64,000 bases of DNA from an uncultured Acidimicrobiales bacterium (GTDB lineage: Bacteria; Actinomycetota; Acidimicrobiia; Acidimicrobiales; SZUA-35), in assembly GCA_937976305.1 (NCBI GenBank), contig CALJSB010000119.1, positions 1 through 64,000 on the forward strand, read 5' to 3'. Shown in pieces: positions 1-64,000 of the stretch (position 1 is its first letter; every line of letters starts with the position of its first letter). A program made the position numbers and the translations under genes. The notes beneath the pieces were generated by a model. It was given only the letters and a program-made list of their open reading frames with translations. It made no database searches and was not told the origin of the DNA.

Positions 1-21
1 CTCGGGCTGCTCCAGCCCGAG
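1..21 (-). terminator. Possible terminator hairpin after the acidic-protein gene
   Basis: A perfect 9-bp inverted repeat (CTCGGGCTG / CAGCCCGAG) with a 3-nt loop lies 15 bp beyond the stop codon of the minus-strand gene that ends at 37. Whether a T-run follows cannot be seen because the window ends here. Confidence 0.45.
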
Positions 22-36
22 AACGACCCCGAGCTG

Positions 37-3000
37 CTAGTCGGTGAGCAGCTCCTCAACCTCCTCGTCGACGTGGTCATTATCCTTCGCCACTTCGACG
101 ATCTCTGGGAACGGCTCGGGTTCTGGCTGGGGTGCCTCGACCTCCTTGTGCGGCGTTGGCATTGCAACCTCGGCCAAATGGTCCTCTGGCTCTTCTGGAG
201 GTGAGTGATCGGCAACTGGGTCAGCAGTCGGCTTGCCGTAGTCGGTGTCAATCTGGTCAACATCGACCTTGGATGCTTCGGCAACCTCGTCGTCCTTGGG
301 TTTCGACTCCTCCGTCCACACGAAATCGCTCTCGTCGACGGTGTCGGCCGGGTCGACGGTTGCCGTTGCCGCTGGCGGCTTCACCGGTGGAGCGATCGCC
401 ACCTCTGGCTTGCCTCCGTCGTCGAGCTGGTGAGGGTCAGCTTCCGACTGGTCGACCTTCTTCTCCTCGTCGACCTTCTCCTGCTTGGGATCGAGCTCGT
501 CCTTCGGCTCTTCGGCCTCTTTTTGCTTGGGGCTGTCGTGTGCACCTCCACCCTTCGCCGGAGGTGCAGGTTCGGCCGACACCTCGACCGCGTCTTCACC
601 GGTCATCTGAGTCTCGATGACCTCCGGCGGCCCTTGCGCTATGGAATCAGGATCGAGAGTCGGTGGCGCATCCTCGGTCAGATCGCCGTCGAGGCCCGTG
701 CTGTGCGAAACACCAACAACTTCGTCGCCAGGCGAGCGTTCACGACCTTCGTAGGTGCGGCCGTCGTCGGGGCCGTAGTCGGGTTCGTTTCTGTCGCCAG
801 GTCCAGGTGATTTGCCGCTCCCCTGCGGACCCGATCCGCCATCAGCGCCACCGGGATTGGTCACACCTTGGTTGTTGTCAGTACCGCTCCCGCCCGTGGT
901 ATCGACGGCATTGTGTTCGACGGGGTCGACATCGTTCCCGATGCCGGTGGGACGGTCGAACGCATCCAGACCTTCGTCGGTGTCGGCCCCGGCCTGACGC
1001 TCGATGTGCTCGCGTTGTTCGCGAGCTCGCAAGGTCTCTTCGTCTTCGTAGTTCTCCGGATCAGGTTGGCCGGCGTCGTCAGTCTTGTCTTCCTTCTTGT
1101 CTGCCTCACTGGCCTGGTCCTTGGTTTCGTTCTCGGTCCGGTTGTCGTCGGTGTCGTCGGTCTCTTTCTCGGGCGTTGTGTCGGTCTGTTTCTCTTCGCC
1201 AAACACGTTGTCGAGATCTTCGACATGTCGCCCTTCCGGAATCTCATCGCGTTCGATCTCCCATGAGTTGTTGTTCTCATCGGTTGCCCAGTACTGGCCG
1301 TCTTCGTCGTAGCCGTAGGTGAGTCGGGAGAAGTCGTTGGACGACTGATGGTTCACGGGCACCTCGCTGCTTTCGCCAGTGTCGTCAACAACCGTGACCG
1401 TCTCCTTCGACATCTGACTGTCGTCATCGACGATCACTGCCCCGGGTGCGGAGCCGGGCGCAGCCGTTTGCTCATCGTTTCGATCGAGGCCTCCGGCCTC
1501 GCCCTTGGTCAAATAGTCTCCTCCAGCCGTCGTGATGTGCTCGTTGATCCCGCTCTGATCAACAGGCGAGGCCGGCGGCTCAGCCGGTGGTTTCGCCGGG
1601 GGCGGATCGGGCATCGGAGTCTCTTGATCGGCATCAAGCCAGCCCGCGAGACCGGTCTGAACTGGAGTCTCGGCGTCGATGTCGGCAAGCTCGGCCTGTA
1701 GGTCCTGGTAGTCATCCGGAGTCTTGTCGGAACGTTCGTATTCCGAAATGGCCTTGTTACGGTCCCACGCCCGATCACCCGTGTGCCCCGAGGCGATGTC
1801 GCCCATCGAAGGCCCGGACGACTCAAGCGAAGAGTCGCCACCAGGGCCGTCGTCCCATCCCTTGGCGCCTTGTTCCCACTCAGATCCATCTCCGGACGAA
1901 GGAACGTCAGGGGTCAACAGATCCTCGGCATGGTCATCCTCGGCCTCCGCGTCGCGGCCGAGGCCTGGGTCGGCATAGCCGTCGTCACCAAACTCGTCGG
2001 AGATCTGATTGTTCGTCGGGCCCGAACCGCTACCAGCGCCAGCGTCGCCATTGTCGCCACTGCCTCGCCGCGCAACATCATCGGCTTGCTCGCTCAGGAA
2101 GTCGTCACCGCTCTCGTCGCCGTCGGCCACGATGGATTCGAGTTCGGCCTCGCCTTCGACGAGGTGCTCGGTGTCGTCATCCAGCCGTTGGGGACCGCTC
2201 TTCGTTCGCTCCTCGACGTCACCCTCGACCGGCTCGTCATCATCACCCGACTCTTCGTCGGTGCCGGACTCATCTGAAGGCAGCCCAACCACTGATGGCG
2301 CACCCAGATCCTCAGGGTCCAAGGTCAGCTCGCCGTCGGTCAAGTCGCCGTCGAGCCCGGTGCCGTGCGAGACGCCGACCACCTCATCGCCCGGCGACCG
2401 TTCACGCCCTTCGTAGGTGCGGTTGTCGTCGGGTCCGTAGTCGGGCTCGTTTGCCCTTCCCGCGCCGGGGGTCTTCCCGCCACCCTTCGGGCCCGAACCG
2501 CCGTCAGCCCCTCCGGGGTTGGTCACCCCATCGTCGTTGTCGACACCGCTCCCTCCGCCCGTGTCGACGTCGGTCTCGCCCGATCCAGGGTCGATCGTGC
2601 CATCGGTCTTTGGATCGGTCTTGGTGACCGTCTCACCGAGACCTTGACCCCGCAACCATTCGGCCGTTGCTGCGTTCTCTTCGCCTGTCGGATCGCCATA
2701 GTGCCGATCGTCGACACCGTCGTTCGACGGGGCATCTTCGCCGGGCCCGTCATCCCCGCCGGTCTCTTGTTCGGAAGATGCGCTATCGCCGTGTTTGAAG
2801 TCCCACGCCTCTTTGATGATGTCCAACGCACCCTTGTCTGACTTTTGGCCTGTGCCGCCCAGCCCTTTCTGGCCGTCGATGGTTGATCGACCATCGGTGG
2901 TGTGTGCATCGTCTGGAAGGTTCTCCCGGTCGCTCAAATCACCGGTGGCGTAGTTCCTGAAGACCTCTTCCCCTTTGATGGAGTTCGTGACAAAATCAAC

Positions 3001-3684
3001 AGCCTTCTCGCCGGCAACGTCGCCGTCTTTGAAGTTGCTCTTGTGGTCGCCTCCTCGCTCGAGCACCCAGACACTCTCTGGATCGTGCTTCTTCGCAAAG
3101 TTGTCCAACGCGGTAACCGCTTCTTGCACACTTGCGTGTTCATCCGGCGTCATCTCGCCGTCCTTCTTCGCCTCGTCTTCGAGGGCAATCGCGAGGTCAG
3201 CAAGACGCCCGTACCCCTCGTCGTATTCCTCTTGAGTAAGAGGCGAATCGTTTCCAACCTCGACGTTTGGCTGGACACCGCCAGGACCGGCGTCAACATC
3301 GTCCCAGCTGGTAGGTGGACCACCGTTCGGCTCGAGATAGTCCCCAAACGCAGGGTCAGCCCCGATGTTGGGGTTCAGCAGATCGTCGACGTTTGGTTCA
3401 CCGGTACTGGCACCTCCGCCGAACTGATCGGTGATCTCTTGATCGCTCAGGCTACCTCCCGAAGGTGGACCGGCGTGCTGGCCGGCATCCCCGGCGTGCT
3501 TGTTCAAGAAGTCTTCCGCGATGTTCCCGTTTCGACCGTCAGCCGGATCGGTCTTGCCATCGGGTACGCCACCCTCGCCCTTCACGTCATTCGGGTTTTG
3601 GGTCTCTTCGCCCTCTTGGCGATCTCCTCGCTCGTCCTCGCGATGTCCGTCGCCGTTGGTCCGTTGTGGTGCGGTGTTGCTCAT
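37..3684 (-). CDS. Giant acidic, repeat-containing low-complexity protein
   Basis: About 1215 residues, very rich in Asp, Glu, Gly, Pro and Ser, with no signal peptide, membrane segment or recognised domain; probably largely disordered. The start at 3684 is chosen because AGGAGG lies 9 nt upstream; a longer reading from 3765 has no such site. The protein contains internal duplications. A block of about 85 residues built on NPGGADGGSGP, NEPDYGPDD and YEGRERSPGDEVVGVSH occurs twice (around residues 400 and 950). A second module (SDQEITDQFG / NNQISDEFG, followed by DDLLNPN / EDLLTPD) also occurs twice. It follows a BTAD-type regulator on the same strand, with regulator-like direct repeats between the two. 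Function unknown; a secreted or structural role cannot be supported without a signal peptide. Confidence 0.75.
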   Translation of the reverse strand: MSNTAPQRTNGDGHREDERGDRQEGEETQNPNDVKGEGGVPDGKTDPADGRNGNIAEDFLNKHAGDAGQHAGPPSGGSLSDQEITDQFGGGASTGEPNVDDLLNPNIGADPAFGDYLEPNGGPPTSWDDVDAGPGGVQPNVEVGNDSPLTQEEYDEGYGRLADLAIALEDEAKKDGEMTPDEHASVQEAVTALDNFAKKHDPESVWVLERGGDHKSNFKDGDVAGEKAVDFVTNSIKGEEVFRNYATGDLSDRENLPDDAHTTDGRSTIDGQKGLGGTGQKSDKGALDIIKEAWDFKHGDSASSEQETGGDDGPGEDAPSNDGVDDRHYGDPTGEENAATAEWLRGQGLGETVTKTDPKTDGTIDPGSGETDVDTGGGSGVDNDDGVTNPGGADGGSGPKGGGKTPGAGRANEPDYGPDDNRTYEGRERSPGDEVVGVSHGTGLDGDLTDGELTLDPEDLGAPSVVGLPSDESGTDEESGDDDEPVEGDVEERTKSGPQRLDDDTEHLVEGEAELESIVADGDESGDDFLSEQADDVARRGSGDNGDAGAGSGSGPTNNQISDEFGDDGYADPGLGRDAEAEDDHAEDLLTPDVPSSGDGSEWEQGAKGWDDGPGGDSSLESSGPSMGDIASGHTGDRAWDRNKAISEYERSDKTPDDYQDLQAELADIDAETPVQTGLAGWLDADQETPMPDPPPAKPPAEPPASPVDQSGINEHITTAGGDYLTKGEAGGLDRNDEQTAAPGSAPGAVIVDDDSQMSKETVTVVDDTGESSEVPVNHQSSNDFSRLTYGYDEDGQYWATDENNNSWEIERDEIPEGRHVEDLDNVFGEEKQTDTTPEKETDDTDDNRTENETKDQASEADKKEDKTDDAGQPDPENYEDEETLRAREQREHIERQAGADTDEGLDAFDRPTGIGNDVDPVEHNAVDTTGGSGTDNNQGVTNPGGADGGSGPQGSGKSPGPGDRNEPDYGPDDGRTYEGRERSPGDEVVGVSHSTGLDGDLTEDAPPTLDPDSIAQGPPEVIETQMTGEDAVEVSAEPAPPAKGGGAHDSPKQKEAEEPKDELDPKQEKVDEEKKVDQSEADPHQLDDGGKPEVAIAPPVKPPAATATVDPADTVDESDFVWTEESKPKDDEVAEASKVDVDQIDTDYGKPTADPVADHSPPEEPEDHLAEVAMPTPHKEVEAPQPEPEPFPEIVEVAKDNDHVDEEVEELLTD

Positions 3685-3729
3685 TGTCAGTGCCCTCCTG
3701 GGTGTAGGAGTACGACAATGAAGACTGGG

Positions 3730-3759
3730 GCGTGACACGAGCGTGACACGGCGTGACGC
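3730..3759 (-). promoter_or_regulatory. Three direct repeats, possible SARP/BTAD operator
   Basis: GCGTGACAC at 3730-3738 and 3741-3749 and GCGTGACGC at 3751-3759 repeat with 11- and 10-bp periods. On the minus strand they sit just upstream of a possible -10 (CATTGT, 3715-3720) for the acidic-protein gene and overlap where its -35 would be. SARP-family regulators typically bind direct repeats with about 11-bp spacing over the -35 region, and a BTAD regulator is encoded next door, so it is the natural candidate. Binding is inferred. Confidence 0.45.
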
Positions 3760-3804
3760 GCTCATCTGGCGCCATGCCTCAGGTGCAGCGGCAGCGGCCG
3801 AAAG

Positions 3805-6800
3805 TCAGCGCGTCGGCAGTGCCGGCAGGAAGGTTGCGGGCAGAGGCTGACCTGCCTCCATGGCCGCCAATTCTGCGGCGGCGTCTGCCGTCTCGAGCAC
3901 CCAATCGGTTGCTTCGTACAGCCTCACCGCCTCGCGCATTGCGTCGACATCACCATCGAGCAAAGCGCGGGCCCGAGCCGCCAGCGCATGGTGAACCGGG
4001 GCATCGGTCCGATCTCGGATCCACTCGCAGTCCCGCACCATCTGCTCCACCTGTTCGCGCTGATCAGACAGCAGACCGAGGCGAATCGCCGTACTGGCCA
4101 TGACTTGAAACCAGATCTTGGCCCCGATCAGGCCGCAGATCTCCCACGCTCCGGCGACATGGTCGAAGCCGGCCTTCACGTCACCGTCGATGGCGAGGAG
4201 TTGTGCATCGACACAGACGCCGAAGTCTTCCCCGAGCGTGTTGGGAGACTCTTCGGCCTTCGCTGCGGTGATCAGTGACCGAGCCTGGTCGACGTTGCCG
4301 TCGCGCAGGGCACGAAGGGCCAGCATTGTTTCGGCCCACGCATCGACCATGCCAGCCCCTACGAGCGTCCGGCGCTGCAAGATCTCGGTCGCCGTTGCGT
4401 CGAGTTCGACCCTTTCGTCCCGGCGATACTGCAGCAACATTTCGAGTGCCTGGAGAAGCGGCTCGACCCACGGGGTGTGCACTCGTTGCGCAACCGCCCG
4501 GCCAGCAGCGATCGCTGCCTCAGCCTCTTCGTGCAAACCGAGGTCGATCGCCGCCATGACCAGGAATGAGTAGGGCTCATAGCCGTGTGCTTGGCCAGTG
4601 GGATCTGCATTGGCCAGCTCAACCGAGCGACGATTGTCGGCCAGCGCCCCCGGATCGAACTCCAGGCAACGCAATCGCCCGAGCATCCCGGCCGCGATGC
4701 TTCTTGCGACGAGGTCGCCACACGCCGTGCCGAGGCGCTCAGCTTCTGCCGACCAATGCTCGGCACCGTCGCGGTCCAACAGGATCGTGCAACACAGCCC
4801 CATCAATGCGTGAAGTCGACAGTTGACTGGCTCACCCGGGTCCCGAGCCAGGCCCCGTTCTAGCACTTCCTTTGCTCCAACGGTGTCGTTCGAGAGGAGC
4901 TTCAGTCCAGCCAGGCGGAGCAGCGCATCTGCAGCCCGGTCGGGATCCATCTCGAGGACCGAATCGAGCAATGCTGCCGCTTCGGCGATCTGCCCCGAGT
5001 TGGTCAATGCCTCGACCTTGGCCCGGAGAAGGCCGTATCTCACGTCGACCTCAGCCGGTCCGATCTCGAGTGCCCGGTCAAGCAGCCTGAGCGAGGTCTC
5101 CGGCTCGAGAATCGATGTTGCGTCAGCCGCCTCTCGCAGCCAAGTAATGAGCTGCTGATCGTCTTCGAGCGCAGCAGCGAGCGCGGCATGCGCCGCAACG
5201 GCGGTGATGGGTGCCCCCCGAGCAGCGTGAAGGGATGCCATCTCTCGGTGAAGACTCGCTCGCACGGCCGGCGGCACCGCCTCGGCCACAGCTTCGCGGA
5301 CCAGATCGTGGCGGAACGCCAACGATGTCGACGTCGAGGTGAGCAGGTCGGCGGCAACCGCAGCCGTCACGAGCTCGTTGACCTCGATCGGCGTCGCATC
5401 GAGAAGCGGCCCCACGACATCGATCCGGGCCTCGGCGCCCAGAAGTGCGGCCATCTCACAGAGCCGACGAACGTCGGTGGGTAGGGGTCCAAGTCGACGC
5501 CTGACGAGCTCTCGCAGTGACGTGGGAGCTGAGTCGCCGATCAGCTCAACGGCGTCGCCAGCCCGCAAACGACGTTCTGCCCTCAGCCCACGGATCAGTT
5601 CAACGATCAGAAGTGGCACACCTCCCGCCCGGTCGACCGCTCCGGCGAGCGACGGACCAAGAGATGCCCCAACCAAGGCCTGCGCCATCGTCCGACCAGA
5701 CTCGATGTCGAGCGGAAGCGGCATGAGGTTGAGACTCGACGATGTGGCGAGAGAGTCGAGCCAGTCGCCTTCGGGCCGACCAGCGAGTACGAGGAGCACG
5801 GGCGTCCGCGTTGCGAGACGCCCGACAGCTCGGAGAACCGCCAGCGATGATGCGTCGACCCAATGCAAGTCATCGATGACAACGACGTATGGGTCTGAGA
5901 ACGCTGCTTCGAGTTCGGAGATGACGGACTCGGCCACCGAAAGTCTCTGCCACAGGAGCGACGCTTCGTTCGTCGCCCGCACGATGTCGGCTTTGCCGTC
6001 ATTGGCTGACCGCTCGAGCGAGTCGTCCAGAACCCGACGGACCCCAGCGAGTGGCGACATTGCCTCGCGGACTGCGAGCAACGGAAAGTCGTTGCCGAGC
6101 TGGTCGCCTGATCCTCGAAGTACTTGCACATCGTTGAGCTCTGCACAGCCAACCAGCCAGTTCAGAAGTTCCGATTTGCCAACGCCTGCCTCCCCGACCA
6201 CGGTGACCACACGTCCGCTTGCCGCGCCACTCCCGAGGTCTTCGAGGGCGGTCGCCAAGGCTTCGCATTCCTCGGTTCGTCCCACGAGAGGTGTAGGTCG
6301 GCCGGGCCGACTTTCTTCGACACCGAGCGCAATCCCTTCTGCAATGCGAACCTGCTCAGACACCACAAGCCCAAGATCGAGCATTGCTTGACGATGCGCT
6401 TCGACGAGGGCAAGCCCATCGTGGGGCCGACCTGCTCGGTAATGGGCTTCAACCGTGAGCGCAACAGGCTCTGCGGCGAGAACGTCGTTGTGAACGGCAT
6501 CTTGGAGGACTGAGATCGCCGTCTCGGGGCTGCCGGACCCGATCAGCGCCCGGGCGAATTCCAGGCGGGCCACTTCGGCGAGTGCAGCGAGTCTCGCCGA
6601 GTGAGGCGCAGCAAACTGAAACTCCTCGAGCCCTTGAAGTGGGGTGGGCTTGATCAGATCCCATACCTGGCGGAGCCTCTGCGTTCTCTCGCCGCTGTCG
6701 CTGGCGACGTCGACCAGGGCGGCATCGAGGAGTAGCTCAGCCTTGGCGACATCCACCGCCATTGGATCGACATCAAGCATGTATCCATCGGGGGCAGTCC

Positions 6801-7083
6801 GCACGATGTGTCCGATCCCCTCCTTGTCGAGCGCACTGCGCAGTCGCCGAACCTGCGTCCTCAAGGCCGCTGGCCCCGACGACAACACTTCGCCGTTCCA
6901 CACGTCGTCGATGAGCTGCTCGCGGGGGACGACCGAGCCAGCGTCGAGTGCGAGACGGGCAATGATTGCCGACCCTCTTGGGCTACGGCCCCGCAACTCG
7001 CGGCCGTCCACGACAAAGCGAGGTTGCCCCATCAGCCGCACCTCGATTTCTGCCTGCGTTCTCGGTGCTCCGATGCTCGTCAT
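3805..7083 (-). CDS. SARP/AfsR-type transcriptional regulator with AAA ATPase and TPR-like region
   Basis: 1092 residues. The N-terminus (about 12-105) is an OmpR/PhoB-type winged helix as in SARP regulators, followed by a bacterial transcriptional activator (BTAD) helical domain to about 250. An AAA/STAND ATPase follows with Walker A GEAGVGKS (near 297) and Walker B VVVIDDLHW (near 395), then a long Ala/Leu-rich helical repeat region of the TPR kind. This matches large AfsR/LuxR-like signal-responsive activators. It lies between a TetR gene 57 bp upstream and the giant acidic protein gene downstream, all on the same strand. Probable target: the acidic-protein promoter with its 11-bp direct repeats. 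The signal is unknown. Confidence 0.85.
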   Translation of the reverse strand: MTSIGAPRTQAEIEVRLMGQPRFVVDGRELRGRSPRGSAIIARLALDAGSVVPREQLIDDVWNGEVLSSGPAALRTQVRRLRSALDKEGIGHIVRTAPDGYMLDVDPMAVDVAKAELLLDAALVDVASDSGERTQRLRQVWDLIKPTPLQGLEEFQFAAPHSARLAALAEVARLEFARALIGSGSPETAISVLQDAVHNDVLAAEPVALTVEAHYRAGRPHDGLALVEAHRQAMLDLGLVVSEQVRIAEGIALGVEESRPGRPTPLVGRTEECEALATALEDLGSGAASGRVVTVVGEAGVGKSELLNWLVGCAELNDVQVLRGSGDQLGNDFPLLAVREAMSPLAGVRRVLDDSLERSANDGKADIVRATNEASLLWQRLSVAESVISELEAAFSDPYVVVIDDLHWVDASSLAVLRAVGRLATRTPVLLVLAGRPEGDWLDSLATSSSLNLMPLPLDIESGRTMAQALVGASLGPSLAGAVDRAGGVPLLIVELIRGLRAERRLRAGDAVELIGDSAPTSLRELVRRRLGPLPTDVRRLCEMAALLGAEARIDVVGPLLDATPIEVNELVTAAVAADLLTSTSTSLAFRHDLVREAVAEAVPPAVRASLHREMASLHAARGAPITAVAAHAALAAALEDDQQLITWLREAADATSILEPETSLRLLDRALEIGPAEVDVRYGLLRAKVEALTNSGQIAEAAALLDSVLEMDPDRAADALLRLAGLKLLSNDTVGAKEVLERGLARDPGEPVNCRLHALMGLCCTILLDRDGAEHWSAEAERLGTACGDLVARSIAAGMLGRLRCLEFDPGALADNRRSVELANADPTGQAHGYEPYSFLVMAAIDLGLHEEAEAAIAAGRAVAQRVHTPWVEPLLQALEMLLQYRRDERVELDATATEILQRRTLVGAGMVDAWAETMLALRALRDGNVDQARSLITAAKAEESPNTLGEDFGVCVDAQLLAIDGDVKAGFDHVAGAWEICGLIGAKIWFQVMASTAIRLGLLSDQREQVEQMVRDCEWIRDRTDAPVHHALAARARALLDGDVDAMREAVRLYEATDWVLETADAAAELAAMEAGQPLPATFLPALPTR

Positions 7084-7140
7084 CGTCGCGAACTCGCCGT
7101 CCGCTCGCCAATTCGCGGGACGATCACGGCGAGCTGACTT

Positions 7141-7722
7141 CTAGATCGCGGCCAGGCGAAGATCGCGCATGATCGACGCAACTTGCTGCTCGACCTCGGA
7201 CGCGGGCAGTTCGATGGCGGCAAGCCGAAGATCGGCCGCTCCGTGGATCCACGTAAACACGCTGCCTGCGACCTCGAGCGAGCTGCGATCGTCGCCGCTC
7301 GCGTCGAGCACTGCTGCCACGTTGTCGACCAACTTCCCGAACACTGGTAGGCCCACTTCTTTCCGTAGCACCGCTGCTCGCCCCCCAATCGAGAACAACA
7401 CCCGGTACAGCCCTGGCTGACCCAACGCGAAATGGACGTAGGCCTCGCCGCTGGCCTGGAGCCGGGCGTAGGGGTCATCGATATGACCAACTTGTTCGTT
7501 CACCGCCTCGTCGAATCGGTCCCACGACCAGGCGACCGTTGCCGAGATCAACTCGTCGAAGTCGGCGTAGTGGCGATAGACGGCGGTCGGCGACACGCCC
7601 GCCCGCTTTGCGATTGCCCTCATCGACACCAGATCGATCGAGCCCTGCTCGACGATGAGCTCAACGGCCGACACGATGAGCCGGTCCTTCGTCGAGACCG
7701 ACGTTGTCTCGGGTGCACTCAT
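7141..7722 (-). CDS. TetR-family transcriptional regulator
   Basis: About 193 residues. The N-terminal helix-turn-helix is clear (MRAIAKRAGVSPTAVYRHY, near residues 32-50), with the usual all-helical ligand-binding C-terminus. The start is uncertain: ATG at 7722 is used; ATG at 7746 is possible and neither has a Shine-Dalgarno. It is divergent from the carotenoid oxygenase gene. A perfect 16-bp palindrome in the shared intergenic region (7793-7808) is the likely operator, so the regulator probably represses the oxygenase and perhaps itself. It may head an operon with the BTAD regulator downstream. The ligand is unknown; an apocarotenoid or fatty compound is speculation. Confidence 0.85.
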   Translation of the reverse strand: MSAPETTSVSTKDRLIVSAVELIVEQGSIDLVSMRAIAKRAGVSPTAVYRHYADFDELISATVAWSWDRFDEAVNEQVGHIDDPYARLQASGEAYVHFALGQPGLYRVLFSIGGRAAVLRKEVGLPVFGKLVDNVAAVLDASGDDRSSLEVAGSVFTWIHGAADLRLAAIELPASEVEQQVASIMRDLRLAAI

Positions 7723-7756
7723 GAATGCCGCAGTTCGGCCATGCATCCATCGTAGG

Positions 7757-7785
7757 TTGACATGTGTTCACATTCGGTGTTCACT
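7757..7785 (+). promoter_or_regulatory. Candidate promoter for carotenoid oxygenase
   Basis: TTGACA at 7757-7762 matches the -35 consensus; 17 bp later TTCACT (7780-7785) is a weak -10. The octamer GTGTTCAC is directly repeated at 7764-7771 and 7777-7784. The palindrome at 7793-7808 would lie around +1 to +20, a position suited to repression. Confidence 0.4.
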
Positions 7786-7792
7786 ACCAGAA

Positions 7793-7808
7793 GTTTACAG
7801 CTGTAAAC
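7793..7808. promoter_or_regulatory. 16-bp perfect palindrome, likely TetR operator
   Basis: GTTTACAGCTGTAAAC is perfectly self-complementary and lies in the divergent region between the TetR gene and the carotenoid oxygenase gene, 36 bp before the latter's start. Size, symmetry and position fit a TetR-family operator. Confidence 0.6.
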
Positions 7809-7844
7809 ATGCCCAACCCAGCCGCATTCTCCGGAGTCACAGCC

Positions 7845-9245
7845 ATGACCGATCAGCTCACCGCCGTCATCAATCCGTACCTGCTCGACGATCGGGCGCC
7901 AGTGAGCGAAGAGGTGACGGCGCTTGATCTACCCGTGGTCGGCCAGATTCCCGAAGAACTGGCTGGTCGATGGCTCCGCAACGGCCCGAATCCCGCCAAC
8001 GAGGTGGCCGACGTGGCCAAGCACCATTGGTTCAGCGGTGACGGCATGGTGCACGGCGTCCGCCTCCGGGGCGGCAAGGCTGAGTGGTACCGCAACCGCT
8101 GGGTCCGGTCTGATGTGATCACCGACAAGCTCGGCGAGCCGGCTATTGGCGGGCCGGCCTACGGCGGGCGCACCTCGTCTGGCCCGAACACGAACGTTGG
8201 TGGCTTCGCTGGCAAGACCTGGGCCATGGTCGAGGGCGGCGGCACCCCGTGCGAACTCACCTACGAGCTCGACACGGTGGCCCGCAATGCGTTCGAAGAC
8301 ACGCTTCCTGCCGCGTTCTCCGCCCACCCGAAGTACGACCCAGCGACCGGTGAGCTCCACGCGATGACCTACTGCTGGCCCGACCTGGTCGACCACATTC
8401 AGTACGTCGTTGTCGGCTCAGACGGTCTGGTGAACCACACCGTCGATATTCCGGTGGCCGACATGCCGATGATCCACGACATCTCGATCACCGAGCGGTT
8501 CGCCGTGGTGTTCGACCTTGGCGTGACGATCAGCTTTGACGCCATGGCCAAGGGCATCAATGTGCCGTTCGGCTGGAATGAGGGCCGACAGACTCGGTTG
8601 GGGCTCCTGCCCCGCTGGAGCGATTCAAGCGAAGACGTCATCTGGTGCGACGTCGATCCGTGCGCCATCTTTCATCCGCTCAACGCCTACGACGATGCCG
8701 ACGGCAATGTGGTGATTGACTTCTGCCGCTACGAGCGGATGTTCGACCACGACCAACTCGGGCCATTCGGTGATGCCCGGCCAACGCTCGACCGTTGGAC
8801 CATCAATCCCGATACGGCGACCGTCAACGAAGAGCGAGTTGATGACCGAGCGCACGAGTTCCCTCGTCACGATCCTCGCGTTGGCCTCAAGCAGCATCGC
8901 TATGGCTACACCTCTGAGGTCCGCCCAGGCGAGAAGTTGCTGCACGGCGCCACGTTCAAGACCGACTACCAGACCGGTGAGATCACGACGCACGACTACG
9001 GCCCCGGCCGAGGTGGCGCTGAGCCGGTGTTCGTCCCCAAGGCCGATAGTCGGGCCGAAGACGACGGCTGGCTGATCACACTCGTGCACGATCTCAATGA
9101 GTCGGGCGGCTACGGCGCTGAGCTCTGCATCCTCGACGCCAACGACATCACCGCTCCCGAGGTGGCTCGCATCACCCTGCCCGGCCACGTCCCGGTCGGC
9201 TTCCACGGCAACTGGGTCCCCGACACCTCCGTCTCGCCCTCCTAG
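7845..9245 (+). CDS. Carotenoid cleavage oxygenase (RPE65/ACO family)
   Basis: 466 residues, normal for the family. These are non-haem Fe(II) dioxygenases with a seven-bladed propeller that cleave carotenoid or apocarotenoid (sometimes stilbene) double bonds. The four iron-ligand histidines are present: His161 (AHPKYD), His211 (MIHDISIT), His277 (IFHPLNAYD) and His454 (GFHGNW). The family N-terminal pattern GRWLRNGPNP is also present. The start at 7845 is preferred because GGAG precedes it by 8 nt; in-frame ATGs at 7764 and 7809 lie in or before the operator palindrome. Divergent from a TetR regulator that probably controls it. Substrate cannot be read from sequence. Confidence 0.92.
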   Translation: MTDQLTAVINPYLLDDRAPVSEEVTALDLPVVGQIPEELAGRWLRNGPNPANEVADVAKHHWFSGDGMVHGVRLRGGKAEWYRNRWVRSDVITDKLGEPAIGGPAYGGRTSSGPNTNVGGFAGKTWAMVEGGGTPCELTYELDTVARNAFEDTLPAAFSAHPKYDPATGELHAMTYCWPDLVDHIQYVVVGSDGLVNHTVDIPVADMPMIHDISITERFAVVFDLGVTISFDAMAKGINVPFGWNEGRQTRLGLLPRWSDSSEDVIWCDVDPCAIFHPLNAYDDADGNVVIDFCRYERMFDHDQLGPFGDARPTLDRWTINPDTATVNEERVDDRAHEFPRHDPRVGLKQHRYGYTSEVRPGEKLLHGATFKTDYQTGEITTHDYGPGRGGAEPVFVPKADSRAEDDGWLITLVHDLNESGGYGAELCILDANDITAPEVARITLPGHVPVGFHGNWVPDTSVSPS

Positions 9246-9259
9246 CTCCCCACCCCACC

Positions 9260-9373
9260 TCGAACCTGCGTGCAACGCACCACGCCACGACGTCCTGACG
9301 CACGCAACTTCGCCACTCCCTCGAACCTGCGTGCAGCAGGACTCTCGGGGATGGCTCCGTGCACGCAAGTTGA
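9260..9373. repeat. Two 61-bp-spaced imperfect repeats, each a stem-loop
   Basis: TCGAACCTGCGTGCA occurs at 9260-9274 and again at 9321-9335. Each copy is followed about 24-39 bp later by a roughly complementary arm (CGCACGCAACTTCG near 9299-9312; GTGCACGCAAGTTGA at 9359-9373). The two units are direct copies with 61-bp period and diverged loops, filling most of the gap after the oxygenase gene. They could serve as a transcription terminator or be a REP-like element; no T-run is visible. Confidence 0.55.
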
Positions 9374-9413
9374 TTGACGTCGACCCGCCCCGATTCGCTG
9401 GCAGACTTCCTGG

Positions 9414-10136
9414 GTGAGTGAGTCGGCGCTTCTGCAACGAGGGCAACCGCCGGCGCGTCCGATCGTCATCGGGGCGGTTGCGATTGCTCTCATCTCGCTC
9501 GTCGCCGGCTGGGTCGGCCAAGCGCTCGCCCCCGATCTGGTCAACAGCAGACCGCTGTTGGCCATGACACTCAACCCCCGCAACGCCATCTTGGTGCTGG
9601 TCACTAACCAACTCGAAGCGGTTGAGTACTACACGGTTGGCTTCTTCCGCCTCATCTTCTCTGACCCGGTCAACTACCTGCTCGGGTTCTGGTTTGGCGA
9701 TCGGATTCTGGCGTGGGTCAAGAAGCGATCACGCACCTACGGACAGTTCGTCGACTCGGGCTCGGAAGGCTTCCGCAAGTACTCGGGGATCTTGATCTTT
9801 GCGATGCCCAACAACATCATCTGCGCCTTTGCCGGCGCGAGTGGCGTCAAGCTCCGCACCTTTGCCTTGCTCAACGTCAGTGGCACGATCGCTCGGCTGT
9901 GGGTGGTCCGTCAGTTCGGCGGCGTGTTCGAGTCGCCCATCGAGGGCGTGCTCGACTGGATTGCCCAGTACCGGCTGCCGCTTCTTGTGGTTTCAGTGCT
10001 CGCTGTGCTCTGGACCGTCTTCGGCGAGTTCCGAGGCGACAACTCCGAGCTCTCGGCCTTGCGCGATCTCACCAACGACGAGGCAGCAGCGTCGGGCGAG
10101 AGCGACGGCGAAGCGAACGATTCCGGCACGAGCTGA
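9414..10136 (+). CDS. Predicted integral membrane protein, DedA/VTT-like
   Basis: 240 residues starting at GTG. It has an N-terminal membrane helix (IVIGAVAIALISLVAGWVG), further hydrophobic segments in the centre and one near residue 195, and a charged Glu/Asp-rich C-terminal tail. The segment with FWFGDRILAW, SGILIFAMPNNIICAFAG and SGTIARLWVVRQFG resembles the SNARE-associated/VTT (DedA, TVP38) family of flippase-like membrane proteins, but the match is from memory and weak. Its stop overlaps the start of the next gene (TGATG), so the two are probably translationally coupled. Confidence 0.65.
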   Translation: MSESALLQRGQPPARPIVIGAVAIALISLVAGWVGQALAPDLVNSRPLLAMTLNPRNAILVLVTNQLEAVEYYTVGFFRLIFSDPVNYLLGFWFGDRILAWVKKRSRTYGQFVDSGSEGFRKYSGILIFAMPNNIICAFAGASGVKLRTFALLNVSGTIARLWVVRQFGGVFESPIEGVLDWIAQYRLPLLVVSVLAVLWTVFGEFRGDNSELSALRDLTNDEAAASGESDGEANDSGTS

Positions 10137-10687
10137 TGGCGAAGCCGCCGCCCGGAGTCGAACCCATCGTCCGCCCGTCTGGCCGCATCTTCTTGGTCGA
10201 CGATGACTTCCGCGTGCTGATGATCCGAGGGCGAGATCCTCAGAACCCGGTCCGAGGCCACTTCTGGTGGACCCCCGGTGGCGGCCTCGATCCAGGCGAG
10301 TCAGTACACGAGGGGGCGAGACGTGAGCTGTGGGAAGAAGTAGGCCTGCAACTCGACTCAATCGATGATCTTGGCCCCATCGTCATGACCCGCAACAGCC
10401 TGTTCTCGATGGACACGACATGGTTCGACTCACACGAAACCTTCTTCTTGGTACGAGTGCCAAACGGATTCGAACCTCAGCCCCAAGCATGGGAGCCCAT
10501 CGAGAAAGCAGCGATCGTCGAGATCAGCTTCCTCAGCGCAGACGACATCAGAGCCACCGACGAATACGTCTACCCGCTCAACCTTCCCGAGTTTCTCGAC
10601 CACCTACGTGACCACGGCGTTCCGTCAGAGCCGTGGTACGAAGATGGCCGAGACGATCGCCCCGAGAACAACCCGCCTACGGATTGA
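10136..10687 (+). CDS. Nudix hydrolase
   Basis: 183 residues. The Nudix box is complete (GGLDPGESVHEGARREL followed by WEEVGL, about residues 50-72), giving the metal-binding Glu residues needed to hydrolyse a nucleoside diphosphate-X bond. The start ATG at 10136 overlaps the stop of the upstream membrane-protein gene. Substrate unknown; the WWTPGGGLDPGE form is common in small actinobacterial Nudix proteins. Confidence 0.88.
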   Translation: MAKPPPGVEPIVRPSGRIFLVDDDFRVLMIRGRDPQNPVRGHFWWTPGGGLDPGESVHEGARRELWEEVGLQLDSIDDLGPIVMTRNSLFSMDTTWFDSHETFFLVRVPNGFEPQPQAWEPIEKAAIVEISFLSADDIRATDEYVYPLNLPEFLDHLRDHGVPSEPWYEDGRDDRPENNPPTD

Positions 10688-10731
10688 CGGCCAACGGCGC
10701 CGCCTGAGTCACGGGCGGAGGATCGACTTGC

Positions 10732-11286
10732 TCAGCCCAGGGCGGGGATGCCGTCGATCGACTCGGCATTCTTCTCCGCCCAGTAGGCCTCGACGTCGGC
10801 ATCCGACTTGTCCTCTGCCCACTCGATGAGCCTCGAGCGCTCCTCGACAAAGTCCATGAAGGGCACCGCATACCCACAGGAGTTCGACGTGCGGTCGATG
10901 TCAGCCACGATGATCGAGCGAACAGCGCCGTTCGCCGTTGCCGTGCCCTCGAACAGAGCGAACAGCTCGTCCCACTGATCATCGCCAGCCACAACAACCG
11001 AACCCGTGCCGTAGAAGCGGACGATGTTGGGCTTGCCCTCGAAGGCGCAGAACATGAAGGTGATTCGGCCGTTCTCCTTCACGTGCGCAATCGTCTCGGC
11101 ACCGCTGCCCGTGAGATCGAGGTAGGCCACGCGATGATCATCGAGAATTCGGATCGAGTCATACCCCTTCGGTGAGAGATTGACTCGGCCTTCGTCACCC
11201 GACGGAGCAGTTGCCACAAAGAACAAGTGCTGGCGATCGGCGAACGCCTTCATCGGGTCGGTGATCTTGTCGAATGCGGTTCCCAT
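10732..11286 (-). CDS. Pyridoxamine 5'-phosphate oxidase-fold protein
   Basis: About 184 residues if it starts at MGTAFDKITDP, the usual N-terminus of this family; the frame is open upstream to 11421. The split-barrel FMN- or F420-binding fold is suggested by HLFFVATAPSGDEGRVNLSPKG, followed by VAYLDLTGSG and NGRITFMFCAFEG. Such proteins are often flavin- or F420-dependent oxidoreductases of unknown substrate. The start has TACAAC 6 bp upstream and no SD. It is divergent from an ECF sigma gene. Confidence 0.82.
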   Translation of the reverse strand: MGTAFDKITDPMKAFADRQHLFFVATAPSGDEGRVNLSPKGYDSIRILDDHRVAYLDLTGSGAETIAHVKENGRITFMFCAFEGKPNIVRFYGTGSVVVAGDDQWDELFALFEGTATANGAVRSIIVADIDRTSNSCGYAVPFMDFVEERSRLIEWAEDKSDADVEAYWAEKNAESIDGIPALG

Positions 11287-11374
11287 CACACCGTTGTAGG
11301 CCATCGGGCCTGGGCCGTCCGGCTCATTCAGGCCACTTTTCTGCCGACCAGTAAACAACTCCGCAGCCTGCGGG

Positions 11375-11968
11375 GTGTGTGTGCATGTGAAGACCAAGGA
11401 CCCCATCGTGGTGATCGACACCGCCTTCGTCAGCAGATCGAGCGAGCAGTTCGCGACCTTCTACGGTCGCGAGTTTCTCGCCATGGTCAGCCTGGCTGCG
11501 TCGGTGTCGGGAGACATGGGGGTCGCAGAGGACCTCGCCCAGGAAGCGTTCCACCGAGCAAGCCAACGGTGGTATGACCTTGCGGCGTACGACAAGCCCG
11601 GCACGTGGGTTCGTCGAGTCGTGATCAACCTGGCCCTCAATCGGAAGCGTCGTCTCTCGAGGGAAACCAAAGCGCTCATGCGTTTGGCCCCCGAAGCTCG
11701 GACGTCGCTGCCGACCGAGTCTGACCACGACGTGTGGAAGGCGGTGGCCAAGCTCCCTGGCAAGCAGCGAGCAGCAGTCGCCCTCTTCTACGCCGAAGAT
11801 CGGACGACGGCAGAGATCGCCGAGATTCTCGAATGCACCGAGTCAACCGCTCGGGCTCATCTTCACAAAGCCAGAAAGAAGCTCGCCCAACTCTTGGGCG
11901 AGCCCCTCGATTCGGTTCCCACTGAGGCAAGGCCCATTCCCGCTGAGGCCAGAAAGGACCAACCATGA
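11375..11968 (+). CDS. ECF sigma factor (SigE-like, sigma-70 family)
   Basis: About 197 residues. Region 2 is seen in FYGREFLAMVSLAASVSGDMGVAEDLAQEAF and the following WVRRVVINLALN, region 4 in LPGKQRAAVALFYAEDRTTAEIAEILE with the STARAHLHKARKKL recognition helix (segments quoted overlap in part). Several GTG codons near the N-terminus (11375 onward) make the start uncertain. The stop overlaps the start of the next gene (ATGA at 11965), which encodes a single-pass membrane protein in the position where ECF operons usually carry the anti-sigma factor. Probably a membrane-controlled stress sigma factor. Confidence 0.88.
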   Translation: MCVHVKTKDPIVVIDTAFVSRSSEQFATFYGREFLAMVSLAASVSGDMGVAEDLAQEAFHRASQRWYDLAAYDKPGTWVRRVVINLALNRKRRLSRETKALMRLAPEARTSLPTESDHDVWKAVAKLPGKQRAAVALFYAEDRTTAEIAEILECTESTARAHLHKARKKLAQLLGEPLDSVPTEARPIPAEARKDQP

Positions 11969-13392
11969 GCCTCGACGACCGCATGCACAACGCATTTGGC
12001 GATCGGCTCCAATCACTGGAGAACACCGTGACCATCACACACGCCCCAACCTCAAACCCGGCCTCACCCACGCCACCACCGGGTCGATCCGGCTTCGGCT
12101 TGTTCGGCCCCATCCTCGCCGGAGGATTCGCCGCTGTCCTGATCGTCATCGGCGTCGTTGTCTGGTCGAACCAAGACGACGGAGACACCGTTGTCGCCGA
12201 CGAGCCGACCACCACCACCGCCGTCGAAAACGACACCGAGACGAGTCTTGCTCCCACCACCTCGGCCCCGAGCGAGCCTGCGACGACGGAGCCGCTTGTC
12301 GAGACAACCGCTCCCGAAACCACGCTCGCCACCACCGAACCAACGGCCGAAACGACAACGGTCGAGCAGGCCGCCCCATCAACCTGCACCGGCAATCGCT
12401 ACTCGGTCACGCTGCCCTCAGGCTGGTTCGAGCAGACGTGCACCATCTTCAGCCCAATACCGATCAACATCCCGGGTGAGGCCGAGTACCGCCCCGAGAT
12501 CGACATGTCATTCACGACAGCCGAGCTCTACCCGGCGGCGCTGGCCCGGATCAACAGCACGATGACGGTGCTCTCACAGACTGCGACGACCGTCGATGGT
12601 TTGCCGGCAACGCTGTTCGTCATCGAGGAAGAGTGGTTCGATGTCGGGCTGCGCTCGGTCTTTGTTGTCGACGCCGGTGACGGTGTGTTCTTCGCCTCGG
12701 CCAACGAACTCGTCGACTCCGGAGTGACCGTCACTGACTTCGACGCCCACTACAACGCCTCAGTCACTGCGCTGCAGACGATGATGGCGTCGATCAGTAT
12801 CACCCCTGGCGTCGCCCCTCAGAACGCCTCGTGCGCCGGTCCAACGCTTACCAACCCAGTGGCGTCTCTCACCGTGTCGGCCGACGTGAACAACGACGGG
12901 ACCATCGACCAACTGTCGATCGTTCGCCATGCCAACGGAGCTCATCTCGTTGCTGATGCTGGCGCTGCCGGAACCATCTCGGGCCCAATCGGATTCGCCG
13001 ACCCCGCCGGTGCGGACATCCTCCACCTCACCGATCTCGACGGAGACGGTGTGCCGGAGATCTTCAGCTCAACCTCTGGCAGCGCATCCGGGTCGAACTA
13101 CGAGTCGTTCCACGTGAATGGTTGCTCGATCGACCCCATCGGCGGCGCCGTGCAACCAGCACTTCAACAAGGAGCCTCGGTGACCGCCGCCACGAGTTTC
13201 GGCTGCGCACCGTCCGCATCTGGTGCCCAGACGATCGAGAACTACGGATCCACGCTCGATCAAGCCACCAGCTTGTTCGACAACAACTACCGGCAGTTCA
13301 GCTACGGCAACGGTCAGTGGACGCTGGTCGCTGAGACTGATGCGCAGGGCCCGAGCCCCGTGCTCGGCCCCGGCCCTGAAACCTGCGTCTAG
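11965..13392 (+). CDS. Single-pass membrane protein with Thr-rich stalk; possible anti-sigma factor
   Basis: 475 residues. A short cytoplasmic N-terminus (about 45 residues, with DDRMHNAFGDRL) is followed by one membrane helix (FGPILAGGFAAVLIVIGVVV), a Thr/Glu/Pro-rich linker (about 75-140) and a large extracellular part. The latter contains two calcium-loop/FG-GAP-like motifs, DVNNDGTID and DLDGDGVPEIF, and several Cys. Coupling to the ECF sigma gene through an ATGA overlap and the topology suggest it senses envelope signals and holds the sigma factor. No zinc-binding anti-sigma HxxxCxxC motif is present, so this role is inferred from context. Confidence 0.7.
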   Translation: MSLDDRMHNAFGDRLQSLENTVTITHAPTSNPASPTPPPGRSGFGLFGPILAGGFAAVLIVIGVVVWSNQDDGDTVVADEPTTTTAVENDTETSLAPTTSAPSEPATTEPLVETTAPETTLATTEPTAETTTVEQAAPSTCTGNRYSVTLPSGWFEQTCTIFSPIPINIPGEAEYRPEIDMSFTTAELYPAALARINSTMTVLSQTATTVDGLPATLFVIEEEWFDVGLRSVFVVDAGDGVFFASANELVDSGVTVTDFDAHYNASVTALQTMMASISITPGVAPQNASCAGPTLTNPVASLTVSADVNNDGTIDQLSIVRHANGAHLVADAGAAGTISGPIGFADPAGADILHLTDLDGDGVPEIFSSTSGSASGSNYESFHVNGCSIDPIGGAVQPALQQGASVTAATSFGCAPSASGAQTIENYGSTLDQATSLFDNNYRQFSYGNGQWTLVAETDAQGPSPVLGPGPETCV

Positions 13393-13398
13393 CGCTGG

Positions 13399-14583
13399 CT
13401 ACTCGGTCGTGGTGAAGACGCCGTCGGTGATCCCGACCTTCGTGATGAGCAACACGGTGAGTGCGATGAACGACATCACGACGAGGAACGCCAAGAACCC
13501 GTAGATCGCCACTTTGGCGTTGTCCTTCGGTGCGTCACCGCTGACGACACCGGTCGAGCCGTTCACGACGAGCTCGTGGGACTCGCCACGATGCGACAGC
13601 GTTGCCATCCACACCGGCACGAACAGGTGTCGATGGGCCGCACCCTCAACGACGGTCTCTCTGCGCTCGATGCGCCGACGGTCACCACCGATGGCCATCT
13701 CGATCGAATGAGCGATCTGGCGATCGATGGCAACGAGACCAGCCGGCACGTAGTGCTCGGGCGGCTGATCAACAACGTGGGAGAGGTGCCCGCTGAGGAA
13801 CCCTCGGTCGAAGTCTCGAATCTCCTCAAACGGCCAAGGAGCCAGTCGAGCGTTGTGGTGCTGACTCACCCGATCAGTCGCGATCACCACCGCATTGCCA
13901 AACGTGTCACGACGGTCGCCAGAGACGCTCTCCCACTTGATGTAGCGCTCGCCCTCGGCGTTGTAGTGCACATCGCCTCGCTGGCCGCCGTAGGCAGTCG
14001 TGCAGGTCAGGTCGTAGAGGTAAGCGCCGAAGTACACCGTTTGCAGCGAGTCGATGACGGCGTCTCGTGCGAATGAATCGTGAGCGAGGTGCTGCTTCGC
14101 CGCCCACTCCCCGATGGCGTTGCGGGCCTCGGCCTCAGTCACGACGAACGGGATGATGCCATCGACCCGAAGGCTGTCGGGGCAATCGTGCACATGGCTC
14201 AGCTGCAGCGGCGTTGCGCAGAACGGGCAGCTGGTTGAGGCGAGCGTGCCGGTGAAGATCTCCGAGCCGCCGCACGTCGGACACGTCACTTCTTTGAGCC
14301 GATCCTCGGCTCGACGCTGGGGGCTCACTGCCGGATCGATCGGCGCTGCTTCGACCGACGGCGATGCCAGCGGGATCGGATTGCGGGGCGCTCGATGAAG
14401 AGGGGCGACGGCGCTGACAGACCCGATCGTCTCGCCGTGGCCGCAATCGCCGCACGTCACGTGCTGATTGTCGATGCCGAAGTGCATGGCACCCCCGCAA
14501 CCTCGGCATGTGATTGTCGTCACATCGCCGCGATTGGTTGCCACCATGCGCCGGTCGGGGCCGGGAGGTCGAGTTTGGGCCAT
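13399..14583 (-). CDS. Zinc-ribbon membrane-anchored protein
   Basis: 394 residues. Two zinc ribbons occur near the N-terminus: CRGCGGAMHF with CGDCGHGE, and CPTCGGSEIF with CPFCATPL. A middle soluble domain is followed by one C-terminal membrane helix (near 365-387). This resembles a group of actinobacterial proteins annotated as primosomal protein N'-like or TFIIB-type zinc-ribbon proteins, for which no function is established. It is convergent with the sigma/anti-sigma operon, with stops only 6 bp apart. Confidence 0.7.
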   Translation of the reverse strand: MAQTRPPGPDRRMVATNRGDVTTITCRGCGGAMHFGIDNQHVTCGDCGHGETIGSVSAVAPLHRAPRNPIPLASPSVEAAPIDPAVSPQRRAEDRLKEVTCPTCGGSEIFTGTLASTSCPFCATPLQLSHVHDCPDSLRVDGIIPFVVTEAEARNAIGEWAAKQHLAHDSFARDAVIDSLQTVYFGAYLYDLTCTTAYGGQRGDVHYNAEGERYIKWESVSGDRRDTFGNAVVIATDRVSQHHNARLAPWPFEEIRDFDRGFLSGHLSHVVDQPPEHYVPAGLVAIDRQIAHSIEMAIGGDRRRIERRETVVEGAAHRHLFVPVWMATLSHRGESHELVVNGSTGVVSGDAPKDNAKVAIYGFLAFLVVMSFIALTVLLITKVGITDGVFTTTE

Positions 14584-14748
14584 ACAGCGGTATCGGACAA
14601 CCCGTGCCCGGTCTCAAGAAGTTGTTGCCTCGACCGATGTGATGGGGGTGTGACCGACGCAACGCGTCGATTCTCCGGTTCTGTGCATACCATCCGACGG
14701 CGCCCTGTGAACTTCGTAGGCGTTCTGGCCTTCTCCCCCTAGGGCATC

Positions 14749-16305
14749 GTGACAACAATCACCCCCAATCAGCTGCGGCGCGCGTCCGAAGAATGGACAG
14801 CGAACCCCAGGGCTGATCTTCTCTCCGGCCTCGTCGTTGCGCTCGCCCTGATCCCCGAGGCGATCTCCTTCTCGATCATCGCCGGCGTCGACCCGAAGGT
14901 CGGCCTCTACGCATCGTTCTCGATTGCGATCATCATCTCGTTCACCGGCGGCCGCCGAGGCATGATCTCAGCCGCAACCGGAGCAATGGCACTCGTCATC
15001 GTGCCGCTCGTTGCTGAGCACGGCCTCGGCCATCTCTTCGCCGCCACCATCCTCGCTGGGTTCCTCCAGGTCGGCTTCGGCTATCTCGGGGTTGGCGAAC
15101 TCATGAAGTTCGTGCCCCGCAGCGTGATGCTCGGCTTCGTCAACGCCCTCGCCATCTTGATCTTCCTGGCCCAGATCCCTCACATTCTTTTGAGCGACGG
15201 CCACGGCTTCGGCGACTTCTTTGGCCGCATCGGCGAGATCGCCACAGGCCAAGGCGGCGGCACCGTGATGCTGAATCTCGGCTTCATCGCCGCTGGCCTG
15301 GCCATCATCTACGGCCTCCCCCGCATCACCAAGGCCGTCCCCTCTCCCCTGGTTGCCATCGTCGTGCTCTCAGCGATCACGATGCAGCTGGGTCTCGATC
15401 TCCCGACCGTGGGCGACATGGGCGAGCTGCCCGGTTCGCTCCCCTCCTTCAGCCTGCCCGACGTGCCCTTCACCTTCGAAACGCTCGGCATCATCCTGCC
15501 GTTCTCGATCACCTTGGCTCTGGTTGGTCTGCTCGAGTCTTTGCTCACCGCACAGCTCCTCGACGACATGACCGACACCGACTCAGACAAGAACACCGAG
15601 TCTCGCGGCCAGGGAGTCGCCAACATCATCACCGGCTTCTTCGGTGGCATGGCCGGTTGCGCCATGATCGGTCAGTCGATGATCAACCACCGTTCCGGCG
15701 GCCGGACCCGGCTGTCGACGCTGGCTTCTGGCGTGTTCCTTCTGATCTTGATTCTCGCCCTCGGCGATCTGGTCGCTCAGATCCCCATGGCCGCTCTTGT
15801 CGCGGTGATGATCATGGTGTCGGTCGGCACGTTCAGCTGGGGCAGCATCATTCCCGAGACGCTCAAGTCGATTCCTTGGACCGAGAGTGCCGTGATGGTC
15901 GCGACCGTCGGCATCGTGGTGCTGACGCACAACTTGGCCTACGGCGTTGCTGGCGGCGTGCTCCTCAGTGCCGTGTTCTTCGTGCGCCACGTCTCGCACG
16001 TTGTGCGAGTGACGAGCGTTGTTGACCCAGACAACGTCGAGCGCCTGTACGCCGTTTCTGGCGAGCTGTTCTTCGCCTCGACCAACGATCTGGTGCACTC
16101 GTTCGACTACGACGCCGCAGAGGTCGATCGAGTCGAGATCGACCTGTCGAATGCCCGGATCTGGGACACCTCAGCCGTTGTTGCGCTCGACGCCGTGGTT
16201 GCGAAGTTTGCTGAGCGAGGCATTTCGGCCGAGCTGGTTGGCCTCAACCGCCACGCCGAGGCCCTCCACGGCAAGGCCACCGGCAAAGTGTCCGCCGGAC
16301 ACTGA
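14749..16305 (+). CDS. SulP-family anion transporter with STAS domain
   Basis: 518 residues. The N-terminal two thirds is a multi-spanning SLC26/SulP transporter: the signature [20 protein letters not shown] is followed by [17 protein letters not shown], and about ten or more hydrophobic segments follow. A cytoplasmic STAS domain (about 425-518) contains the [20 protein letters not shown] pattern. Likely substrate: sulfate, bicarbonate or another anion; sequence alone does not decide. The GTG start has no SD. The last codons and stop are copied 25 bp downstream (see repeat at 16290). Confidence 0.92.
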
Positions 16306-16330
16306 CATCACCGCGTCCGCCGGACACTGA
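16290..16330 (+). repeat. Direct repeat spanning the SulP stop codon
   Basis: GTCCGCCGGACACTGA, which encodes the last residues and stop of the transporter, occurs at 16290-16305 and again at 16315-16330 (period 25 bp). The first copy sits inside the perfect palindrome GTGTCCG-C-CGGACAC (16288-16302). Confidence 0.75.
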
Positions 16331-16339
16331 TTTCTGCCG

Positions 16340-16385
16340 TTCTGGAGTCTCCCACCGACTGAAACGCCGGTGCAGGCCTCCAGTT
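16340..16385. repeat. Interspersed 46-bp hairpin repeat, copy 1
   Basis: Begins TTCTGGAG, ends CTCCAGTT and carries CTGAAACGCCGGTG in the middle. A second copy of the same 46-bp length is at 42374-42419. Outer arms CTGGAG/CTCCAG and inner CACCG/CGGTG can form a stem-loop. It lies between convergent genes (SulP, plus; unknown protein, minus), where it may act as a bidirectional terminator or REP-like element. Confidence 0.7.
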
Positions 16386-16390
16386 CGGGG

Positions 16391-17362
16391 TTAGGGGTGG
16401 GTGTTGTCGCGGTTTGAGCGACGACCGGCGCGTCGCTCGGCGAGCTGGGCTGTGCGTTCTTGACGCTTCTGCAGCCGACGGGCGATCGACTCCTTGGCCA
16501 CCGCACCCAGGAGCGACGGTGGGCGCTGCCCTTTCACCACTTGATCGATGGTCGACTCGACTTCGTGCTCGACGTCGCGCACCGTTCCCTGATGGACCGT
16601 TCGGCTCGTCAAGACACCAACGCCGGCCGCGACCGGTAAACCGATCAACACCAGCGGCCCGGCAACGATCGAAATGGCACCAACGGCAAGCGAGGCACCA
16701 GCGGTAACAGCCACTCCACCGAGAATCGCCTCGTTGCGCTTGTCGCCCACGTCAGCGGCGAGAACCACGGCACCCGGATCATCATCGAGATCAACCGCAA
16801 CGGCCGTGACCTGTTGGACCTTGCCGAGGCCGCCCTGGCCCTGCGTCGAACGCAGCGTGTTTGCTACCTTGCCGACGACGTCTCGCCGCTTATTGGCGAT
16901 CACCACGCCGTCTTGGCGGACACGAGACTTCATGCCGTGACCGTTCTCGAGCCACTCGACCGTTCGTTCGGTGAGATATCGCTCGTCGTGGGCCGATGCG
17001 CGCTGGGCCGCGATCATGCGAGGTCCCAACACTCGGTCGAGTAAGCCGGCCTCTTCGTCGAGCCCGAGTTGACGTTCGGCGATCGCCGCTGCCAGCGCAC
17101 TCGATGGCAACCCAACCTCAAGAGCAATCTCGGCCAACGTGCCCCTGCTCAGATAGACCTCGGTCGGCTCCTCGAGCTGCCGTTGGGCAATCTCAAAAGC
17201 TCGCCGCAAGACCTCTTGTGTTGCCTCGTAGTCGAACGCATCAGACCCATGGCTCAGACGCTCCGGACGGGCATGCTGACCCTCGGGCTGGGCCGCGCTC
17301 TGACCTTGGGCCTGAGCCGCCGTCGGGTCGGGCTCGGGCGCCGACTGGAACGCGCCGGTCAT
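16391..17362 (-). CDS. Hypothetical protein with helical N-terminus and hydrophobic hairpin
   Basis: About 323 residues from ATG 17362 (MTGAFQ), 17 bp after dapB, with GAGGGTGAG upstream. A Gln/Pro-rich N-terminus leads into a helical domain (about 45-130, LSRGTLAEIALEVGLPSSAL looks HTH-like), a mixed region, and one strongly hydrophobic stretch (about 235-270) long enough for a membrane hairpin, then a basic Arg-rich C-terminus. No family was recognised with confidence. It is in an apparent operon with dapB. Confidence 0.65.
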   Translation of the reverse strand: MTGAFQSAPEPDPTAAQAQGQSAAQPEGQHARPERLSHGSDAFDYEATQEVLRRAFEIAQRQLEEPTEVYLSRGTLAEIALEVGLPSSALAAAIAERQLGLDEEAGLLDRVLGPRMIAAQRASAHDERYLTERTVEWLENGHGMKSRVRQDGVVIANKRRDVVGKVANTLRSTQGQGGLGKVQQVTAVAVDLDDDPGAVVLAADVGDKRNEAILGGVAVTAGASLAVGAISIVAGPLVLIGLPVAAGVGVLTSRTVHQGTVRDVEHEVESTIDQVVKGQRPPSLLGAVAKESIARRLQKRQERTAQLAERRAGRRSNRDNTHP

Positions 17363-17378
17363 TGGCGGTCGCTCACCC

Positions 17379-18170
17379 TCACAGGCCCAACACGTCGTCG
17401 AGGCCGATGCTGAGGCCGGGCACATCGCCGATGCGCTTGGCGGCCAACACCACGCCTGGCATGAACGACGACCGGTCGATGCTGTCGTGGCGGATCGTGA
17501 GGGTTTGGCCGGTGGTTCCGAGGATCACCTCCTGGTGGGCGACCGCACCTCGCATCCGCACCGAATGCACGGGGATACCGGCCGGCCCAGTTGCGCCGCG
17601 CGCTCCGTCGAGCGTCTCTTTCTGCGTGGGATCGGCAGCCCACTCATCCGACGCCTTCGCCATGCGTTCCACCGTAGACACAGCAGTTCCGCTGGGGGCA
17701 TCGACCTTTGCGTCGTGATGCATCTCAATCACTTCGGCTGTCTCGAAGAAGGGTGCTGCCAACTCAGCGAATCGCATCATCAACACCGCACCGATGGCGA
17801 AGTTGGGAGCGATCAGGCAGTTCGACGTGGTGAACGCGGCCTCGATCTCGGCGAAGTCAGCTTCGGTGAACCCGGACGTGCCGACCACCGCGTGAATGCC
17901 GTTCTTGGCGAAGAACTCGAGGTTCTTACGAGCCGCATCGATGTGGGTGAAGTCGATCACGACATCGGCCTTGGCGAAGACGAGCGCCTCGTTGTCGCCG
18001 GCGACGTCGAATGCGCAGCCGCTGACTCCCGTGACCTCGCCGACGTCGATGCCGTCGTACATCGGGTCGACGGCGGCGACAAACTCGAGATCGGGATCGC
18101 TACAGACTGCGTTGCAGACGGCGATCCCCATTCGACCACCTGCGCCAACGACTCCCACTCGGATCGACAT
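17379..18170 (-). CDS. dapB: 4-hydroxy-tetrahydrodipicolinate reductase
   Basis: 263 residues. NAD(P)H-dependent reduction in the lysine/diaminopimelate pathway that supplies peptidoglycan. The N-terminal Rossmann motif GAGGRMG (9-15), the VGTSGFT segment, and the catalytic block EMHHDAKVDAPSGT are all present. No SD; TACCCT at 18177-18182 lies 6 bp before ATG, fitting a leaderless promoter. An unrelated hypothetical gene follows in the operon. Confidence 0.95.
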   Translation of the reverse strand: MSIRVGVVGAGGRMGIAVCNAVCSDPDLEFVAAVDPMYDGIDVGEVTGVSGCAFDVAGDNEALVFAKADVVIDFTHIDAARKNLEFFAKNGIHAVVGTSGFTEADFAEIEAAFTTSNCLIAPNFAIGAVLMMRFAELAAPFFETAEVIEMHHDAKVDAPSGTAVSTVERMAKASDEWAADPTQKETLDGARGATGPAGIPVHSVRMRGAVAHQEVILGTTGQTLTIRHDSIDRSSFMPGVVLAAKRIGDVPGLSIGLDDVLGL

Positions 18171-18239
18171 GCAGCAAGGGTACTCGGCTGACCAAGCGGG
18201 CCACTGCGCCGCAGGCCACTGCTGAACGCTGAAAACGCA

Positions 18240-18269
18240 AATGGGGACCCGCCGAAGCAGGTCCCCATT
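18240..18269 (-). terminator. Rho-independent terminator after pnp
   Basis: A 10-bp perfect stem (AATGGGGACC / GGTCCCCATT) with a 10-nt loop lies about 60 bp beyond the pnp stop. On the minus strand it is followed by TGCGTTTTC, a short T-rich tail. Confidence 0.75.
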
Positions 18270-18328
18270 CGTCAGCGATCAGTTGCGGCTGTGCTTGTCA
18301 ACGGCCGCAGTGATCAATCGTGCTGGTA

Positions 18329-20755
18329 TCAGTCGCTTCGACCGCGACCGCGACCGCGGCCACCGCCACGTCCACGACCGCCACCACGGTTCTCACTCGG
18401 TGCCGGTGCGGACTCTGGTCCGAGATCACCGAAGTCCGAGAGCACCTCGTCGGTGTCGAACGACATTGATGCCGACTCACGACCGGAGTCGCTGCCACCA
18501 TCGTCATTGGAGTCGCGTGATCCGCGGCCGCCGCGGGACGACCCGCCGCCGCCACCGGAGCTCGCGCCTTCCTTCACCGCTGGTGCCTCACCGGCGAGGG
18601 TCAGTGAGACCTTGCCGTTGGGGTCGATGTCTTCGACGAGTACCTCGATGTCTTGACCGAGATCGAGCACATCTTCGACCTTGTCAATGCGCTTGCCGCC
18701 ACCGATCTTCGAGATGTGGAGCAGACCATCACGTCCGGGCAGGATGTTGATGAACGCACCGAACTTGGTGATGTTCACAACCTTGCCCGGGTATGTGGCG
18801 CCAACCTCAGCGGTCGGCGGATCGAGGATGAGGCGAATCTGACGCTCAGCCTCATCAACGATGTCCTTCTCGGTGGCCGAGATCGAGACGATGCCAACGA
18901 CACCGTCGTCGTCGACGCTGATGTCGGCGCCGGTCTCGCCCTGGATCGAGTTGATGACCTTGCCCTTTGGTCCGATGACCTCGCCGATCTTGTCGACGGG
19001 GATCTCGAAGCTGATGATCTTTGGAGCACCATCACGCACGTCTTCACGTGGCTCGGCGATCGCACCAGCCATGACCTCGAGGATCTGCATCCGAGCGTCC
19101 TTGGCCTGGTTGAGCGCGGCGGCCAAGACGTCAGACGGAATGCCGTCGATCTTGGTGTCGAGCTGCAGAGCCGTGACGAACTCGGCGGTTCCGGCAACCT
19201 TGAAGTCCATGTCGCCGAAGGCATCTTCGGCGCCGAGGATGTCGGTCAACGTGGTGTACTTACCCTCGGCGTAGACGAGGCCCATGGCGATACCGGCGAC
19301 GGGCGCCTTGATCGGCACACCAGCGTCCATCAGCGAAAGGGTTGAGCCACACACTGACGCCATCGACGTCGAGCCGTTGGAGCTGAGCACCTCAGAAACG
19401 AGGCGCAGCGTGTAGGGCCACTCTTCGAGATTCGGGATGACCGGCACGAGGGCACGCTCGGCGAGCAGGCCGTGACCGATCTCGCGGCGCTTCGGGCCAC
19501 GCATGAAGCCGGTTTCTCCGGTGGAGAACGGCGGGAAGTTGTAGTGGTGCATGTAGCGCTTGCGATCGACCGGGTCGATGCCGTCGATCATTTGATCCAT
19601 GCGCTTCATGCCGAGGGTGGTGATGTTGAGCACCTGGGTCTCGCCACGCTGGAACAGGCCGGAACCGTGCACCCGTGGGACAACGCCAATCTCTGAGCTG
19701 AGGGCACGAAGATCGGTTGGGCCACGGCCGTCGATGCGAATGCCGTCTTCGACAATGCGACGACGCACGGTGGACTTGCTGAGGCTGCGGAAAGCGGCCT
19801 TGAGCTGCTTCTCGCTGGCATCGTCACCGAGATCGGCGGCGACAGCGGCGAGGACTTCGTCACGAAGGGCGGACTCTGCGTCGCCCCGCTCGGTCTTGTC
19901 GGCGATTGACATGACGTCGTCGAGCTTCGAGCCCGTGGCGGCCTTGACGGCATCCATCTGAGCATCGGTGTAGTCGATCATCTGTGGGAACGACATCGGC
20001 TCCTTGCGGCCACCGGCTGCCTTCACCAGCTCGTTCTGAAGAGCGATCGACTCCTTGATGTACTGCTCGGACTCCTGCAAGCCCTTGGCCAGCTGAGCCT
20101 CATCGACCTTCGGGGCGCCGTTTTCGTAGGAGGCCCACGAGCTCTCGGTGCCGCCAGCTTCGACCATCATCACGGCGACGCTTCCGTCGTCGAGCTGACG
20201 ACCGGCAACGACGACCTCAAAGACGCTCTCGTCGCCCTCTTGGTAGGTCGGGTGGGGCAGCCACTCACCATCAACGGTGAAGGCCAGGCGCACGGCGCCG
20301 ATCGGGCCGTCGAACGGAACGTCAGACACCATGAGCGCAGCAGATGCTGCGTTGATGGCGAGCACGTCGTGCGGGTTGGCCTGGTCGGCCGACAGCACCG
20401 TGACAACGACGTGGGTTTCGTTGCGGTAGCCCTCGGGGAACGAAGGACGCAGCGGGCGGTCGATCAGGCGGCAGGTCAGGGTGGCGGCATCAGATGCCCG
20501 ACCCTCACGCCGGAAGAACGATCCGGGGATCTTGCCGGCAGCGTAGGAACGCTCCTCGACATCGACGGTCAGCGGGAAGAAGTCGATCCCGTCGCGGACG
20601 TGCTTGGCGCCGGTTGCGGCCACGAGCACAGAGGTTTCGCCCATCTGAGCGAGTACGGATCCAGAAGCGAGACCGGCAAGTTTGCCAGTCTCCAAGTGGA
20701 GGTCGGGGCCGTCACCGGACGTGATGGTCCCAGAAACGGAAATAGCATCCGTCAT
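18329..20755 (-). CDS. pnp: Polyribonucleotide nucleotidyltransferase (PNPase)
   Basis: 808 residues. Phosphorolytic 3'-5' exoribonuclease of the RNA degradosome. Two RNase PH domains, an alpha-helical linker, a KH domain (FEIPVDKIGEVIGPKGKVIN, about 595-614) and an S1 domain (about 660-725) are in the usual order. The C-terminal 80 residues are Ser/Asp- then Arg/Gly-rich (RGRGGGRGRGRG), an RNA-binding-like tail. AAGGAG lies 6 nt before ATG. A strong stem-loop in the leader (20779-20813) may mediate autoregulation. rpsO lies upstream, as in many bacteria, but about 600 bp away. Confidence 0.97.
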   Translation of the reverse strand: MTDAISVSGTITSGDGPDLHLETGKLAGLASGSVLAQMGETSVLVAATGAKHVRDGIDFFPLTVDVEERSYAAGKIPGSFFRREGRASDAATLTCRLIDRPLRPSFPEGYRNETHVVVTVLSADQANPHDVLAINAASAALMVSDVPFDGPIGAVRLAFTVDGEWLPHPTYQEGDESVFEVVVAGRQLDDGSVAVMMVEAGGTESSWASYENGAPKVDEAQLAKGLQESEQYIKESIALQNELVKAAGGRKEPMSFPQMIDYTDAQMDAVKAATGSKLDDVMSIADKTERGDAESALRDEVLAAVAADLGDDASEKQLKAAFRSLSKSTVRRRIVEDGIRIDGRGPTDLRALSSEIGVVPRVHGSGLFQRGETQVLNITTLGMKRMDQMIDGIDPVDRKRYMHHYNFPPFSTGETGFMRGPKRREIGHGLLAERALVPVIPNLEEWPYTLRLVSEVLSSNGSTSMASVCGSTLSLMDAGVPIKAPVAGIAMGLVYAEGKYTTLTDILGAEDAFGDMDFKVAGTAEFVTALQLDTKIDGIPSDVLAAALNQAKDARMQILEVMAGAIAEPREDVRDGAPKIISFEIPVDKIGEVIGPKGKVINSIQGETGADISVDDDGVVGIVSISATEKDIVDEAERQIRLILDPPTAEVGATYPGKVVNITKFGAFINILPGRDGLLHISKIGGGKRIDKVEDVLDLGQDIEVLVEDIDPNGKVSLTLAGEAPAVKEGASSGGGGGSSRGGRGSRDSNDDGGSDSGRESASMSFDTDEVLSDFGDLGPESAPAPSENRGGGRGRGGGRGRGRGRSD

Positions 20756-20778
20756 GGATGTCTCCTTGGGTTCAGTTT

Positions 20779-20813
20779 TCTGCCAGAACGACGATCGTTC
20801 GACAATTGGCAGA
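20779..20813 (-). promoter_or_regulatory. pnp leader stem-loop
   Basis: The inner stem GAACGA / TCGTTC closes on a CGA triplet (20786-20800). The outer arms TCTGCCA (20779-20785) and TGGCAGA (20807-20813) extend it to 13 bp with a 6-nt bulge. It ends 23 bp upstream of the pnp start codon. In E. coli a leader hairpin cut by RNase III mediates PNPase autoregulation; an equivalent role here is inference. Confidence 0.5.
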
Positions 20814-20819
20814 CCAGAT

Positions 20820-21238
20820 CCCAGATTGCGGCCACTCGCTACAGCGTGATCAGAAAGCGTGTCAGGCAGACACGGGCCTTCTGCGGGGCGAGGAGTCGGA
20901 AACTGGCAGCTGAGCTACCGCCGCATGCGAACGTTTCGCACGCGCACCCGACAGGGTAACCGTCCCATCGGCACAAGCGGTGGAATCAGTAGTAGGCGCG
21001 CCTGTCTCCGGTTGGCGCCAGCGGTGCGCCGCTGCCGCGCCCTGTCTCCGGTTGGGGCCAGCGGTACGCCGCTGCTGCGGGCCTAGGGTCGCTGCGCTCC
21101 CCTAGCCAGTCCTCGCTTGCGGCGCCCCACTGTCACCAACCTCGAACCGAATCGTTTGCGTGGCGAGGGACGAGTCCAGCCCCGAACGCGTCACTCGATC
21201 GCGAGTAGCGGCTCGGCGAAGCCGACGCCCAATGTGGC
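20820..21238. other. Non-coding pnp-rpsO intergenic region
   Basis: Part of the 602-bp gap between rpsO and pnp. No convincing gene was found on either strand. It holds a 40-bp-period tandem repeat (21001-21075) and is followed by the inverted repeats at 21242-21348. Confidence 0.6.
21001..21075. repeat. Tandem 40-bp repeat with internal hairpin
   Basis: Two 35-bp copies starting CCTGTCTCCGGTTGG (21001-21035 and 21041-21075) differ at only two positions. Each contains CAGCGG / CCGCTG arms around a 4-nt loop. Confidence 0.75.
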
Positions 21239-21241
21239 GGA

Positions 21242-21299
21242 AGGGGTCCGGTACCTCTGTCGGACTGAGCGCGCTACGGCGGACAGGTACCTGACCCCT
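21242..21299. repeat. Long inverted repeat, REP-like
   Basis: Arm 1 (21242-21261, starting AGGGGTCCGGTACCT) pairs with arm 2 (21282-21299, GACAGGTACCTGACCCCT) over about 17 bp with a 2-nt bulge. A related ACCTGACCCCT is repeated at 21327-21337. No coding potential. Confidence 0.6.
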
Positions 21300-21329
21300 G
21301 GGGCCACGAGCGCGTTGACGTTTCAGACC

Positions 21330-21348
21330 TGACCCCTACGAGGGGTCA
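21330..21348 (-). terminator. Hairpin downstream of rpsO
   Basis: TGACCCCT / AGGGGTCA, an 8-bp perfect stem with a 3-nt loop, 10 bp after the rpsO stop on the minus strand. No T-run follows, so it may be an RNA-processing or 3'-protecting structure rather than a classic terminator. Confidence 0.45.
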
Positions 21349-21357
21349 CCGCGGCCC

Positions 21358-21639
21358 TTAGCGGCGGAGGCCGAGTTCGGCGATGAGTGTGCGGTAGCGG
21401 TCGATGTCGATACCAGCGAGGTAATCGAGCAGACGACGGCGACGACCGACGAGCATCAGAAGACCACGACGGCTGTGGTGGTCCTTCTTGTGGGTCTTGA
21501 GGTGATCAGTGAGGTGGTTGATGCGGTCGGTGAGGAGCGCAATCTGCACCTCGGGAGATCCGGTGTCGCCCTCAGTGCGGGCGAACTTCTTCATGGTGTC
21601 CATCTTCGGGGGAAGGTTGGCTCCAACTTTTTGGCTCAT
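21358..21639 (-). CDS. rpsO: 30S ribosomal protein S15
   Basis: 93 residues; the family norm is about 89, and the extra residues are at the N-terminus ([12 protein letters not shown]). S15 nucleates the 30S platform by binding 16S rRNA. The conserved [25 protein letters not shown] block is present. GGAG lies 7 nt upstream of ATG 21639. Transcribed towards pnp, the usual order, but with a repeat-rich 600-bp spacer. Confidence 0.97.
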
Positions 21640-21752
21640 CGGTGATCTCCTGATCGGTCGTTGTTTGATGGTGGGACCCTTGGCCCGGCCAGACACGAAC
21701 GTGAGATGTTCATCCTCGAGGGGTTGAACACGGCGTCCGATCCAGCGACCCG

Positions 21753-21758
21753 TAACGT
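21753..21758 (+). promoter_or_regulatory. -10 element of a likely leaderless promoter (Nudix gene)
   Basis: TAACGT 7 bp upstream of ATG 21766 and no Shine-Dalgarno, so transcription should start at or next to the start codon. Confidence 0.5.
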
Positions 21759-21765
21759 TACCGGG

Positions 21766-22323
21766 ATGGAGCCATGGATCACCCAAGACCGGCGAGTCGT
21801 GTTTCAACCGGCCGAGGGTCGCTACCTCACCGTCGAGGAACACACCGTCGCTCTTCCCGACGGCACCGTGATCGACGATTGGCTGTGGATCATCACACCC
21901 GACTTCGTGAACGTCTTGGTCGAGGCCGCGGATGGTCGCTTCGCGTGTTTCCGACAGACGAAGTACGCCGTGGAGGGGCCATCGCTCGCTGTGGTCGGCG
22001 GGTACATCGATGCAGGCGAAGACGCCCGAACCGCCGCTGAGCGCGAAGTGGGTGAAGAACTCGGCATGTCGATTGCCGACTTGATTGATCTCGGCAGCTA
22101 CCCGATCGATGGCAACCGGGGTGCTGGCGTTGCGCATCTGTTCATGGCGACCGGTGCGAGCCCGGCCGAGGGACTTGCAGTCAACGATGATCTCGAGGAG
22201 CAAGAACTGCTGATGCTTGATCGGGCCGAACTCGACGCTGCTCTTGCCAACCACGAGTTCAAGTCAGTGACCTGGGCAACAACGGTTGCCCTCGGACTCG
22301 CGCACCTCGATCGAACGCGTTGA
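21766..22323 (+). CDS. Nudix hydrolase (ADP-ribose pyrophosphatase-like)
   Basis: 185 residues. The Nudix box [17 protein letters not shown] followed by VGEELG (about 85-107) is intact. The upstream strand pattern ([30 protein letters not shown]) resembles the ADP-ribose/GDP-mannose pyrophosphatase branch (NudF/NUDT5 group). ATG 21766 is chosen because TAACGT sits 7 bp before it and the preceding open frame overlaps the rpsO upstream region. Divergent from rpsO. Confidence 0.88.
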
Positions 22324-22441
22324 CAGCGGCACGCCTCCCTCCCTCGCACCAATCGTCCATCCACCACTCTCAGAGCCGAATCCGCCACGCTTAGTCTTTC
22401 GGCACCCGGCTATTGGCCGGCTCGGGCGGTTGGGGTTTCAG

Positions 22442-22909
22442 ATGCTGCAGTTGATCGATGATGACGAATGGTTCGAGCTCGGGCTGGAGCTGAACGACGC
22501 CATCCGGCGGCTTCCCGCAGGCTCTCGCCTGATCGAATCGCTGCAGATGCCGCCATTCCGTCTCGCCATGAGCGCAAGCAGCCTGCAGAACAACACGGTG
22601 ATCACCCGACCCTGGAAGGCCGGACTCGCAACCCCTGGCGAAGCCGCCAACGTTGCAGCGACGATCGCCAGCGGCGAGACGCTCGAGCCTGGGGCCCTCG
22701 CGATCGCCATCACCCAAACCACAGACGGCGAGCACTACGCCATCTGTGTGGTCGGTCTTCCAAGCGAGCAATGCTCATGGACCACCTTTGAGATTCCTCG
22801 TGGTGGTCACGTGATCGACATCGGCGAGAAGATCCTCCGGCTTCTCGAAGGCTGGGCGCTCCGTCCCGCCGACGCCGGTAACGGCGACTCAGGCGCCTTC
22901 GCGGCCTGA
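22442..22909 (+). CDS. Hypothetical protein
   Basis: About 155 residues from ATG 22442; the frame is open from 22286 but the upstream part is Pro-rich and unlike a protein start. The sequence is of mixed alpha/beta composition without membrane segments. Landmarks are LNDAIRRLPAGSRLIESL, a central GEAANVAATIASGETLEPG and LLEGWALRP near the end. No family recognised. Flanked by a Nudix gene upstream and an acetyltransferase downstream on the same strand. Confidence 0.55.
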   Translation: MLQLIDDDEWFELGLELNDAIRRLPAGSRLIESLQMPPFRLAMSASSLQNNTVITRPWKAGLATPGEAANVAATIASGETLEPGALAIAITQTTDGEHYAICVVGLPSEQCSWTTFEIPRGGHVIDIGEKILRLLEGWALRPADAGNGDSGAFAA

Positions 22910-23145
22910 AATCACGAGCGACAGCGCTTGGATCGTTTCATCACGACACCGCCCCGCCGGTGACTTCACACGTCACCTCAACCGCTGGGTCTTCAAGACT
23001 GAATGCTCCTGCCATTTCTGTGGCTGTCGCACCAGGTTCCAAGCCAACAAACATGGCCGTCACCGACTCGAGCAGCTCACCTGGCCAGACAAGACGTGAC
23101 CTGTTAGCCCGTCGTTAATCCCCAGGTCACTCCCGCTGCGTGACC

Positions 23146-23151
23146 TACATT
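23146..23151 (+). promoter_or_regulatory. -10 element of a likely leaderless promoter (GNAT gene)
   Basis: TACATT 6 bp upstream of ATG 23158, no SD. Confidence 0.5.
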
Positions 23152-23157
23152 CCAGCC

Positions 23158-23814
23158 ATGACAGCCGACTCGAAGACCCCACACGTCTGGCCGCTCTTTG
23201 ACCTGCGCATCACGACACCCCGACTCCAACTTCGCCTGCCGACCGACGACGAACTGGTGCGTCAACTCGCAGCGGTCGAGGACGGCGTGCATCCGGTCAT
23301 GGTCCCGTTCCACACCGACTGGGTCAACCGGCCGAGCCCCGAGCGCGAGCGAGAGTTTCTCAAGCACCACTGGAGCCAGCGTGCGTCGTGGTTGACGAGC
23401 GATTGGAACCTCCTTCTGGCCTGTTTCGTCGACGGTGCGCCCATTGGGAGTCAGAGCATCGCAGGCCAAAACTTCTCAAACCTCGGACGAGTCAACACCG
23501 GCTCATGGCTCAGCAATCCCCACCAAGGCAAAGGGCTCGGCACGGAAATGCGAGCAGCCGTCCTCGAGCTGGCATTCGTCGGACTCAACGCAACGCTCGC
23601 CACATCGGGCGCTCGGCTCGAGAACGGAGCATCACTCGGCGTGTCGCGCAAGCTCGGCTACGAGAACAACGGGCAGATCCCCGTGATGATGGGTGATCAA
23701 CGCACGACCGAACAGCTCCTCGCTCTCACCCGTGAGAGGTGGGCAGCTCACCGTCCAGACATCGACATCGAGATCCACGGCCTCGACGCCTGCCTCGACA
23801 TGTTCAGCGAGTAG
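23158..23814 (+). CDS. GNAT-family N-acetyltransferase
   Basis: 218 residues. Resembles the RimJ/RimL type: N-terminal TPRLQLRLPTDDEL, the middle GSQSIAGQNFSNLGRVNTGSW, and an acetyl-CoA loop PHQGKGLGTEMRAAVL (near 120-135) followed by ASLGVSRKLGYENNG. It transfers an acetyl group from acetyl-CoA to an amine, perhaps a protein N-terminus or small molecule. The preceding 248 bp (22910-23157) hold no gene I can support. Convergent with ribF. Confidence 0.88.
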   Translation: MTADSKTPHVWPLFDLRITTPRLQLRLPTDDELVRQLAAVEDGVHPVMVPFHTDWVNRPSPEREREFLKHHWSQRASWLTSDWNLLLACFVDGAPIGSQSIAGQNFSNLGRVNTGSWLSNPHQGKGLGTEMRAAVLELAFVGLNATLATSGARLENGASLGVSRKLGYENNGQIPVMMGDQRTTEQLLALTRERWAAHRPDIDIEIHGLDACLDMFSE

Positions 23815-23834
23815 AACCCCTAGCCGGCAGCGTT

Positions 23835-24821
23835 CTACGAAGGGTTGAGGTTGAGGGTGAGGGAGTCGTCGAACTTGGCGCGGTCGAGGATGTCAGCGGC
23901 GAGCGACACGTCTCGCTCGAGCTGTTCCTTCAGTGCGTCGATGCCATCGAAACGCTGCTCGGAGCGAATGAGCTCGACAAACTGCACGACGGCAGTTTCG
24001 CCGTAGAGGTCACCATCGAAGTCGATCAGGTGGGCTTCGACCAACGAGTGCTCAGCGTCTTGGTAGAACGTTGGCCGCTTGCCGATGTTGACCGCAGCAG
24101 GATGACGAGTGCCATCCGGCCGGGTGTAGAAGGCGGCGTACACCGCATCAGCTGGCATGCACATGTGCCGAGGCACGGCCACATTGGCCGTCGGGAAGCC
24201 GATGGTCCGACCGCGTTGATCACCCTGCACAACCGGGCCCCGTAGTTCATGAGCCCGGCCCAGGAGACGTGTGGCCGTTGCGACCTCGCCACCGGCAAGC
24301 GCTCGACGAATCGCGGTTGAAGACACCGACTCGACCTTGCCGTCCGGCCGGGGCAACAGCGCCATGCCTTCGACTTCGAACCCGTGCTGCTTGCCAAGCT
24401 CGCCGAGCACCTCGACATTGCCCGCTCGACCGGCGCCAAAGTGGAAGTCGCTCCCGACCACTACGGCTTTTGCTTGCAGGCAGTTGACCACCACGCGCTC
24501 GACGAACTCTTCAGCCGTCTCGGTGGCCCGAGTGTCGTCAAAGGGCACGACCACGACCGTGTCGACACCGCACCGTTCGAGCAACTCGAGCTTCAAGTCG
24601 AGCTCGGTCAGAATGCTTGGGGCGTTCTCGGGTCGGAGCACCATCGCCGGATGCGGTTCGAAGGTGACCACGGCCGTTTTCACATTGAGGCGAGAGCCGA
24701 TCTGTTGCGTCGCTCGGATGACTGCCTGGTGCCCACGATGGACGCCGTCGTACACCCCGATGGTCAGGGCATGGCCCATCTCTGACGCCGGGCAAGCTTC
24801 GAGATCTCGGATGACCTCCAC
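23835..24821 (-). CDS. ribF: Bifunctional riboflavin kinase / FAD synthetase
   Basis: 328 residues. Converts riboflavin to FMN and then to FAD. The N-terminal nucleotidyltransferase domain has IGVYDGVHRGHQ (21-32) with the HxGH signature, and the C-terminal riboflavin kinase domain has RGRTIGFPTANV and the NIGKRPTF segment. GTG start; TAACGT lies 9 bp upstream, giving at most a very short leader. Follows truB in the conserved nusA-infB-rbfA-truB-ribF order. Confidence 0.95.
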   Translation of the reverse strand: MEVIRDLEACPASEMGHALTIGVYDGVHRGHQAVIRATQQIGSRLNVKTAVVTFEPHPAMVLRPENAPSILTELDLKLELLERCGVDTVVVVPFDDTRATETAEEFVERVVVNCLQAKAVVVGSDFHFGAGRAGNVEVLGELGKQHGFEVEGMALLPRPDGKVESVSSTAIRRALAGGEVATATRLLGRAHELRGPVVQGDQRGRTIGFPTANVAVPRHMCMPADAVYAAFYTRPDGTRHPAAVNIGKRPTFYQDAEHSLVEAHLIDFDGDLYGETAVVQFVELIRSEQRFDGIDALKEQLERDVSLAADILDRAKFDDSLTLNLNPS

Positions 24822-24873
24822 AGCTTCCAGACGTTAGCGGCCACGGCTTCAAAACCAGTAGTGGGCCAACGGA

Positions 24874-25764
24874 TCAGGATGCGGCGAGAACCTTCACTGG
24901 CCGCATCTCGCCATCTCGTGCCTCATAGACCGCCAGCAGTGTCCCGGCATGCACAATCGCGAAGCGGCCTTCACCGGCGCCAGGACCAAGCGATCGGCCG
25001 TTCCGAACCTGCGCCGCGACCGTGTCGTCGACCTCGAGCTGGGGCATGTGACGCAGCATCGAAGCCACTGGCGCCAAGGCAGCTTCGGGGTTCTCTTCAA
25101 AGGCGTCGAGCGGCGTCGCACCTTCGAGCGTAAACGCCCCAACCGACGTGCGACGCAGAGCACGAAGATGAGCGCCACCGCCCAGAGCGGCGCCGAGGTC
25201 GGCGGCCAGGCTTCGGACGTAGGTGCCGGATCCGCAACTCACGTCAGCTCGATAGACGAGTGGGTCAGCGGTCGGTTCGACGTCGTAACGGTGCACGACG
25301 GCCGGGCGAGGCTCGCGTTCGATCTCTTTGCCCTCGCGTGCGAGTTCGTGCAGCCGCTTGCCGTCGACCTTCACCGCCGACACCATCGGCGGCACCTGCA
25401 GGATGTCCCCCACCAAGGTCTGAGCGGCGGCCTGAGCTTCGCTTGGGTCAATCGCCATCTCGTGCGTAGCGACCACCTCGCCAGCAGCGTCGAGCGTCGA
25501 GGTTTCGACGCCAAAGACGACTTCGCCGACATAGGTCTTGTCGACCCCAGTGACGAACTGGAGCAGCTTGGTCGCTGGGCCAACACCGAGCACAAGCACA
25601 CCCGTTGCATCAGGATCAAGCGTGCCGGCATGGCCGACCTTGCGGGTGCCGAGGGCTCGGCGCACGCGGTCGACCACATCGTGGCTGGTGCAGCCCGTTG
25701 GCTTGTCGATGACGAGGCAACCCGCAGCACCTGAATCGGGACGCTTTCTCCGCCGCTGCGACAT
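24874..25764 (-). CDS. truB: tRNA pseudouridine(55) synthase
   Basis: 296 residues. Makes pseudouridine 55 in the T-loop of tRNAs. The catalytic Asp50 is in GHAGTLDPDATGVL; KPTGCTSHDVV and the GSGTYVRSLAADLG motif are also present, with a PUA-like C-terminus. Start overlaps the rbfA stop (TGATG), indicating coupling. Confidence 0.96.
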   Translation of the reverse strand: MSQRRRKRPDSGAAGCLVIDKPTGCTSHDVVDRVRRALGTRKVGHAGTLDPDATGVLVLGVGPATKLLQFVTGVDKTYVGEVVFGVETSTLDAAGEVVATHEMAIDPSEAQAAAQTLVGDILQVPPMVSAVKVDGKRLHELAREGKEIEREPRPAVVHRYDVEPTADPLVYRADVSCGSGTYVRSLAADLGAALGGGAHLRALRRTSVGAFTLEGATPLDAFEENPEAALAPVASMLRHMPQLEVDDTVAAQVRNGRSLGPGAGEGRFAIVHAGTLLAVYEARDGEMRPVKVLAAS

Positions 25765-26267
25765 CAGGTCTGTTCCGACCCGGGGGTGTCACCAGCACCG
25801 TCGCCGTCGGCACCGTCCTGCTCGGCTTCGTCCTGATCAGCACCGTCCTGCTCAGCGCCGTCGTCGATCGTTGCGAGGATGCTGTCGATGCGTGCACCAG
25901 CGCGAACGGCGGGGTCGAACTGAAAGACGACCTCGGGCGTTTTTCGAAGCTTGGCCTGGGACGCGATCGCTCGCTGTACCCGACTGCGATGGTCGGCCAA
26001 AGCGTCGAGCACCTCGTCATCGTCTTCACCCGTGTCGTCGAAGATTGAAAAGAACACCTGCGCCACATTGAGGTCAGAGTCGACGTCGACCCCTGTCACG
26101 GTGAGAAACCCAAACTCAGGCTCTTCGACCAGCTCGAAGTAATCGGCCACGATCTCGGTGAGTAGGGCATTGAGCCGAGCCGTTCTCGGATAGTGCCGTT
26201 GGGTTGGTGTCCGCGACCGAGAGCTCTTGTTGCCTCGACCCTTGCCGCTTGATCCCCGACGTGCCAT
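25764..26267 (-). CDS. rbfA: 30S ribosome-binding factor RbfA with acidic tail
   Basis: 167 residues. RbfA helps late 30S maturation around the 16S 5' helix. The core (TARLNALLTEIVADYFELVE, then VTGVDVDSDLNVAQVFFSIF, then RKTPEVVFQFDP) is typical. A basic Ser/Arg-rich N-terminus precedes it and a 40-residue Asp/Glu/Gln/Ala tail (EQDGADQDEAEQDG) follows, longer than usual. ATG 26267 overlaps the DUF503 stop. Confidence 0.93.
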   Translation of the reverse strand: MARRGSSGKGRGNKSSRSRTPTQRHYPRTARLNALLTEIVADYFELVEEPEFGFLTVTGVDVDSDLNVAQVFFSIFDDTGEDDDEVLDALADHRSRVQRAIASQAKLRKTPEVVFQFDPAVRAGARIDSILATIDDGAEQDGADQDEAEQDGADGDGAGDTPGSEQT

Positions 26268-26572
26268 CAGACCCGTTCCCATCCGTCGTTTTCGATCCAC
26301 TCGCGCTCGATGTCGAGCACCTCGACACCGGCCGTCGCCCACACCATCCGCTCGACTCGATCAGCGAGACCTTCGACGTGACTCGGTTCGGCTCCGATCA
26401 CCGAGACGCCGATGATTGCCCGCTGCCACTTGTCTTGCGCCCCAACTTCTGCCGCCGCCACCGACACCCAGCCATCGAGCGTGCGCACGATGGACTGCAC
26501 CACAGAGCGCTTCTCCTTGAGTGACTGCGACTCGGGGATGTGGAGATCGGCCCTCAGGGCCAGGACGTGCAT
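26267..26572 (-). CDS. DUF503 family protein (YlxP-like)
   Basis: 101 residues. The N-terminal LRADLHIPESQSLKEKRSVV and QDKWQRAIIGVSVIG patterns identify the DUF503/YlxP family, regularly found between infB and rbfA and thought to be linked to ribosome assembly. Starts 21 bp after infB and its stop overlaps rbfA. Confidence 0.9.
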   Translation of the reverse strand: MHVLALRADLHIPESQSLKEKRSVVQSIVRTLDGWVSVAAAEVGAQDKWQRAIIGVSVIGAEPSHVEGLADRVERMVWATAGVEVLDIEREWIENDGWERV

Positions 26573-26593
26573 CAGAAGACCCGCCGGATCGGC

Positions 26594-29350
26594 TTAGGTG
26601 CGAGGGATCTCACGCTCGTCGTAGGTCTCGATGATGTCGCCCTCTTTGAGGTCCTGGAAGTCGCTGAGGCCAATACCGCACTCGAAACCGGCAGCAACCT
26701 CGGCAACGTCGTCCTTGAAACGGCGGAGTGATTGCACCTCGCCCTTCCAGATGATCGTGCCCTCGCGAAGGAAGCGGACCTTTGAGCCACGGCTGATCTT
26801 GCCGTTTTGCACCATGCAACCGGCGATCGCGCCGAGCTTGGGGACACGGAAGATCTCTCGAACCTCGGCATCGCCGGTGACGATTTCTTCGAATTCGGGA
26901 GCGAGAAGACCGAGCATGGCGTTCTCGATGTCTTCGAGAAGCTTGTAGATGATCTCGTAGGTACGGATCTCGACGTGTTCGGTGTCGGCCAGCTCGCGAG
27001 CCTTGCGATCGGGACGAACGTTGAATCCGAGGATCGTGGCGTTCGAGGTTGCCGCGAGCAACACATCGTTTTCGGTGATGCCGCCGACCGCTCTCGACAA
27101 GAAGGCGAGCTTGACATCGTCACGCTCAAGCTTGCGGAGCGAATCAACGAGCGCTTCGAGCGAACCATTGACGTCGGCCTTCACGAGCAGGTTGAGCGTG
27201 GCGGTTTCGCCACTCTGGATCTGCTGGAAGATGTCTTCGAGCTTGGCGCCACCACTCGTAGCGGACGCATCGCGACCCAGGCTGGCAAGACGCTGCCAGT
27301 GCTCGCGAGTGTCGGCCACCTTGGAGGCGACCTTTTCGCTCGGAGCGACGACGAACTCGTTGCCGGCTTCCGCAACGTCGCTCAGGCCGAGCACCTCGAC
27401 TGGAGTCGACGGGCCAGCAACCTCGATGCTCTCGCCTTGGTCGTTGATCATGGCTCGGACACGGCCCCACGCAGCGCCGCTCACCAGCGGATCGCCAACG
27501 GAAAGAGTGCCTCGCTCGACCAACACCGTGGCCACCGGACCTCGTCCGATGTCGAGGTGCGATTCGAGCACCGTGCCTGCGGCGCGGCCCTCAGGAGAGG
27601 CTCGAAGCTCTTCGACCTCTGCGATGACCTGCAGGTTGTCGAGCAGGTCTTGGATGCCGTCGCCGGTCATGGCGGACAGCGGCACGAAGATCGTTTCGCC
27701 ACCCCACTGCTCGGGCACGAGCTCACGCTCAGCGAGCTGCGACATGATCTTGTCTGGGTCGGCGCCTTCGCGATCCATCTTGTTGATGGCAACGATGATC
27801 GGCACTTCAGCAGCTCGAGCGTGATCGAGAGCCTCGACGGTTTGGGGCATCACGCCGTCGTCAGCGGCGACAACCAACACGACGATGTCGGTGGCGTCGG
27901 CGCCACGGGCCCGCATTGCGGTGAACGCCTCGTGGCCCGGGGTGTCGATGAACGTCAGCGGGGTGCCGTTGTTGGCGACCTGATAGGCGCCGATGTGCTG
28001 GGTGATACCGCCGGCTTCGCCTTCGACGACGTTGGCCGAACGAATACGGTCGAGCAGGAGGGTCTTGCCGTGGTCGACGTGACCCATCACGGTGATCACG
28101 GGCGGGCGGATCGGCTGATCGTCGTCGGACTCGTCTTCTTCGACCGTCAGGTCGAGGATCTTCTGGAGCTCGACCTCTTGCTCCTCACCCGGATCGACCA
28201 GACGAATCTCGGCCCCGACGTCTTCGGCAAAGAGCTCGATGAGCTCGTCGCTGAGCGACTGAGTTGCCGTGACCATTTCGCCGTTGGTGAGCAAGAAACG
28301 GACAACGTCTGCGGCCGTTCGATTGAGCTTCTCGGCAATATCTTGGGCGGTCGACGCACGTTCAATGACGACCGTGCCCTCGGGCACTGGCGCATCGTCT
28401 GCGGTGTAGGTCGGCACGTCCATCGGCGTGAGCTCTTCTTGGCTCCGACGACGTCGGCTCTTGCGGCGAGGACGCTGACCGCGAGGGCCTCCTCGATTTC
28501 CGCCACCGGGGCGACCACCGGGGCCACCACCACCGGGACGACCACCTGGACCGCCACCACCACCGGGGCCGCCAAAGCCGCCGCCTGGGCGGTTACCGGG
28601 GCCACTCGAACGGAAGCCGCCGCCACCGCCGCCACCGCCGCCACCGGGACGACTGGCGCCACCAGATCGATTACCGCCACCGGGCGCAGGGGCGCGCCCG
28701 CCACCGGGGGGAGGCGGGATGGGCTTGCCACCGGGACTGAGCGGGGGCCCGGGAGGAGGCGGAATTGGTTTGCCGGCGGGCCCGCGAGGCGGGGCTGTCC
28801 GACCAGCAGGCGCTTCGGCCTTTGGTGGCGCAGGACTCTGGGCTGCAACCGGCTGAGGCGCTTCCGCTGCAGCCGGGCGAGGCGCAGGTGTGGGCTCTGG
28901 GGCGGGCGCAGGCTGCACGACAGGTGCAGGCTTTGGCGGCGCGGCCGGCTTGGTCGACACCACGTTGCTTGGCGGCTTCGGCGCTGGCTTCGCTTGCTCG
29001 GGCTCCGGCTCAACCTCGGCGACGACCGGCTCAGGCTCGGCCTCAACGACCGGCTCAGGCTCAGGCTCTGGTTTGGGCTCGGGAGCTGCCTCAACGACAG
29101 GCTCCGGCTCCGGCTCGGGCTCAGGTTCGGCCTCGACGACGGGCTCTGGCTCCGGCTCCGGCTCCGGCTCTGGTTCGCGGATGAGACCTTCACGCTCGGC
29201 CTTGCGGCGGAGACGGTCGGCTTGCGCCTCGACGATGCTCGAGGAGTGGCTCTTGACGCCGATTCCGAGCGCGTCGCAAAGGTCAATGATCTCGGCGTTC
29301 GAGAGGCCCAGCTCTCGTGCAAGCTCATAAACCCGGACTTTGGATGCCAC
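26594..29350 (-). CDS. infB: Translation initiation factor IF-2
   Basis: 918 residues. GTPase that places fMet-tRNA on the 30S subunit and joins subunits. The N-terminal IF2 domain ([20 protein letters not shown]) is followed by a long linker with runs of EP dipeptides (about 60-125), Ala/Pro stretches and a Gly/Arg-rich segment (about 215-305). The second IF2_N domain, the GTPase with GHVDHGKT (near 420), DTPGHEAF and NKMD, and beta-barrel domains follow. GTG start. The repetitive linker DNA (GGCTCC/GGTTCG runs near 29000-29180) is a local low-complexity stretch. Confidence 0.97.
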
Positions 29351-29460
29351 GTGTAGATCTACCCTCGAGGGAATCGGGACGAAAGCGCGCGCGGATACGC
29401 ACGCTCGAAGTTCAGGAGCCTAGCGCCACACGGCCGCGAGACCACGTACTTAGCGGTGTG

Positions 29461-29694
29461 CTACGACTTTGCTCCGGGTCTCACCCTGAGTGCCCGAGCG
29501 AACGCGTGAGAAGCCAACGCGGCAGCTTCGCAGGCCTCGCGACGGTCGGCACACAGCCACGCACCTCGCCCGGGCCCTGACCGACTCTCGAGCGGCCGAC
29601 CATCCGGGCCACGAACGAACCGAACGAGCGCCGATTGGGGCCGCTTGGCCCGACAACCGACACACGTTCGTTGGGGTTCGTTCTCTTCCGACAC
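29461..29694 (-). CDS. YlxR (DUF448) family RNA-binding protein
   Basis: About 77 residues from GTG 29694, 7 bp after the nusA stop. The family pattern RTCVGCRAKRPQSALVRFVR, then GRGAWLC and the second Cys are present. YlxR proteins lie between nusA and infB in Gram-positives and are reported to bind nucleic acid or modulate RNase P and transcription. The basic end (FARALRVRPGAKS) fits RNA binding. Confidence 0.88.
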   Translation of the reverse strand: MSEENEPQRTCVGCRAKRPQSALVRFVRGPDGRPLESRSGPGRGAWLCADRREACEAAALASHAFARALRVRPGAKS

Positions 29695-29701
29695 CAGCGG
29701 G

Positions 29702-31111
29702 TCAGTCGCCTGCCGCCTCGTCGCTGTCGTCGCCGGTATCGGCGGCTTTTGCAGGGTCCTCGCCCTCATCATCACCGGCGTCAGCAACATCACTGTCTCC
29801 AGCAACATCACTGTCTCCAGCATCATCAGAGGCTTCCGCGTCAGCGTCGGAATCCGCTTCATCGGCTTGCGCTTCGTCTGCGCCATCATCAGAAGCATCG
29901 GCTGATGCATCGTCGGTGGCGTCGTCGATGGCGTCATCACCGGCTGCTTCTGCGGCATCATCGTCAGTGGGAGCATCGCCATCACCCTCTGCAGATGAGG
30001 CGGCTTCCCACTGTTCGAGGGTCATCGCTTGTGAGCCATCGGCAGGCTGCCAGAGCTGCTCGCCGGTCTCTTCGTTGACAATCCACTCGCCTTCGGCCCA
30101 CTCTTCGCCATCGTAGGTCTCGACACCGAGCGCCTCTTCTTCGATCTGGGTTTCGCTCTTGATGTCGATGCGCCAACCGGTCAACCGGTGAGCCAAGCGA
30201 GCATTCTGGCCCTCTTTACCGATGGCGAGAGAGAGCTGGAAGTCCGGAACAATCACGGTCGCCGTACCCGTCGACTCGTCGATCCGAACCTCCTTGACCT
30301 TCGCCGGCGAAAGAGCCTTCGCAACAAAGTCGTAGGAGTCTTCGCTGTACGGAATGATGTCGACCTTTTCGCCGTTCAACTCGTTGACGACCATGCGAAC
30401 ACGAGATCCACGTGCGCCGACGCAGGCGCCGACCGGATCGACATTCTGATCGTTGGAGTGCACGGCGATCTTGGTGCGGTGTCCGGGCTCACGGGCACAT
30501 GCCCGCAGCTCGACAATGCCGTCTGCGATCTCGGGCACTTCGAGTTCGAAGAGACGCTTGACCAAGCCGGGGTGGGTTCGACTCACCACAATCTGTGGAC
30601 CCTTGACGGTCTTGCGAACTTCGACGATGTAGGCCTTCAAGCGGGTCCCTGAATCGGGGCGAGGGCCAACCGACACCTGCTCGGCCTGCGGCAGAAGGGC
30701 CTCGACTCGACCGAGATCAATGAGCGTGTAGCGCGAATCGGTCTGCTGCACGATGCCGGTGACGATCTCGCCCTCTTTGCCGGCGTAGTGCTCGTACTTC
30801 ATCTCGCGCTCTTCTTCACGAATGCCCTGCATCAGCACCTGCTTGGTGGTCTGTGCAGCGATTCGCCCGAAGTTCTCAGGAGTCACGTCCATCTCGGCGC
30901 CAACGGGCTCACCGTCTTCATCGAGCTCTTGCGCCCAGACGCGGATCTCAAAGGTGGACGGGTCGATGGTGACCCAGGCATATTCGTAGGACTCTGGATC
31001 GCGCTTGTAGGCCGACTCGAGAGCGTTGGCGAGAATGCCGTAGAGCTTCTCGACAGGAATGTCACGGCTCTCTGCAAGTGCTGCGAGAGCATCGGTCATC
31101 TCGTTTGCCAT
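29702..31111 (-). CDS. nusA: Transcription termination/antitermination protein NusA
   Basis: 469 residues. N-terminal RNA polymerase-binding domain, S1 domain ([21 protein letters not shown]), then KH1 ([20 protein letters not shown]) and KH2 ([20 protein letters not shown]). The last 110 residues are an Asp/Glu/Ala-rich acidic tail ([20 protein letters not shown]), unlike compact actinobacterial NusA and probably disordered. It may mimic the E. coli acidic-repeat region in autoinhibition, which is speculation. Confidence 0.96.
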
Positions 31112-31196
31112 GATTTCTGTTCTTTCAGTTGTGGTCTCGAGGAGGGGTGCCGACCATCAGAGCTCGGCCACCCTCATGTTTTGTTGTGGTTGCTGT

Positions 31197-31260
31197 TTGC
31201 TCTGCTTGCTTCTTGCTCTGCTTGCTTCTTGCTCTGCTTGCTTCTTGCTCTGCTTGCTTA
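31197..31260. repeat. Four tandem 16-bp repeats spanning the rimP stop
   Basis: TTGCTCTGCTTGCTTC is repeated at 31197, 31213, 31229 and 31245. The last copy ends TTA instead of TTC, and this TTA is the minus-strand rimP stop codon. The array fills half of the rimP-nusA spacer. Confidence 0.9.
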
Positions 31261-31791
31261 CTTCTTCTTTTTGTTGGACGGGCCCTTGCCCGGCTTCGGC
31301 GCCGGCCCCCAGTCGAACACAGTACGCGCCTTTGACACGTCCGCGAGTGAGATCTCGTGTCGCGTCACCTCGGCGAGATCAACACCATCGGTCTCGACAG
31401 CATCGATTGTCACGAAATCGCCTGCTGGCCCTCCCGTGGTGTCGTCGACGGCAATCAGTTCGCCCCGAATGCGCCGCTGTTCGTGGCCAGGGAAGAGCTT
31501 GAGGATGACGTTCTCACCGATCGCCCGGCGGTAGTGGGCAACCGTGTTGAGTCGACGCTCGACGCCGGGACTCGACACCTCGAGCGTGTAGCGCCCAGGA
31601 ATCGGATCGTGTTGATCGAGAATCGGCGAGATGTTGCGGTTCACCGTGGCCAGAACGTCGGTGGTGATGCCGCCCTCTTGGTCGACCGTGATCCGCAACA
31701 GGCCACCGTTGTACTCGACGTCGACGAGCTCAACGCCAAGCGTGGCGACGACAGGCTCAAGAAGATCGGTGACGTTGTCGGTGACAGACAT
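31258..31791 (-). CDS. rimP: Ribosome maturation factor RimP
   Basis: 177 residues from ATG 31791 (MSVTDNVTDLLEPVV). Needed for 30S maturation. The N-terminal alpha/beta domain (GVELVDVEYNGGLLRITVDQ), the family motif YTLEVSSPGVERRL and a C-terminal SH3-like barrel are visible; the end is Lys-rich (GPSNKKKK). First gene of the rimP-nusA-ylxR-infB operon. The stop codon is the edge of a 16-bp tandem repeat array. Confidence 0.94.
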   Translation of the reverse strand: MSVTDNVTDLLEPVVATLGVELVDVEYNGGLLRITVDQEGGITTDVLATVNRNISPILDQHDPIPGRYTLEVSSPGVERRLNTVAHYRRAIGENVILKLFPGHEQRRIRGELIAVDDTTGGPAGDFVTIDAVETDGVDLAEVTRHEISLADVSKARTVFDWGPAPKPGKGPSNKKKK

Positions 31792-31840
31792 AGAGGTGAT
31801 CCAGCGATGGCGAGTGGTTGGCCCGTCCAAAAGCGAAACA

Positions 31841-31860
31841 GCGTGGGCCGAAACCCACGC
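31841..31860 (-). terminator. Terminator after the LinD-like gene
   Basis: GCGTGGG / CCCACGC, a perfect 7-bp stem with a 6-nt loop, followed on the minus strand by TGTTTCGCTTTTGG. It separates the upstream LinD-like gene from rimP. Confidence 0.65.
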
Positions 31861-31900
31861 CGAACGGCGGTGCCCGAAAGCAACTTCAGGTTACCGCCCG

Positions 31901-33397
31901 TCAGTAGATGCCGGGCATCAGCACCATGTCAGCGCTCACCATGGGCACTCGAAACACCACATCAGCACCACGGGTGTCCATCATCGCGTTGTCGATGCCG
32001 GTGATGAACCAGAGCCGAGGCTCGGCGCCAACAAGCCGGAACTCGGTCAAGGCACGAGGGTTCTCGACCATCGGGGCAAGCGAGAGATGGAGCGCATCGC
32101 CAACCCACTCGGCTCGACTGAGCGCCATCGATGGGAAGTCGACGCCGACAATCTGCGGGCACGATTCGATAGGAGCGGCAGAAAGCGCCGTCCACCGACC
32201 AGGTCCTGCGGCCTCGGCGGTCGCGAGATAGGCGTTGTACTGCCCCCGGGGGTGTGGCTCACCGAGGCCCATGCCCCACGTGAACTCAGCCCGTTCGGTG
32301 TCCCACGTCGGCTCATACGACGCCTCGATGGCCGCAACGAGCTCGGCCTCGAGGTCGCTCATGCCCCACTCGCGAGCGAGCACGAGCGCCGATGCAAACC
32401 CACGGTTCGCCGGCAGCGGCGACGGCGGCCCCGCTTCCCCGAGTCCGACCGCTCGACACCCAGCCTCGAAGAGTCGTTGGGCGTCGTCAGGAAACTGCGG
32501 CGCGGCGTAGAAGGCCGTGGTGAGCGAGCTGTTCACCGGCATTCGATGGTGCACGTCAAGCAGTGGGTCGTAGTAAAGCGTGGTGGTCGTCGGCAGCTCG
32601 TCGCCCCCAAGCCCGAGATAGTGCGAACGGGCGTAGTCCCACCACCCCTCAACGGCTTCGCGATGAAAGTCGGTGCCAAATCGGTTGTCGTGCAGCCTCA
32701 GACCGAGGCCCGCTCCAGCCAGTCAAAACGGCCAGATCTTGGTGTTCTCTCAATGACAGCCGATCGGGGCAGCCAGCCACTGCTCTTTCAGGTGCTCCGC
32801 AATCGCGCTGTGCCTCCACGAGAAGCTGTTGTCGCCATCGCGGATCATGTCGAAGGGTGTGTTCCAGCGATCGTCGTCGGCCACCATCGATCGAATGCCG
32901 AGCAGCAACAAGAAGAATCCCTTGTAGAAGAGCATTCCGTCGGCGGCCACCGGGTCCATTTGGGTACCCCACGGCTCGATCCCGTTTGCCGTCCACCCCG
33001 GCACGTCGTAGTCACCCCAGAGTTCCTCCGGGATGAGCATCCGATAGGCATCCGGGTAGTTCCCACGATCGGGGTCAGGCCCAAACTGTGTGAGCCAATC
33101 GGCCGCTGACCACCAGCTCGTGTGACGTTCGATGAGCCGGTCGAGCACCTGCACGTACCGCTCGGTCCACGCAGGCGTCCGTTGGGCCATCAAGCCGAGG
33201 GCGTAAGAGGAATCCACCAGGTCAAAGCGATGCCAGCTTGCCATCGGCGGATCGGATCGATCATCCCAATGATCATGAGGCTGGCCCAAGCGATCCCAAT
33301 TGTCTGGCGTGTGCACCTTGCGGTCGAGGTATCGGAGCCACCCAAGCGAACGATCCGACAGCCTGTCCGCCGCAGACGCAGTGGAACTCGGGGCCAT
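31901..33397 (-). CDS. Linalool dehydratase/isomerase-like protein with two in-frame TGA (putative selenocysteines 216 and 225)
   Basis: Read through two TGA codons (32750-32752 and 32723-32725), this is a single 498-residue frame. The pieces on either side are clearly one protein of the LinD domain family ((alpha/alpha)6 barrel): FYKGFFLLLLGI, DGDNSFSWRHSAIAEHLKEQ, then APIGCH-U-ENTKIWPF-U-LAG, GTDFHREAVEGWWDY, and GLGEPHPRGQYNA near the end. Family members carry C-E-P-N-x-x-F-x-x-C-N here, with catalytic Cys171 and Cys180 in Castellaniella LinD (from memory), nine residues apart exactly as the two TGAs. The His of the LinD GHLN motif appears replaced by Phe (KGFF). ATG 33397 has TACGTT 6 bp upstream (leaderless). 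No SD. Substrate unknown. The alternative, a gene killed by two nonsense changes exactly at both active-site Cys codons, is much less likely. Confidence 0.8.
32695..32709 (-). promoter_or_regulatory. Putative bacterial SECIS hairpin for the second TGA of the LinD-like gene
   Basis: On the minus strand GCCTC-GGTCT-GAGGC forms a 5-bp stem. The apical loop GGUCU starts 19 nt after the second TGA, inside the 16-37 nt range usual for bacterial SECIS elements. The E. coli fdhF element has the same GGUCU in its loop (from memory). Confidence 0.6.
32714..32736 (-). promoter_or_regulatory. Possible SECIS-like hairpin for the first TGA
   Basis: TCTGGCC / GGCTGGA pairs over 7 bp with two adjacent G-U wobbles around the loop GTTTTGACT. 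The loop begins 21 nt after the first TGA and contains the second TGA, so the two recoding signals would overlap. Weaker than the hairpin for the second TGA. Confidence 0.35.
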
Positions 33398-33403
33398 CGG
33401 CCC

Positions 33404-33409
33404 AACGTA
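33404..33409 (-). promoter_or_regulatory. -10 element of leaderless promoter (LinD-like gene)
   Basis: TACGTT on the minus strand, 6 bp upstream of ATG 33397. Confidence 0.5.
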
Positions 33410-33420
33410 ACCCAGGCGAG

Positions 33421-33426
33421 TATTGT
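33421..33426 (+). promoter_or_regulatory. -10 element of leaderless promoter (94-residue protein)
   Basis: TATTGT, 7 bp upstream of ATG 33434. It is divergent from the box at 33404-33409, only 11 bp away, so the two transcripts would start almost back to back. Confidence 0.55.
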
Positions 33427-33433
33427 TGTCCGC

Positions 33434-33718
33434 ATGGGCATCCTCGATTCGATCTCTGGTTGGTTCAAGAAGGAAGCAGCAGAGGTGAAGAACTCGGTCG
33501 ACAACCTCGAGCAGCGTCTCGACACCGATCTGTCTCGCAAGGAACGCGAACTCACCGCCCCGCCCGAAGCGAAGCTCGACATGATCCAAGACGAGATCGA
33601 TGAAACCGATTCCTTCTCGGCCATTCAAGACAAGATCGACGCCACACAGGGCAAAGCGCTCGCTGACGCCGATGTCGCCGACGTTGATCTCGAGAGCCGC
33701 AAGCCCGCCAGCGAGTAG
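33434..33718 (+). CDS. Small charged helical protein, function unknown
   Basis: 94 residues, starting MGILDSISGWFKKEAAEV. The N-terminal 18 residues form an amphipathic helix, and the rest is rich in Asp, Glu, Lys and Ala with predicted helices (DLSRKERELTAPPEAKLDMI) and no Cys. No membrane segment or known domain recognised. It may be a membrane-surface or stress-associated protein, but this is only suggested by the N-terminal helix. Divergent from the LinD-like gene with adjoining leaderless promoters. Confidence 0.7.
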   Translation: MGILDSISGWFKKEAAEVKNSVDNLEQRLDTDLSRKERELTAPPEAKLDMIQDEIDETDSFSAIQDKIDATQGKALADADVADVDLESRKPASE

Positions 33719-33835
33719 ATCTGCCGAGCGGCAACAGAGCGCCGATCACTTCTGAAAAGCACTGCAGACATCTGCTATTAGCTGCTGCTACAAGGACTTT
33801 CTCAAGGTTTTGAAACGCGACGTCGATGCCCTGGT

Positions 33836-34363
33836 ATGAGCACCTCCGCCGCAACTCAAGGTCAGGCCATCAACGCCGGTGATATTCGCCGCCATCTCCT
33901 CGGCCTTGCGGAAACGAACTTCACCGGCATCCTCTACGTCGATGGCCCAACCACCGGCCGCGTGGCCATGCACGATGGGTCGATCTGGGATGCTCGTCGG
34001 TGCGGACAACTCCACGTGCTGGACTGGCTGCGCTCAGTTGGCGCTCTCCCCGCCGAGGAACCACGGAGCGACGCCATCAACGTTGGCATCACACTGCGAC
34101 AAGCTGCAGCAGAGAACCCCAATCTCGATCTGAGTGTGATCGAATCCAGAACCTTCGACTACATCTCGACTGAGGTGTGTGCCCTTGCCGGGGTGACAAC
34201 GGGGCTTGCATCACTCGTGCCTGGCGATGCCACCGACATCCACTTCGTCGCCGCATGGCCAGTTGCAGAGATTCTCAGCCGCACATGCGAAGCCGCGCCG
34301 AGGACCAAAGTGTCTGTCGCCGCTCGGGCCAACCTGCTCGACCTCGGCGTCATTCTCGAGTGA
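33836..34363 (+). CDS. DUF4388-like protein
   Basis: 175 residues. The N-terminal half (IRRHLLGLAETNFTGILYV, then DGPTTGRVAMHDGSIWDARR) resembles the DUF4388/PatA N-terminal domain found in bacterial signalling proteins; the family match is from memory. The C-terminal half, after LPAEEPRSDAINVG, is unassigned. A 117-bp region of lower G+C precedes it (33719-33835). Convergent with ispG, stops 4 bp apart. Confidence 0.65.
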   Translation: MSTSAATQGQAINAGDIRRHLLGLAETNFTGILYVDGPTTGRVAMHDGSIWDARRCGQLHVLDWLRSVGALPAEEPRSDAINVGITLRQAAAENPNLDLSVIESRTFDYISTEVCALAGVTTGLASLVPGDATDIHFVAAWPVAEILSRTCEAAPRTKVSVAARANLLDLGVILE

Positions 34364-34367
34364 CGAG

Positions 34368-35597
34368 CTAGCGGTCCTTGCGAATCAGCTCAACGACGTG
34401 TTCGGCGTCGTTGGCGTCGTCGCCCTTCTCGTTCAAGTTGCGCTGGCGATCTTCCTCGGCCGCCCGACGAGCAGCGGGGGCCGATGCTTTGGCTTTCTCC
34501 ATCGCCGCGTCGATGCCGTGCTCCATGATGAACTCGGCCCACTCGACAAGCGTCGGGACCATCTCGTCCTCGGGAACCACAGCAACGTTCTGGCCCTTGA
34601 CGAAGAGATGGCCGCGCTTGTTTCCGGCAGCAATACCGAGGTCGGCATCACGCGCCTCGCCCGGCCCGTTGACGACACACCCCATGACGGCCACTTGCAG
34701 CGGGATCTCGCGACCCTCAAACGCAACGACAGCATCGTCCGCCACCTTGTAGACGTCGATCTCGGCCCGTCCACACGAGGGGCACGCAATCAGATCGACG
34801 TTTTTGCGTTCGCGCAGACCCATGGCCTCCAGCAGTTGCCTGCCGATCTTGGCTTCCTGGACGGGATCCGCTGTGAGCGAGTAGCGGATCGTGTCGCCAA
34901 TCCCCTCGGCCAAAAGAGTTGCGATACCGGCAGTGGCCTTCACGATGCCTGCCGGGGGCGGTCCGGCCTCGGTGACGCCGAGGTGGAGCGGATAGTCGAC
35001 TCGATCGGCGAGTTGTCGGTACGCCTCAATCATCAGCGGCACATTTGATGCCTTCACCGAAATCTTGATCAGGTCGAAGTCGACCTCTTCGAAGTAGGCG
35101 ATTTCTTGCAAGGCCGACTCGACCATCGCCTCGGGTGTGACCTTGCCGCCGTACTTCTCATACAGCTTCGGGTCGAGGCTGCCACCGTTCACGCCGATGC
35201 GAATCGGCACGTTGCGATCTTTGGCTTCAGCAGCAACGGCCTTGATGTGTTCGGGCTTGCGAATGTTGCCGGGGTTGAGGCGCAGGCAATGCACGCCTGC
35301 TTCGAGAGCCTCGAGGGCCCGCCGATATTGGTGGTGGATGTCGGCAACGATCGGAACCGGGCTGCGAGGCACGATGCGAGCCAGGCCCTCGGCCGCCTCG
35401 GGCTCGTTGCACGTGCAGCGCACGATGTCGGCGCCAGCGGCCGCCAGCGCGTAGATCTGTTGCAGTGTGCCATCGACGTCGGCCGTCTTGGTGATGGTCA
35501 TCGACTGCACCGTGATCGGAGCGTCACCACCGACGGGGACGTTACCCACCATGATCTGGCGGGTCTTGCGACGCTCGAAGGTGACCCCTGTGTCCAT
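34368..35597 (-). CDS. ispG: 4-hydroxy-3-methylbut-2-enyl diphosphate synthase (flavodoxin)
   Basis: 409 residues. Penultimate MEP-pathway step, converting MEcPP to HMBPP with a [4Fe-4S] cluster. The cluster ligands are seen in CPSCGRAE and GCVVNGPGEA with the conserved Glu; the TIM-barrel part has VQSMTITKTADV and NPGNI. The C-terminus carries a charged extension. Sits with dxr in the same cluster, so two isoprenoid genes flank rseP. Confidence 0.96.
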   Translation of the reverse strand: MDTGVTFERRKTRQIMVGNVPVGGDAPITVQSMTITKTADVDGTLQQIYALAAAGADIVRCTCNEPEAAEGLARIVPRSPVPIVADIHHQYRRALEALEAGVHCLRLNPGNIRKPEHIKAVAAEAKDRNVPIRIGVNGGSLDPKLYEKYGGKVTPEAMVESALQEIAYFEEVDFDLIKISVKASNVPLMIEAYRQLADRVDYPLHLGVTEAGPPPAGIVKATAGIATLLAEGIGDTIRYSLTADPVQEAKIGRQLLEAMGLRERKNVDLIACPSCGRAEIDVYKVADDAVVAFEGREIPLQVAVMGCVVNGPGEARDADLGIAAGNKRGHLFVKGQNVAVVPEDEMVPTLVEWAEFIMEHGIDAAMEKAKASAPAARRAAEEDRQRNLNEKGDDANDAEHVVELIRKDR

Positions 35598-35645
35598 GGC
35601 GGTCAGTCTGCCACGCGAGGCAGCCGGCCTGGCTGCTTCAGCGGA

Positions 35646-36974
35646 TCAGCTGATCGGGCGGAGGATGTCGAGCCACACCGTCGAAATGAAGATGAAGCCG
35701 AGGATGGCAACAACGCCGTAGGTGAGCGGCAGAAGCTTCGCCACGTCCATCTGGTAGCGCTTGCCCTTGCGAGAGCGGGCCCGCTCGTAGATCGCAATGG
35801 CGGCGTGGCCCCCGTCGAGTGGCAGCAGCGGCAAGAGGTTGACGATGCCAACAAAGACGTTGATCGAGGCGAACATGGCCAGCGGCTGGAACCAGTCGAA
35901 ATCAGGATCGCCGGCGATACGAACCGCGCCAATCATCGAGATGGGGCGCTCGTTGGCCTCAGCGCTCGTGACGGCGACCTCCTCGGAACCCTGGAAGAGC
36001 AGCGATCCGAGATTGGCCAGACCGGCAGGCCCGATGAATCGCGGAATGGCCGTGAAAGCTGTTCTGGTGACGTCGCCGAAAGCTTCCACTCCGGCCAGTG
36101 GCCCTTCCTTCGTGCGCTCATCGAACGACGGCGACACACCGAGGAATCCGCGCTCGGTTCCGTCACTGAAACGGTTGAGTGCGAGAACCACTTCGGTTTC
36201 GAACGTTTCATCGCCGCGCTGCACGACGAGTTCGATCGTCTCGTTGGGGCGAGGTTGCAGGTACTCGGCAAGTTGTTGGAACTGCAGGTTTTCTTGACCG
36301 TCGACGCTGATGAGACGATCGCCGGGTTCGAGTCCGGCCAAAGTCGACGGTGCGGGCTCGCCGTTGTCGAGAGCAGAGAGCTGCTCAATCTCCCACGCCG
36401 ACTCCCGGTCAGGCAGGCCGATGAAGGACAGGGCAAGGGTGAACACGATGATCGCCTGGATGAAGTGCATCATCGAGCCCGCCGTGATCACCAGCATGCG
36501 ACGAGGGAAGGTTGCGTTCTTGTAGGCCCGGGGTTCTTCTTCGGGTGCTACTGGGTCGAGGTTGTTCATGCCGATGATGCGCACGAACGCTCCGGCGGGG
36601 ATGGCTCGCAGGCCGTACTCGGTTTCGCCTCGCTTGAATGACCAGATGCGGGGGCCCATACCGATGAAGAACTCGGTGGCTTTCATCCCGGTCCATCGAG
36701 CGGTCATGAAGTGACCGAGCTCGTGCAGGAAGATCATAACGATCAGGGCAACAACGAAGAGGAAGGCACGGAACCCAGCGGCAAACCACAGGTAACCCAG
36801 CAGCCCAGCAAGAATCAGCAGACCGACAGGATTGTTCTTTGGTTCGGTTTCGCCGGTTGATCCTGAGTCGCTCGTGAGCAACGCCGACCCGCGAGGCTTA
36901 CCGTCGGGTTCGACCAGTGTTGCGCCTTGGTCGGCCAGCCCGCCGGCCTCATTCATGGGGTTTTCAGGAGTCAC
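35646..36974 (-). CDS. rseP: RseP/site-2 protease family zinc metalloprotease
   Basis: 442 residues. Intramembrane protease that cuts membrane-bound anti-sigma factors and signal-peptide remnants. Zinc motif HELGH (84-88) in the first helix of the core, a PDZ domain (about 200-260, GLEPGDRLISVDGQE), and the second catalytic segment NLLPLLPLDGGH. A 48-residue polar N-terminal extension precedes the first membrane helix. It is a candidate partner of the ECF sigma/anti-sigma pair at 11.4 kb, by inference only. Confidence 0.93.
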   Translation of the reverse strand: MTPENPMNEAGGLADQGATLVEPDGKPRGSALLTSDSGSTGETEPKNNPVGLLILAGLLGYLWFAAGFRAFLFVVALIVMIFLHELGHFMTARWTGMKATEFFIGMGPRIWSFKRGETEYGLRAIPAGAFVRIIGMNNLDPVAPEEEPRAYKNATFPRRMLVITAGSMMHFIQAIIVFTLALSFIGLPDRESAWEIEQLSALDNGEPAPSTLAGLEPGDRLISVDGQENLQFQQLAEYLQPRPNETIELVVQRGDETFETEVVLALNRFSDGTERGFLGVSPSFDERTKEGPLAGVEAFGDVTRTAFTAIPRFIGPAGLANLGSLLFQGSEEVAVTSAEANERPISMIGAVRIAGDPDFDWFQPLAMFASINVFVGIVNLLPLLPLDGGHAAIAIYERARSRKGKRYQMDVAKLLPLTYGVVAILGFIFISTVWLDILRPIS

Positions 36975-36989
36975 AGAGATGTCTTTCGC

Positions 36990-38186
36990 TTACGAACCTG
37001 CCCGCCGCAGCAGCTCGGTTGCATGGTGGCGGGCCTGTTGATCACCTTCAAGAACACCTTGGAGGGTCAACCCTGTTCCACCATCGTGCTTTTCCAGTGT
37101 TTCAGAGTTGATACCACTGATGTCGGCCCAGGCGAGGCCACCCTTAAGGAAGGCCTCGACGGCCACTTCATTCGCCGCACTCAACCACGCCGGCGCCGTG
37201 CCGCCCATTTCGGCCGCCTGATAGGCCAATGCGAGGCATGGAAAGGCCTCCAGATCAGGAGCTTCGAAGTCCAACCGACCGACGGTGGCCCAATCGATCG
37301 TGCCGTACGCGACGGGGAATCGGTCGGGATAGGCCAAGGCGTACCCGATCGGGAGCATCATCGTCGGCATCGACAGCTGCGCGATGGTCGAACCGTCTGA
37401 ATAGGTGACCATCGAGTGCACGATTGACTGAGGGTGGACGACCACCTCGATGTCGTCGAGCGTGAGCCCGTAGCCGAGATCCCCAGCCGGAGCTCCGAAG
37501 AGCTCATTGGCCTCGATCACCTCGAGGCCCTTGTTCATGAGGGTGGACGAGTCGATGGTGATCTTCGGACCCATCGCCCACGTGGGGTGAGCGAGCGCTT
37601 CCTCGATGGTGACCGACGCCAGCTCATCGCGGCTTCGCCCCCGAAACGGTCCGCCGGACGCCGTGACCTGAATGCGACTGACCCGTCGGTCAACGTCGTT
37701 GGCTCGCAGGCACTGATGAATCGCAGCGTGCTCGGAATCGACAGGAACGAGCTCTGCGCCAGGGGTGCGGCGAGCGGCTTGCACCACCGGGCCAGCTGAA
37801 ATGAGCGATTCCTTGTTGGCGAGCGCCAACCGTTTGCCGGACTCAAGCGCAGCAAGGGTGACCGGAAGACCGGCGAATCCCACCACTCCGTTCACCGTGA
37901 TGTCAGCTCGCCTGGCGCATTCTGCGAGTCCTTCTTCGCCAGACGCCACCTCGGTGCCAGCAGGAACTGCATCGCGCAGGGCCGGTTCGAGGCTCGGGTC
38001 ACCAACGGCAACGAGCTCAGGCCGCACCGCGTTTGCTTGTTCGATCAGCTGGTCGAGCGAGCGGCCGGCGGCCAACGAGTCGATCCGATACCGATCAGGG
38101 TCAGCAGCGATGACGTCGAGTGTCTGGGTGCCGATCGAACCCGTCGACCCGACGACGGCGACCGAAGTGCGATCGTCGGATGTCAT
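36990..38186 (-). CDS. dxr: 1-deoxy-D-xylulose 5-phosphate reductoisomerase
   Basis: 398 residues. NADPH- and metal-dependent first committed MEP-pathway step. GSTGSIGTQTLDVI (13-26) binds NADPH; metal and substrate residues are in PVDSEHAAIHQCL and ASGGPFRG; KITIDSSTLMNKGLEVIEA is also present. Follows cdsA in the usual cdsA-dxr-rseP-ispG order. Confidence 0.97.
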   Translation of the reverse strand: MTSDDRTSVAVVGSTGSIGTQTLDVIAADPDRYRIDSLAAGRSLDQLIEQANAVRPELVAVGDPSLEPALRDAVPAGTEVASGEEGLAECARRADITVNGVVGFAGLPVTLAALESGKRLALANKESLISAGPVVQAARRTPGAELVPVDSEHAAIHQCLRANDVDRRVSRIQVTASGGPFRGRSRDELASVTIEEALAHPTWAMGPKITIDSSTLMNKGLEVIEANELFGAPAGDLGYGLTLDDIEVVVHPQSIVHSMVTYSDGSTIAQLSMPTMMLPIGYALAYPDRFPVAYGTIDWATVGRLDFEAPDLEAFPCLALAYQAAEMGGTAPAWLSAANEVAVEAFLKGGLAWADISGINSETLEKHDGGTGLTLQGVLEGDQQARHHATELLRRAGS

Positions 38187-38198
38187 GAGGGAATGACG

Positions 38199-40031
38199 TC
38201 AGACCAGTTCGAGAACCCGGGCGAGGTAGTACACGCCGGGCAACACGAACAACAGACCGTCGAGGCGGTCGAGAATGCCGCCATGCCCGGGCAGGATCGA
38301 ACCCATGTCCTTGATGGAGAGATCTCGCTTGATCATCGATTCAGTGAGATCACCGATCGGGGCCAAGATGCCAGCCACCAGACCGAGCAACAGTGCATCG
38401 GTGAGCTGTCCGCTGAACGGTGAGATCTCGAGCAGACCAACAACAAACCCGGCGACAACAGCGGCCACGACCCCAACGATCGTGCCTTCCCACGTCTTGT
38501 TCGGGCTCGACGCGTGGAAGGGGCGTGAACCGAACGCCTTCCCACCGGCAAACGCAAACGTGTCGTAGGCAACCGTGACGCAAATCGCTGCGAGCAGGAT
38601 GCTGATGCCGTCGTTGAGCAGAACGATCAGCGAACCAAACGAAGCCAACACGCCCACCCAGAGAATGCCAAGCATGGTCAAGCCGAGGTTGAGCGCAGGT
38701 TTGTACGTCTCTGCGCCAACGATGTACCACAACGCGCCAAACACGACGACCAGTGCCAACACCATGACAAACGCAGATTCGCCGCGGTTGTAGACCGCAA
38801 CGGGGAGGGCTGCCGAAGCAACGATGCCGAGCAGCGTCGCTGGCCGAAGGCCGACCTTACGCATTGCGCCGTACAGCTCGGCGACGGCGAGCACAGCGAC
38901 AACAGCAATGAGGGCGACGGTTGCGACGGCTCCCAGCTGGAACGCAAAAAGAGCGATCCCGGCAAAGATCACGCCGACGGCAATGGCCTGGGGAATGTTG
39001 CGGCCCGATTCGAGCTCGTCATCAACCTCTTGCACCGCTGATGGGGTTGGTCGAACACGTTGCGGAGCACCTCCGGGATTCGGAATGTCGGCAAGTTCGT
39101 TCTCGAGATCATCGATCTTGGCGTCTTCGTCGATGTTGACACCCCGGGTGTCGGCAAACACTTGGCTGATGTCGTCGCCTTCGACGTCGCCTTCGCCCTG
39201 CCACTGAGGTCCGGTGACTTCGGACCACTCATCATCATTGTCACCACCGACAACGGGAACCTGCCCGGTTGGAGGATCGGTCCAGTGCGGAAGGTCACCA
39301 ACAGGACTGGCCGCTTCGGCCTCTGCGTTGACGTCTCCGGCTTCTGCTTCTGCTTCTGCATCGACATCGGAGTTCGCATCATCGATCGGCCCGAGGAGCT
39401 CATCGACAGACAGCCCGGGCGTGTCATCGCCAGCCTCGAACGCACCGACATGCAGTCCATCTCCGGCAGCACCGTCTGGATCCATGTCATCTACGTCAAT
39501 GTCATCTGGACCCATGCCATCTGGACCCATGCCGTCGGCATCTACCGCGGCTGCACCGACGTCGAGATCGAGTTCGTCGGAGGCGAACTCAGGCTCCTGG
39601 TTGATGTCGGACACCTCAGTGACTGCACCGAGGTTCTCACCATCTGAGTGGTCGATGAAGTTGGGGTCGTCAGGCACTGAATCGAACAGACCAAGCGACC
39701 TGCCCTCTTCGGCTGGCGCATCGTCGCCATCTGGGACGTCGATGGGGTCCATCAACATCGGTTCGGCAACGTCATCGCCAGCGGGCTCGACGTCGGCCGA
39801 AACGATGGGAACTGGCCCAAAGCGATCCGAGTCGATCTCAGGCGGTGGTTCGAAGAGATCGAAGATGTTCGTACGCGGCTCAGCGCCGTCTCCCGAAGAA
39901 TCGTCGGGAATCACCTCGATGTCATCATCGGTGATGTGCAGATCGTCGAGCGAGGATTCAGCCTCGTTGTCTTGATCCTGGTCTTCTTCAGACAACCTCA
40001 AACTCCTGTGCTCCCCTGACTCGTTGCTCAC
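38199..40031 (-). CDS. cdsA: Phosphatidate cytidylyltransferase with a 340-residue acidic N-terminal extension
   Basis: 610 residues against about 270 for ordinary CdsA. The C-terminal part (from about 345) is a multi-spanning CDP-diacylglycerol synthase with the signature block SPNKTWEGTIVG, then IGDLTESMIKRDLSIKDMGS and LPGHGGILDRLDGL. The N-terminal 340 residues are cytoplasmic, Asp/Glu-rich and repetitive (GMGPDGMGPDDIDVDDMDPDG split over two near-identical units), with no recognised domain. ATG overlaps the frr stop by 4 bp. The extension may bind basic proteins or ribosomes; this is speculation. Confidence 0.93.
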   Translation of the reverse strand: MSNESGEHRSLRLSEEDQDQDNEAESSLDDLHITDDDIEVIPDDSSGDGAEPRTNIFDLFEPPPEIDSDRFGPVPIVSADVEPAGDDVAEPMLMDPIDVPDGDDAPAEEGRSLGLFDSVPDDPNFIDHSDGENLGAVTEVSDINQEPEFASDELDLDVGAAAVDADGMGPDGMGPDDIDVDDMDPDGAAGDGLHVGAFEAGDDTPGLSVDELLGPIDDANSDVDAEAEAEAGDVNAEAEAASPVGDLPHWTDPPTGQVPVVGGDNDDEWSEVTGPQWQGEGDVEGDDISQVFADTRGVNIDEDAKIDDLENELADIPNPGGAPQRVRPTPSAVQEVDDELESGRNIPQAIAVGVIFAGIALFAFQLGAVATVALIAVVAVLAVAELYGAMRKVGLRPATLLGIVASAALPVAVYNRGESAFVMVLALVVVFGALWYIVGAETYKPALNLGLTMLGILWVGVLASFGSLIVLLNDGISILLAAICVTVAYDTFAFAGGKAFGSRPFHASSPNKTWEGTIVGVVAAVVAGFVVGLLEISPFSGQLTDALLLGLVAGILAPIGDLTESMIKRDLSIKDMGSILPGHGGILDRLDGLLFVLPGVYYLARVLELV

Positions 40032-40594
40032 ACCTCGAGCAACTCGGCTTCCTTGTCGCCCAACGCCGCATCAACGGACTTCTCGCTGGATTGGGTCAGT
40101 TTGTCGAGCTCATCTTCAGCCCGACCCAGTTCGTCTTTGGACAGCTGGCCATCTTTTTCGGCGCCGTCGAGATCTTTGCGACCGTCGCGTCGCACGTTTC
40201 GAATGGCAATGCGGCTGTCTTCGGCCATGTTGCGCACCATGCGAACGAGCTCCTTGCGGCGCTCTTCGGTGAGCGGCGGGAACACCAACCTGAGGGATCG
40301 ACCGTCGTTTGACGGATTCAGGCCCAGGTCAGACATCGAAATCGATCGTTCAATTGCCTCGAGGTTCGCCGGATCATGTGGCGTGATCAGGAGCTGGCGA
40401 GCTTCGGGAATCGACACCGACGCAAGCTCAACCATCTTCATCGGGACGCCGTAGGCCTCAACCGTGAGTCGTTCGACGAGTTGTGGCGCAGCCCGGCCGC
40501 CGCGAATCGACGAGAACTCGGACTTCGCGTGAGCGACGGCCTTGTCCATGCGTTCACGGCTGTCCTCAAGCACCAACTCGACGAACTCGTTCAT
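40028..40594 (-). CDS. frr: Ribosome recycling factor
   Basis: 188 residues, normal length. Splits post-termination ribosomes together with EF-G. Typical features: the helical domain with [31 protein letters not shown], and [17 protein letters not shown]. Overlaps pyrH upstream and cdsA downstream by 4 bp each (ATGA), so the three genes are coupled. Confidence 0.97.
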
Positions 40595-41322
40595 GAAACC
40601 AGCGTACCTATGGTCTCGCCGCAGAGAAGATTTCTGAGATTGCCCTCTTCCATGAGATTGAACACCACAACGGGCATTTTGTTCTCCATGCAGTGGGTGA
40701 TCGCCGTCGAGTCCATCACCCGGAGATCTTTGTTCAACACGTCGAGATAGGACAGGCTGTCGATCTTTTCCGCTTCCGGATTTGTCTTGGGGTCAGCTGT
40801 GTAGATGCCATCGACAGAACCGTGCGTGCCCTTCAAGAGCACCTCGGCTTCGATCTCGACGGCTCGAAGGGCTGCGGTGGTGTCCGTCGTGAAGAATGGG
40901 TTGCCGGTGCCCGCGGCAAAGATCACCACTCGATCCTTCTCCAGATGCCGAATTGCCTTGCGTCGGATGTACTCCTCGGCGACCTGGGGCATCGCGATTG
41001 CTGACTGCACCCGAGTCGGGACTTCCTTCTGCTCGAGAGCGTCTTGGAGCGCCAGGGCGTTCATCACCGTGGCCAACATGCCCATGTAGTCGGCCTGGGC
41101 CCGGTCCATGCCGCCTTCAGCGCCCGAGATACCGCGCCAGATGTTCCCACCGCCGACAACGATCGCGACCTCGACGCCGAGGTTTTCCTTGGCGTCAAGG
41201 ACATCGTCAGCGATGCGATTCAGCGTCGGGCCATCCAGCCCGAACGGCTTTCCACCTGCGAAAGCTTCCCCCGACAATTTCAGCAGGATCCGTTTCCACC
41301 GGGTCTTCGATCCGTCTGACAC
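40591..41322 (-). CDS. pyrH: Uridylate kinase
   Basis: 243 residues. Hexameric UMP kinase (UMP to UDP) of the amino-acid kinase fold. [21 protein letters not shown], and [20 protein letters not shown] are the expected nucleotide and substrate motifs. In the standard rpsB-tsf-pyrH-frr order; a 211-bp spacer (41323-41533) separates it from tsf and holds no gene I can support. Confidence 0.97.
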
Positions 41323-41533
41323 AGTTCTCCAATTCCCACCGCGCTCGTGCGCGAGGCCTCCGGGAGGTTAGTCGCCCAAACGCCTCCGGCGACCAAAACA
41401 GGGACTTCTCTCTACTAATTGTCTCCGCTTCGCTGCGAGCGACTCGCGATCAACTTGCACTCATCAAGCGTGCTCGCCACCGGCGACTCGCGCACGAACC
41501 GCTGAGAACTGCTCACATGAGACTGGTCGGTTC

Positions 41534-42313
41534 CTAGCCGATGGCGGCGAGGGTGAAGCGGGTGATGACGGCATCACCGAGCTTCTGCGAGACCGTCTCT
41601 TTGTCGCCGAAGAGGCCCTGCTCAAGCAGAACCTGCTCGCTGAACCACGAGTTGATCCGGCCATCAACGATCTTGTCCCAGGCCTGCTCAGGCTTGCCCT
41701 CGGCCTTGGTGATGTCGAGCAACACGGCTCGCTCCTTCTCGACATCCTCGGCTGGCACCTCGTCACGGCTGAGGTAGGTCGGCTTGGCGAACGCGATGTG
41801 CAATGCAATCTCGTGGAGCGCAGCGTCGTCGAGGCCGGTGCCCTCGACGAGCACACCAGCGGTTCCGCCGCCGTGAAGGTAGGCGTCGAGGACGGCGCCC
41901 TCCGACTTCTCAAAGCGCACGGCGCTGCCGATCTCGATGTTCTCTTTCTTCGAGAGCTTGAGATCCTCGAGTTGCTGCTGTTTGGCCGAGACGGCATCGG
42001 GGCCATCGGCAAGCACCAACTCAACGAGTTCACGGGCGAGCGCTTGGAAGTCGTCAGACTTCGCCGAGAAGTCGGTTTCTGACTTGAGGTGAACAAGGGC
42101 GGCGCCCGAGTCGTCCTCGGCGATCATGATCACGCCTTCTTTGTTCTCACGGTCGGTGCGGGTTGTGGCCTTGGCCAAACCCTTTTCGCGGAGGATGTTG
42201 GTTGCGGCCTCCATGTCGCCATCAGCTTCGGTGAGGGCCTTCTTGGAGTCCATCATGCCGGCGCCCGTCGATTGACGGAGTGCCTGGACGTCTTTGGCGG
42301 TGAAGTCAGCCAT
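41534..42313 (-). CDS. tsf: Elongation factor Ts
   Basis: 259 residues from ATG 42313 (MADFTAKDVQALRQSTGAGM). Nucleotide exchange factor for EF-Tu. The N-terminal UBA-like domain, MMDSKKALTEADGDMEAA, and the core with HLKSETDFSAKSDDF are present. GAGAG lies about 9 nt upstream. It is short by a few residues relative to Streptomyces EF-Ts but complete. Confidence 0.96.
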   Translation of the reverse strand: MADFTAKDVQALRQSTGAGMMDSKKALTEADGDMEAATNILREKGLAKATTRTDRENKEGVIMIAEDDSGAALVHLKSETDFSAKSDDFQALARELVELVLADGPDAVSAKQQQLEDLKLSKKENIEIGSAVRFEKSEGAVLDAYLHGGGTAGVLVEGTGLDDAALHEIALHIAFAKPTYLSRDEVPAEDVEKERAVLLDITKAEGKPEQAWDKIVDGRINSWFSEQVLLEQGLFGDKETVSQKLGDAVITRFTLAAIG

Positions 42314-42373
42314 GTCGTGCAATCTCTCTTTTGTTCTTACGGATTCGTGCTTGTGGTCGTGTGCTTTCACACG

Positions 42374-42419
42374 TTCTGGAGTGCCCAGCCGTCTGAAACG
42401 CCGGTGGACGCCTCCAGAA
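42374..42419. repeat. Interspersed 46-bp hairpin repeat, copy 2
   Basis: Same length and orientation as 16340-16385, sharing TTCTGGAG, the central CTGAAACGCCGGTG and CTCCAG; outer arms TTCTGGAG/CTCCAGAA pair perfectly over 8 bp. Located in the rpsB-tsf spacer, where it could lower readthrough between the two genes. Confidence 0.75.
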
Positions 42420-42433
42420 CCGGGTGGGGACGA

Positions 42434-43444
42434 TCAGGATTCGTCGGCGGGCGCTTCTGCCGCATCAGCTGCTGGCGCAGCGTCCTCTGCCGGAGCAGCA
42501 GCTTCGGCGGGAGCAGCCTCTGCCGGAGCAGCGGCCTCTGCTGGTGCATCAGCACCGGCTTCTGCGGCAGCAGCCTTCGCAGCCTTTTCGACTGCAGCTC
42601 GCTTCTCGGCCTCGGCCTGGGCGGCGGCAATGCGTGCTTCTCGATCAGCAGCTGCAGCAGTCGCCTGACGACGTGCTTCTGCTTGCTGGGACTCGACTTC
42701 AGCAGCCTGCTCAGGTGTGCGCTCCGAAGGAGTGTCCGGAATGCCCTCGCTCTGTGCCCGCATGATCTTGCCCTCGGCAATGGCCTCAGCGACGACGCGG
42801 GTCATGAGCTCAGCTGAACGGATGGCGTCGTCGTTGCCTGGGATCGGGTACGTGATGAGGTCAGGGTCACAGTTGGTGTCGACGACGGCAACGATCGGGA
42901 TACCAAGCTTCCGAGCCTCGGTGACGGCGATGTGCTCCTTGATGGTGTCCATCACGAACACGACAGACGGTTGCTTCGCCATGGTCTTGATGCCGCCGAT
43001 GTTCCGGTCGAGCTTCTCGAGCTCTCGGGTGTAGCGGAGAGCTTCCTTCTTCGGCATCTCATCGAAGTCGCCGGCGGACCGCATGCGCTCGTACTCGACG
43101 AGCTTCGACACTCGCTTCGAAATGGTCTCGTAGTTGGTGAGCATGCCGCCCAACCAGCGCTGATCGACATACGGCATGCCAACCGAATTGGCGTGGGTGC
43201 GAATCGGCTCTTGCGCCTGCTTCTTCGTGCCGACGAACAACACGGTGCCGCCTTCGGCAACGGTGTCGCGGACAAAGACGTAGGCCTTCTCGATGCGGGC
43301 CAGGGTCTGCTCGAGATCGACGAGATAGATCCCGTTGCGCTCCCCGTGGATGAACCGCTTCATTTTCGGGTTCCAACGACGGGTCTGGTGGCCAAAGTGC
43401 ACACCGGCGTCGAGCAATTGCTTCATGCTGACTACAGCAGACAT
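42434..43444 (-). CDS. rpsB: 30S ribosomal protein S2 with Ala/Glu-rich tail
   Basis: 336 residues; normal S2 is about 250-280. ATG 43444 has GGAGG 8 nt upstream. The S2 core ([20 protein letters not shown], then [19 protein letters not shown]) is complete. The C-terminal 90 residues after [20 protein letters not shown] become Ala/Glu/Pro-rich ([20 protein letters not shown]), predicted disordered. An Ala/Glu/Pro tail of the same kind is found on S16. Confidence 0.96.
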
Positions 43445-43544
43445 GGATATTTCCTCCGGTTCGTATCGGTGACCGCGCACGCCGGAGACTCTGAGGAATC
43501 TGCGTCGTGACCGTGGTGAAACGGGCACCGTGTTCATTCTGTGA

Positions 43545-43561
43545 GACCAGACGATCTGGTC
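43545..43561 (-). promoter_or_regulatory. Hairpin in the rpsB leader
   Basis: GACCAGA-CGA-TCTGGTC, a perfect 7-bp stem with a 3-nt loop about 100 bp upstream of the rpsB start; minus-strand TAGGCT near 43574-43579 may be a -10. Possible ribosomal-protein autoregulatory structure, unproven. Confidence 0.35.
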
Positions 43562-43622
43562 CAGCGGCAAAGCCTATCCGGACACCGAGCGAGGACAACG
43601 GGCACCAAACAGAGGTGGGAAG

Positions 43623-43628
43623 TAGCGT
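43623..43628 (+). promoter_or_regulatory. -10 element of a likely leaderless promoter (CMD-like gene)
   Basis: TAGCGT, 6 bp upstream of ATG 43635; no SD. Confidence 0.5.
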
Positions 43629-43634
43629 TTGACC

Positions 43635-44216
43635 ATGACCAAGCTCACTCGTCTCACCAAATCAGACTTGAACGAGATGCAAATGGCGGTGTGGGATGAA
43701 ATCACGGGTGGAAAGCGGAGCCAGTCCCTGAATCTCGTTGGTCCAGACGGAGCGCTCGTTGGTCCGTTTAATGCCTCGCTGCATCGACCAGCAATCGGCA
43801 TGGGGCTGACCAGGGCCGGCGAGGCGATTCGATTCTCGAACACGCTCCCTCGTGACCTCCTCGAAATCGCCATCTGCACGGTTGGCGCCCACTGGCAAGC
43901 CGAGTTCGAGTGGTGGGCACACTCCCGAATGGCGCGCGAGGCGGGCGTCGACGACGACGTTCTCGAAGCAATTCGGCTTGGCGAAGATCCCAACTTCGGC
44001 GACGACGAACTGGCCGAGATCGTCTACCAATACTCCCGCTCGCTTCTCGAAACGGGTCGGCCAAACCCCGAAGTCGACGCCCGAGCAGCCGTTGCGTTGT
44101 CGGAGCCCCAACTCGTTGATCTCGTCGCAGCAGTTGGCTACTACTGCTACATCTCGTTCTCCCTCAATGCTTTTGAGATCGAGCTACCCGATGGTGTCGA
44201 ACCGGCCTTCTCGTAG
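43635..44216 (+). CDS. Carboxymuconolactone decarboxylase/AhpD-like family protein
   Basis: 193 residues from ATG 43635. The alpha-helical AhpD-like fold is suggested by LPRDLLEIAICTVGAHWQAEFEWWAHSRMA, quoted in two overlapping parts of the CMD signature (EIAICTVGAHWQAEFEWWAH is residues about 75-94). The AhpD CxxC peroxidatic pair is absent, so thiol peroxidase activity is not expected. Members are often annotated as 4-carboxymuconolactone decarboxylases without proof. Divergent from rpsB. Confidence 0.82.
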   Translation: MTKLTRLTKSDLNEMQMAVWDEITGGKRSQSLNLVGPDGALVGPFNASLHRPAIGMGLTRAGEAIRFSNTLPRDLLEIAICTVGAHWQAEFEWWAHSRMAREAGVDDDVLEAIRLGEDPNFGDDELAEIVYQYSRSLLETGRPNPEVDARAAVALSEPQLVDLVAAVGYYCYISFSLNAFEIELPDGVEPAFS

Positions 44217-44255
44217 CGCAACAAGCGCGGTCAACCCGAATGCTGAATCTCGCAC

Positions 44256-45509
44256 CTACTCGTCTCTCACGGCGGCGAGACGCTGGGTGAGATGAGAACG
44301 CTCCGCCTGGCTCGTGACGTGCTCGAGCGCCCTTTCGAACAGCGGTATGGCCTCTGACGTTTGCCCCGCACGCATGTTGAGCTCGGCTCTTGTCGCCCAG
44401 AAGAGGTGGTAGTCGTCGAGACCGACCAATGCCTCGACCAGACGCAGACCCTTCAGCGGGCCGTCAGCCATCGCAACCCCGACCGCATGATTCAACTTGA
44501 CCACCGGTGTGCCAGCGACAGCATTGAGTTGTGCGTAGAGATCGACGATCGCCGGCCAGTCGGTGTCGGCCGCCGTACGTGCATTGGCGTGGTGTGAACC
44601 GATGAGGGCCTGGAGTTGGTAGGGCCCAGGCGCCAGTTTGCGGAGTGCTGCAGCCAAGATTCGATTGCCCTCCTCGATCACGGCAAGATCCCACGTCGAC
44701 CGGTCCTGATCTTCGAGCAGCACGAGCTGGCCATCGACCGTCGTACGAGCGTCGATTCTGGCCTGAGCGAACAATTCGAGCGCCAACAAGCCCTGGGCCT
44801 CGGGGTGGCCCTCGGTGAGAGCAACGACGAGCTTGGTCAGTCGAATTGCTTCGCCGACGAGATCAGTCCGGATGGGTGCGGCGGTCGCTGAATGTGTGAG
44901 GTAGCCCTCATTGAACACGAGGTAGATCGTCCCAAGCACGATGCCCAGCCGCTCCTCGAGCTCGGTCGGCATCGACATCGCGATGCCGGCAGTGCGAATC
45001 TTGCGTTTTGCTCGCACGATTCGCTGCGCCATCGTCGATGTCGGCACCAAGAACGCAGCGGCAATCTCTTCCGTCGTCAACCCGGCGACAAGGCGGAGCG
45101 TCAGCGCCACTTGGGCCTCGTCGTCGAGGGCAGGGTGGCTACAGAGCAACATGAGTCGCAATCGCTCATCGTCGAGGTACGACGCGTCATCGGCGTTGTG
45201 AATCATTGCGAGACCTCCCGCATCTGCTGCATGTTGACGTTCGACGATCTCCGAGCCCGTTGCCTTCAGGCGACGAGTCTCGCTCGCTTGCTTGCGCAGC
45301 CGATCAGTCGCTCGGTTCCGAGCTGCGGTCATCAACCAACCACCGGGATTGGTTGGCACACCATCGCGAGGCCACGTGCGCGCCGCATCAACCAGCGCGT
45401 CCTGCACTGCGTCGTCAGCAAGGTCGAGATCGCCGAACCGGTTGGCGAGGACAGACAAGACGCGTGGTCCGTCGTCCCTCGCCAACCGAGTGAGCTCGTT
45501 CTCGATCAT
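44256..45509 (-). CDS. ECF42-type RNA polymerase sigma factor
   Basis: 417 residues, much longer than ordinary ECF sigma factors. Regions 2 and 4 occupy the first 190 residues (DAVQDALVDAARTWPRDGVP, NPGGWLMTAARNRATDRLRK, TTEEIAAAFLVPTSTMAQRI). The C-terminal half is the helical DUF6596/TPR-like extension (LGTIYLVFNEGY, LNHAVGVAMADGPLKGL). This architecture marks ECF group 42, in which the C-terminal domain rather than an anti-sigma factor controls activity. The next gene upstream on the same strand is the usual DGPF partner. Confidence 0.93.
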   Translation of the reverse strand: MIENELTRLARDDGPRVLSVLANRFGDLDLADDAVQDALVDAARTWPRDGVPTNPGGWLMTAARNRATDRLRKQASETRRLKATGSEIVERQHAADAGGLAMIHNADDASYLDDERLRLMLLCSHPALDDEAQVALTLRLVAGLTTEEIAAAFLVPTSTMAQRIVRAKRKIRTAGIAMSMPTELEERLGIVLGTIYLVFNEGYLTHSATAAPIRTDLVGEAIRLTKLVVALTEGHPEAQGLLALELFAQARIDARTTVDGQLVLLEDQDRSTWDLAVIEEGNRILAAALRKLAPGPYQLQALIGSHHANARTAADTDWPAIVDLYAQLNAVAGTPVVKLNHAVGVAMADGPLKGLRLVEALVGLDDYHLFWATRAELNMRAGQTSEAIPLFERALEHVTSQAERSHLTQRLAAVRDE

Positions 45510-45545
45510 CGACGCCAGCCGATTCGACGCACGCTGGTTGCCCGT

Positions 45546-45914
45546 TCAGCCGTTGTCGGCGTCAGGCCGAAATGCGATGGGACGGATCTCGAGCTTCCCG
45601 GTGCCGATCGGCATTGCCGCCGCAAGCTCGATGGCCTCGTCGAGGTCCGCTGCTTCGATGATGTAGAAGCCGCCAAGTTGCTCTTTGGTTTCGGCAAACG
45701 GTCCGTCGGTGGTGCCGGTCTTGGCGTTGTCGACCATCGAGACCGTCGTGGCGGTGTCTGACGGAGCAAGCGACGCTCCCCCGACCCAGTGACCACCATC
45801 GATCAACTTCTGGTTGTAGGCCATCCACGCGCCCATCATCTCGTTGAATTCGGGCGTGCCTGGGGCCGGTCCGTCGTCGTCGTACTCGGTGTAGTTGGTG
45901 ATCATGTACTCCAT
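45546..45914 (-). CDS. YCII/DGPF-domain protein
   Basis: 122 residues. Contains the name-giving DGPFAETKEQLGGFYIIEA motif and the GAWMAYNQKLIDGGHWVGG segment. DGPF proteins are the conserved partner of ECF42 sigma factors, are thought to be co-regulated with them and may act as small-molecule-binding enzymes or sensors. Directly upstream of the sigma gene with a 36-bp gap. The 160 bp before it (45915-46074) holds no gene I can support. Confidence 0.92.
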   Translation of the reverse strand: MEYMITNYTEYDDDGPAPGTPEFNEMMGAWMAYNQKLIDGGHWVGGASLAPSDTATTVSMVDNAKTGTTDGPFAETKEQLGGFYIIEAADLDEAIELAAAMPIGTGKLEIRPIAFRPDADNG

Positions 45915-46074
45915 GGTTCAATCCTCTCAGCTCGAGGCGGGTCGGTCCCACTCTCGCCTTGTTGACGAAGGACGAACTCGAGATCGACAGGTAGTGGCGA
46001 ATTTCTTTGAGATTCTTTTCGCTTCGAGATTTCGCTTGCGGTGAAGCTCGCTGAGCTGGCTCGGGCCGACGGCA

Positions 46075-46713
46075 TCATCTGACCCATCGAGCAAGGCCCA
46101 GAACCGCCGGGGCCGTGTCTTCGGCCCGGGCGATGACGAGCTGAACCCAACCGTCGACCGACCACACGTTCGACACAGCCTGATCAAGACCCGGAAGCGG
46201 TCCCTCAGTGAGTCGGAGCTGCACCGTGTAGCCGGCAAACAACAACTCGGGATCGATGTATTCGTCGCCGAGCCGGGCGGTGAGGTGGAAGCCTGGGCCC
46301 CCCGAGGCAACGACCTGCCCCTGTCGAACCGTTTGCCCTCGCACCACATTGATTGACTCGACGAAGGCGTAGGTCGAGCGCAAGCCGGAGCCGTGATCGA
46401 CGGTGATGTGGCGAGCATTGCCGACACGGCCAGCGAACACGACCCTGCCGTCGTCGACCGCGGTGACTGACTGGCCCGATGTCGCCCCGTACTCGAGCCC
46501 GCGATTGCCGGCCCCGTATCTCGATACCGGGGGTCGAAACGGATCAACGATGGGAGCGTCGAGAGGTGGGATCCACGGCCCCTCCCCAGCCGTCGCCGGG
46601 GCGACACCGACGACAAGCGAACACAACGTGATCCCAATGGTCGAGACGACAGACGCGAGAAAGACGGCCGCGGTGCTTGGTAGCACCGGCAGCCGTCGCG
46701 CTCGGTAAGACAT
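46075..46713 (-). CDS. Secreted M23/LytM-like protein lacking zinc ligands
   Basis: 212 residues from ATG 46713 with GGGGG upstream. A basic start and hydrophobic helix (VLPSTAAVFLASVVSTIGIT) ending in APATAGEG form a signal peptide. The domain that follows has the M23 layout (RYGAGNRGLEYGA, VFAGRVGNARHITVDHGSGL, TVRQGQVVASGGPGFHLTAR). The usual HxGxD is changed to NRGLE and the HxHFE to GFHLTAR, so the zinc site is not intact. Probably a non-catalytic cell-wall binding or amidase-activating protein, as in EnvC-like factors (inference). Confidence 0.78.
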   Translation of the reverse strand: MSYRARRLPVLPSTAAVFLASVVSTIGITLCSLVVGVAPATAGEGPWIPPLDAPIVDPFRPPVSRYGAGNRGLEYGATSGQSVTAVDDGRVVFAGRVGNARHITVDHGSGLRSTYAFVESINVVRGQTVRQGQVVASGGPGFHLTARLGDEYIDPELLFAGYTVQLRLTEGPLPGLDQAVSNVWSVDGWVQLVIARAEDTAPAVLGLARWVR

Positions 46714-46816
46714 GGCAACCCCCAACGTGACGAAGTTCGTCGACCAGAAAGGGGGAAGTTGTTCGGGCCTAGGCCCGATTGACCACCGAGGTGATCAGTT
46801 CATGTGGCCCGCTGAG

Positions 46817-46894
46817 CTAGACCGCTTCGAGCGCTGGGCTTACTAGACCGCTTCGCGCGCTGGGCTTACTAGACCGCTTCGCGCTCTTGGGCCT
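46817..46894. repeat. Three tandem 26-bp repeats spanning the whiG stop
   Basis: CTAGACCGCTTCG begins units at 46817, 46843 and 46869 (period 26). The unit at 46869 contains the stop codon and last codons (EREAV) of the sigma gene; the other two are copies downstream of it, each restoring the same GAAGCGGTCTAG end. Confidence 0.85.
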
Positions 46895-47978
46895 GCAGCC
46901 GCGAGCGCAATTGGAGTACCGCTTTGGTGTGAATCTGACACACCCGGCTCTCGGTGACACCGAGCACGTTGCCGATCTCAGCGAGCGTGAGGTTCTCGTA
47001 GTAGTAGAGCGTGAGCACAATCTTGGCTCGCTCGCTCATCTTGTTGATCGCCTCGGCCAGCATCTGGCGCATCTCGACCCGCTCGTACATGCCGCCGGGG
47101 CCATCTTGACGATCGGCCAACGTGTCGCCGAGGGTCAGGCTCTCGCCGCCTCCGCCGAAACTCAGCATTTCGTCGAGGGCCACGATGCCAAGCGAGCTGA
47201 TCTGGTTGTAGATACCAAGGAGCTGGTCCATGGTCATCTCGAGCTCTTCGGCGATCTCTTCGTCGGTTGGTGCTCGGTGGAGCACGGCCTCAAGCTTGGT
47301 CATGGCCCGCTCGACGGACTTTGCCTTCGCTCGCACCGAGCGAGGTACCCAGTCGATCGAGCGGAGCTCGTCGAGCACGGCGCCCTTGATCCGGGAGATG
47401 GCGTAGGTTTCGAACTTGAAACCGCGCTCCGGGTCAAACTTCGTGATCGCATCGATCAAGCCGAACATGCCGTAGCTGACGAGGTCAGCCTGATCAACGT
47501 TCTGTGGGAGACCGGAGGCAATCCGTCCTGCCACGTACTTGACCAACGGCGCGTAGTACACGATCAGCTGATCGCGATCCTCCTGCGTCGGATTGTCTTT
47601 GTAGCGCGTCCAGACCTCATCAAGATCTGCTGCATTGTCTAAATCTGTCACTGTTCCCGCCAAGGAGTCGCGTCCGCCAAATGAGTGTTCGGACGTCGCC
47701 GGGCCAGCGCCCGGTTCGATCCTTACCCACTCTCCGTCGGTTCTTCGCCACTTAACGTGAGAAGTTCCGGGGATTTGTTTGGCAGATTCCTTGATTGGAG
47801 GGACATGAGGAGCCACCGGATCGCCGGCGAACCCCTCAAACAGAGGGACTTTTTGCAGCTTGACGACGTTGCCGACACCCGCCGAGTGACGAGCTTCAAC
47901 CACGTTTTCCTTGGACTCTTGCGGTGTTGACGGCGCGACAAAGCCGAGGGCTTCGAGGTAGCGAGCGCGAACGTCCAT
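46869..47978 (-). CDS. WhiG/FliA-family RNA polymerase sigma factor
   Basis: The sigma-28-type core (about 250 residues) is clear: LIVYYAPLVKYVAGRIASGL, DLVSYGMFGLIDAITKFDPE, KFETYAISRIKGAVLDELRS, and region 4 LTLYYYENLTLAEIGNVLGV with TESRVCQIHTKAV. In actinobacteria WhiG controls sporulation or, as FliA, motility. The start is unclear: ATG 47978 gives 369 residues with a 110-residue N-terminal region of lower G+C and mixed codon use, while GTG 47651 gives 260 residues, close to Streptomyces WhiG. A still longer GTG at 48065 overlaps the dprA stop (GTGA). A rare TTA leucine codon lies near the second start. Gene order comM-dprA-whiG is typical. Confidence 0.88.
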   Translation of the reverse strand: MDVRARYLEALGFVAPSTPQESKENVVEARHSAGVGNVVKLQKVPLFEGFAGDPVAPHVPPIKESAKQIPGTSHVKWRRTDGEWVRIEPGAGPATSEHSFGGRDSLAGTVTDLDNAADLDEVWTRYKDNPTQEDRDQLIVYYAPLVKYVAGRIASGLPQNVDQADLVSYGMFGLIDAITKFDPERGFKFETYAISRIKGAVLDELRSIDWVPRSVRAKAKSVERAMTKLEAVLHRAPTDEEIAEELEMTMDQLLGIYNQISSLGIVALDEMLSFGGGGESLTLGDTLADRQDGPGGMYERVEMRQMLAEAINKMSERAKIVLTLYYYENLTLAEIGNVLGVTESRVCQIHTKAVLQLRSRLQAQEREAV

Positions 47979-48061
47979 CGACAAGGTCGCCAAATGTAGC
48001 GGTCGAGACACTGAGCGTGGTGAATGTCTCGGCGAAGAAGGGGTAGAGGAGCGCCGACTGC

Positions 48062-49192
48062 TCACGGCAGGCGCACTCGACTGCCGTCGATGACAACCAC
48101 GTCATCGAGTGCGAGCGTCTGCACAAGCGCCAACATCTCCTGCACCGAACGGTTCGTTGCACCGGCGAGTTCGTCAACGGTGACTGAGCCTGCGGCGAGT
48201 TCGGCCACCACCTCACGAGCGACCGGTGAGAGCTGCCGCGCTGTGTTGGCTTCGATCGCACCCGCTGGCTCTTCGGCGTAGGTCAACCCGAGCAGCTCAA
48301 GAATGTCGTGACCGCTCCGGACCGGCAATGCCCCGTCCATCAGCAGAGCGTTGGTGCCTGATGAGGCCGGGCTCAGAACCGAACCGGGTACCACGAGAAC
48401 CGGAACACCTCGATCGATCGCCTCATCGGCGGTGCTGAGGGCGCCTCCCTTCACATGGCTCTCCACCACAACGACCAGGTCGGCGAGCCCGGCGATGATC
48501 CGATTCCGGGCTGGGAACCGCCACCGAGAGGGATCGACGCCGAGCGGGGCTTCTGACACCAGAAGGCCTCGCTCCCCCACGTCATTCCACAGCGCTTTGT
48601 GACGCTTGGGGTAGACGACGTCGAGTCCAGTGGCCACCACACCGAGGGCCGGCACATGCTGGCCAGCTGCCGCATCGAAGGCGCCGCTGTGTGCTGCGCC
48701 ATCGATGCCAAGCGCAAGCCCGCTCACCACCACGACTCCTGCCTTGGCGAGCACCTCGGCCATCGAGGTAGCGACGCGACGGCCGAGCGAAGTACAGCGG
48801 CGTGTGCCGACGATCGCCACCGAAGGCCGCCGAGTGAGCAGCGACGTATCACCGCGGCAGAACAACAACGCTGGAGGCTCCGGGTCATTGGCGAAGGGCC
48901 AAAGCGAAGACTGCGGAGTGACAACCTCAACGGACTGCGCATCGAGCGCTTCGATTGCTGCGTAGGCACTCTGATCACCCACTGCTTCGATCCACTGCTG
49001 TGTGACGTCTTGCCCCATGGCGCGAGGCGGATTGCTGGACACCTTGGGCAACCGGCCCCGGAGGAGCTCGTCCACAACCTCCTCGGCCGAACACGACGAA
49101 GTGATCCAGCGAAGTCTGACCGGACCCATACCGGGTAGGCCAAGCAGCCGGATAAGGGCCACCGCGTTTTCATCGAGCTGCTGGGGGGTCAT
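48062..49192 (-). CDS. dprA: DNA-processing protein DprA
   Basis: 376 residues. Loads RecA on incoming single-stranded DNA in transformation. Rossmann-like core with SVAIVGTRRCTSLGRRVA, VVSGLALGIDGAAHSGA, and FPARNRIIAGLADLVVVVES, followed by a C-terminal winged-helix region. Coupled to comM by an ATGA overlap. Confidence 0.95.
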   Translation of the reverse strand: MTPQQLDENAVALIRLLGLPGMGPVRLRWITSSCSAEEVVDELLRGRLPKVSSNPPRAMGQDVTQQWIEAVGDQSAYAAIEALDAQSVEVVTPQSSLWPFANDPEPPALLFCRGDTSLLTRRPSVAIVGTRRCTSLGRRVATSMAEVLAKAGVVVVSGLALGIDGAAHSGAFDAAAGQHVPALGVVATGLDVVYPKRHKALWNDVGERGLLVSEAPLGVDPSRWRFPARNRIIAGLADLVVVVESHVKGGALSTADEAIDRGVPVLVVPGSVLSPASSGTNALLMDGALPVRSGHDILELLGLTYAEEPAGAIEANTARQLSPVAREVVAELAAGSVTVDELAGATNRSVQEMLALVQTLALDDVVVIDGSRVRLP

Positions 49193-50709
49193 GCCGCGCC
49201 TCGCAGACTCTGCAGAGGTTTCGATCTCATGGCGAGCGCACGGGCAACCGCCGACACGCTGATGGTGGACCCGCCATCATCCAGGTCGACAATCGTGCGG
49301 GCGACGGTGCGGATACGACGCAGACCCCGGCCCGTGAGCTCACCTTTCTTGAGTGCCCTTTCGAGTAGCTGCTCGGCTTCTGGCTCGAGCGGGGCGACGT
49401 CGTCGAGTGCATGAGCGGGCAGATCTGCATTTGATCGATAGCCCCGATCACGAGATCGTTGCCGGGCCTCGGCAACTCGCTCACGCACCACATCGCTCGA
49501 CTCCTCTGGTGGGCCAGCAAGCAGCAGCGAGGCATCCGGTGGCGCAACGTCGATGCGAAGGTCGAAACGGTCGAGAAGCGGGGCAGACAGACGCCGCACG
49601 TAGCGATCGATTGAGGCATCCGAACATCGGCAAAGGCCATCGTCACCCCCGCCCAAGCCACAGGGACAGGGGTTCATGGCCCCGACCAGTTGAAAGCGAG
49701 CTGGCAACAAGACGGATCCGGAGGCACGCGTAATGCGTATGACGCCGTCTTCGACAGGTTGGCGAAGTGAGTCGAGGATCTTCAGCGGGAACTCGCCCAT
49801 TTCGTCGAGAAAAAGCACGCCAGCGTGGCTGGCGCTCACCTCGCCCGGGCGAATCACCGGGGACCCACCGCCGATCATTCCCACCTCGGAGATGCCGTGG
49901 TGAGGCGCTCGAAAGGGCGGGATCCGAACCAGTCCTCCCTCGGCCATCTTGAGCCCGCACACGGAATGAACTCTGGTGCACACCAACGCATCGTCAGCAT
50001 CGAGTGCTGGCAGCAAACCGGCGAGCCGATTGGCAAGCATCGTCTTGCCGCCGCCCGGCGGGCCGACCATCAGCAGATGGTGCCCACCCGCAGCGGCGAG
50101 TTCGAGGGCGTAGCGGGCAAGTGGTTGGCCCCGAACGTCAGCCAGGTCGGCGGTTGGCCGCACGAGCTCACCTTCGTCGCTGGCAACTGCGAACGAGGGA
50201 CGCAACCCTTGGCCGTCGAGCCAATCGAACACCTCTCGCAAGTGGCTTGCGCCGCGAACTGCGTCGGGGCGGACGACGGCGGCCTCGACCGCGCCTCTTG
50301 CGGGAACAATGAGCTCTTCGCCCGCAGTTGCGTCCGCGATGCTGACCAGACCGGGAACTGGGCGAATGGAGCCATCGAGCCCGAGCTCACCGGCAGCACC
50401 GAGCTTCAGGATCGTCTCGGGTGGCAACTGGCCAGACGCCACAAGCAACGCCAAAGCAATCGGTAAGTCGAGACCAGCACCGTGCTTGCGGATGCCCGAA
50501 GGCGCAAGGTTGACGGTGACTCGGCGCGTCGGCCACTCCAACCCGCTCGACAACAACGCGGCCCGCACCCGATCGCGCGCCTCACGACACGATGCATCCG
50601 GCAAGCCGACCACGGTGAAGCCGGGCAGCCCGTTCGAGACGTGGACCTCGACCGACACCGGTCGACCAAACACTCCCTCGACCACGGCCGAGCTGACGAT
50701 GGCGAGCAT
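49189..50709 (-). CDS. comM: YifB/ComM family Mg-chelatase-like AAA ATPase
   Basis: 506 residues from ATG 50709 (MLAIVSSAVVEGVFG), with AAAGGT upstream. Walker A GPPGGGKTMLANRL, Walker B VLFLDEMGEFP, and the CPCGLGGGDDGLCRCS zinc-binding segment are intact. ComM is a hexameric helicase that helps branch migration during transformation, consistent with the adjacent dprA. Confidence 0.95.
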   Translation of the reverse strand: MLAIVSSAVVEGVFGRPVSVEVHVSNGLPGFTVVGLPDASCREARDRVRAALLSSGLEWPTRRVTVNLAPSGIRKHGAGLDLPIALALLVASGQLPPETILKLGAAGELGLDGSIRPVPGLVSIADATAGEELIVPARGAVEAAVVRPDAVRGASHLREVFDWLDGQGLRPSFAVASDEGELVRPTADLADVRGQPLARYALELAAAGGHHLLMVGPPGGGKTMLANRLAGLLPALDADDALVCTRVHSVCGLKMAEGGLVRIPPFRAPHHGISEVGMIGGGSPVIRPGEVSASHAGVLFLDEMGEFPLKILDSLRQPVEDGVIRITRASGSVLLPARFQLVGAMNPCPCGLGGGDDGLCRCSDASIDRYVRRLSAPLLDRFDLRIDVAPPDASLLLAGPPEESSDVVRERVAEARQRSRDRGYRSNADLPAHALDDVAPLEPEAEQLLERALKKGELTGRGLRRIRTVARTIVDLDDGGSTISVSAVARALAMRSKPLQSLRGAA

Positions 50710-50803
50710 GCCCGCACCTTTCGATTGGAAACGAAAGGGGGCTTGCGCCACCGAAGACGTCCGACGCTAGCTCGGCCAGGCGCGATCGCCACCCACACAC
50801 CAC

Positions 50804-50848
50804 AACTGGCAGGATCCTGCACGACAGGCGCGCAAAATTCTGCCAGTT
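50804..50848. repeat. Interspersed hairpin repeat, family B, copy 1
   Basis: AACTGGCAG / CTGCCAGTT form a perfect 9-bp stem. In reverse complement the whole element matches the one at 60646-60684 at most positions, including CTGTCGTGCAG in the centre. Confidence 0.65.
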
Positions 50849-50870
50849 CGCACGGGGAGGGACGTGGCCG

Positions 50871-51035
50871 CTACTGGCGGAGAAGATCGAGGAACGCGTC
50901 GACGTCGAGCTTGTCGCCGTCTGCCTGTTCGACGCGCTCGGAGAGTTGGTGTCGATCCGCCCGTCGGCGTCGGACAAGGACACCGATCATCGCAACAACA
51001 GCGACCGCATGAATCACAAGCCAAATCCCAAGCAC
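50871..51035 (-). CDS. Small single-pass membrane protein
   Basis: 54 codons from GTG 51035, just above an in-frame stop. One membrane helix (LGIWLVIHAVAVVAMIGVLV) is followed by RRRRAD and an acidic, helical cytoplasmic tail ending in DVDAFLDLLRQ. Codon use is biased to G/C at third positions as in neighbouring genes. No SD is seen. Lies between the acyl-CoA ligase gene and comM on the same strand. Function unknown. Confidence 0.5.
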   Translation of the reverse strand: MLGIWLVIHAVAVVAMIGVLVRRRRADRHQLSERVEQADGDKLDVDAFLDLLRQ

Positions 51036-51149
51036 GGTTCAAGCACACCACACCAAACTGGGGGGTGTCATGGGAATCAGTACTCAAACAGCCGGGCCGT
51101 GTGACCTGTTTCACGTCGGCCCATCAAAGGCGGCGAACTCTTCGGCCGC

Positions 51150-52691
51150 TCAGTTGCCGCTCACCCGGCGGTCGTGGCCTTCCCAGAACGGTTCTCGCAG
51201 AACCTTGCGAGCCAGCTTGCCGACGGGCGACTTCGGCAACTCATGAGTGGTGAAGTCAACCGCGACCGGCTTCTTGTAGGAGCCGAGTTGGTCACGGCAC
51301 AGCTCGATCAACTCCTCGGCTGTCACCATGGCGCCCTCGATCACGGTCACTACGGCGTGGGGAGATTCACCCCATTGCTCACTCGGCACGCCAAAGACGG
51401 CGGCTTCGGTTACGTCGGCGTGGCTGGTGAGCACGTTCTCCAACTCCGCCGGCCAGATGTTGAAACCACCGGAGATGATCATGTCGTCCTTGCGGTCGAG
51501 CACGTAGAGATACCCGTTGGCATCGAGCTTGCCGATGTCACCCGACAGCACCCAGCCATCACGCATTCGTTCCGCCGTGGCTTCAGGGTTGTCCCAAAAG
51601 CCAAACATCTGGCCATCGCACCGAATCGCAATCTCGCCCTCTTCACCAACGGCGAGCGGCTCGCCGGTGTCGGGATCAACAATCTCGAGATCGCCGAACG
51701 GCAGAGGTCGACCAGCTGACCGAAGCGGATTCGAACCATCAACCGTCGAGAACCACTCACGTGGCCCCATCATCGTGATCGGGACGGCTTCGGTTTGGCC
51801 ATAGCCCTGATACAGCACGTCGCCGAAGACCTCTCGCGCCAATAGAGCGGTGTCATCAGCAATCGGAGCGCCGCCGATTTGCAGCGCCTTGAGCGACGAC
51901 CAATCGCGATCTCGGGCGGAAGGCTCTCGGGCCAGCATGTTGAGCATCGCTGGCACCAGGAATCCGTAGGCGACACCTTCGGACTCCATGGTGTCGAGCA
52001 CGGCCGCCGGCGCAAAGCTCGGAACGAGAAGGTTGGTGCCGCCCGACAACCACATCGGCGTGAACAGATACCCCGAACCATGCGAGATCGGCCCGACGTG
52101 CTGGCAAACGTCGCCGATGTCGACCGGCGGGAAATTGTAGAACCAGTCCCGACCGGCATCGAGCCACGTCTTGTGGGTGTAGCCAACCCCTTTGCTCTTG
52201 CCGGTCGTGCCGCCCGTGTGGCGAATGATGAACCAGTCGTCTTCGGCAACGTCGGGGTCGGGGTCGGTGTCGGGAAACCCGGCGAGCCAGGTCTCGTAAC
52301 CGTCGTCGCGCACGATGATGTGTTCGAGCGACTCGACTCGATCGGTCATGCCTTCGAGCGAGGCGGCATGTGTGTCGCTCACCACGACCGCACGGCAACC
52401 CGTGTGGCTCAGCATGTGTTCGTGCGCGTCTGGCCCATTTCGCGGGTAAAGGGGAACGCGGACCAGATTCGCCGCCGCAGTGCCGGCAAAGAAGTCAACC
52501 GATTCCAACGTGTTGTCTTCGAGCACGCCGACACGATCGCCCGGCTCGAGACCAAGCGACAGCAGGCCGTTGGCCATGCGAAGCCCGCGGACCCACGCTT
52601 GTGCATAGGTCAGTCGGCGGCCGGATTCGATGACCGCCAAATGATCGGCGTGGAAGCCAGCCGAGCGGCGCATCAACGTCCGGACGTCCAT
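51150..52691 (-). CDS. AMP-dependent acyl-CoA synthetase/ligase
   Basis: 513 residues. Activates a carboxylic acid as acyl-AMP and transfers it to CoA. The P-loop HTGGTTGKSKGVGYTHKTW, the QGYGQTEAV adenylate motif, WVLSGDIGKLDANGYLYV and the catalytic lysine region LPKSPVGKLARKVLRE are all present. Starts 4 bp after the cytochrome gene, which overlaps the crotonase gene, so the three form one operon. Suggests catabolism of an aromatic or fatty acid; the substrate is not determined. Confidence 0.93.
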   Translation of the reverse strand: MDVRTLMRRSAGFHADHLAVIESGRRLTYAQAWVRGLRMANGLLSLGLEPGDRVGVLEDNTLESVDFFAGTAAANLVRVPLYPRNGPDAHEHMLSHTGCRAVVVSDTHAASLEGMTDRVESLEHIIVRDDGYETWLAGFPDTDPDPDVAEDDWFIIRHTGGTTGKSKGVGYTHKTWLDAGRDWFYNFPPVDIGDVCQHVGPISHGSGYLFTPMWLSGGTNLLVPSFAPAAVLDTMESEGVAYGFLVPAMLNMLAREPSARDRDWSSLKALQIGGAPIADDTALLAREVFGDVLYQGYGQTEAVPITMMGPREWFSTVDGSNPLRSAGRPLPFGDLEIVDPDTGEPLAVGEEGEIAIRCDGQMFGFWDNPEATAERMRDGWVLSGDIGKLDANGYLYVLDRKDDMIISGGFNIWPAELENVLTSHADVTEAAVFGVPSEQWGESPHAVVTVIEGAMVTAEELIELCRDQLGSYKKPVAVDFTTHELPKSPVGKLARKVLREPFWEGHDRRVSGN

Positions 52692-52695
52692 GGGT

Positions 52696-53031
52696 TCAGA
52701 GCACCTCTCGGGTGTAGCGAACGACCGCTTCGATCTCGGCCTCGGTCAACCTGCCACCGAATGATGGCATCGAGCTGCGGCCATTGGTAATGAGCTCGAT
52801 CTGAACAGCGGGGTCAGGGATGCGCTGTTCGAGTCGGCCTTCGTTCAGCTTTGACCCTCTGCCACCACCGCCGGTTGCTCCGTGGCAGGCGGTGCAGTGC
52901 TGGACGTACACGTCTCGCCCTTCCATGAGCACAGGATCGTCAACCGTCACCTCAGGCGCGGGAGTACCGGTGCACGCGGTGATGAGGAACATGAAGAGGG
53001 TCGCAACGAGCGGCCCGACCAGACGCGTCAT
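52696..53031 (-). CDS. Class I cytochrome c, lipoprotein
   Basis: 111 residues. A lipoprotein signal (VATLFMFLITAC, Cys near 20) is followed by one haem-binding CTACH motif and a distal Met in SSMPSFGGRLTEAEI, the plan of small mono-haem cytochromes c. Works outside the cytoplasmic membrane as an electron carrier. ATG overlaps the crotonase stop (ATGA). Confidence 0.9.
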   Translation of the reverse strand: MTRLVGPLVATLFMFLITACTGTPAPEVTVDDPVLMEGRDVYVQHCTACHGATGGGGRGSKLNEGRLEQRIPDPAVQIELITNGRSSMPSFGGRLTEAEIEAVVRYTREVL

Positions 53032-53810
53032 CGACCTTCAAACTTTGGTTCACGCTTTTCGACGAACGCGCTGACCGCTTCGACGGTGTCGGCTGTGCCG
53101 AAGTTGACGGTTTGGGCCCACCCCTCGAGGTCGAGCGCCTCGTCCATCGAAGGAGACAGCGACTTGTTGAGCATGGCCTTGGTTTGCGCCAAGGCAATTG
53201 GTGGACCCGCGGCGAGGCGTTCGGCCCAGTCAGCGACGAACCCATCGAGCTCATCAGCCGGAACGACCCGATTCACGATGCCGATCCGCTCGGCCTCGAC
53301 CGCATTGATCACGTCGGCGAAAAACGCGAGCTCTTTGGCTTTGTGCAAACCAACGAGGCGGGGCAACAAAAAGGTGCCACCGAAGTCAACAGACAACCCG
53401 CGCTTGGCGAAGATCTCAGAGAATCGAGCAGCGTCGCTCGCCACGATGAGGTCGCAGCCGAGCGCGAGGTTGCAGCCGGCTCCGGCCGCAACACCGTTGA
53501 CCTTTGCAATCGTCGGCTGCGGCAGCAGATGCAGTCCCATCGCCACGTCATGAATTTGCCGCATGGCCGCCAACTGGTGGCGAGGCTTGCCGCCCGCACC
53601 AAGATCAGCTCCGGAGCAGAATCCTCGACCAGCACCCGTCACAACCAGCACCCGAACGTCGGTGTCGTGTCGCAGCTCGGCGAAGAACGCGCCAAGCTCA
53701 TCCCACATCGTTGCGTCTGCGGCATTCAGCCGATCTGGCCGGTTGAGCGTCAGCGTCACAATGCCGTTGTCATCCCGATCAACCAGAAGCGTTTCCATTG
53801 CCGTTGTCAT
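53028..53810 (-). CDS. Enoyl-CoA hydratase/isomerase (crotonase) family protein
   Basis: About 260 residues from ATG 53810 (MTTAMETLL); an open frame extends to 53852. Crotonase fold: NRPDRLNAADATMWDEL, the oxyanion segment GAGRGFCSGADL, and NGVAAGAGCNLALGCDLIVA. The two Glu residues of classic hydratases are replaced (Asn in GAGCNLAL, Asp in GLSVDFGGTFLLPRLVG). The latter is typical of PaaG-like isomerases, so isomerase activity is more likely. First gene of the crotonase-cytochrome-ligase operon. Confidence 0.9.
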   Translation of the reverse strand: MTTAMETLLVDRDDNGIVTLTLNRPDRLNAADATMWDELGAFFAELRHDTDVRVLVVTGAGRGFCSGADLGAGGKPRHQLAAMRQIHDVAMGLHLLPQPTIAKVNGVAAGAGCNLALGCDLIVASDAARFSEIFAKRGLSVDFGGTFLLPRLVGLHKAKELAFFADVINAVEAERIGIVNRVVPADELDGFVADWAERLAAGPPIALAQTKAMLNKSLSPSMDEALDLEGWAQTVNFGTADTVEAVSAFVEKREPKFEGR

Positions 53811-53892
53811 GAACTGAACCGTACCGCCCTGCCCCTGCCGCCGACCCATCACCCGCCGCCGCGAGATGACGGCAACGGCCCATACTGGCGTT

Positions 53893-54003
53893 GTGGGATT
53901 CGATCCATCTCGGCGTTACAAGCGAACTCGCTTCGACTACTTCTTCGTTGCTGGCGCCTCGATTGCTGCCATTGCTCTTGTTGCGTGGGCGCTCTTCGGT
54001 TGA
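53893..54003 (+). CDS. Small membrane protein
   Basis: 36 residues from GTG 53893. A basic N-terminus (MGFDPSRRYKRTRFDYFFVA, including the start Met) leads into one membrane helix ending ALVAWALFG. CATACT ends 6 bp before the start, so it may be leaderless. The stop is 3 bp before the next gene on the same strand, suggesting a small operon. Too short for common gene finders. Confidence 0.55.
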   Translation: MGFDPSRRYKRTRFDYFFVAGASIAAIALVAWALFG

Positions 54004-54006
54004 TCG

Positions 54007-54318
54007 ATGCCAAAGCGGAACCGAGCCAGAGAAGAACGCAGGGCGGCCGACGCCGTAGCCGGCAAGGCTCCGGTCAAGAAACGAAAGCCGAAGAAGCGCA
54101 AGCCCAAGAAGTCCGGACCCAAGTCGCTCCCCGACCCATCAGACACGCCCGAAACCGAAGTTCGTTACGTGATGGCTGGTGATGCAGTGCAGTCGTATCT
54201 CTGCCCCGGCTGTGGCCGTGACATCCCCGCTGGTTTGAGTCATGTCGTAGCGGTTCCGCCCGAAGCCGACCTCCGTCGCCATTGGCACCGAGGCTGTTGG
54301 GACCGCCGCAGCCGGTGA
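54007..54318 (+). CDS. Small basic zinc-finger-like protein
   Basis: 103 residues. The N-terminal half is Lys/Arg-rich (KKRKPKKRKPKKSGPKS), likely nucleic-acid binding. The C-terminal half has YLCPGCGRDIPAGLSHVV followed by RRHWHRGCW, a Cys/His arrangement that can hold one zinc ion. Similar short actinobacterial proteins are often annotated as ATP/GTP-binding without evidence. Starts 3 bp after the 36-residue membrane protein gene. Confidence 0.72.
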   Translation: MPKRNRAREERRAADAVAGKAPVKKRKPKKRKPKKSGPKSLPDPSDTPETEVRYVMAGDAVQSYLCPGCGRDIPAGLSHVVAVPPEADLRRHWHRGCWDRRSR

Positions 54319-54335
54319 GTCCCCCACTAGCCCGG

Positions 54336-54341
54336 TAGGTT
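54336..54341 (+). promoter_or_regulatory. -10 element of leaderless promoter (ArsC-like gene)
   Basis: TAGGTT, 6 bp upstream of ATG 54348; no SD. Confidence 0.5.
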
Positions 54342-54347
54342 TTGGAC

Positions 54348-54716
54348 ATGGCTGACGTGACGCTTTTCCACAATCCCAATTGAAGTACTTCTGTCGCAGC
54401 ACTGGACGTGCTGCAGCAGGCCGGAGTCGACCACGACGTCGTTCTCTACATGAAGGAGAAGCCCGACCGAGCCGTACTCGAGTCGATCATCGCCAAGCTC
54501 GAAGACCCGCCGGGTGATCTCGTGCGGCGGGACAAGTTCTTCAAGGACAAGTTCGCTGCTGAGGGTTTCGACGAGGCAACCCTGGAAGACCCCGAGGTTG
54601 TCATCGGCATCCTCGAACAGCACGCTCGCCTGCTGCAACGCCCCGTTGTGTTGACGGGTGAGACGGCGATCATCGGTCGCCCTCGGGATCGAGTACCCGC
54701 CCTCTTCAACGACTGA
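54348..54716 (+). CDS. ArsC-family protein with in-frame TGA at the catalytic cysteine (putative Sec12)
   Basis: 122 residues when TGA at 54381-54383 is read through. The N-terminus MADVTLFHNPN-U-STS matches the ArsC active-site loop, where the residue after HNPx is the nucleophilic Cys12. Arg60 (LVRRDKFF), Arg98 (QRPVVLTG) and Arg111 (IIGRPRDRV) match the three arginines of the E. coli ArsC arsenate site in order and spacing. The frame is intact on both sides, ATG 54348 has a leaderless-type promoter, and a 7-bp hairpin follows the TGA at SECIS distance. A shorter product from GTG 54408 would lack the active site. Likely a selenocysteine oxidoreductase; arsenate as substrate is not shown. 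A nonsense-mutated pseudogene is the alternative. Confidence 0.8.
54396..54414 (+). promoter_or_regulatory. Putative bacterial SECIS hairpin of the ArsC-like gene
   Basis: GCAGCAC-TGGAC-GTGCTGC, a perfect 7-bp stem with a 5-nt loop. The stem begins 13 nt after the TGA, and the loop's GG is at +21 and +22, within the usual bacterial SECIS range. Confidence 0.6.
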
Positions 54717-54746
54717 CGACAACGCTCCATTTCGTCGAACGCAAGG

Positions 54747-54777
54747 GCTGGCTAGAACGCCCTGCTGATTAGAACGC
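54747..54777. repeat. 17-bp-period duplication spanning the yraN stop
   Basis: GCTGGCTAGAACGC (54747-54760) and GCTGATTAGAACGC (54764-54777) differ at two of 14 positions. The second copy contains the minus-strand stop codon (TTA) and last codons of yraN. Confidence 0.6.
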
Positions 54778-55122
54778 ACCGACGTGAGGCTCAATGTGGC
54801 CTCGGCTGTCGACATCGATGACGTCAAAGCGCAGTTCGGGCCAGAACCCGTCCTGGCGGTCGAGCCACAACATCGCCAGCCGGCGAATGCGGCGCTGCTT
54901 GTTCCAATCGACCGCCGCGGCACCGCCACCGAAGCGGCTCGAGCTGCGAGTCTTGACCTCGACGAAGACAACAAGCTCGTACCGACCGCAGATGAGATCG
55001 AGCTCTCCCTCGCGAACCCGCCAGTTGCGCTCGAGCACCTCAAAGCCCTCCGACTCATACCACGCTGCCGCTGCGTCTTCGCCCGCGTTACCAAGGCGAT
55101 TGTTGTGCGCCGAGCCGCTCAT
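54769..55122 (-). CDS. yraN: YraN/UPF0102 family nuclease-fold protein
   Basis: 117 residues from ATG 55122, with GGGAG 5 nt upstream. Holliday-junction-resolvase-like fold: NRLGNAGEDAAAAWYESEGF, NWRVREGELDLICGRYELVV and FVEVKTRSSSRFGG carry the family's Glu, Asp and ExK residues. Function uncertain. Usually followed by comM; here a 4-kb accessory block separates them. Confidence 0.93.
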   Translation of the reverse strand: MSGSAHNNRLGNAGEDAAAAWYESEGFEVLERNWRVREGELDLICGRYELVVFVEVKTRSSSRFGGGAAAVDWNKQRRIRRLAMLWLDRQDGFWPELRFDVIDVDSRGHIEPHVGAF

Positions 55123-55222
55123 GATGCTCCCTTCGGCGTGACGGCCGCTTGCCGTCTGCGGCTTCAATGATGAGCCGGGTTTGCCGTTCGATGGTTGCGG
55201 GGAAGCGTGGTGGCGAGTCGGG

Positions 55223-55510
55223 TCAGAGGTCGGTGGGAGGGAGTTCCTCGACCGTCACGCCGCGGGTGCTGGCGACGTTGACCGAGTTGAGGAAGCGCGT
55301 CTTGCGATACATGTCCCACACCCAGGCGTCGGTGAGCTTGTACTCGATGAATGAAGCGCCCGGTTCAGAAACGCGGACCACCTCGTTGGCGAGATAGAAG
55401 CGCCGATCGGTTTCGACGACGTAGGCGAACATCGGGGCAACATCCCGATATTCCCGATACAGCTCGAGCTCGATCTCCGCCTCGTAGCGCTCGAGGTCTT
55501 CGCTGCTCAC
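55223..55510 (-). CDS. DUF2469 family protein
   Basis: 95 residues. MSSEDLERYEAEIELELYRE, then FAYVVETDRRFYLANEV and FIEYKLTDAWVWDMYR identify this actinobacteria-specific family of unknown function. Conserved next to yraN and the rplS region. lepB and rnhB, which commonly lie between rplS and this gene, are missing here; only 52 bp separate the two. Confidence 0.92.
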   Translation of the reverse strand: MSSEDLERYEAEIELELYREYRDVAPMFAYVVETDRRFYLANEVVRVSEPGASFIEYKLTDAWVWDMYRKTRFLNSVNVASTRGVTVEELPPTDL

Positions 55511-55562
55511 TGCCGCCTCATTGCACGCTCAGTGCCACGGCTGATCGAAGGCCATCGCCGGT

Positions 55563-55910
55563 CTAGAGATCGCGCTTCTCTTTGACCTTGGCCGACTTAC
55601 CGACACGGTCGCGGAGGTAGTAGAGCTTGGCCCGGCGGACGTCGCCCTTGGTGGCGACCTCGATCTTCTCGATGATCGGCGAGTGCATGGGGAAGGTTCG
55701 CTCGACACCCACGCCGAAGCTCAACTTGCGCACCTTGAAGGACTTGCCAGCACCAGCGCCACGGATGCCGATAACGGTGCCCTGGAACACCTGGACACGT
55801 TCACGGTTTCCTTCGACGACCTTCACGTGAACTTTGACGTTGTCGCCAGGTCCGAATGCGGGAACGTCGTCACGCAGCTGTGTCTGATCGACGATATCTG
55901 TGAGGTTCAT
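55563..55910 (-). CDS. rplS: 50S ribosomal protein L19
   Basis: 115 residues, normal length. Lies at the 30S-50S interface. Typical [20 protein letters not shown], then [18 protein letters not shown] and [20 protein letters not shown]. Follows trmD in the conserved rpsP-rimM-trmD-rplS order. Confidence 0.97.
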
Positions 55911-56026
55911 CGTGGTGTCCTACAAACGGGGCTGCTCGAGCGGGAGCAGCGGGAACATGGGCGCACATGTGCGCAGCGACTCATGCTAGAGCCGGCCGGG
56001 ACAAACACCACCCAATCGCTGCGCGA

Positions 56027-56761
56027 TCAAACGACCTCGCTGGGCAAGCCGAACTCAGCCAAAAGCCGACGTTCGGCCTCGGTGAGACCGCCCCTGCTGT
56101 GGATGAGATCGGGTCGATGTGACATCGTGCGATGGAGCGCGTGGGCCTGCCGCCACCGCTTGACCTTTGCGTGGTCGCCGGACCGCAGCACATCGGGCAC
56201 CGACCACTCGCGAAACTCAGCTGGTCGGGTGTAGTGCGGGTACTCGAGTAGCCCGTCGGCAAACGACTCGTCGTCGGGCGACGCTTGATTGCCAAGCACC
56301 CCGGCGACCAGTCGAGCGGCAGCCTCAATGACGATCAGGGCACCCAGCTCACCTCCGGCTAGAACAACGTCGCCGACCGAGATCTCGCCGTCGACCAGGT
56401 GCTCACGAACCCGCTCATCGACTCCCTCGTAGCGACCACACAGAAGCGAGAAGCCATCCAAGCTCGCGAGCTCGGCGGCCATGGACTGATCGAATCGGCG
56501 GCCGGTCGGCGACAGATAGAACAGCGGCCTCGGCGGATCAGCCGCCTCTACTGCGTCAAAGATCGGCTCGGGCTTCATCACCATGCCGGCGCCACCCCCG
56601 AAGGGAGCATCATCGACCGTCCGGTGCGCATCGGTTGTGGCTTCTCGAATGTCGATGGCACGTACGTCGAGGAGCTCGGCGGCGGTCGCCCGCCCAAGGA
56701 TGCTTTCGGATGCGTAGTCGGTGATCAGGTTCGGGAAGATCGTGAAGACGTCGACGCGCAC
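56027..56761 (-). CDS. trmD: tRNA (guanine(37)-N1)-methyltransferase
   Basis: 244 residues, GTG start. SPOUT-class enzyme that uses SAM to make m1G37 and prevent frameshifts. The knotted SAM site is seen in SLLCGRYEGVDERVRE and GDVVLAGGELGAL; DDAPFGGGAGMVMKPEPIFD is also typical. Divergent from a DUF2510 protein. Confidence 0.97.
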   Translation of the reverse strand: MRVDVFTIFPNLITDYASESILGRATAAELLDVRAIDIREATTDAHRTVDDAPFGGGAGMVMKPEPIFDAVEAADPPRPLFYLSPTGRRFDQSMAAELASLDGFSLLCGRYEGVDERVREHLVDGEISVGDVVLAGGELGALIVIEAAARLVAGVLGNQASPDDESFADGLLEYPHYTRPAEFREWSVPDVLRSGDHAKVKRWRQAHALHRTMSHRPDLIHSRGGLTEAERRLLAEFGLPSEVV

Positions 56762-56863
56762 CCCGCAAGCCTAGGCAGCACCAAAACGAACAGTCGCCCG
56801 ACGGCTTCTTCCCATCTATGCTCCCCCCACCTACGCTCGCACAGCAACGAAGAGGGGGCTCTC

Positions 56864-57499
56864 ATGGACAAGCTCGAAGCAGCGATCGCCAACCCATTCG
56901 TGAGAATTCTGCTGACCGTCGGTGTCCTCTTCGCACTGTTCTCACCCACCGTCGGCATGCTGCAGACGCTCATGTTGCAGTTGGGCATCTTCGAGGACTT
57001 CTTCTTGTTCGACCGGTGGTGGAACTTGCCACCGTTGTCATGGTTTGTGGTTCTCGGACTCGCCGCCGGGTGGGTGGCAGGTGGCCTCAGCCTGAAGTTC
57101 GACCCACCGACGGTGCTCATCGGCGCCGGATTGTTCGTCTTCTGGGCCCTGATCATCAACAACATCCTCGGTGACGTGCCGGGTTTCGTCCGAACCCTGC
57201 TCGTCGTGCTCCGGGCGTTGATCACGATCGGTGGCGTCATGGTTGGCGGACTTGGTCTGGTGCGGGCCATCGAGAAGGGCAAGCCCCTCACCGCCGCGTC
57301 GTTCGGCCCGGTCGCCGACGCCATGCGTCCTCCCGCTTCGCCAGGCGAAGGGACAACGCCAACCCCGGCCCCGGCTCCTGGTCAAACGGGCACCCCGGCC
57401 GCAGCCGGGAACCCAGCAGCGGGCTGGTTTCCCGATCCCAAGCAAGAGGCCAACCTCCGCTACTGGGACGGCTCACAATGGACCGACCACACCAACTGA
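56864..57499 (+). CDS. Membrane protein with C-terminal DUF2510 domain
   Basis: 211 residues from ATG 56864, with GAGGGGG 5-6 nt upstream and a possible -10 TACGCT at 56832-56837. About four membrane helices (near residues 12-32, 57-75, 80-100 and 105-130), then a Pro/Ala/Thr-rich linker, then the actinobacterial DUF2510 motif AGWFPDPKQEANLRYWDGSQ. DUF2510 modules are usually cytoplasmic or surface adaptors of unknown role. The ACT-domain gene remnant follows 20 bp downstream. Confidence 0.85.
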   Translation: MDKLEAAIANPFVRILLTVGVLFALFSPTVGMLQTLMLQLGIFEDFFLFDRWWNLPPLSWFVVLGLAAGWVAGGLSLKFDPPTVLIGAGLFVFWALIINNILGDVPGFVRTLLVVLRALITIGGVMVGGLGLVRAIEKGKPLTAASFGPVADAMRPPASPGEGTTPTPAPAPGQTGTPAAAGNPAAGWFPDPKQEANLRYWDGSQWTDHTN

Positions 57500-57519
57500 G
57501 CAGTCAGCGGCCGTTTCTG

Positions 57520-57677
57520 GTGAGCGGTGAAACCGATCTCTCCGCCATGCTCGCAAGTCTTCCGGTCCAGCCAACGTGCTCGCTGGCTTCTATCACGATC
57601 ACATCTTGGTACCCGTCGATCGCGCCGACGACGCCATCGAGGCGCTCGAATCACTGGCTGAGTCGAAGAGCGACTGA
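57520..57677 (+). pseudogene. Remnant of an ACT-domain (DUF2241-like) protein gene
   Basis: The start (GTG 57520, SGETDLSAMLASLPVQP) matches the N-terminus of this family. The last 35 codons in another frame (NVLAGFYHDHILVPVDRADD, ending AESKSD and TGA at 57677) match its C-terminus. About 70 central residues are missing and the two parts are out of frame near 57570, so this is an internally deleted gene. Family assignment is from memory. Confidence 0.65.
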
Positions 57678-57703
57678 CCGACGACACAGCTACCTGATTC
57701 GGG

Positions 57704-58198
57704 CTAGACCTGCTCGTCAGGGTCGAGCAACCCAGCGGGGATGTCGACACGCACCGTCTCGTCATCGTGTTCGACGTAGAACACCAGCGGCACGAGCCGA
57801 TCGCCTGAGAGCTCGAGCAGATCAGATGCCGGGTTGTCGATGAGCGAGAGAATCTCGCCGTGATCGGTTCCGTGTTGATCGACCAATCGCCTGCCGATGA
57901 GTTCATGGGCGAAGACCGCATCGGGGTCATCGAGCTCAGCCGCATCGAGATGTTCAGCGGTGAGCTGCATTCCCTGGAGGGCCTCGGCCTGCTCGCGAGT
58001 GGTCACGCCGACAAAGCTGACGAGCCAGTTGTTCTTGTGAGGGGCGGCTTTGACAACCTCGAGCACTCGCCCATCGTCGCCCGCAAACAACAACGCACCG
58101 GGAGCGGTCCGCTCTCCGGTGCGATCAGTCGTGAGGTTCACGATGAGTTGGCCTTTGAGGCCGTGGGCTTTGGTGATTCGACCGACCTCTAAGGTCAC
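57704..58198 (-). CDS. rimM: Ribosome maturation factor RimM
   Basis: 164 residues, GTG start overlapping the stop of the KH-protein gene (GTGA). Binds S19 and aids 30S head assembly. VGRITKAHGLKGQLIVNLTT, the PRC-barrel part with LIGRRLVDQHGTDHGEILSL and the end VEHDDETVRVDIPAGLLDPD are typical. Confidence 0.94.
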   Translation of the reverse strand: MTLEVGRITKAHGLKGQLIVNLTTDRTGERTAPGALLFAGDDGRVLEVVKAAPHKNNWLVSFVGVTTREQAEALQGMQLTAEHLDAAELDDPDAVFAHELIGRRLVDQHGTDHGEILSLIDNPASDLLELSGDRLVPLVFYVEHDDETVRVDIPAGLLDPDEQV

Positions 58199-58452
58199 TC
58201 GACGAACTCAACCTCGGTGCTCACGCCATCTTTGGCTCCGGCAGCACCAACGACGGTCCGGATCGCGGAAGCGACACGACCACGACGGCCAATCACTCGA
58301 CCCATGTCGTCTTTGTTGACGCTCACGTCGAAGCGAACGGCTTCGTCGCCCGTTGAGGAGGCCTCGATCGACACCTCGTCTGGCGAAGCCACGACGGACT
58401 GGCACAAGTGAAGAAGAACAGCCTCAGCGGTTGGCGCCAGAGAATCGCTCAT
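58195..58452 (-). CDS. KH-domain RNA-binding protein (KhpA-like)
   Basis: 85 residues. A single KH domain with [20 protein letters not shown] (GxxG loop GRRG). KhpA proteins bind RNA with KhpB and influence cell division and translation in Gram-positives. Always between rpsP and rimM in actinobacteria. Overlaps both neighbours by 4 bp (ATGA, GTGA). Confidence 0.92.
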
Positions 58453-58973
58453 TCGGATGCCTCGGCATCCTCGGCAGGAGCTTCAGCGGCGGCTTCTTCT
58501 GCGGGAGCTTCAGCGGCGGCTTCCTCAGCGGGAACTTCAGCGGCGGCCTCCTCAGCGGCGGCCTCTGCTGGTGCTTCTTCAGCAGGAGCTTCAGCGGCGG
58601 CCTCCTCAGCAGCCGGCGCCGGTGCTGGGGCCTCTTCCGCCTTCTTCTTTGGAGCCTTTGGCGGCGGTGCCGCAGCCATCTCAGGCGGGTTGGCCTCGAC
58701 CTCTTCTGGGGTCTTGCCAGCCTTGAAGGCATCCCAGCCGCCAGAAACCTGGAGCAGCTTCTGCACGCGCTCGGATGGTTGAGCGCCATTGCGCAGCCAC
58801 TTCACCGCCTTGGCATTGTCGATCTCGATGACCGAGGGCTCCATGCGCGGGTTGTAGGTACCAACGATCTCAATGAAGCGACCGTCGCGCGGCGAGCGCG
58901 AGTCGGCAGCCACCACTCGATAGACCGGTTGCTTTTTCTTGCCCATCCTCATCAGACGGAGACGAACTGCCAC
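58449..58973 (-). CDS. rpsP: 30S ribosomal protein S16 with long Ala/Glu-rich tail
   Basis: 174 residues, about twice the usual 80-90. GTG start with GAGAAG upstream. The S16 core ([20 protein letters not shown], then [17 protein letters not shown]) ends near 95. The rest begins with [14 protein letters not shown] and becomes imperfect repeats of EEAAAEAPA. The repeated DNA here (GCTTCAGCGGCGG units, 58470-58620) is a low-complexity tract. A similar tail occurs on S2. Confidence 0.95.
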
Positions 58974-59096
58974 GACTTCTCACTTTGTTCGGATACGGGC
59001 CCGTGCACGGGTGGCAGGGGCATGTCGAGCGACCATTGAGGTTACCTCTGGGAACGCAGAGACCAACCAGACTTCGAAAGGGCTTGGGGAATCAGC

Positions 59097-60584
59097 TCAC
59101 GTGAGTTCGTCGAGCTGGTTCGCCAGCTCTTCGAAATCTTCATCGTCGAGGCGGTCGAGCCCAGGCAACATGAGGGGTGCCTTGCGCGTCTTTGTCCCCT
59201 TCTCGGTGACCCGGGCGGTGCTCTTCGGAGTCACCCGACCGCCGCCCTTGGCCTTCTTGCCCTTGCCTTTGCCCTTCTTGTTGCGCTTCGCCTTCTTGGT
59301 CCCCATTCCCCCCATCTTCTTCATCATCTTCTGCATCTCGGAGAATTGCTTGATGAGCATTGCCACTTGGCTCGGGTTGGTACCCGACCCCTTGGCAATG
59401 CGGTTCCGACGAGAGGCATCGACAACTTCGGGCTTGGCTCGCTCTTCGACGGTCATCGACTTGATGATGGCTTCGACCCGAGCGAGCTCACCGTCGTCGA
59501 CTTCGACGTCGCGCATCTCTTTGGGCAAACCAGGCAGCATCTTGACGAGTCCACCCAGCGAACCCATCTTCTTGAGCTGCTGCATCTGCTCGAGGAAGTC
59601 ATCGAGGGTGAAGCTTCCGTCCATCAGCGCTTGGGCTGCGGCCTCGGCCTCGTCTTGTTCGAAGGTCTGCTCGGCCTTCTCGATGAGGGTGAGCATGTCG
59701 CCCATGCCGAGGATTCGGCTGGCCATGCGGTCAGGGTGGAAGAGTTCGAACTCGTCGAGTTTCTCGCCCGTTGCGGCGAAAGCGATCGGCTTGCCGACGA
59801 TCTCTTTGACCGACAACGCAGCACCACCGCGAGCGTCGCCGTCGAGCTTGGTCAAGATGACACCGTCGAGCTCGAGCTTTTCGTTGAAGGACTCAGCGAC
59901 GGTGACGGCGTCTTGGCCCGTCATGGCGTCGACCACAAGGAAGGAGTAGTCGGGGTCGACGGCGAGCGAGATCTGACGGACCTGCTCCATCAACTCTTCG
60001 TCGATGGCGAGGCGGCCGGCGGTGTCGACAATGACGACGTCTCGTCCAGTGTTCTGTGCCTCTTGGATGGCCTTGCCCGCAACGGTGACCGGGTCGCTGG
60101 CTTCTGAAAACACCGGTACGTCGACTTGGCGACCCAACGTGCGGAGCTGCTCGACAGCCGCCGGACGTTGCAGGTCGGCACCAACGAGCAGAGGGTTGCG
60201 ACCCTGGCTCTTGAACCACTTGGCCAGCTTGCCTGAGGTGGTGGTCTTACCCGAGCCCTGCAAGCCTGCCATGAGAACAACCGTGGGCGGCTTGGCGTTG
60301 TAGGTGATCGTGATGGTCTCGCCGCCGAGGCTCTCGATGAGCTCCTCGTTGACGATCTTGACGACCTGCTGTGCGGGGTTGAGGGCCTTGTGCACCTCTT
60401 CGCCGAGCGCCCGCTCCTTGATGCGGTTACGGAGGCTCTTGACGACCGAAATGTTGACGTCGGCCTCGAGCAGGGCGACGCGGATCTCTTTCAGCGCTTC
60501 ATCGACATCGCTCTCGGTGAGCACGCCCTTGTTGCGAAGGCGGCTGAAGATGCCGTCGAACTTGTCTGTCAGTGTGTCGAACAT
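59097..60584 (-). CDS. ffh: Signal recognition particle protein
   Basis: 495 residues. SRP54 GTPase that targets nascent membrane proteins with 4.5S RNA. N and G domains with GLQGSGKTTTSGKLA, DTAGRLAIDEELM and TKLDGDARGGAAL; the M domain has MQKMMKKMGGMG and a Lys/Gly-rich stretch, followed by a C-terminal tail LPGLDRLDDEDFEELANQLD. The 123-bp spacer to rpsP contains a small CTCTG/CAGAG hairpin but no gene. Confidence 0.97.
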   Translation of the reverse strand: MFDTLTDKFDGIFSRLRNKGVLTESDVDEALKEIRVALLEADVNISVVKSLRNRIKERALGEEVHKALNPAQQVVKIVNEELIESLGGETITITYNAKPPTVVLMAGLQGSGKTTTSGKLAKWFKSQGRNPLLVGADLQRPAAVEQLRTLGRQVDVPVFSEASDPVTVAGKAIQEAQNTGRDVVIVDTAGRLAIDEELMEQVRQISLAVDPDYSFLVVDAMTGQDAVTVAESFNEKLELDGVILTKLDGDARGGAALSVKEIVGKPIAFAATGEKLDEFELFHPDRMASRILGMGDMLTLIEKAEQTFEQDEAEAAAQALMDGSFTLDDFLEQMQQLKKMGSLGGLVKMLPGLPKEMRDVEVDDGELARVEAIIKSMTVEERAKPEVVDASRRNRIAKGSGTNPSQVAMLIKQFSEMQKMMKKMGGMGTKKAKRNKKGKGKGKKAKGGGRVTPKSTARVTEKGTKTRKAPLMLPGLDRLDDEDFEELANQLDELT

Positions 60585-60645
60585 TGGCTTGAGAGCTTAC
60601 CGGCGTCGCTCCCGATGATCTGACCATCCACAAGATCGAGCCCAC

Positions 60646-60684
60646 TGGCAGATTTCTGCCCCACTGTCGTGCAGAAATCTGCCA
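60646..60684. repeat. Interspersed hairpin repeat, family B, copy 2
   Basis: TGGCAGATTTCTGC (60646-60659) and GCAGAAATCTGCCA (60671-60684) form a perfect 14-bp stem with an 11-nt loop. It is the inverted counterpart of the element at 50804-50848 and lies between divergent genes. Confidence 0.75.
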
Positions 60685-60705
60685 ATTCGGGGTTCACTGG
60701 CCAAC

Positions 60706-61086
60706 GTGGAGAAGACTCCGAGCGTTGATGTCGGCCCATGGTGGTACGCGCTCCTGATCGCTTCAGCGATCGCTGCGATCACTCTGGTCAACAGCGACAG
60801 CGAGGGCAACAGCCTCACCACCTGGCTCGGCGTGTTGACCCTCTCCCTCGGGCTCATTCTCTTCGACGCCCGCAGCCGGACAATCAACTTCGGCCCGTTG
60901 GCGCAGAACAAGATCGCACTCGCCGGGCTCATTGCGCTCTTCATCCTGACGATCGCCGTGTGGTCGGCGGCCATCGAGACCATCGGCTACGACACGTTCG
61001 TGCCCGGATGGATGTTCGTCGGCTGGGCCGCCACCAGTGCGATGGTCTACGGCATTCGCACGCTCGTGCTGCGGCGAGCGACCTGA
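60706..61086 (+). CDS. Small integral membrane protein
   Basis: 126 residues, GTG start. Four predicted helices: WWYALLIASAIAAITLV, LGVLTLSLGLILF, ALAGLIALFILTIAVW and FVGWAATSAMVYGI. The pattern VGPWWYALLIAS ... ETIGYDTFVPGWMFVGWA resembles the protein encoded at 61709 (FGPLWYAPAFAA ... STIGEDDFVPFWAALGWV), so the two are probable paralogues. Function unknown. Confidence 0.75.
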   Translation: MEKTPSVDVGPWWYALLIASAIAAITLVNSDSEGNSLTTWLGVLTLSLGLILFDARSRTINFGPLAQNKIALAGLIALFILTIAVWSAAIETIGYDTFVPGWMFVGWAATSAMVYGIRTLVLRRAT

Positions 61087-61098
61087 CACACTGGACGA

Positions 61099-61614
61099 AT
61101 GGCAGACCGCTCGACCATTCTCGCAACACTCGCTGAACAGCGCACAGAGCTGGCCGCTCGATATCGGGCCTTCGACCCCGAAATAGTCACGACGCCGTGC
61201 ACCGAGAGCGAAGATCCAGACGGGTCGCCGTGGTCCCCGCTCGACCATCTCGGCCACCTTCTCCGCATCGAGAAGGCCTTTCTTGGAATGGCCAAACTGA
61301 CGCTCGAGGGCGACGACACTCCGATCAAGATCAGCGGCACCACCTGGGAAGAGAAGATCGCCCAAGTCCACCGCGACAACGAAGCTCACCTCGAAGCCAT
61401 ACGCCCATTTGTTGTCGAGAGTTTGCTGGCCGAACTCGATGCCGCTCGGAATGAGACAGTGGCATTCATCGGCGATCTCACCGACGAACAGCTCGAACAG
61501 TCCATCCCCGGAGCACCCTGGGGCGACGGATCAATTGGTGGAGTGCTGATGGCAAACGCCGGCCACGAGCAGATGCATCTCGTGTGGGTCGACGAAGCGC
61601 TTTCCGACAAGTAG
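61099..61614 (+). CDS. DinB-superfamily protein
   Basis: 171 residues. Four-helix-bundle DinB/YfiT fold with possible metal-binding histidines: DHLGHLLRIEKAF near the middle of the first half and NAGHEQMHLVWVDEAL at the end. Members include bacillithiol- or mycothiol-dependent transferases, often annotated as damage-inducible. CACACT is 6 bp before ATG; no SD. Starts 12 bp after the small membrane protein gene. Confidence 0.82.
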   Translation: MADRSTILATLAEQRTELAARYRAFDPEIVTTPCTESEDPDGSPWSPLDHLGHLLRIEKAFLGMAKLTLEGDDTPIKISGTTWEEKIAQVHRDNEAHLEAIRPFVVESLLAELDAARNETVAFIGDLTDEQLEQSIPGAPWGDGSIGGVLMANAGHEQMHLVWVDEALSDK

Positions 61615-61670
61615 CAGCCGCCCGCCCCGCCGACGCTCGCCTCTCACTTCCCAATTCGCCTCGAGATTTT

Positions 61671-61689
61671 ACTTGCCAAGTTGGCAAGT
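61671..61689. promoter_or_regulatory. 19-bp palindromic operator
   Basis: ACTTGCCAA-G-TTGGCAAGT, a perfect 9-bp inverted repeat about one base. It overlaps the candidate -35 (TTGCCA, 61673-61678) of the membrane-protein/regulator operon, so the HTH protein encoded there probably represses its own operon. Confidence 0.6.
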
Positions 61690-61702
61690 CATCCATTAAG
61701 TT
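61673..61702 (+). promoter_or_regulatory. Promoter of the membrane-protein/HTH operon
   Basis: -35 TTGCCA (61673-61678), 18-bp spacer, -10 TAAGTT (61697-61702), then 6 bp to ATG 61709: a leaderless arrangement. Confidence 0.55.
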
Positions 61703-61708
61703 GCCGAT

Positions 61709-62188
61709 ATGGAAAGTTCACCGTCAGATATCTCACCGGTCGATGCCGCCAACGACCTTGCGATTCTCGAACAAGCTCGGTCATCCGTTGCACTGAACCC
61801 CGTGCTGGACTTCGGCCCGTTGTGGTACGCACCGGCTTTTGCTGCGACAGCGATGGGAATCTCACTTGCCGGACGCGTCGACGGCGCAGTCACCAGCGCC
61901 GTTTTTCTTGCCATCGGCGTCATCGCTGCGATCGCCGTCTCATTCCACGGAATCCGCAACCTCGGCGTTCTGCCGAGAACAACAGCAAAGAGCGTGCTCG
62001 CTTTCGTCCCGATGTTGATCACCATGTGGTTCGTCTTTGCCGCGTGGGGTACCGCAGTCTCGACAATCGGCGAAGACGACTTCGTACCGTTCTGGGCCGC
62101 CCTCGGCTGGGTGCTCACGACCGCTTTCTTCGTGGTGGTTCGCCAAGTAGTGACGGCCATACGCGACCGTCAGCCATCGCTCGGATGA
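61709..62188 (+). CDS. Small integral membrane protein, paralogue of 60706-61086
   Basis: 159 residues with a 35-residue polar N-terminus and four membrane helices (WYAPAFAATAMGISLAG, AVFLAIGVIAAIAVSFHG, VLAFVPMLITMWFVFAAWG and ALGWVLTTAFFVVVRQV). Shares FGPxWYA and the TIGxDxFVPxW pattern with the protein at 60706. Its stop overlaps the start of an HTH regulator (ATGA). Function unknown; the pairing suggests the regulator reports on this protein or its substrate. Confidence 0.78.
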   Translation: MESSPSDISPVDAANDLAILEQARSSVALNPVLDFGPLWYAPAFAATAMGISLAGRVDGAVTSAVFLAIGVIAAIAVSFHGIRNLGVLPRTTAKSVLAFVPMLITMWFVFAAWGTAVSTIGEDDFVPFWAALGWVLTTAFFVVVRQVVTAIRDRQPSLG

Positions 62189-62511
62189 CCCTCAGCAATC
62201 TCGATCCGCTGCTTACTCCACCCAAGCGTCTGGCCGCGATGGGGATCATTGCCGCGGCCACGAAGGTGGAGTTCGGCTATCTACGGGATGAGCTCGATCT
62301 CAGCGACAGCGATCTGTCCAAACAACTCAAGGCACTCGCCGACGCCGATTACCTGACATCCAAGCGGACCGGAAAAGGCAAGACTCGCAAGTCGTGGTTC
62401 TCGATTACGAACACGGGGCAACAGGCACTTCACAGCCATGCTGCTGCGTTGCGCCAGCTCCTCGAGCCGGCCACGCCTGCGCCAACCGACGAATCAACGC
62501 TTGCAGTCTGA
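62185..62511 (+). CDS. Winged-helix transcriptional regulator (MarR/PF13601-like)
   Basis: 108 residues. Helix-turn-helix and wing: FGYLRDELDLSDSDLSKQLK then LADADYLTSKRTGKGKTRKS and WFSITNTGQQAL, matching the small 'winged helix DNA-binding domain' regulators paired with membrane proteins. Coupled to the upstream membrane-protein gene by ATGA. The perfect palindrome at 61671-61689 is its likely operator. Confidence 0.87.
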   Translation: MTLSNLDPLLTPPKRLAAMGIIAAATKVEFGYLRDELDLSDSDLSKQLKALADADYLTSKRTGKGKTRKSWFSITNTGQQALHSHAAALRQLLEPATPAPTDESTLAV

Positions 62512-62698
62512 GCACAACAAGCCCTCCGAGCACAACCACCACTGACCGTTCTCGAGGCGTCATGTCGTACGTCCGCGATCGGGCGATGGCCTCACTGCGG
62601 GTGGCCACTTGATAGCCAGGCCCCATTGCTTCCCTCAGAGAGTGGGCGTCGAATGTGGGCTGGGCGTGTGAGTGATGGCGAGGGTGCTGCTTGGTCAT
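62405..62698 (-). CDS. Doubtful small ORF divergent from the LysR gene
   Basis: 97 codons. His-rich start (TKQHPRHHSHAQPTFDAHSL), then a hydrophobic stretch (SVVVVLGGLVVLRL) and an Arg/Ala end that overlaps the regulator gene on the other strand. Its position divergent from a LysR regulator, with GAGG just before ATG, is suggestive, but the spacing is too short and the last third is antisense to a real gene. Kept only because the gap 62512-62779 has nothing else. Confidence 0.25.
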   Translation of the reverse strand: MTKQHPRHHSHAQPTFDAHSLREAMGPGYQVATRSEAIARSRTYDMTPRERSVVVVLGGLVVLRLQALIRRLAQAWPARGAGATQQHGCEVPVAPCS

Positions 62699-62743
62699 GA
62701 CCTCATTGTCCGTCTTCTCGACTCATATGAGAAGAGACATGAT

Positions 62744-62763
62744 CTTGTACTTTCCATGACAAG
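62744..62763. promoter_or_regulatory. Possible LysR binding site
   Basis: CTTGT-N10-ACAAG inverted repeat, containing the T-N11-A pattern of LysR boxes, 16 bp before the LysR start codon. The nearby CTCATATGAG (62722-62731) is a second palindrome. Confidence 0.4.
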
Positions 62764-62779
62764 GTGACATGCTTGGCTG

Positions 62780-63655
62780 ATGCAGCTCGACGTTGAATCA
62801 CTGCGGACTTTTCTCGCCGTTCTCGACCACGGTGGCATGACAGCGGCAGCCCGCGAGCTGCACACGAGCCAGTCGGCGGTGAGCTGGAAGATCAAGCGAC
62901 TCGAAGAACGTGTCGGCCGGCAACTCCTGCTGCGAGACGGCCGCACCATCAGCCCGTCGTTCGACGGGCGCAACCTCATCGACGATGCTCGATCAATTGT
63001 CAGCACGCACGATCGAGCCGTCGATCGCCTGCAGTGCTCGGAGCTCTCCGGCACCGTTCGGCTGGGGGCCGACGAAGAGGTCGCCACCTCACACATGGCC
63101 GACGTACTCGGCCAGTTCAAACGGCTACATCCCAACACCGCGGTCGAGTTTGTGATCGATGCCAGCCAGCGGCTGCCCGGCAAGCTCGATCGGGGCGAGA
63201 TCGACGTCGCCGTGTTCCAGACCGGCATCGAAGATGTGTTGCCAACCGACGAGGTGTTGTGGACCGAAGAGCTCTTTTGGATGACCAGCCCGGACAGCCC
63301 GCATCGAACCGGTGCTGTACCGCTCATCACGTTCGGCGATGATTGCTTCTACGGTCGAATTGCCGAGCCGGCCCTCGACCGGGCTGGCCTCGACCATCAG
63401 ATCGTGTTCTCCGGTCAGTCGTCTGCTGCGGTGAAAGCGGCGGTTGAAGCCGGTCTCGGCGTGGCTGTGCTCAGCACTCGGTATCTCGACTGCGCGATGG
63501 TGAAATGGCAACCAGACGTCGACGTCGAGTCGCTCCCCAACGTGGCGCAGATCGCTCGCTCGTCCAGTGGTCAGCGAGAGCCCGTCGTTGATGCGCTCTT
63601 CAAAGCCATTGTCAGCACCACCGGCGAGATCGCAGAAGAGGCCGCCCCGATCTAA
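62780..63655 (+). CDS. LysR-family transcriptional regulator
   Basis: 291 residues. N-terminal HTH (TAAARELHTSQSAVSWKIKR, about residues 21-40) and a periplasmic-binding-like effector domain (GTVRLGADEEVATSHMADVL onward). Probably autoregulates through the inverted repeat just upstream. It may control the F420-dependent oxidoreductase gene that starts 10 bp downstream, whose -10 box overlaps its stop codon. Confidence 0.92.
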   Translation: MQLDVESLRTFLAVLDHGGMTAAARELHTSQSAVSWKIKRLEERVGRQLLLRDGRTISPSFDGRNLIDDARSIVSTHDRAVDRLQCSELSGTVRLGADEEVATSHMADVLGQFKRLHPNTAVEFVIDASQRLPGKLDRGEIDVAVFQTGIEDVLPTDEVLWTEELFWMTSPDSPHRTGAVPLITFGDDCFYGRIAEPALDRAGLDHQIVFSGQSSAAVKAAVEAGLGVAVLSTRYLDCAMVKWQPDVDVESLPNVAQIARSSSGQREPVVDALFKAIVSTTGEIAEEAAPI

Positions 63656-63658
63656 CGT
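63653..63658 (+). promoter_or_regulatory. -10 element of a likely leaderless promoter (LLM gene)
   Basis: TAACGT, overlapping the LysR stop codon, 7 bp upstream of ATG 63666. Confidence 0.45.
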
Positions 63659-63665
63659 GCGCCGC

Positions 63666-64000
63666 ATGGACATCGGCGTTGCCATTGGCTTCTCACACCA
63701 CACCCCTGTCGACTACATCGTGGGTGCGGCCCAACGGGTCGAGGCTGCTGGCTTTGCCGCTCTGTGGGTACCAGAACACGTCGTGTTCCTGGCCGAGTAC
63801 GAATCTGACTACCCGTATTCAGATGACGGCAAGCTCCCCGGCTCGCCTGAGGGCATCCTCGATCCCTTTGCCGCCCTCACCTTTGTCGCTGCTCACACAT
63901 CGACGCTCCGGCTTGGAACGGGCGTGTGCCTGGTCCCTCAACGCCAGCCGGTCTATACCGCCAAGATGGTGGCCGACCTCGACTATCTCTCCGGCGGTCG
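63666..64000 (+). CDS. Luciferase-like (LLM) F420-dependent oxidoreductase, partial
   Basis: First 111 codons only; the gene runs off the window end. MDIGVAIGFSHHTPVDYIVG, AAQRVEAAGFAALWVPEHVV, then FAALTFVAAHTSTLRLGTGV and LVPQRQPVYTAKMVADLDYL are the standard start of the bacterial luciferase-like TIM-barrel family, which in actinobacteria mostly use coenzyme F420. Substrate unknown. Confidence 0.88.
   Translation, partial: MDIGVAIGFSHHTPVDYIVGAAQRVEAAGFAALWVPEHVVFLAEYESDYPYSDDGKLPGSPEGILDPFAALTFVAAHTSTLRLGTGVCLVPQRQPVYTAKMVADLDYLSGG

Follow-up and report, generated by a model that had tools for sequence, protein, structure and literature searches.

A LinD-like Protein Gene with In-Frame UGA Codons at Both Catalytic Cysteine Positions: A Predicted Double-Selenocysteine Family in Acidimicrobiia and Other Bacteria

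Gene and Genomic Locus

The analyzed stretch (hereafter, the window) comprises 64,000 nt of contig CALJSB010000119.1 from an uncultured Acidimicrobiales bacterium (GCA_937976305.1). The genome is a draft of 4.42 Mb in 160 contigs, with a completeness of 91.6%. On the minus strand of the window, a single reading frame extends from an ATG at 33397 to a terminal TGA at 31901–31903, and its translation is interrupted only by TGA at codons 216 and 225, as an earlier note on this DNA had described. The motif U-ENTKIWPF-U given in that note is also present in the translation, and the active-site motif of the protein reads GCH-U-ENTKIWPF-U-LAGAGLGLRLHDNR. The features considered below are as follows:

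31901..33397, minus strand: gene of the predicted double-Sec LinD-like protein, 498 codons with the terminal TGA counted
32750..32752, minus strand: UGA1, codon 216 (Sec216), counterpart of LinD Cys171
32723..32725, minus strand: UGA2, codon 225 (Sec225), counterpart of LinD Cys180
32714..32736, minus strand: hairpin H1, characteristic of double-TGA genes, with UGA2 inside its loop (32722–32728)
32694..32710, minus strand: H2, predicted SECIS hairpin, stem GGCCUC/GAGGCU and loop GGUCU at 32700–32704
32681..32752, minus strand: whole tandem recoding element, from UGA1 to 13 nt past H2

The gene is located about 70 nt upstream of a frame that we take to be rimP-like, followed by presumably nusA-like and infB-like frames (all named from ORF translations). 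The ispG gene of the MEP pathway (GcpE, PF04551) is found nearby at 34368–35597 on the minus strand, and a frame further on (36990–38186), named by eye, is presumably dxr-like. The proximity of ispG and the dxr-like frame probably reflects a coincidental housekeeping gene order.

Predicted Fold and Relation to LinD

Homology to the linalool dehydratase/isomerase (LinD) family, proposed in the earlier note, was supported by both profile and predicted fold. The protein matched the Ldi profile (PF18566) with 54.7 bits against a curated cut-off of 26.1, and the same profile matched 39 of 40 family members. Its AF2 model had a pLDDT of 89.6; in a Foldseek search of the PDB, the top 27 chains were all LinD (E 1.5e-11, TM 0.76 by target). 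A single-sequence phmmer search of the PDB gave no LinD match, and profiles were needed. Residue counting in the HMMER alignment placed Sec216, Glu217, and Sec225 at Cys171, Glu172, and Cys180 of LinD, so both TGA codons indeed occupy the positions of the catalytic cysteines. The earlier note gave the family motif as C-E-P-N-x-x-F-x-x-C-N; its nine-residue spacing is correct, while its letters are not, since LinD reads C171-E-P-D-N-Y-F-V-Q-C180-N.

The architecture consists of a catalytic helical barrel region and a C-terminal beta-rich part (residues ~415–498), the strands of which extend past the LinD match in the AF2 model. Direct reading of the sequence revealed no hydrophobic signal-like segment at the N terminus. 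Thus, the protein resembles LinD/Ldi of Castellaniella defragrans in its predicted fold and the matching catalytic positions, but differs from it in having only ~16% identity, Sec codons in place of both catalytic cysteines, an additional C-terminal beta-rich part, and no signal-like N terminus; LinD itself is a periplasmic protein that has a disulfide cap (PMC6600392).

Homologues and Conservation of the Two Positions

A family search of 39 genomes yielded more double-TGA genes with 66–76% identity and one gene with Cys followed by TGA. A scan of ~85,000 species genomes yielded 58 loci, and an order search of 298 genomes added further homologue loci. Homologues were labelled in their records as Acidimicrobiia, Chloroflexota, Entotheonella, and Alphaproteobacteria; no relative was found in the viral contigs searched. 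According to the codons at the two sites, homologues were classified as UU (TGA/TGA), CU (Cys/TGA), CC (Cys/Cys), and SH (Ser/His), with 34, 26, 2, and 2 distinct members, respectively. The in-frame UGA codons are therefore aligned with Cys in homologues, and in the alignment proposed by the earlier note the exchange between Cys and Sec occurs exactly at codons 216 and 225, with no scattered damage. A tree from which these two sites were excluded required no fewer than two gains or losses of the UU state.

Codon-by-codon audit of 24 full-length or long UU genes (~11,700 codons) found TGA at the same two codons and nowhere else in 24/24 genes; for this reason, the two TGA codons cannot be ascribed to chance. 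Values of dN/dS before TGA1 were 0.05–0.11 in six of the seven pairs with the window gene, the seventh being saturated, and those after TGA2 were 0.14–0.25. As judged from these comparisons, purifying selection persists downstream of TGA2.

These data bear on two readings in which no selenocysteine is involved. A pseudogene with two premature stops would account for the in-frame TGA codons as such; however, the same positions are affected in 34 distinct genes from several phyla, dN/dS is low, and neither a further stop nor a frameshift was found in any of the 24 audited genes. The comparative data refute this reading, the probability of which is negligible, and the view of the earlier note that decay explains the TGA pair poorly is upheld. 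Genome-wide reassignment of UGA to sense has nothing in its favor beyond the two TGA codons. The window gene and many of its homologues terminate in TGA, TGA is confined to the two catalytic codons, Cys214 being encoded by TGT/TGC, and the selenocysteine machinery is present (see below); reassignment was rejected as equally improbable.

Several members deviate from the common pattern. Loci L106 and L107 (genomes G186 and G077, respectively) have Ser/His at both Sec sites, while their genomes keep selA. This pair forms a long branch placed within the UU clade together with a CU gene, which suggests a changed function. Paralogues without TGA (L029/L032 in G002:C34, L030/L034 in G019:C449, and L033/L036 in G020:C456) have their active-site segment deleted or rewritten and the C-terminal part retained; they are perhaps inactive or repurposed copies. 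Entotheonella record OX639990.1 contains CU and UU copies in one genome (L075 and L086), and in related record OY282375.1, the CU copy is L074, while the UU copy, L090, has a seemingly shifted frame. One UU copy (L088, CAMBFS010000063.1) was found in a MAG titled Klebsiella pneumoniae, probably through mislabelling or wrong binning.

Selenocysteine Machinery

All four components that the earlier note had proposed to look for were found in the window genome. The selA gene (403 bits) adjoins selB (267 bits, above the cut-off) on contig C137. The selD gene (363 bits) likewise contains an in-frame TGA, within the motif GAGUACK; this codon occupies the catalytic position (L010:1531-1533, G000:C102), and the hairpin downstream of it, read by eye as GGCGCA-GGUUC-UGCGCC, again has a GGU-type loop. 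tRNA-Sec was detected with the Rfam model (71 bits), its anticodon UCA being read by eye; ARAGORN, run on a few loci, reported no tRNA there.

Among genomes of the order sample, selA was present in 15/15 TGA-bearing genomes against a background of 175/298 genomes above the cut-off, and in 13/13 TGA-bearing genomes probed through other loci, some of which may overlap the order sample. It was absent from both genomes with CC genes, G226 (89% complete) and G311 (77% complete); the CC sequence of G226 is identical to L064 in G325.

The sequence data thus argue, with a probability of about 0.93, that the window gene encodes a selenoprotein with Sec at both UGA codons, 216 and 225. Sec216 and Sec225 would take the place of the two catalytic cysteines in an Ldi fold (PF18566), and the SelA/SelB/SelD/tRNA-Sec system of the genome would insert them. 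In many public genomes, such genes are probably either overlooked or annotated as two separate fragments.

Recoding Element

H2 starts 12 nt after UGA2, and its GGUCU apical loop is located at +19 from this codon, i.e., 18 nt intervene, exactly where the earlier note had seen it. The consensus downstream of UGA2 is GGYCUC-GGUCU-GAGRCU. The loop GGUCU was found in 60/60 TGA-bearing sequences, and among 30 UU and 22 CU sequences, 100% of the stem cells were paired; the third pair is C-G, U-A, or G-C. In L072, a compensatory change from C-G to U-A also alters the protein, substituting Phe for Leu and Lys for Arg; L078, which is a second gene copy, has G-C in place of C-G. In CC and SH members, the H2 stem is lost. 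Codons 226, 231, 232, and 233, all located within this element, are the top four conserved synonymous sites among 408, with codons 228 and 234 ranking 6 and 14, respectively.

Bacterial SECIS elements are expected to have a loop of 3–9 nt with G within the first two bases, a stem of 4–16 bp, a spacing of 16–37 nt, and an MFE of −7.5 kcal/mol or lower (PMC13188914). For UGA2, H2 agrees with all of these rules (loop GGUCU, 6 bp, 18 nt, and MFE −14.6 for a 44-nt stretch) and is conserved with covariation. For UGA1, neither hairpin does: the H2 loop lies too far off, at 45 nt, and in 33 of 34 sequences neither of the first two H1 loop bases is G. Folding energies of the element compared with shuffles were unremarkable (z −0.5 and −0.1); since folding energy alone is not unusual, the case for the RNA rests on conservation. 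No Rfam family matched at the element, while our covariance model of it (R1) found a single site in the window genome (E 5.3e-22). The SECIS of E. coli also has a GGUCU loop (hairpin ggttgcaggtctgcacc; PMC3834832). H2 shares this apical loop and the short stem with the formate dehydrogenase-type SECIS of E. coli (PMC3834832), from which the present element differs by an upstream hairpin with a second UGA in its loop. On comparative grounds, H2 is almost certainly the SECIS for UGA2.

The upstream hairpin, H1, begins 13 nt downstream of UGA1, and its loop lies 21 nt after this codon. RNAalifold predicted H1 for UU genes and not for CU genes. Its cells were paired in 96.3% of cases in UU against 62.5% in CU (30 and 22 sequences, respectively), and its outer U-A pair was present in 28/30 UU against 2/22 CU sequences. 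When synonymous codons were redrawn with the protein fixed, the expected number of local pairs in UU was 7.5 observed vs. 2.5 redrawn, and in CU 2.1 observed vs. 2.8 redrawn. Two clades showed this contrast between UU and CU (p 4e-6 and 9e-5, uncorrected for relatedness). H1 is still present in L041, a CU gene within the UU clade, as expected after a recent change from Sec to Cys. UU genes L076 and L088 have another residue order, yet a shifted hairpin folds at the same place. Within UU, no two-sided compensation was found in H1, so that its support comes from codon choice and the UU/CU contrast in sequences that share ancestry. Taken as comparative evidence, these data make it quite probable that H1 is real and tied to UGA1.

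They also bear on the reading in which Sec is inserted at UGA2 only and UGA1 is a regulatory or genuine stop. The 45 nt between UGA1 and the H2 loop indeed exceed the usual range, and Cys is found at the first site in many homologues. However, with translation ending at UGA1, purifying selection could not be maintained on UGA2, H2, and the ~270 downstream codons; besides, UGA1 exchanges solely with Cys, or with Ser in the Ser/His pair, and is accompanied by H1 in two clades. Decoding of UGA2 alone is, therefore, very improbable.

With Sec at both codons, there are two ways in which UGA1 may be read. One is that H1 acts as a spacer that lets a single SECIS serve both UGA codons, to which we assign nearly an even chance. 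In this mechanism, H2, a SelB-type SECIS hairpin, would direct UGA2, as the sequence comparison supports; H1 would fold out the RNA between UGA1 and the H2 loop, leaving ~22 nt instead of the 45 nt that exceed the usual 16–37 nt; and H1 would then unwind as the ribosome advances to UGA2, where H2 would act again at 18 nt. The other is that H1 is a second, independent SECIS with its own SelB-binding or pausing signal, each UGA thus having its own hairpin. The similar offsets of H1 from UGA1 and of H2 from UGA2 fit this arrangement, as does the distance of the H1 loop from UGA1, which falls within the usual range. At the same time, the H1 loop almost always lacks the early G, in contrast to the invariant GGUCU of H2, and the only conserved bases in it are those of UGA2 and the following codon; we regard an independent SECIS as unlikely.

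Possible Reaction

Of the residues associated with LinD activity, both catalytic cysteines (Cys171/Cys180) have their counterparts here as Sec codons. LinD Met125 and His129 are replaced by Phe157 and Phe161, respectively, in the profile alignment, so that the protein may not catalyze the LinD reaction as such. Replacement of either catalytic cysteine of LinD by Ala or Ser abolishes its activity (the residues are numbered 170 and 179 in PMC6600392), and the two cysteines act in the reduced state in non-redox chemistry (PMC6600392). We lean towards non-redox alkenol chemistry for the new enzyme. It would be cytoplasmic, act on an alkenol or terpenoid-like substrate, and perform acid/base or covalent chemistry with selenols replacing thiols.

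A Cys residue (Cys214, codon 214 at 32756–32758) precedes Sec216 by two residues (C-H-U) in most members and is a possible redox partner of it. Accordingly, the protein might instead be a redox selenoenzyme with a Sec216–Sec225 diselenide or a Cys214–Sec216 selenenylsulfide, rather than a hydro-lyase/isomerase. Known selenoproteins are mostly thought to be redox proteins (PMC13188914), and the loss of LinD His129 is also consistent with this possibility; on the other hand, the fold is that of LinD with its non-redox cysteines, and Cys214 is replaced by Val or Pro in several members. We consider redox function somewhat unlikely. The complete model, in which one SelB-binding hairpin serves both UGAs via H1 and the product is a non-redox diselenol hydro-lyase/isomerase, is put forward tentatively, its chances being rather below even.

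No conserved operon pointing to the substrate was found, synteny being limited to close relatives. Some loci are located near genes of acyl-CoA dehydrogenase, CoA-transferase III, FAD monooxygenase, and phosphotriesterase-family, 3-hydroxyisobutyrate dehydrogenase-like, and carboxyl transferase proteins. Such neighbors would be compatible with the breakdown of a branched or terpenoid compound.

Novelty and Significance

The earlier note knew of no described selenoprotein in the LinD family, and the sources searched agree. A 2026 table listing 119 families of prokaryotic selenoproteins has no Ldi-fold entry (PMC13188914), no NCBIfam model fits the protein, and no paper combining selenium or selenocysteine with linalool dehydratase was found in the open-access literature, subscription papers and preprints being outside the search. 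Known prokaryotic proteins with two Sec residues include UxxU Prx-like proteins, the FmdB family, MbdU, and UxxxxU TsoB (PMC13188914). The LinD-like protein would resemble the two-Sec entries of that table in the number of Sec residues per protein, but in no entry of the table do two Sec residues occupy catalytic positions with a spacing of nine residues. From its sequences, the LinD-like family appears to be a selenoprotein family new to the inventory, with Sec at both catalytic positions.

The natural series of UU, CU, and CC genes, together with a second hairpin found mainly in UU, provides a test of how two close Sec codons are decoded and may show one signal serving two codons. Since the fold is known for non-redox alkenol chemistry, the role of selenium outside redox catalysis becomes directly testable in this family. 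If the proposed chemistry is true, selenium would serve here in a pair, as acid/base or nucleophile, beyond its classical redox role.
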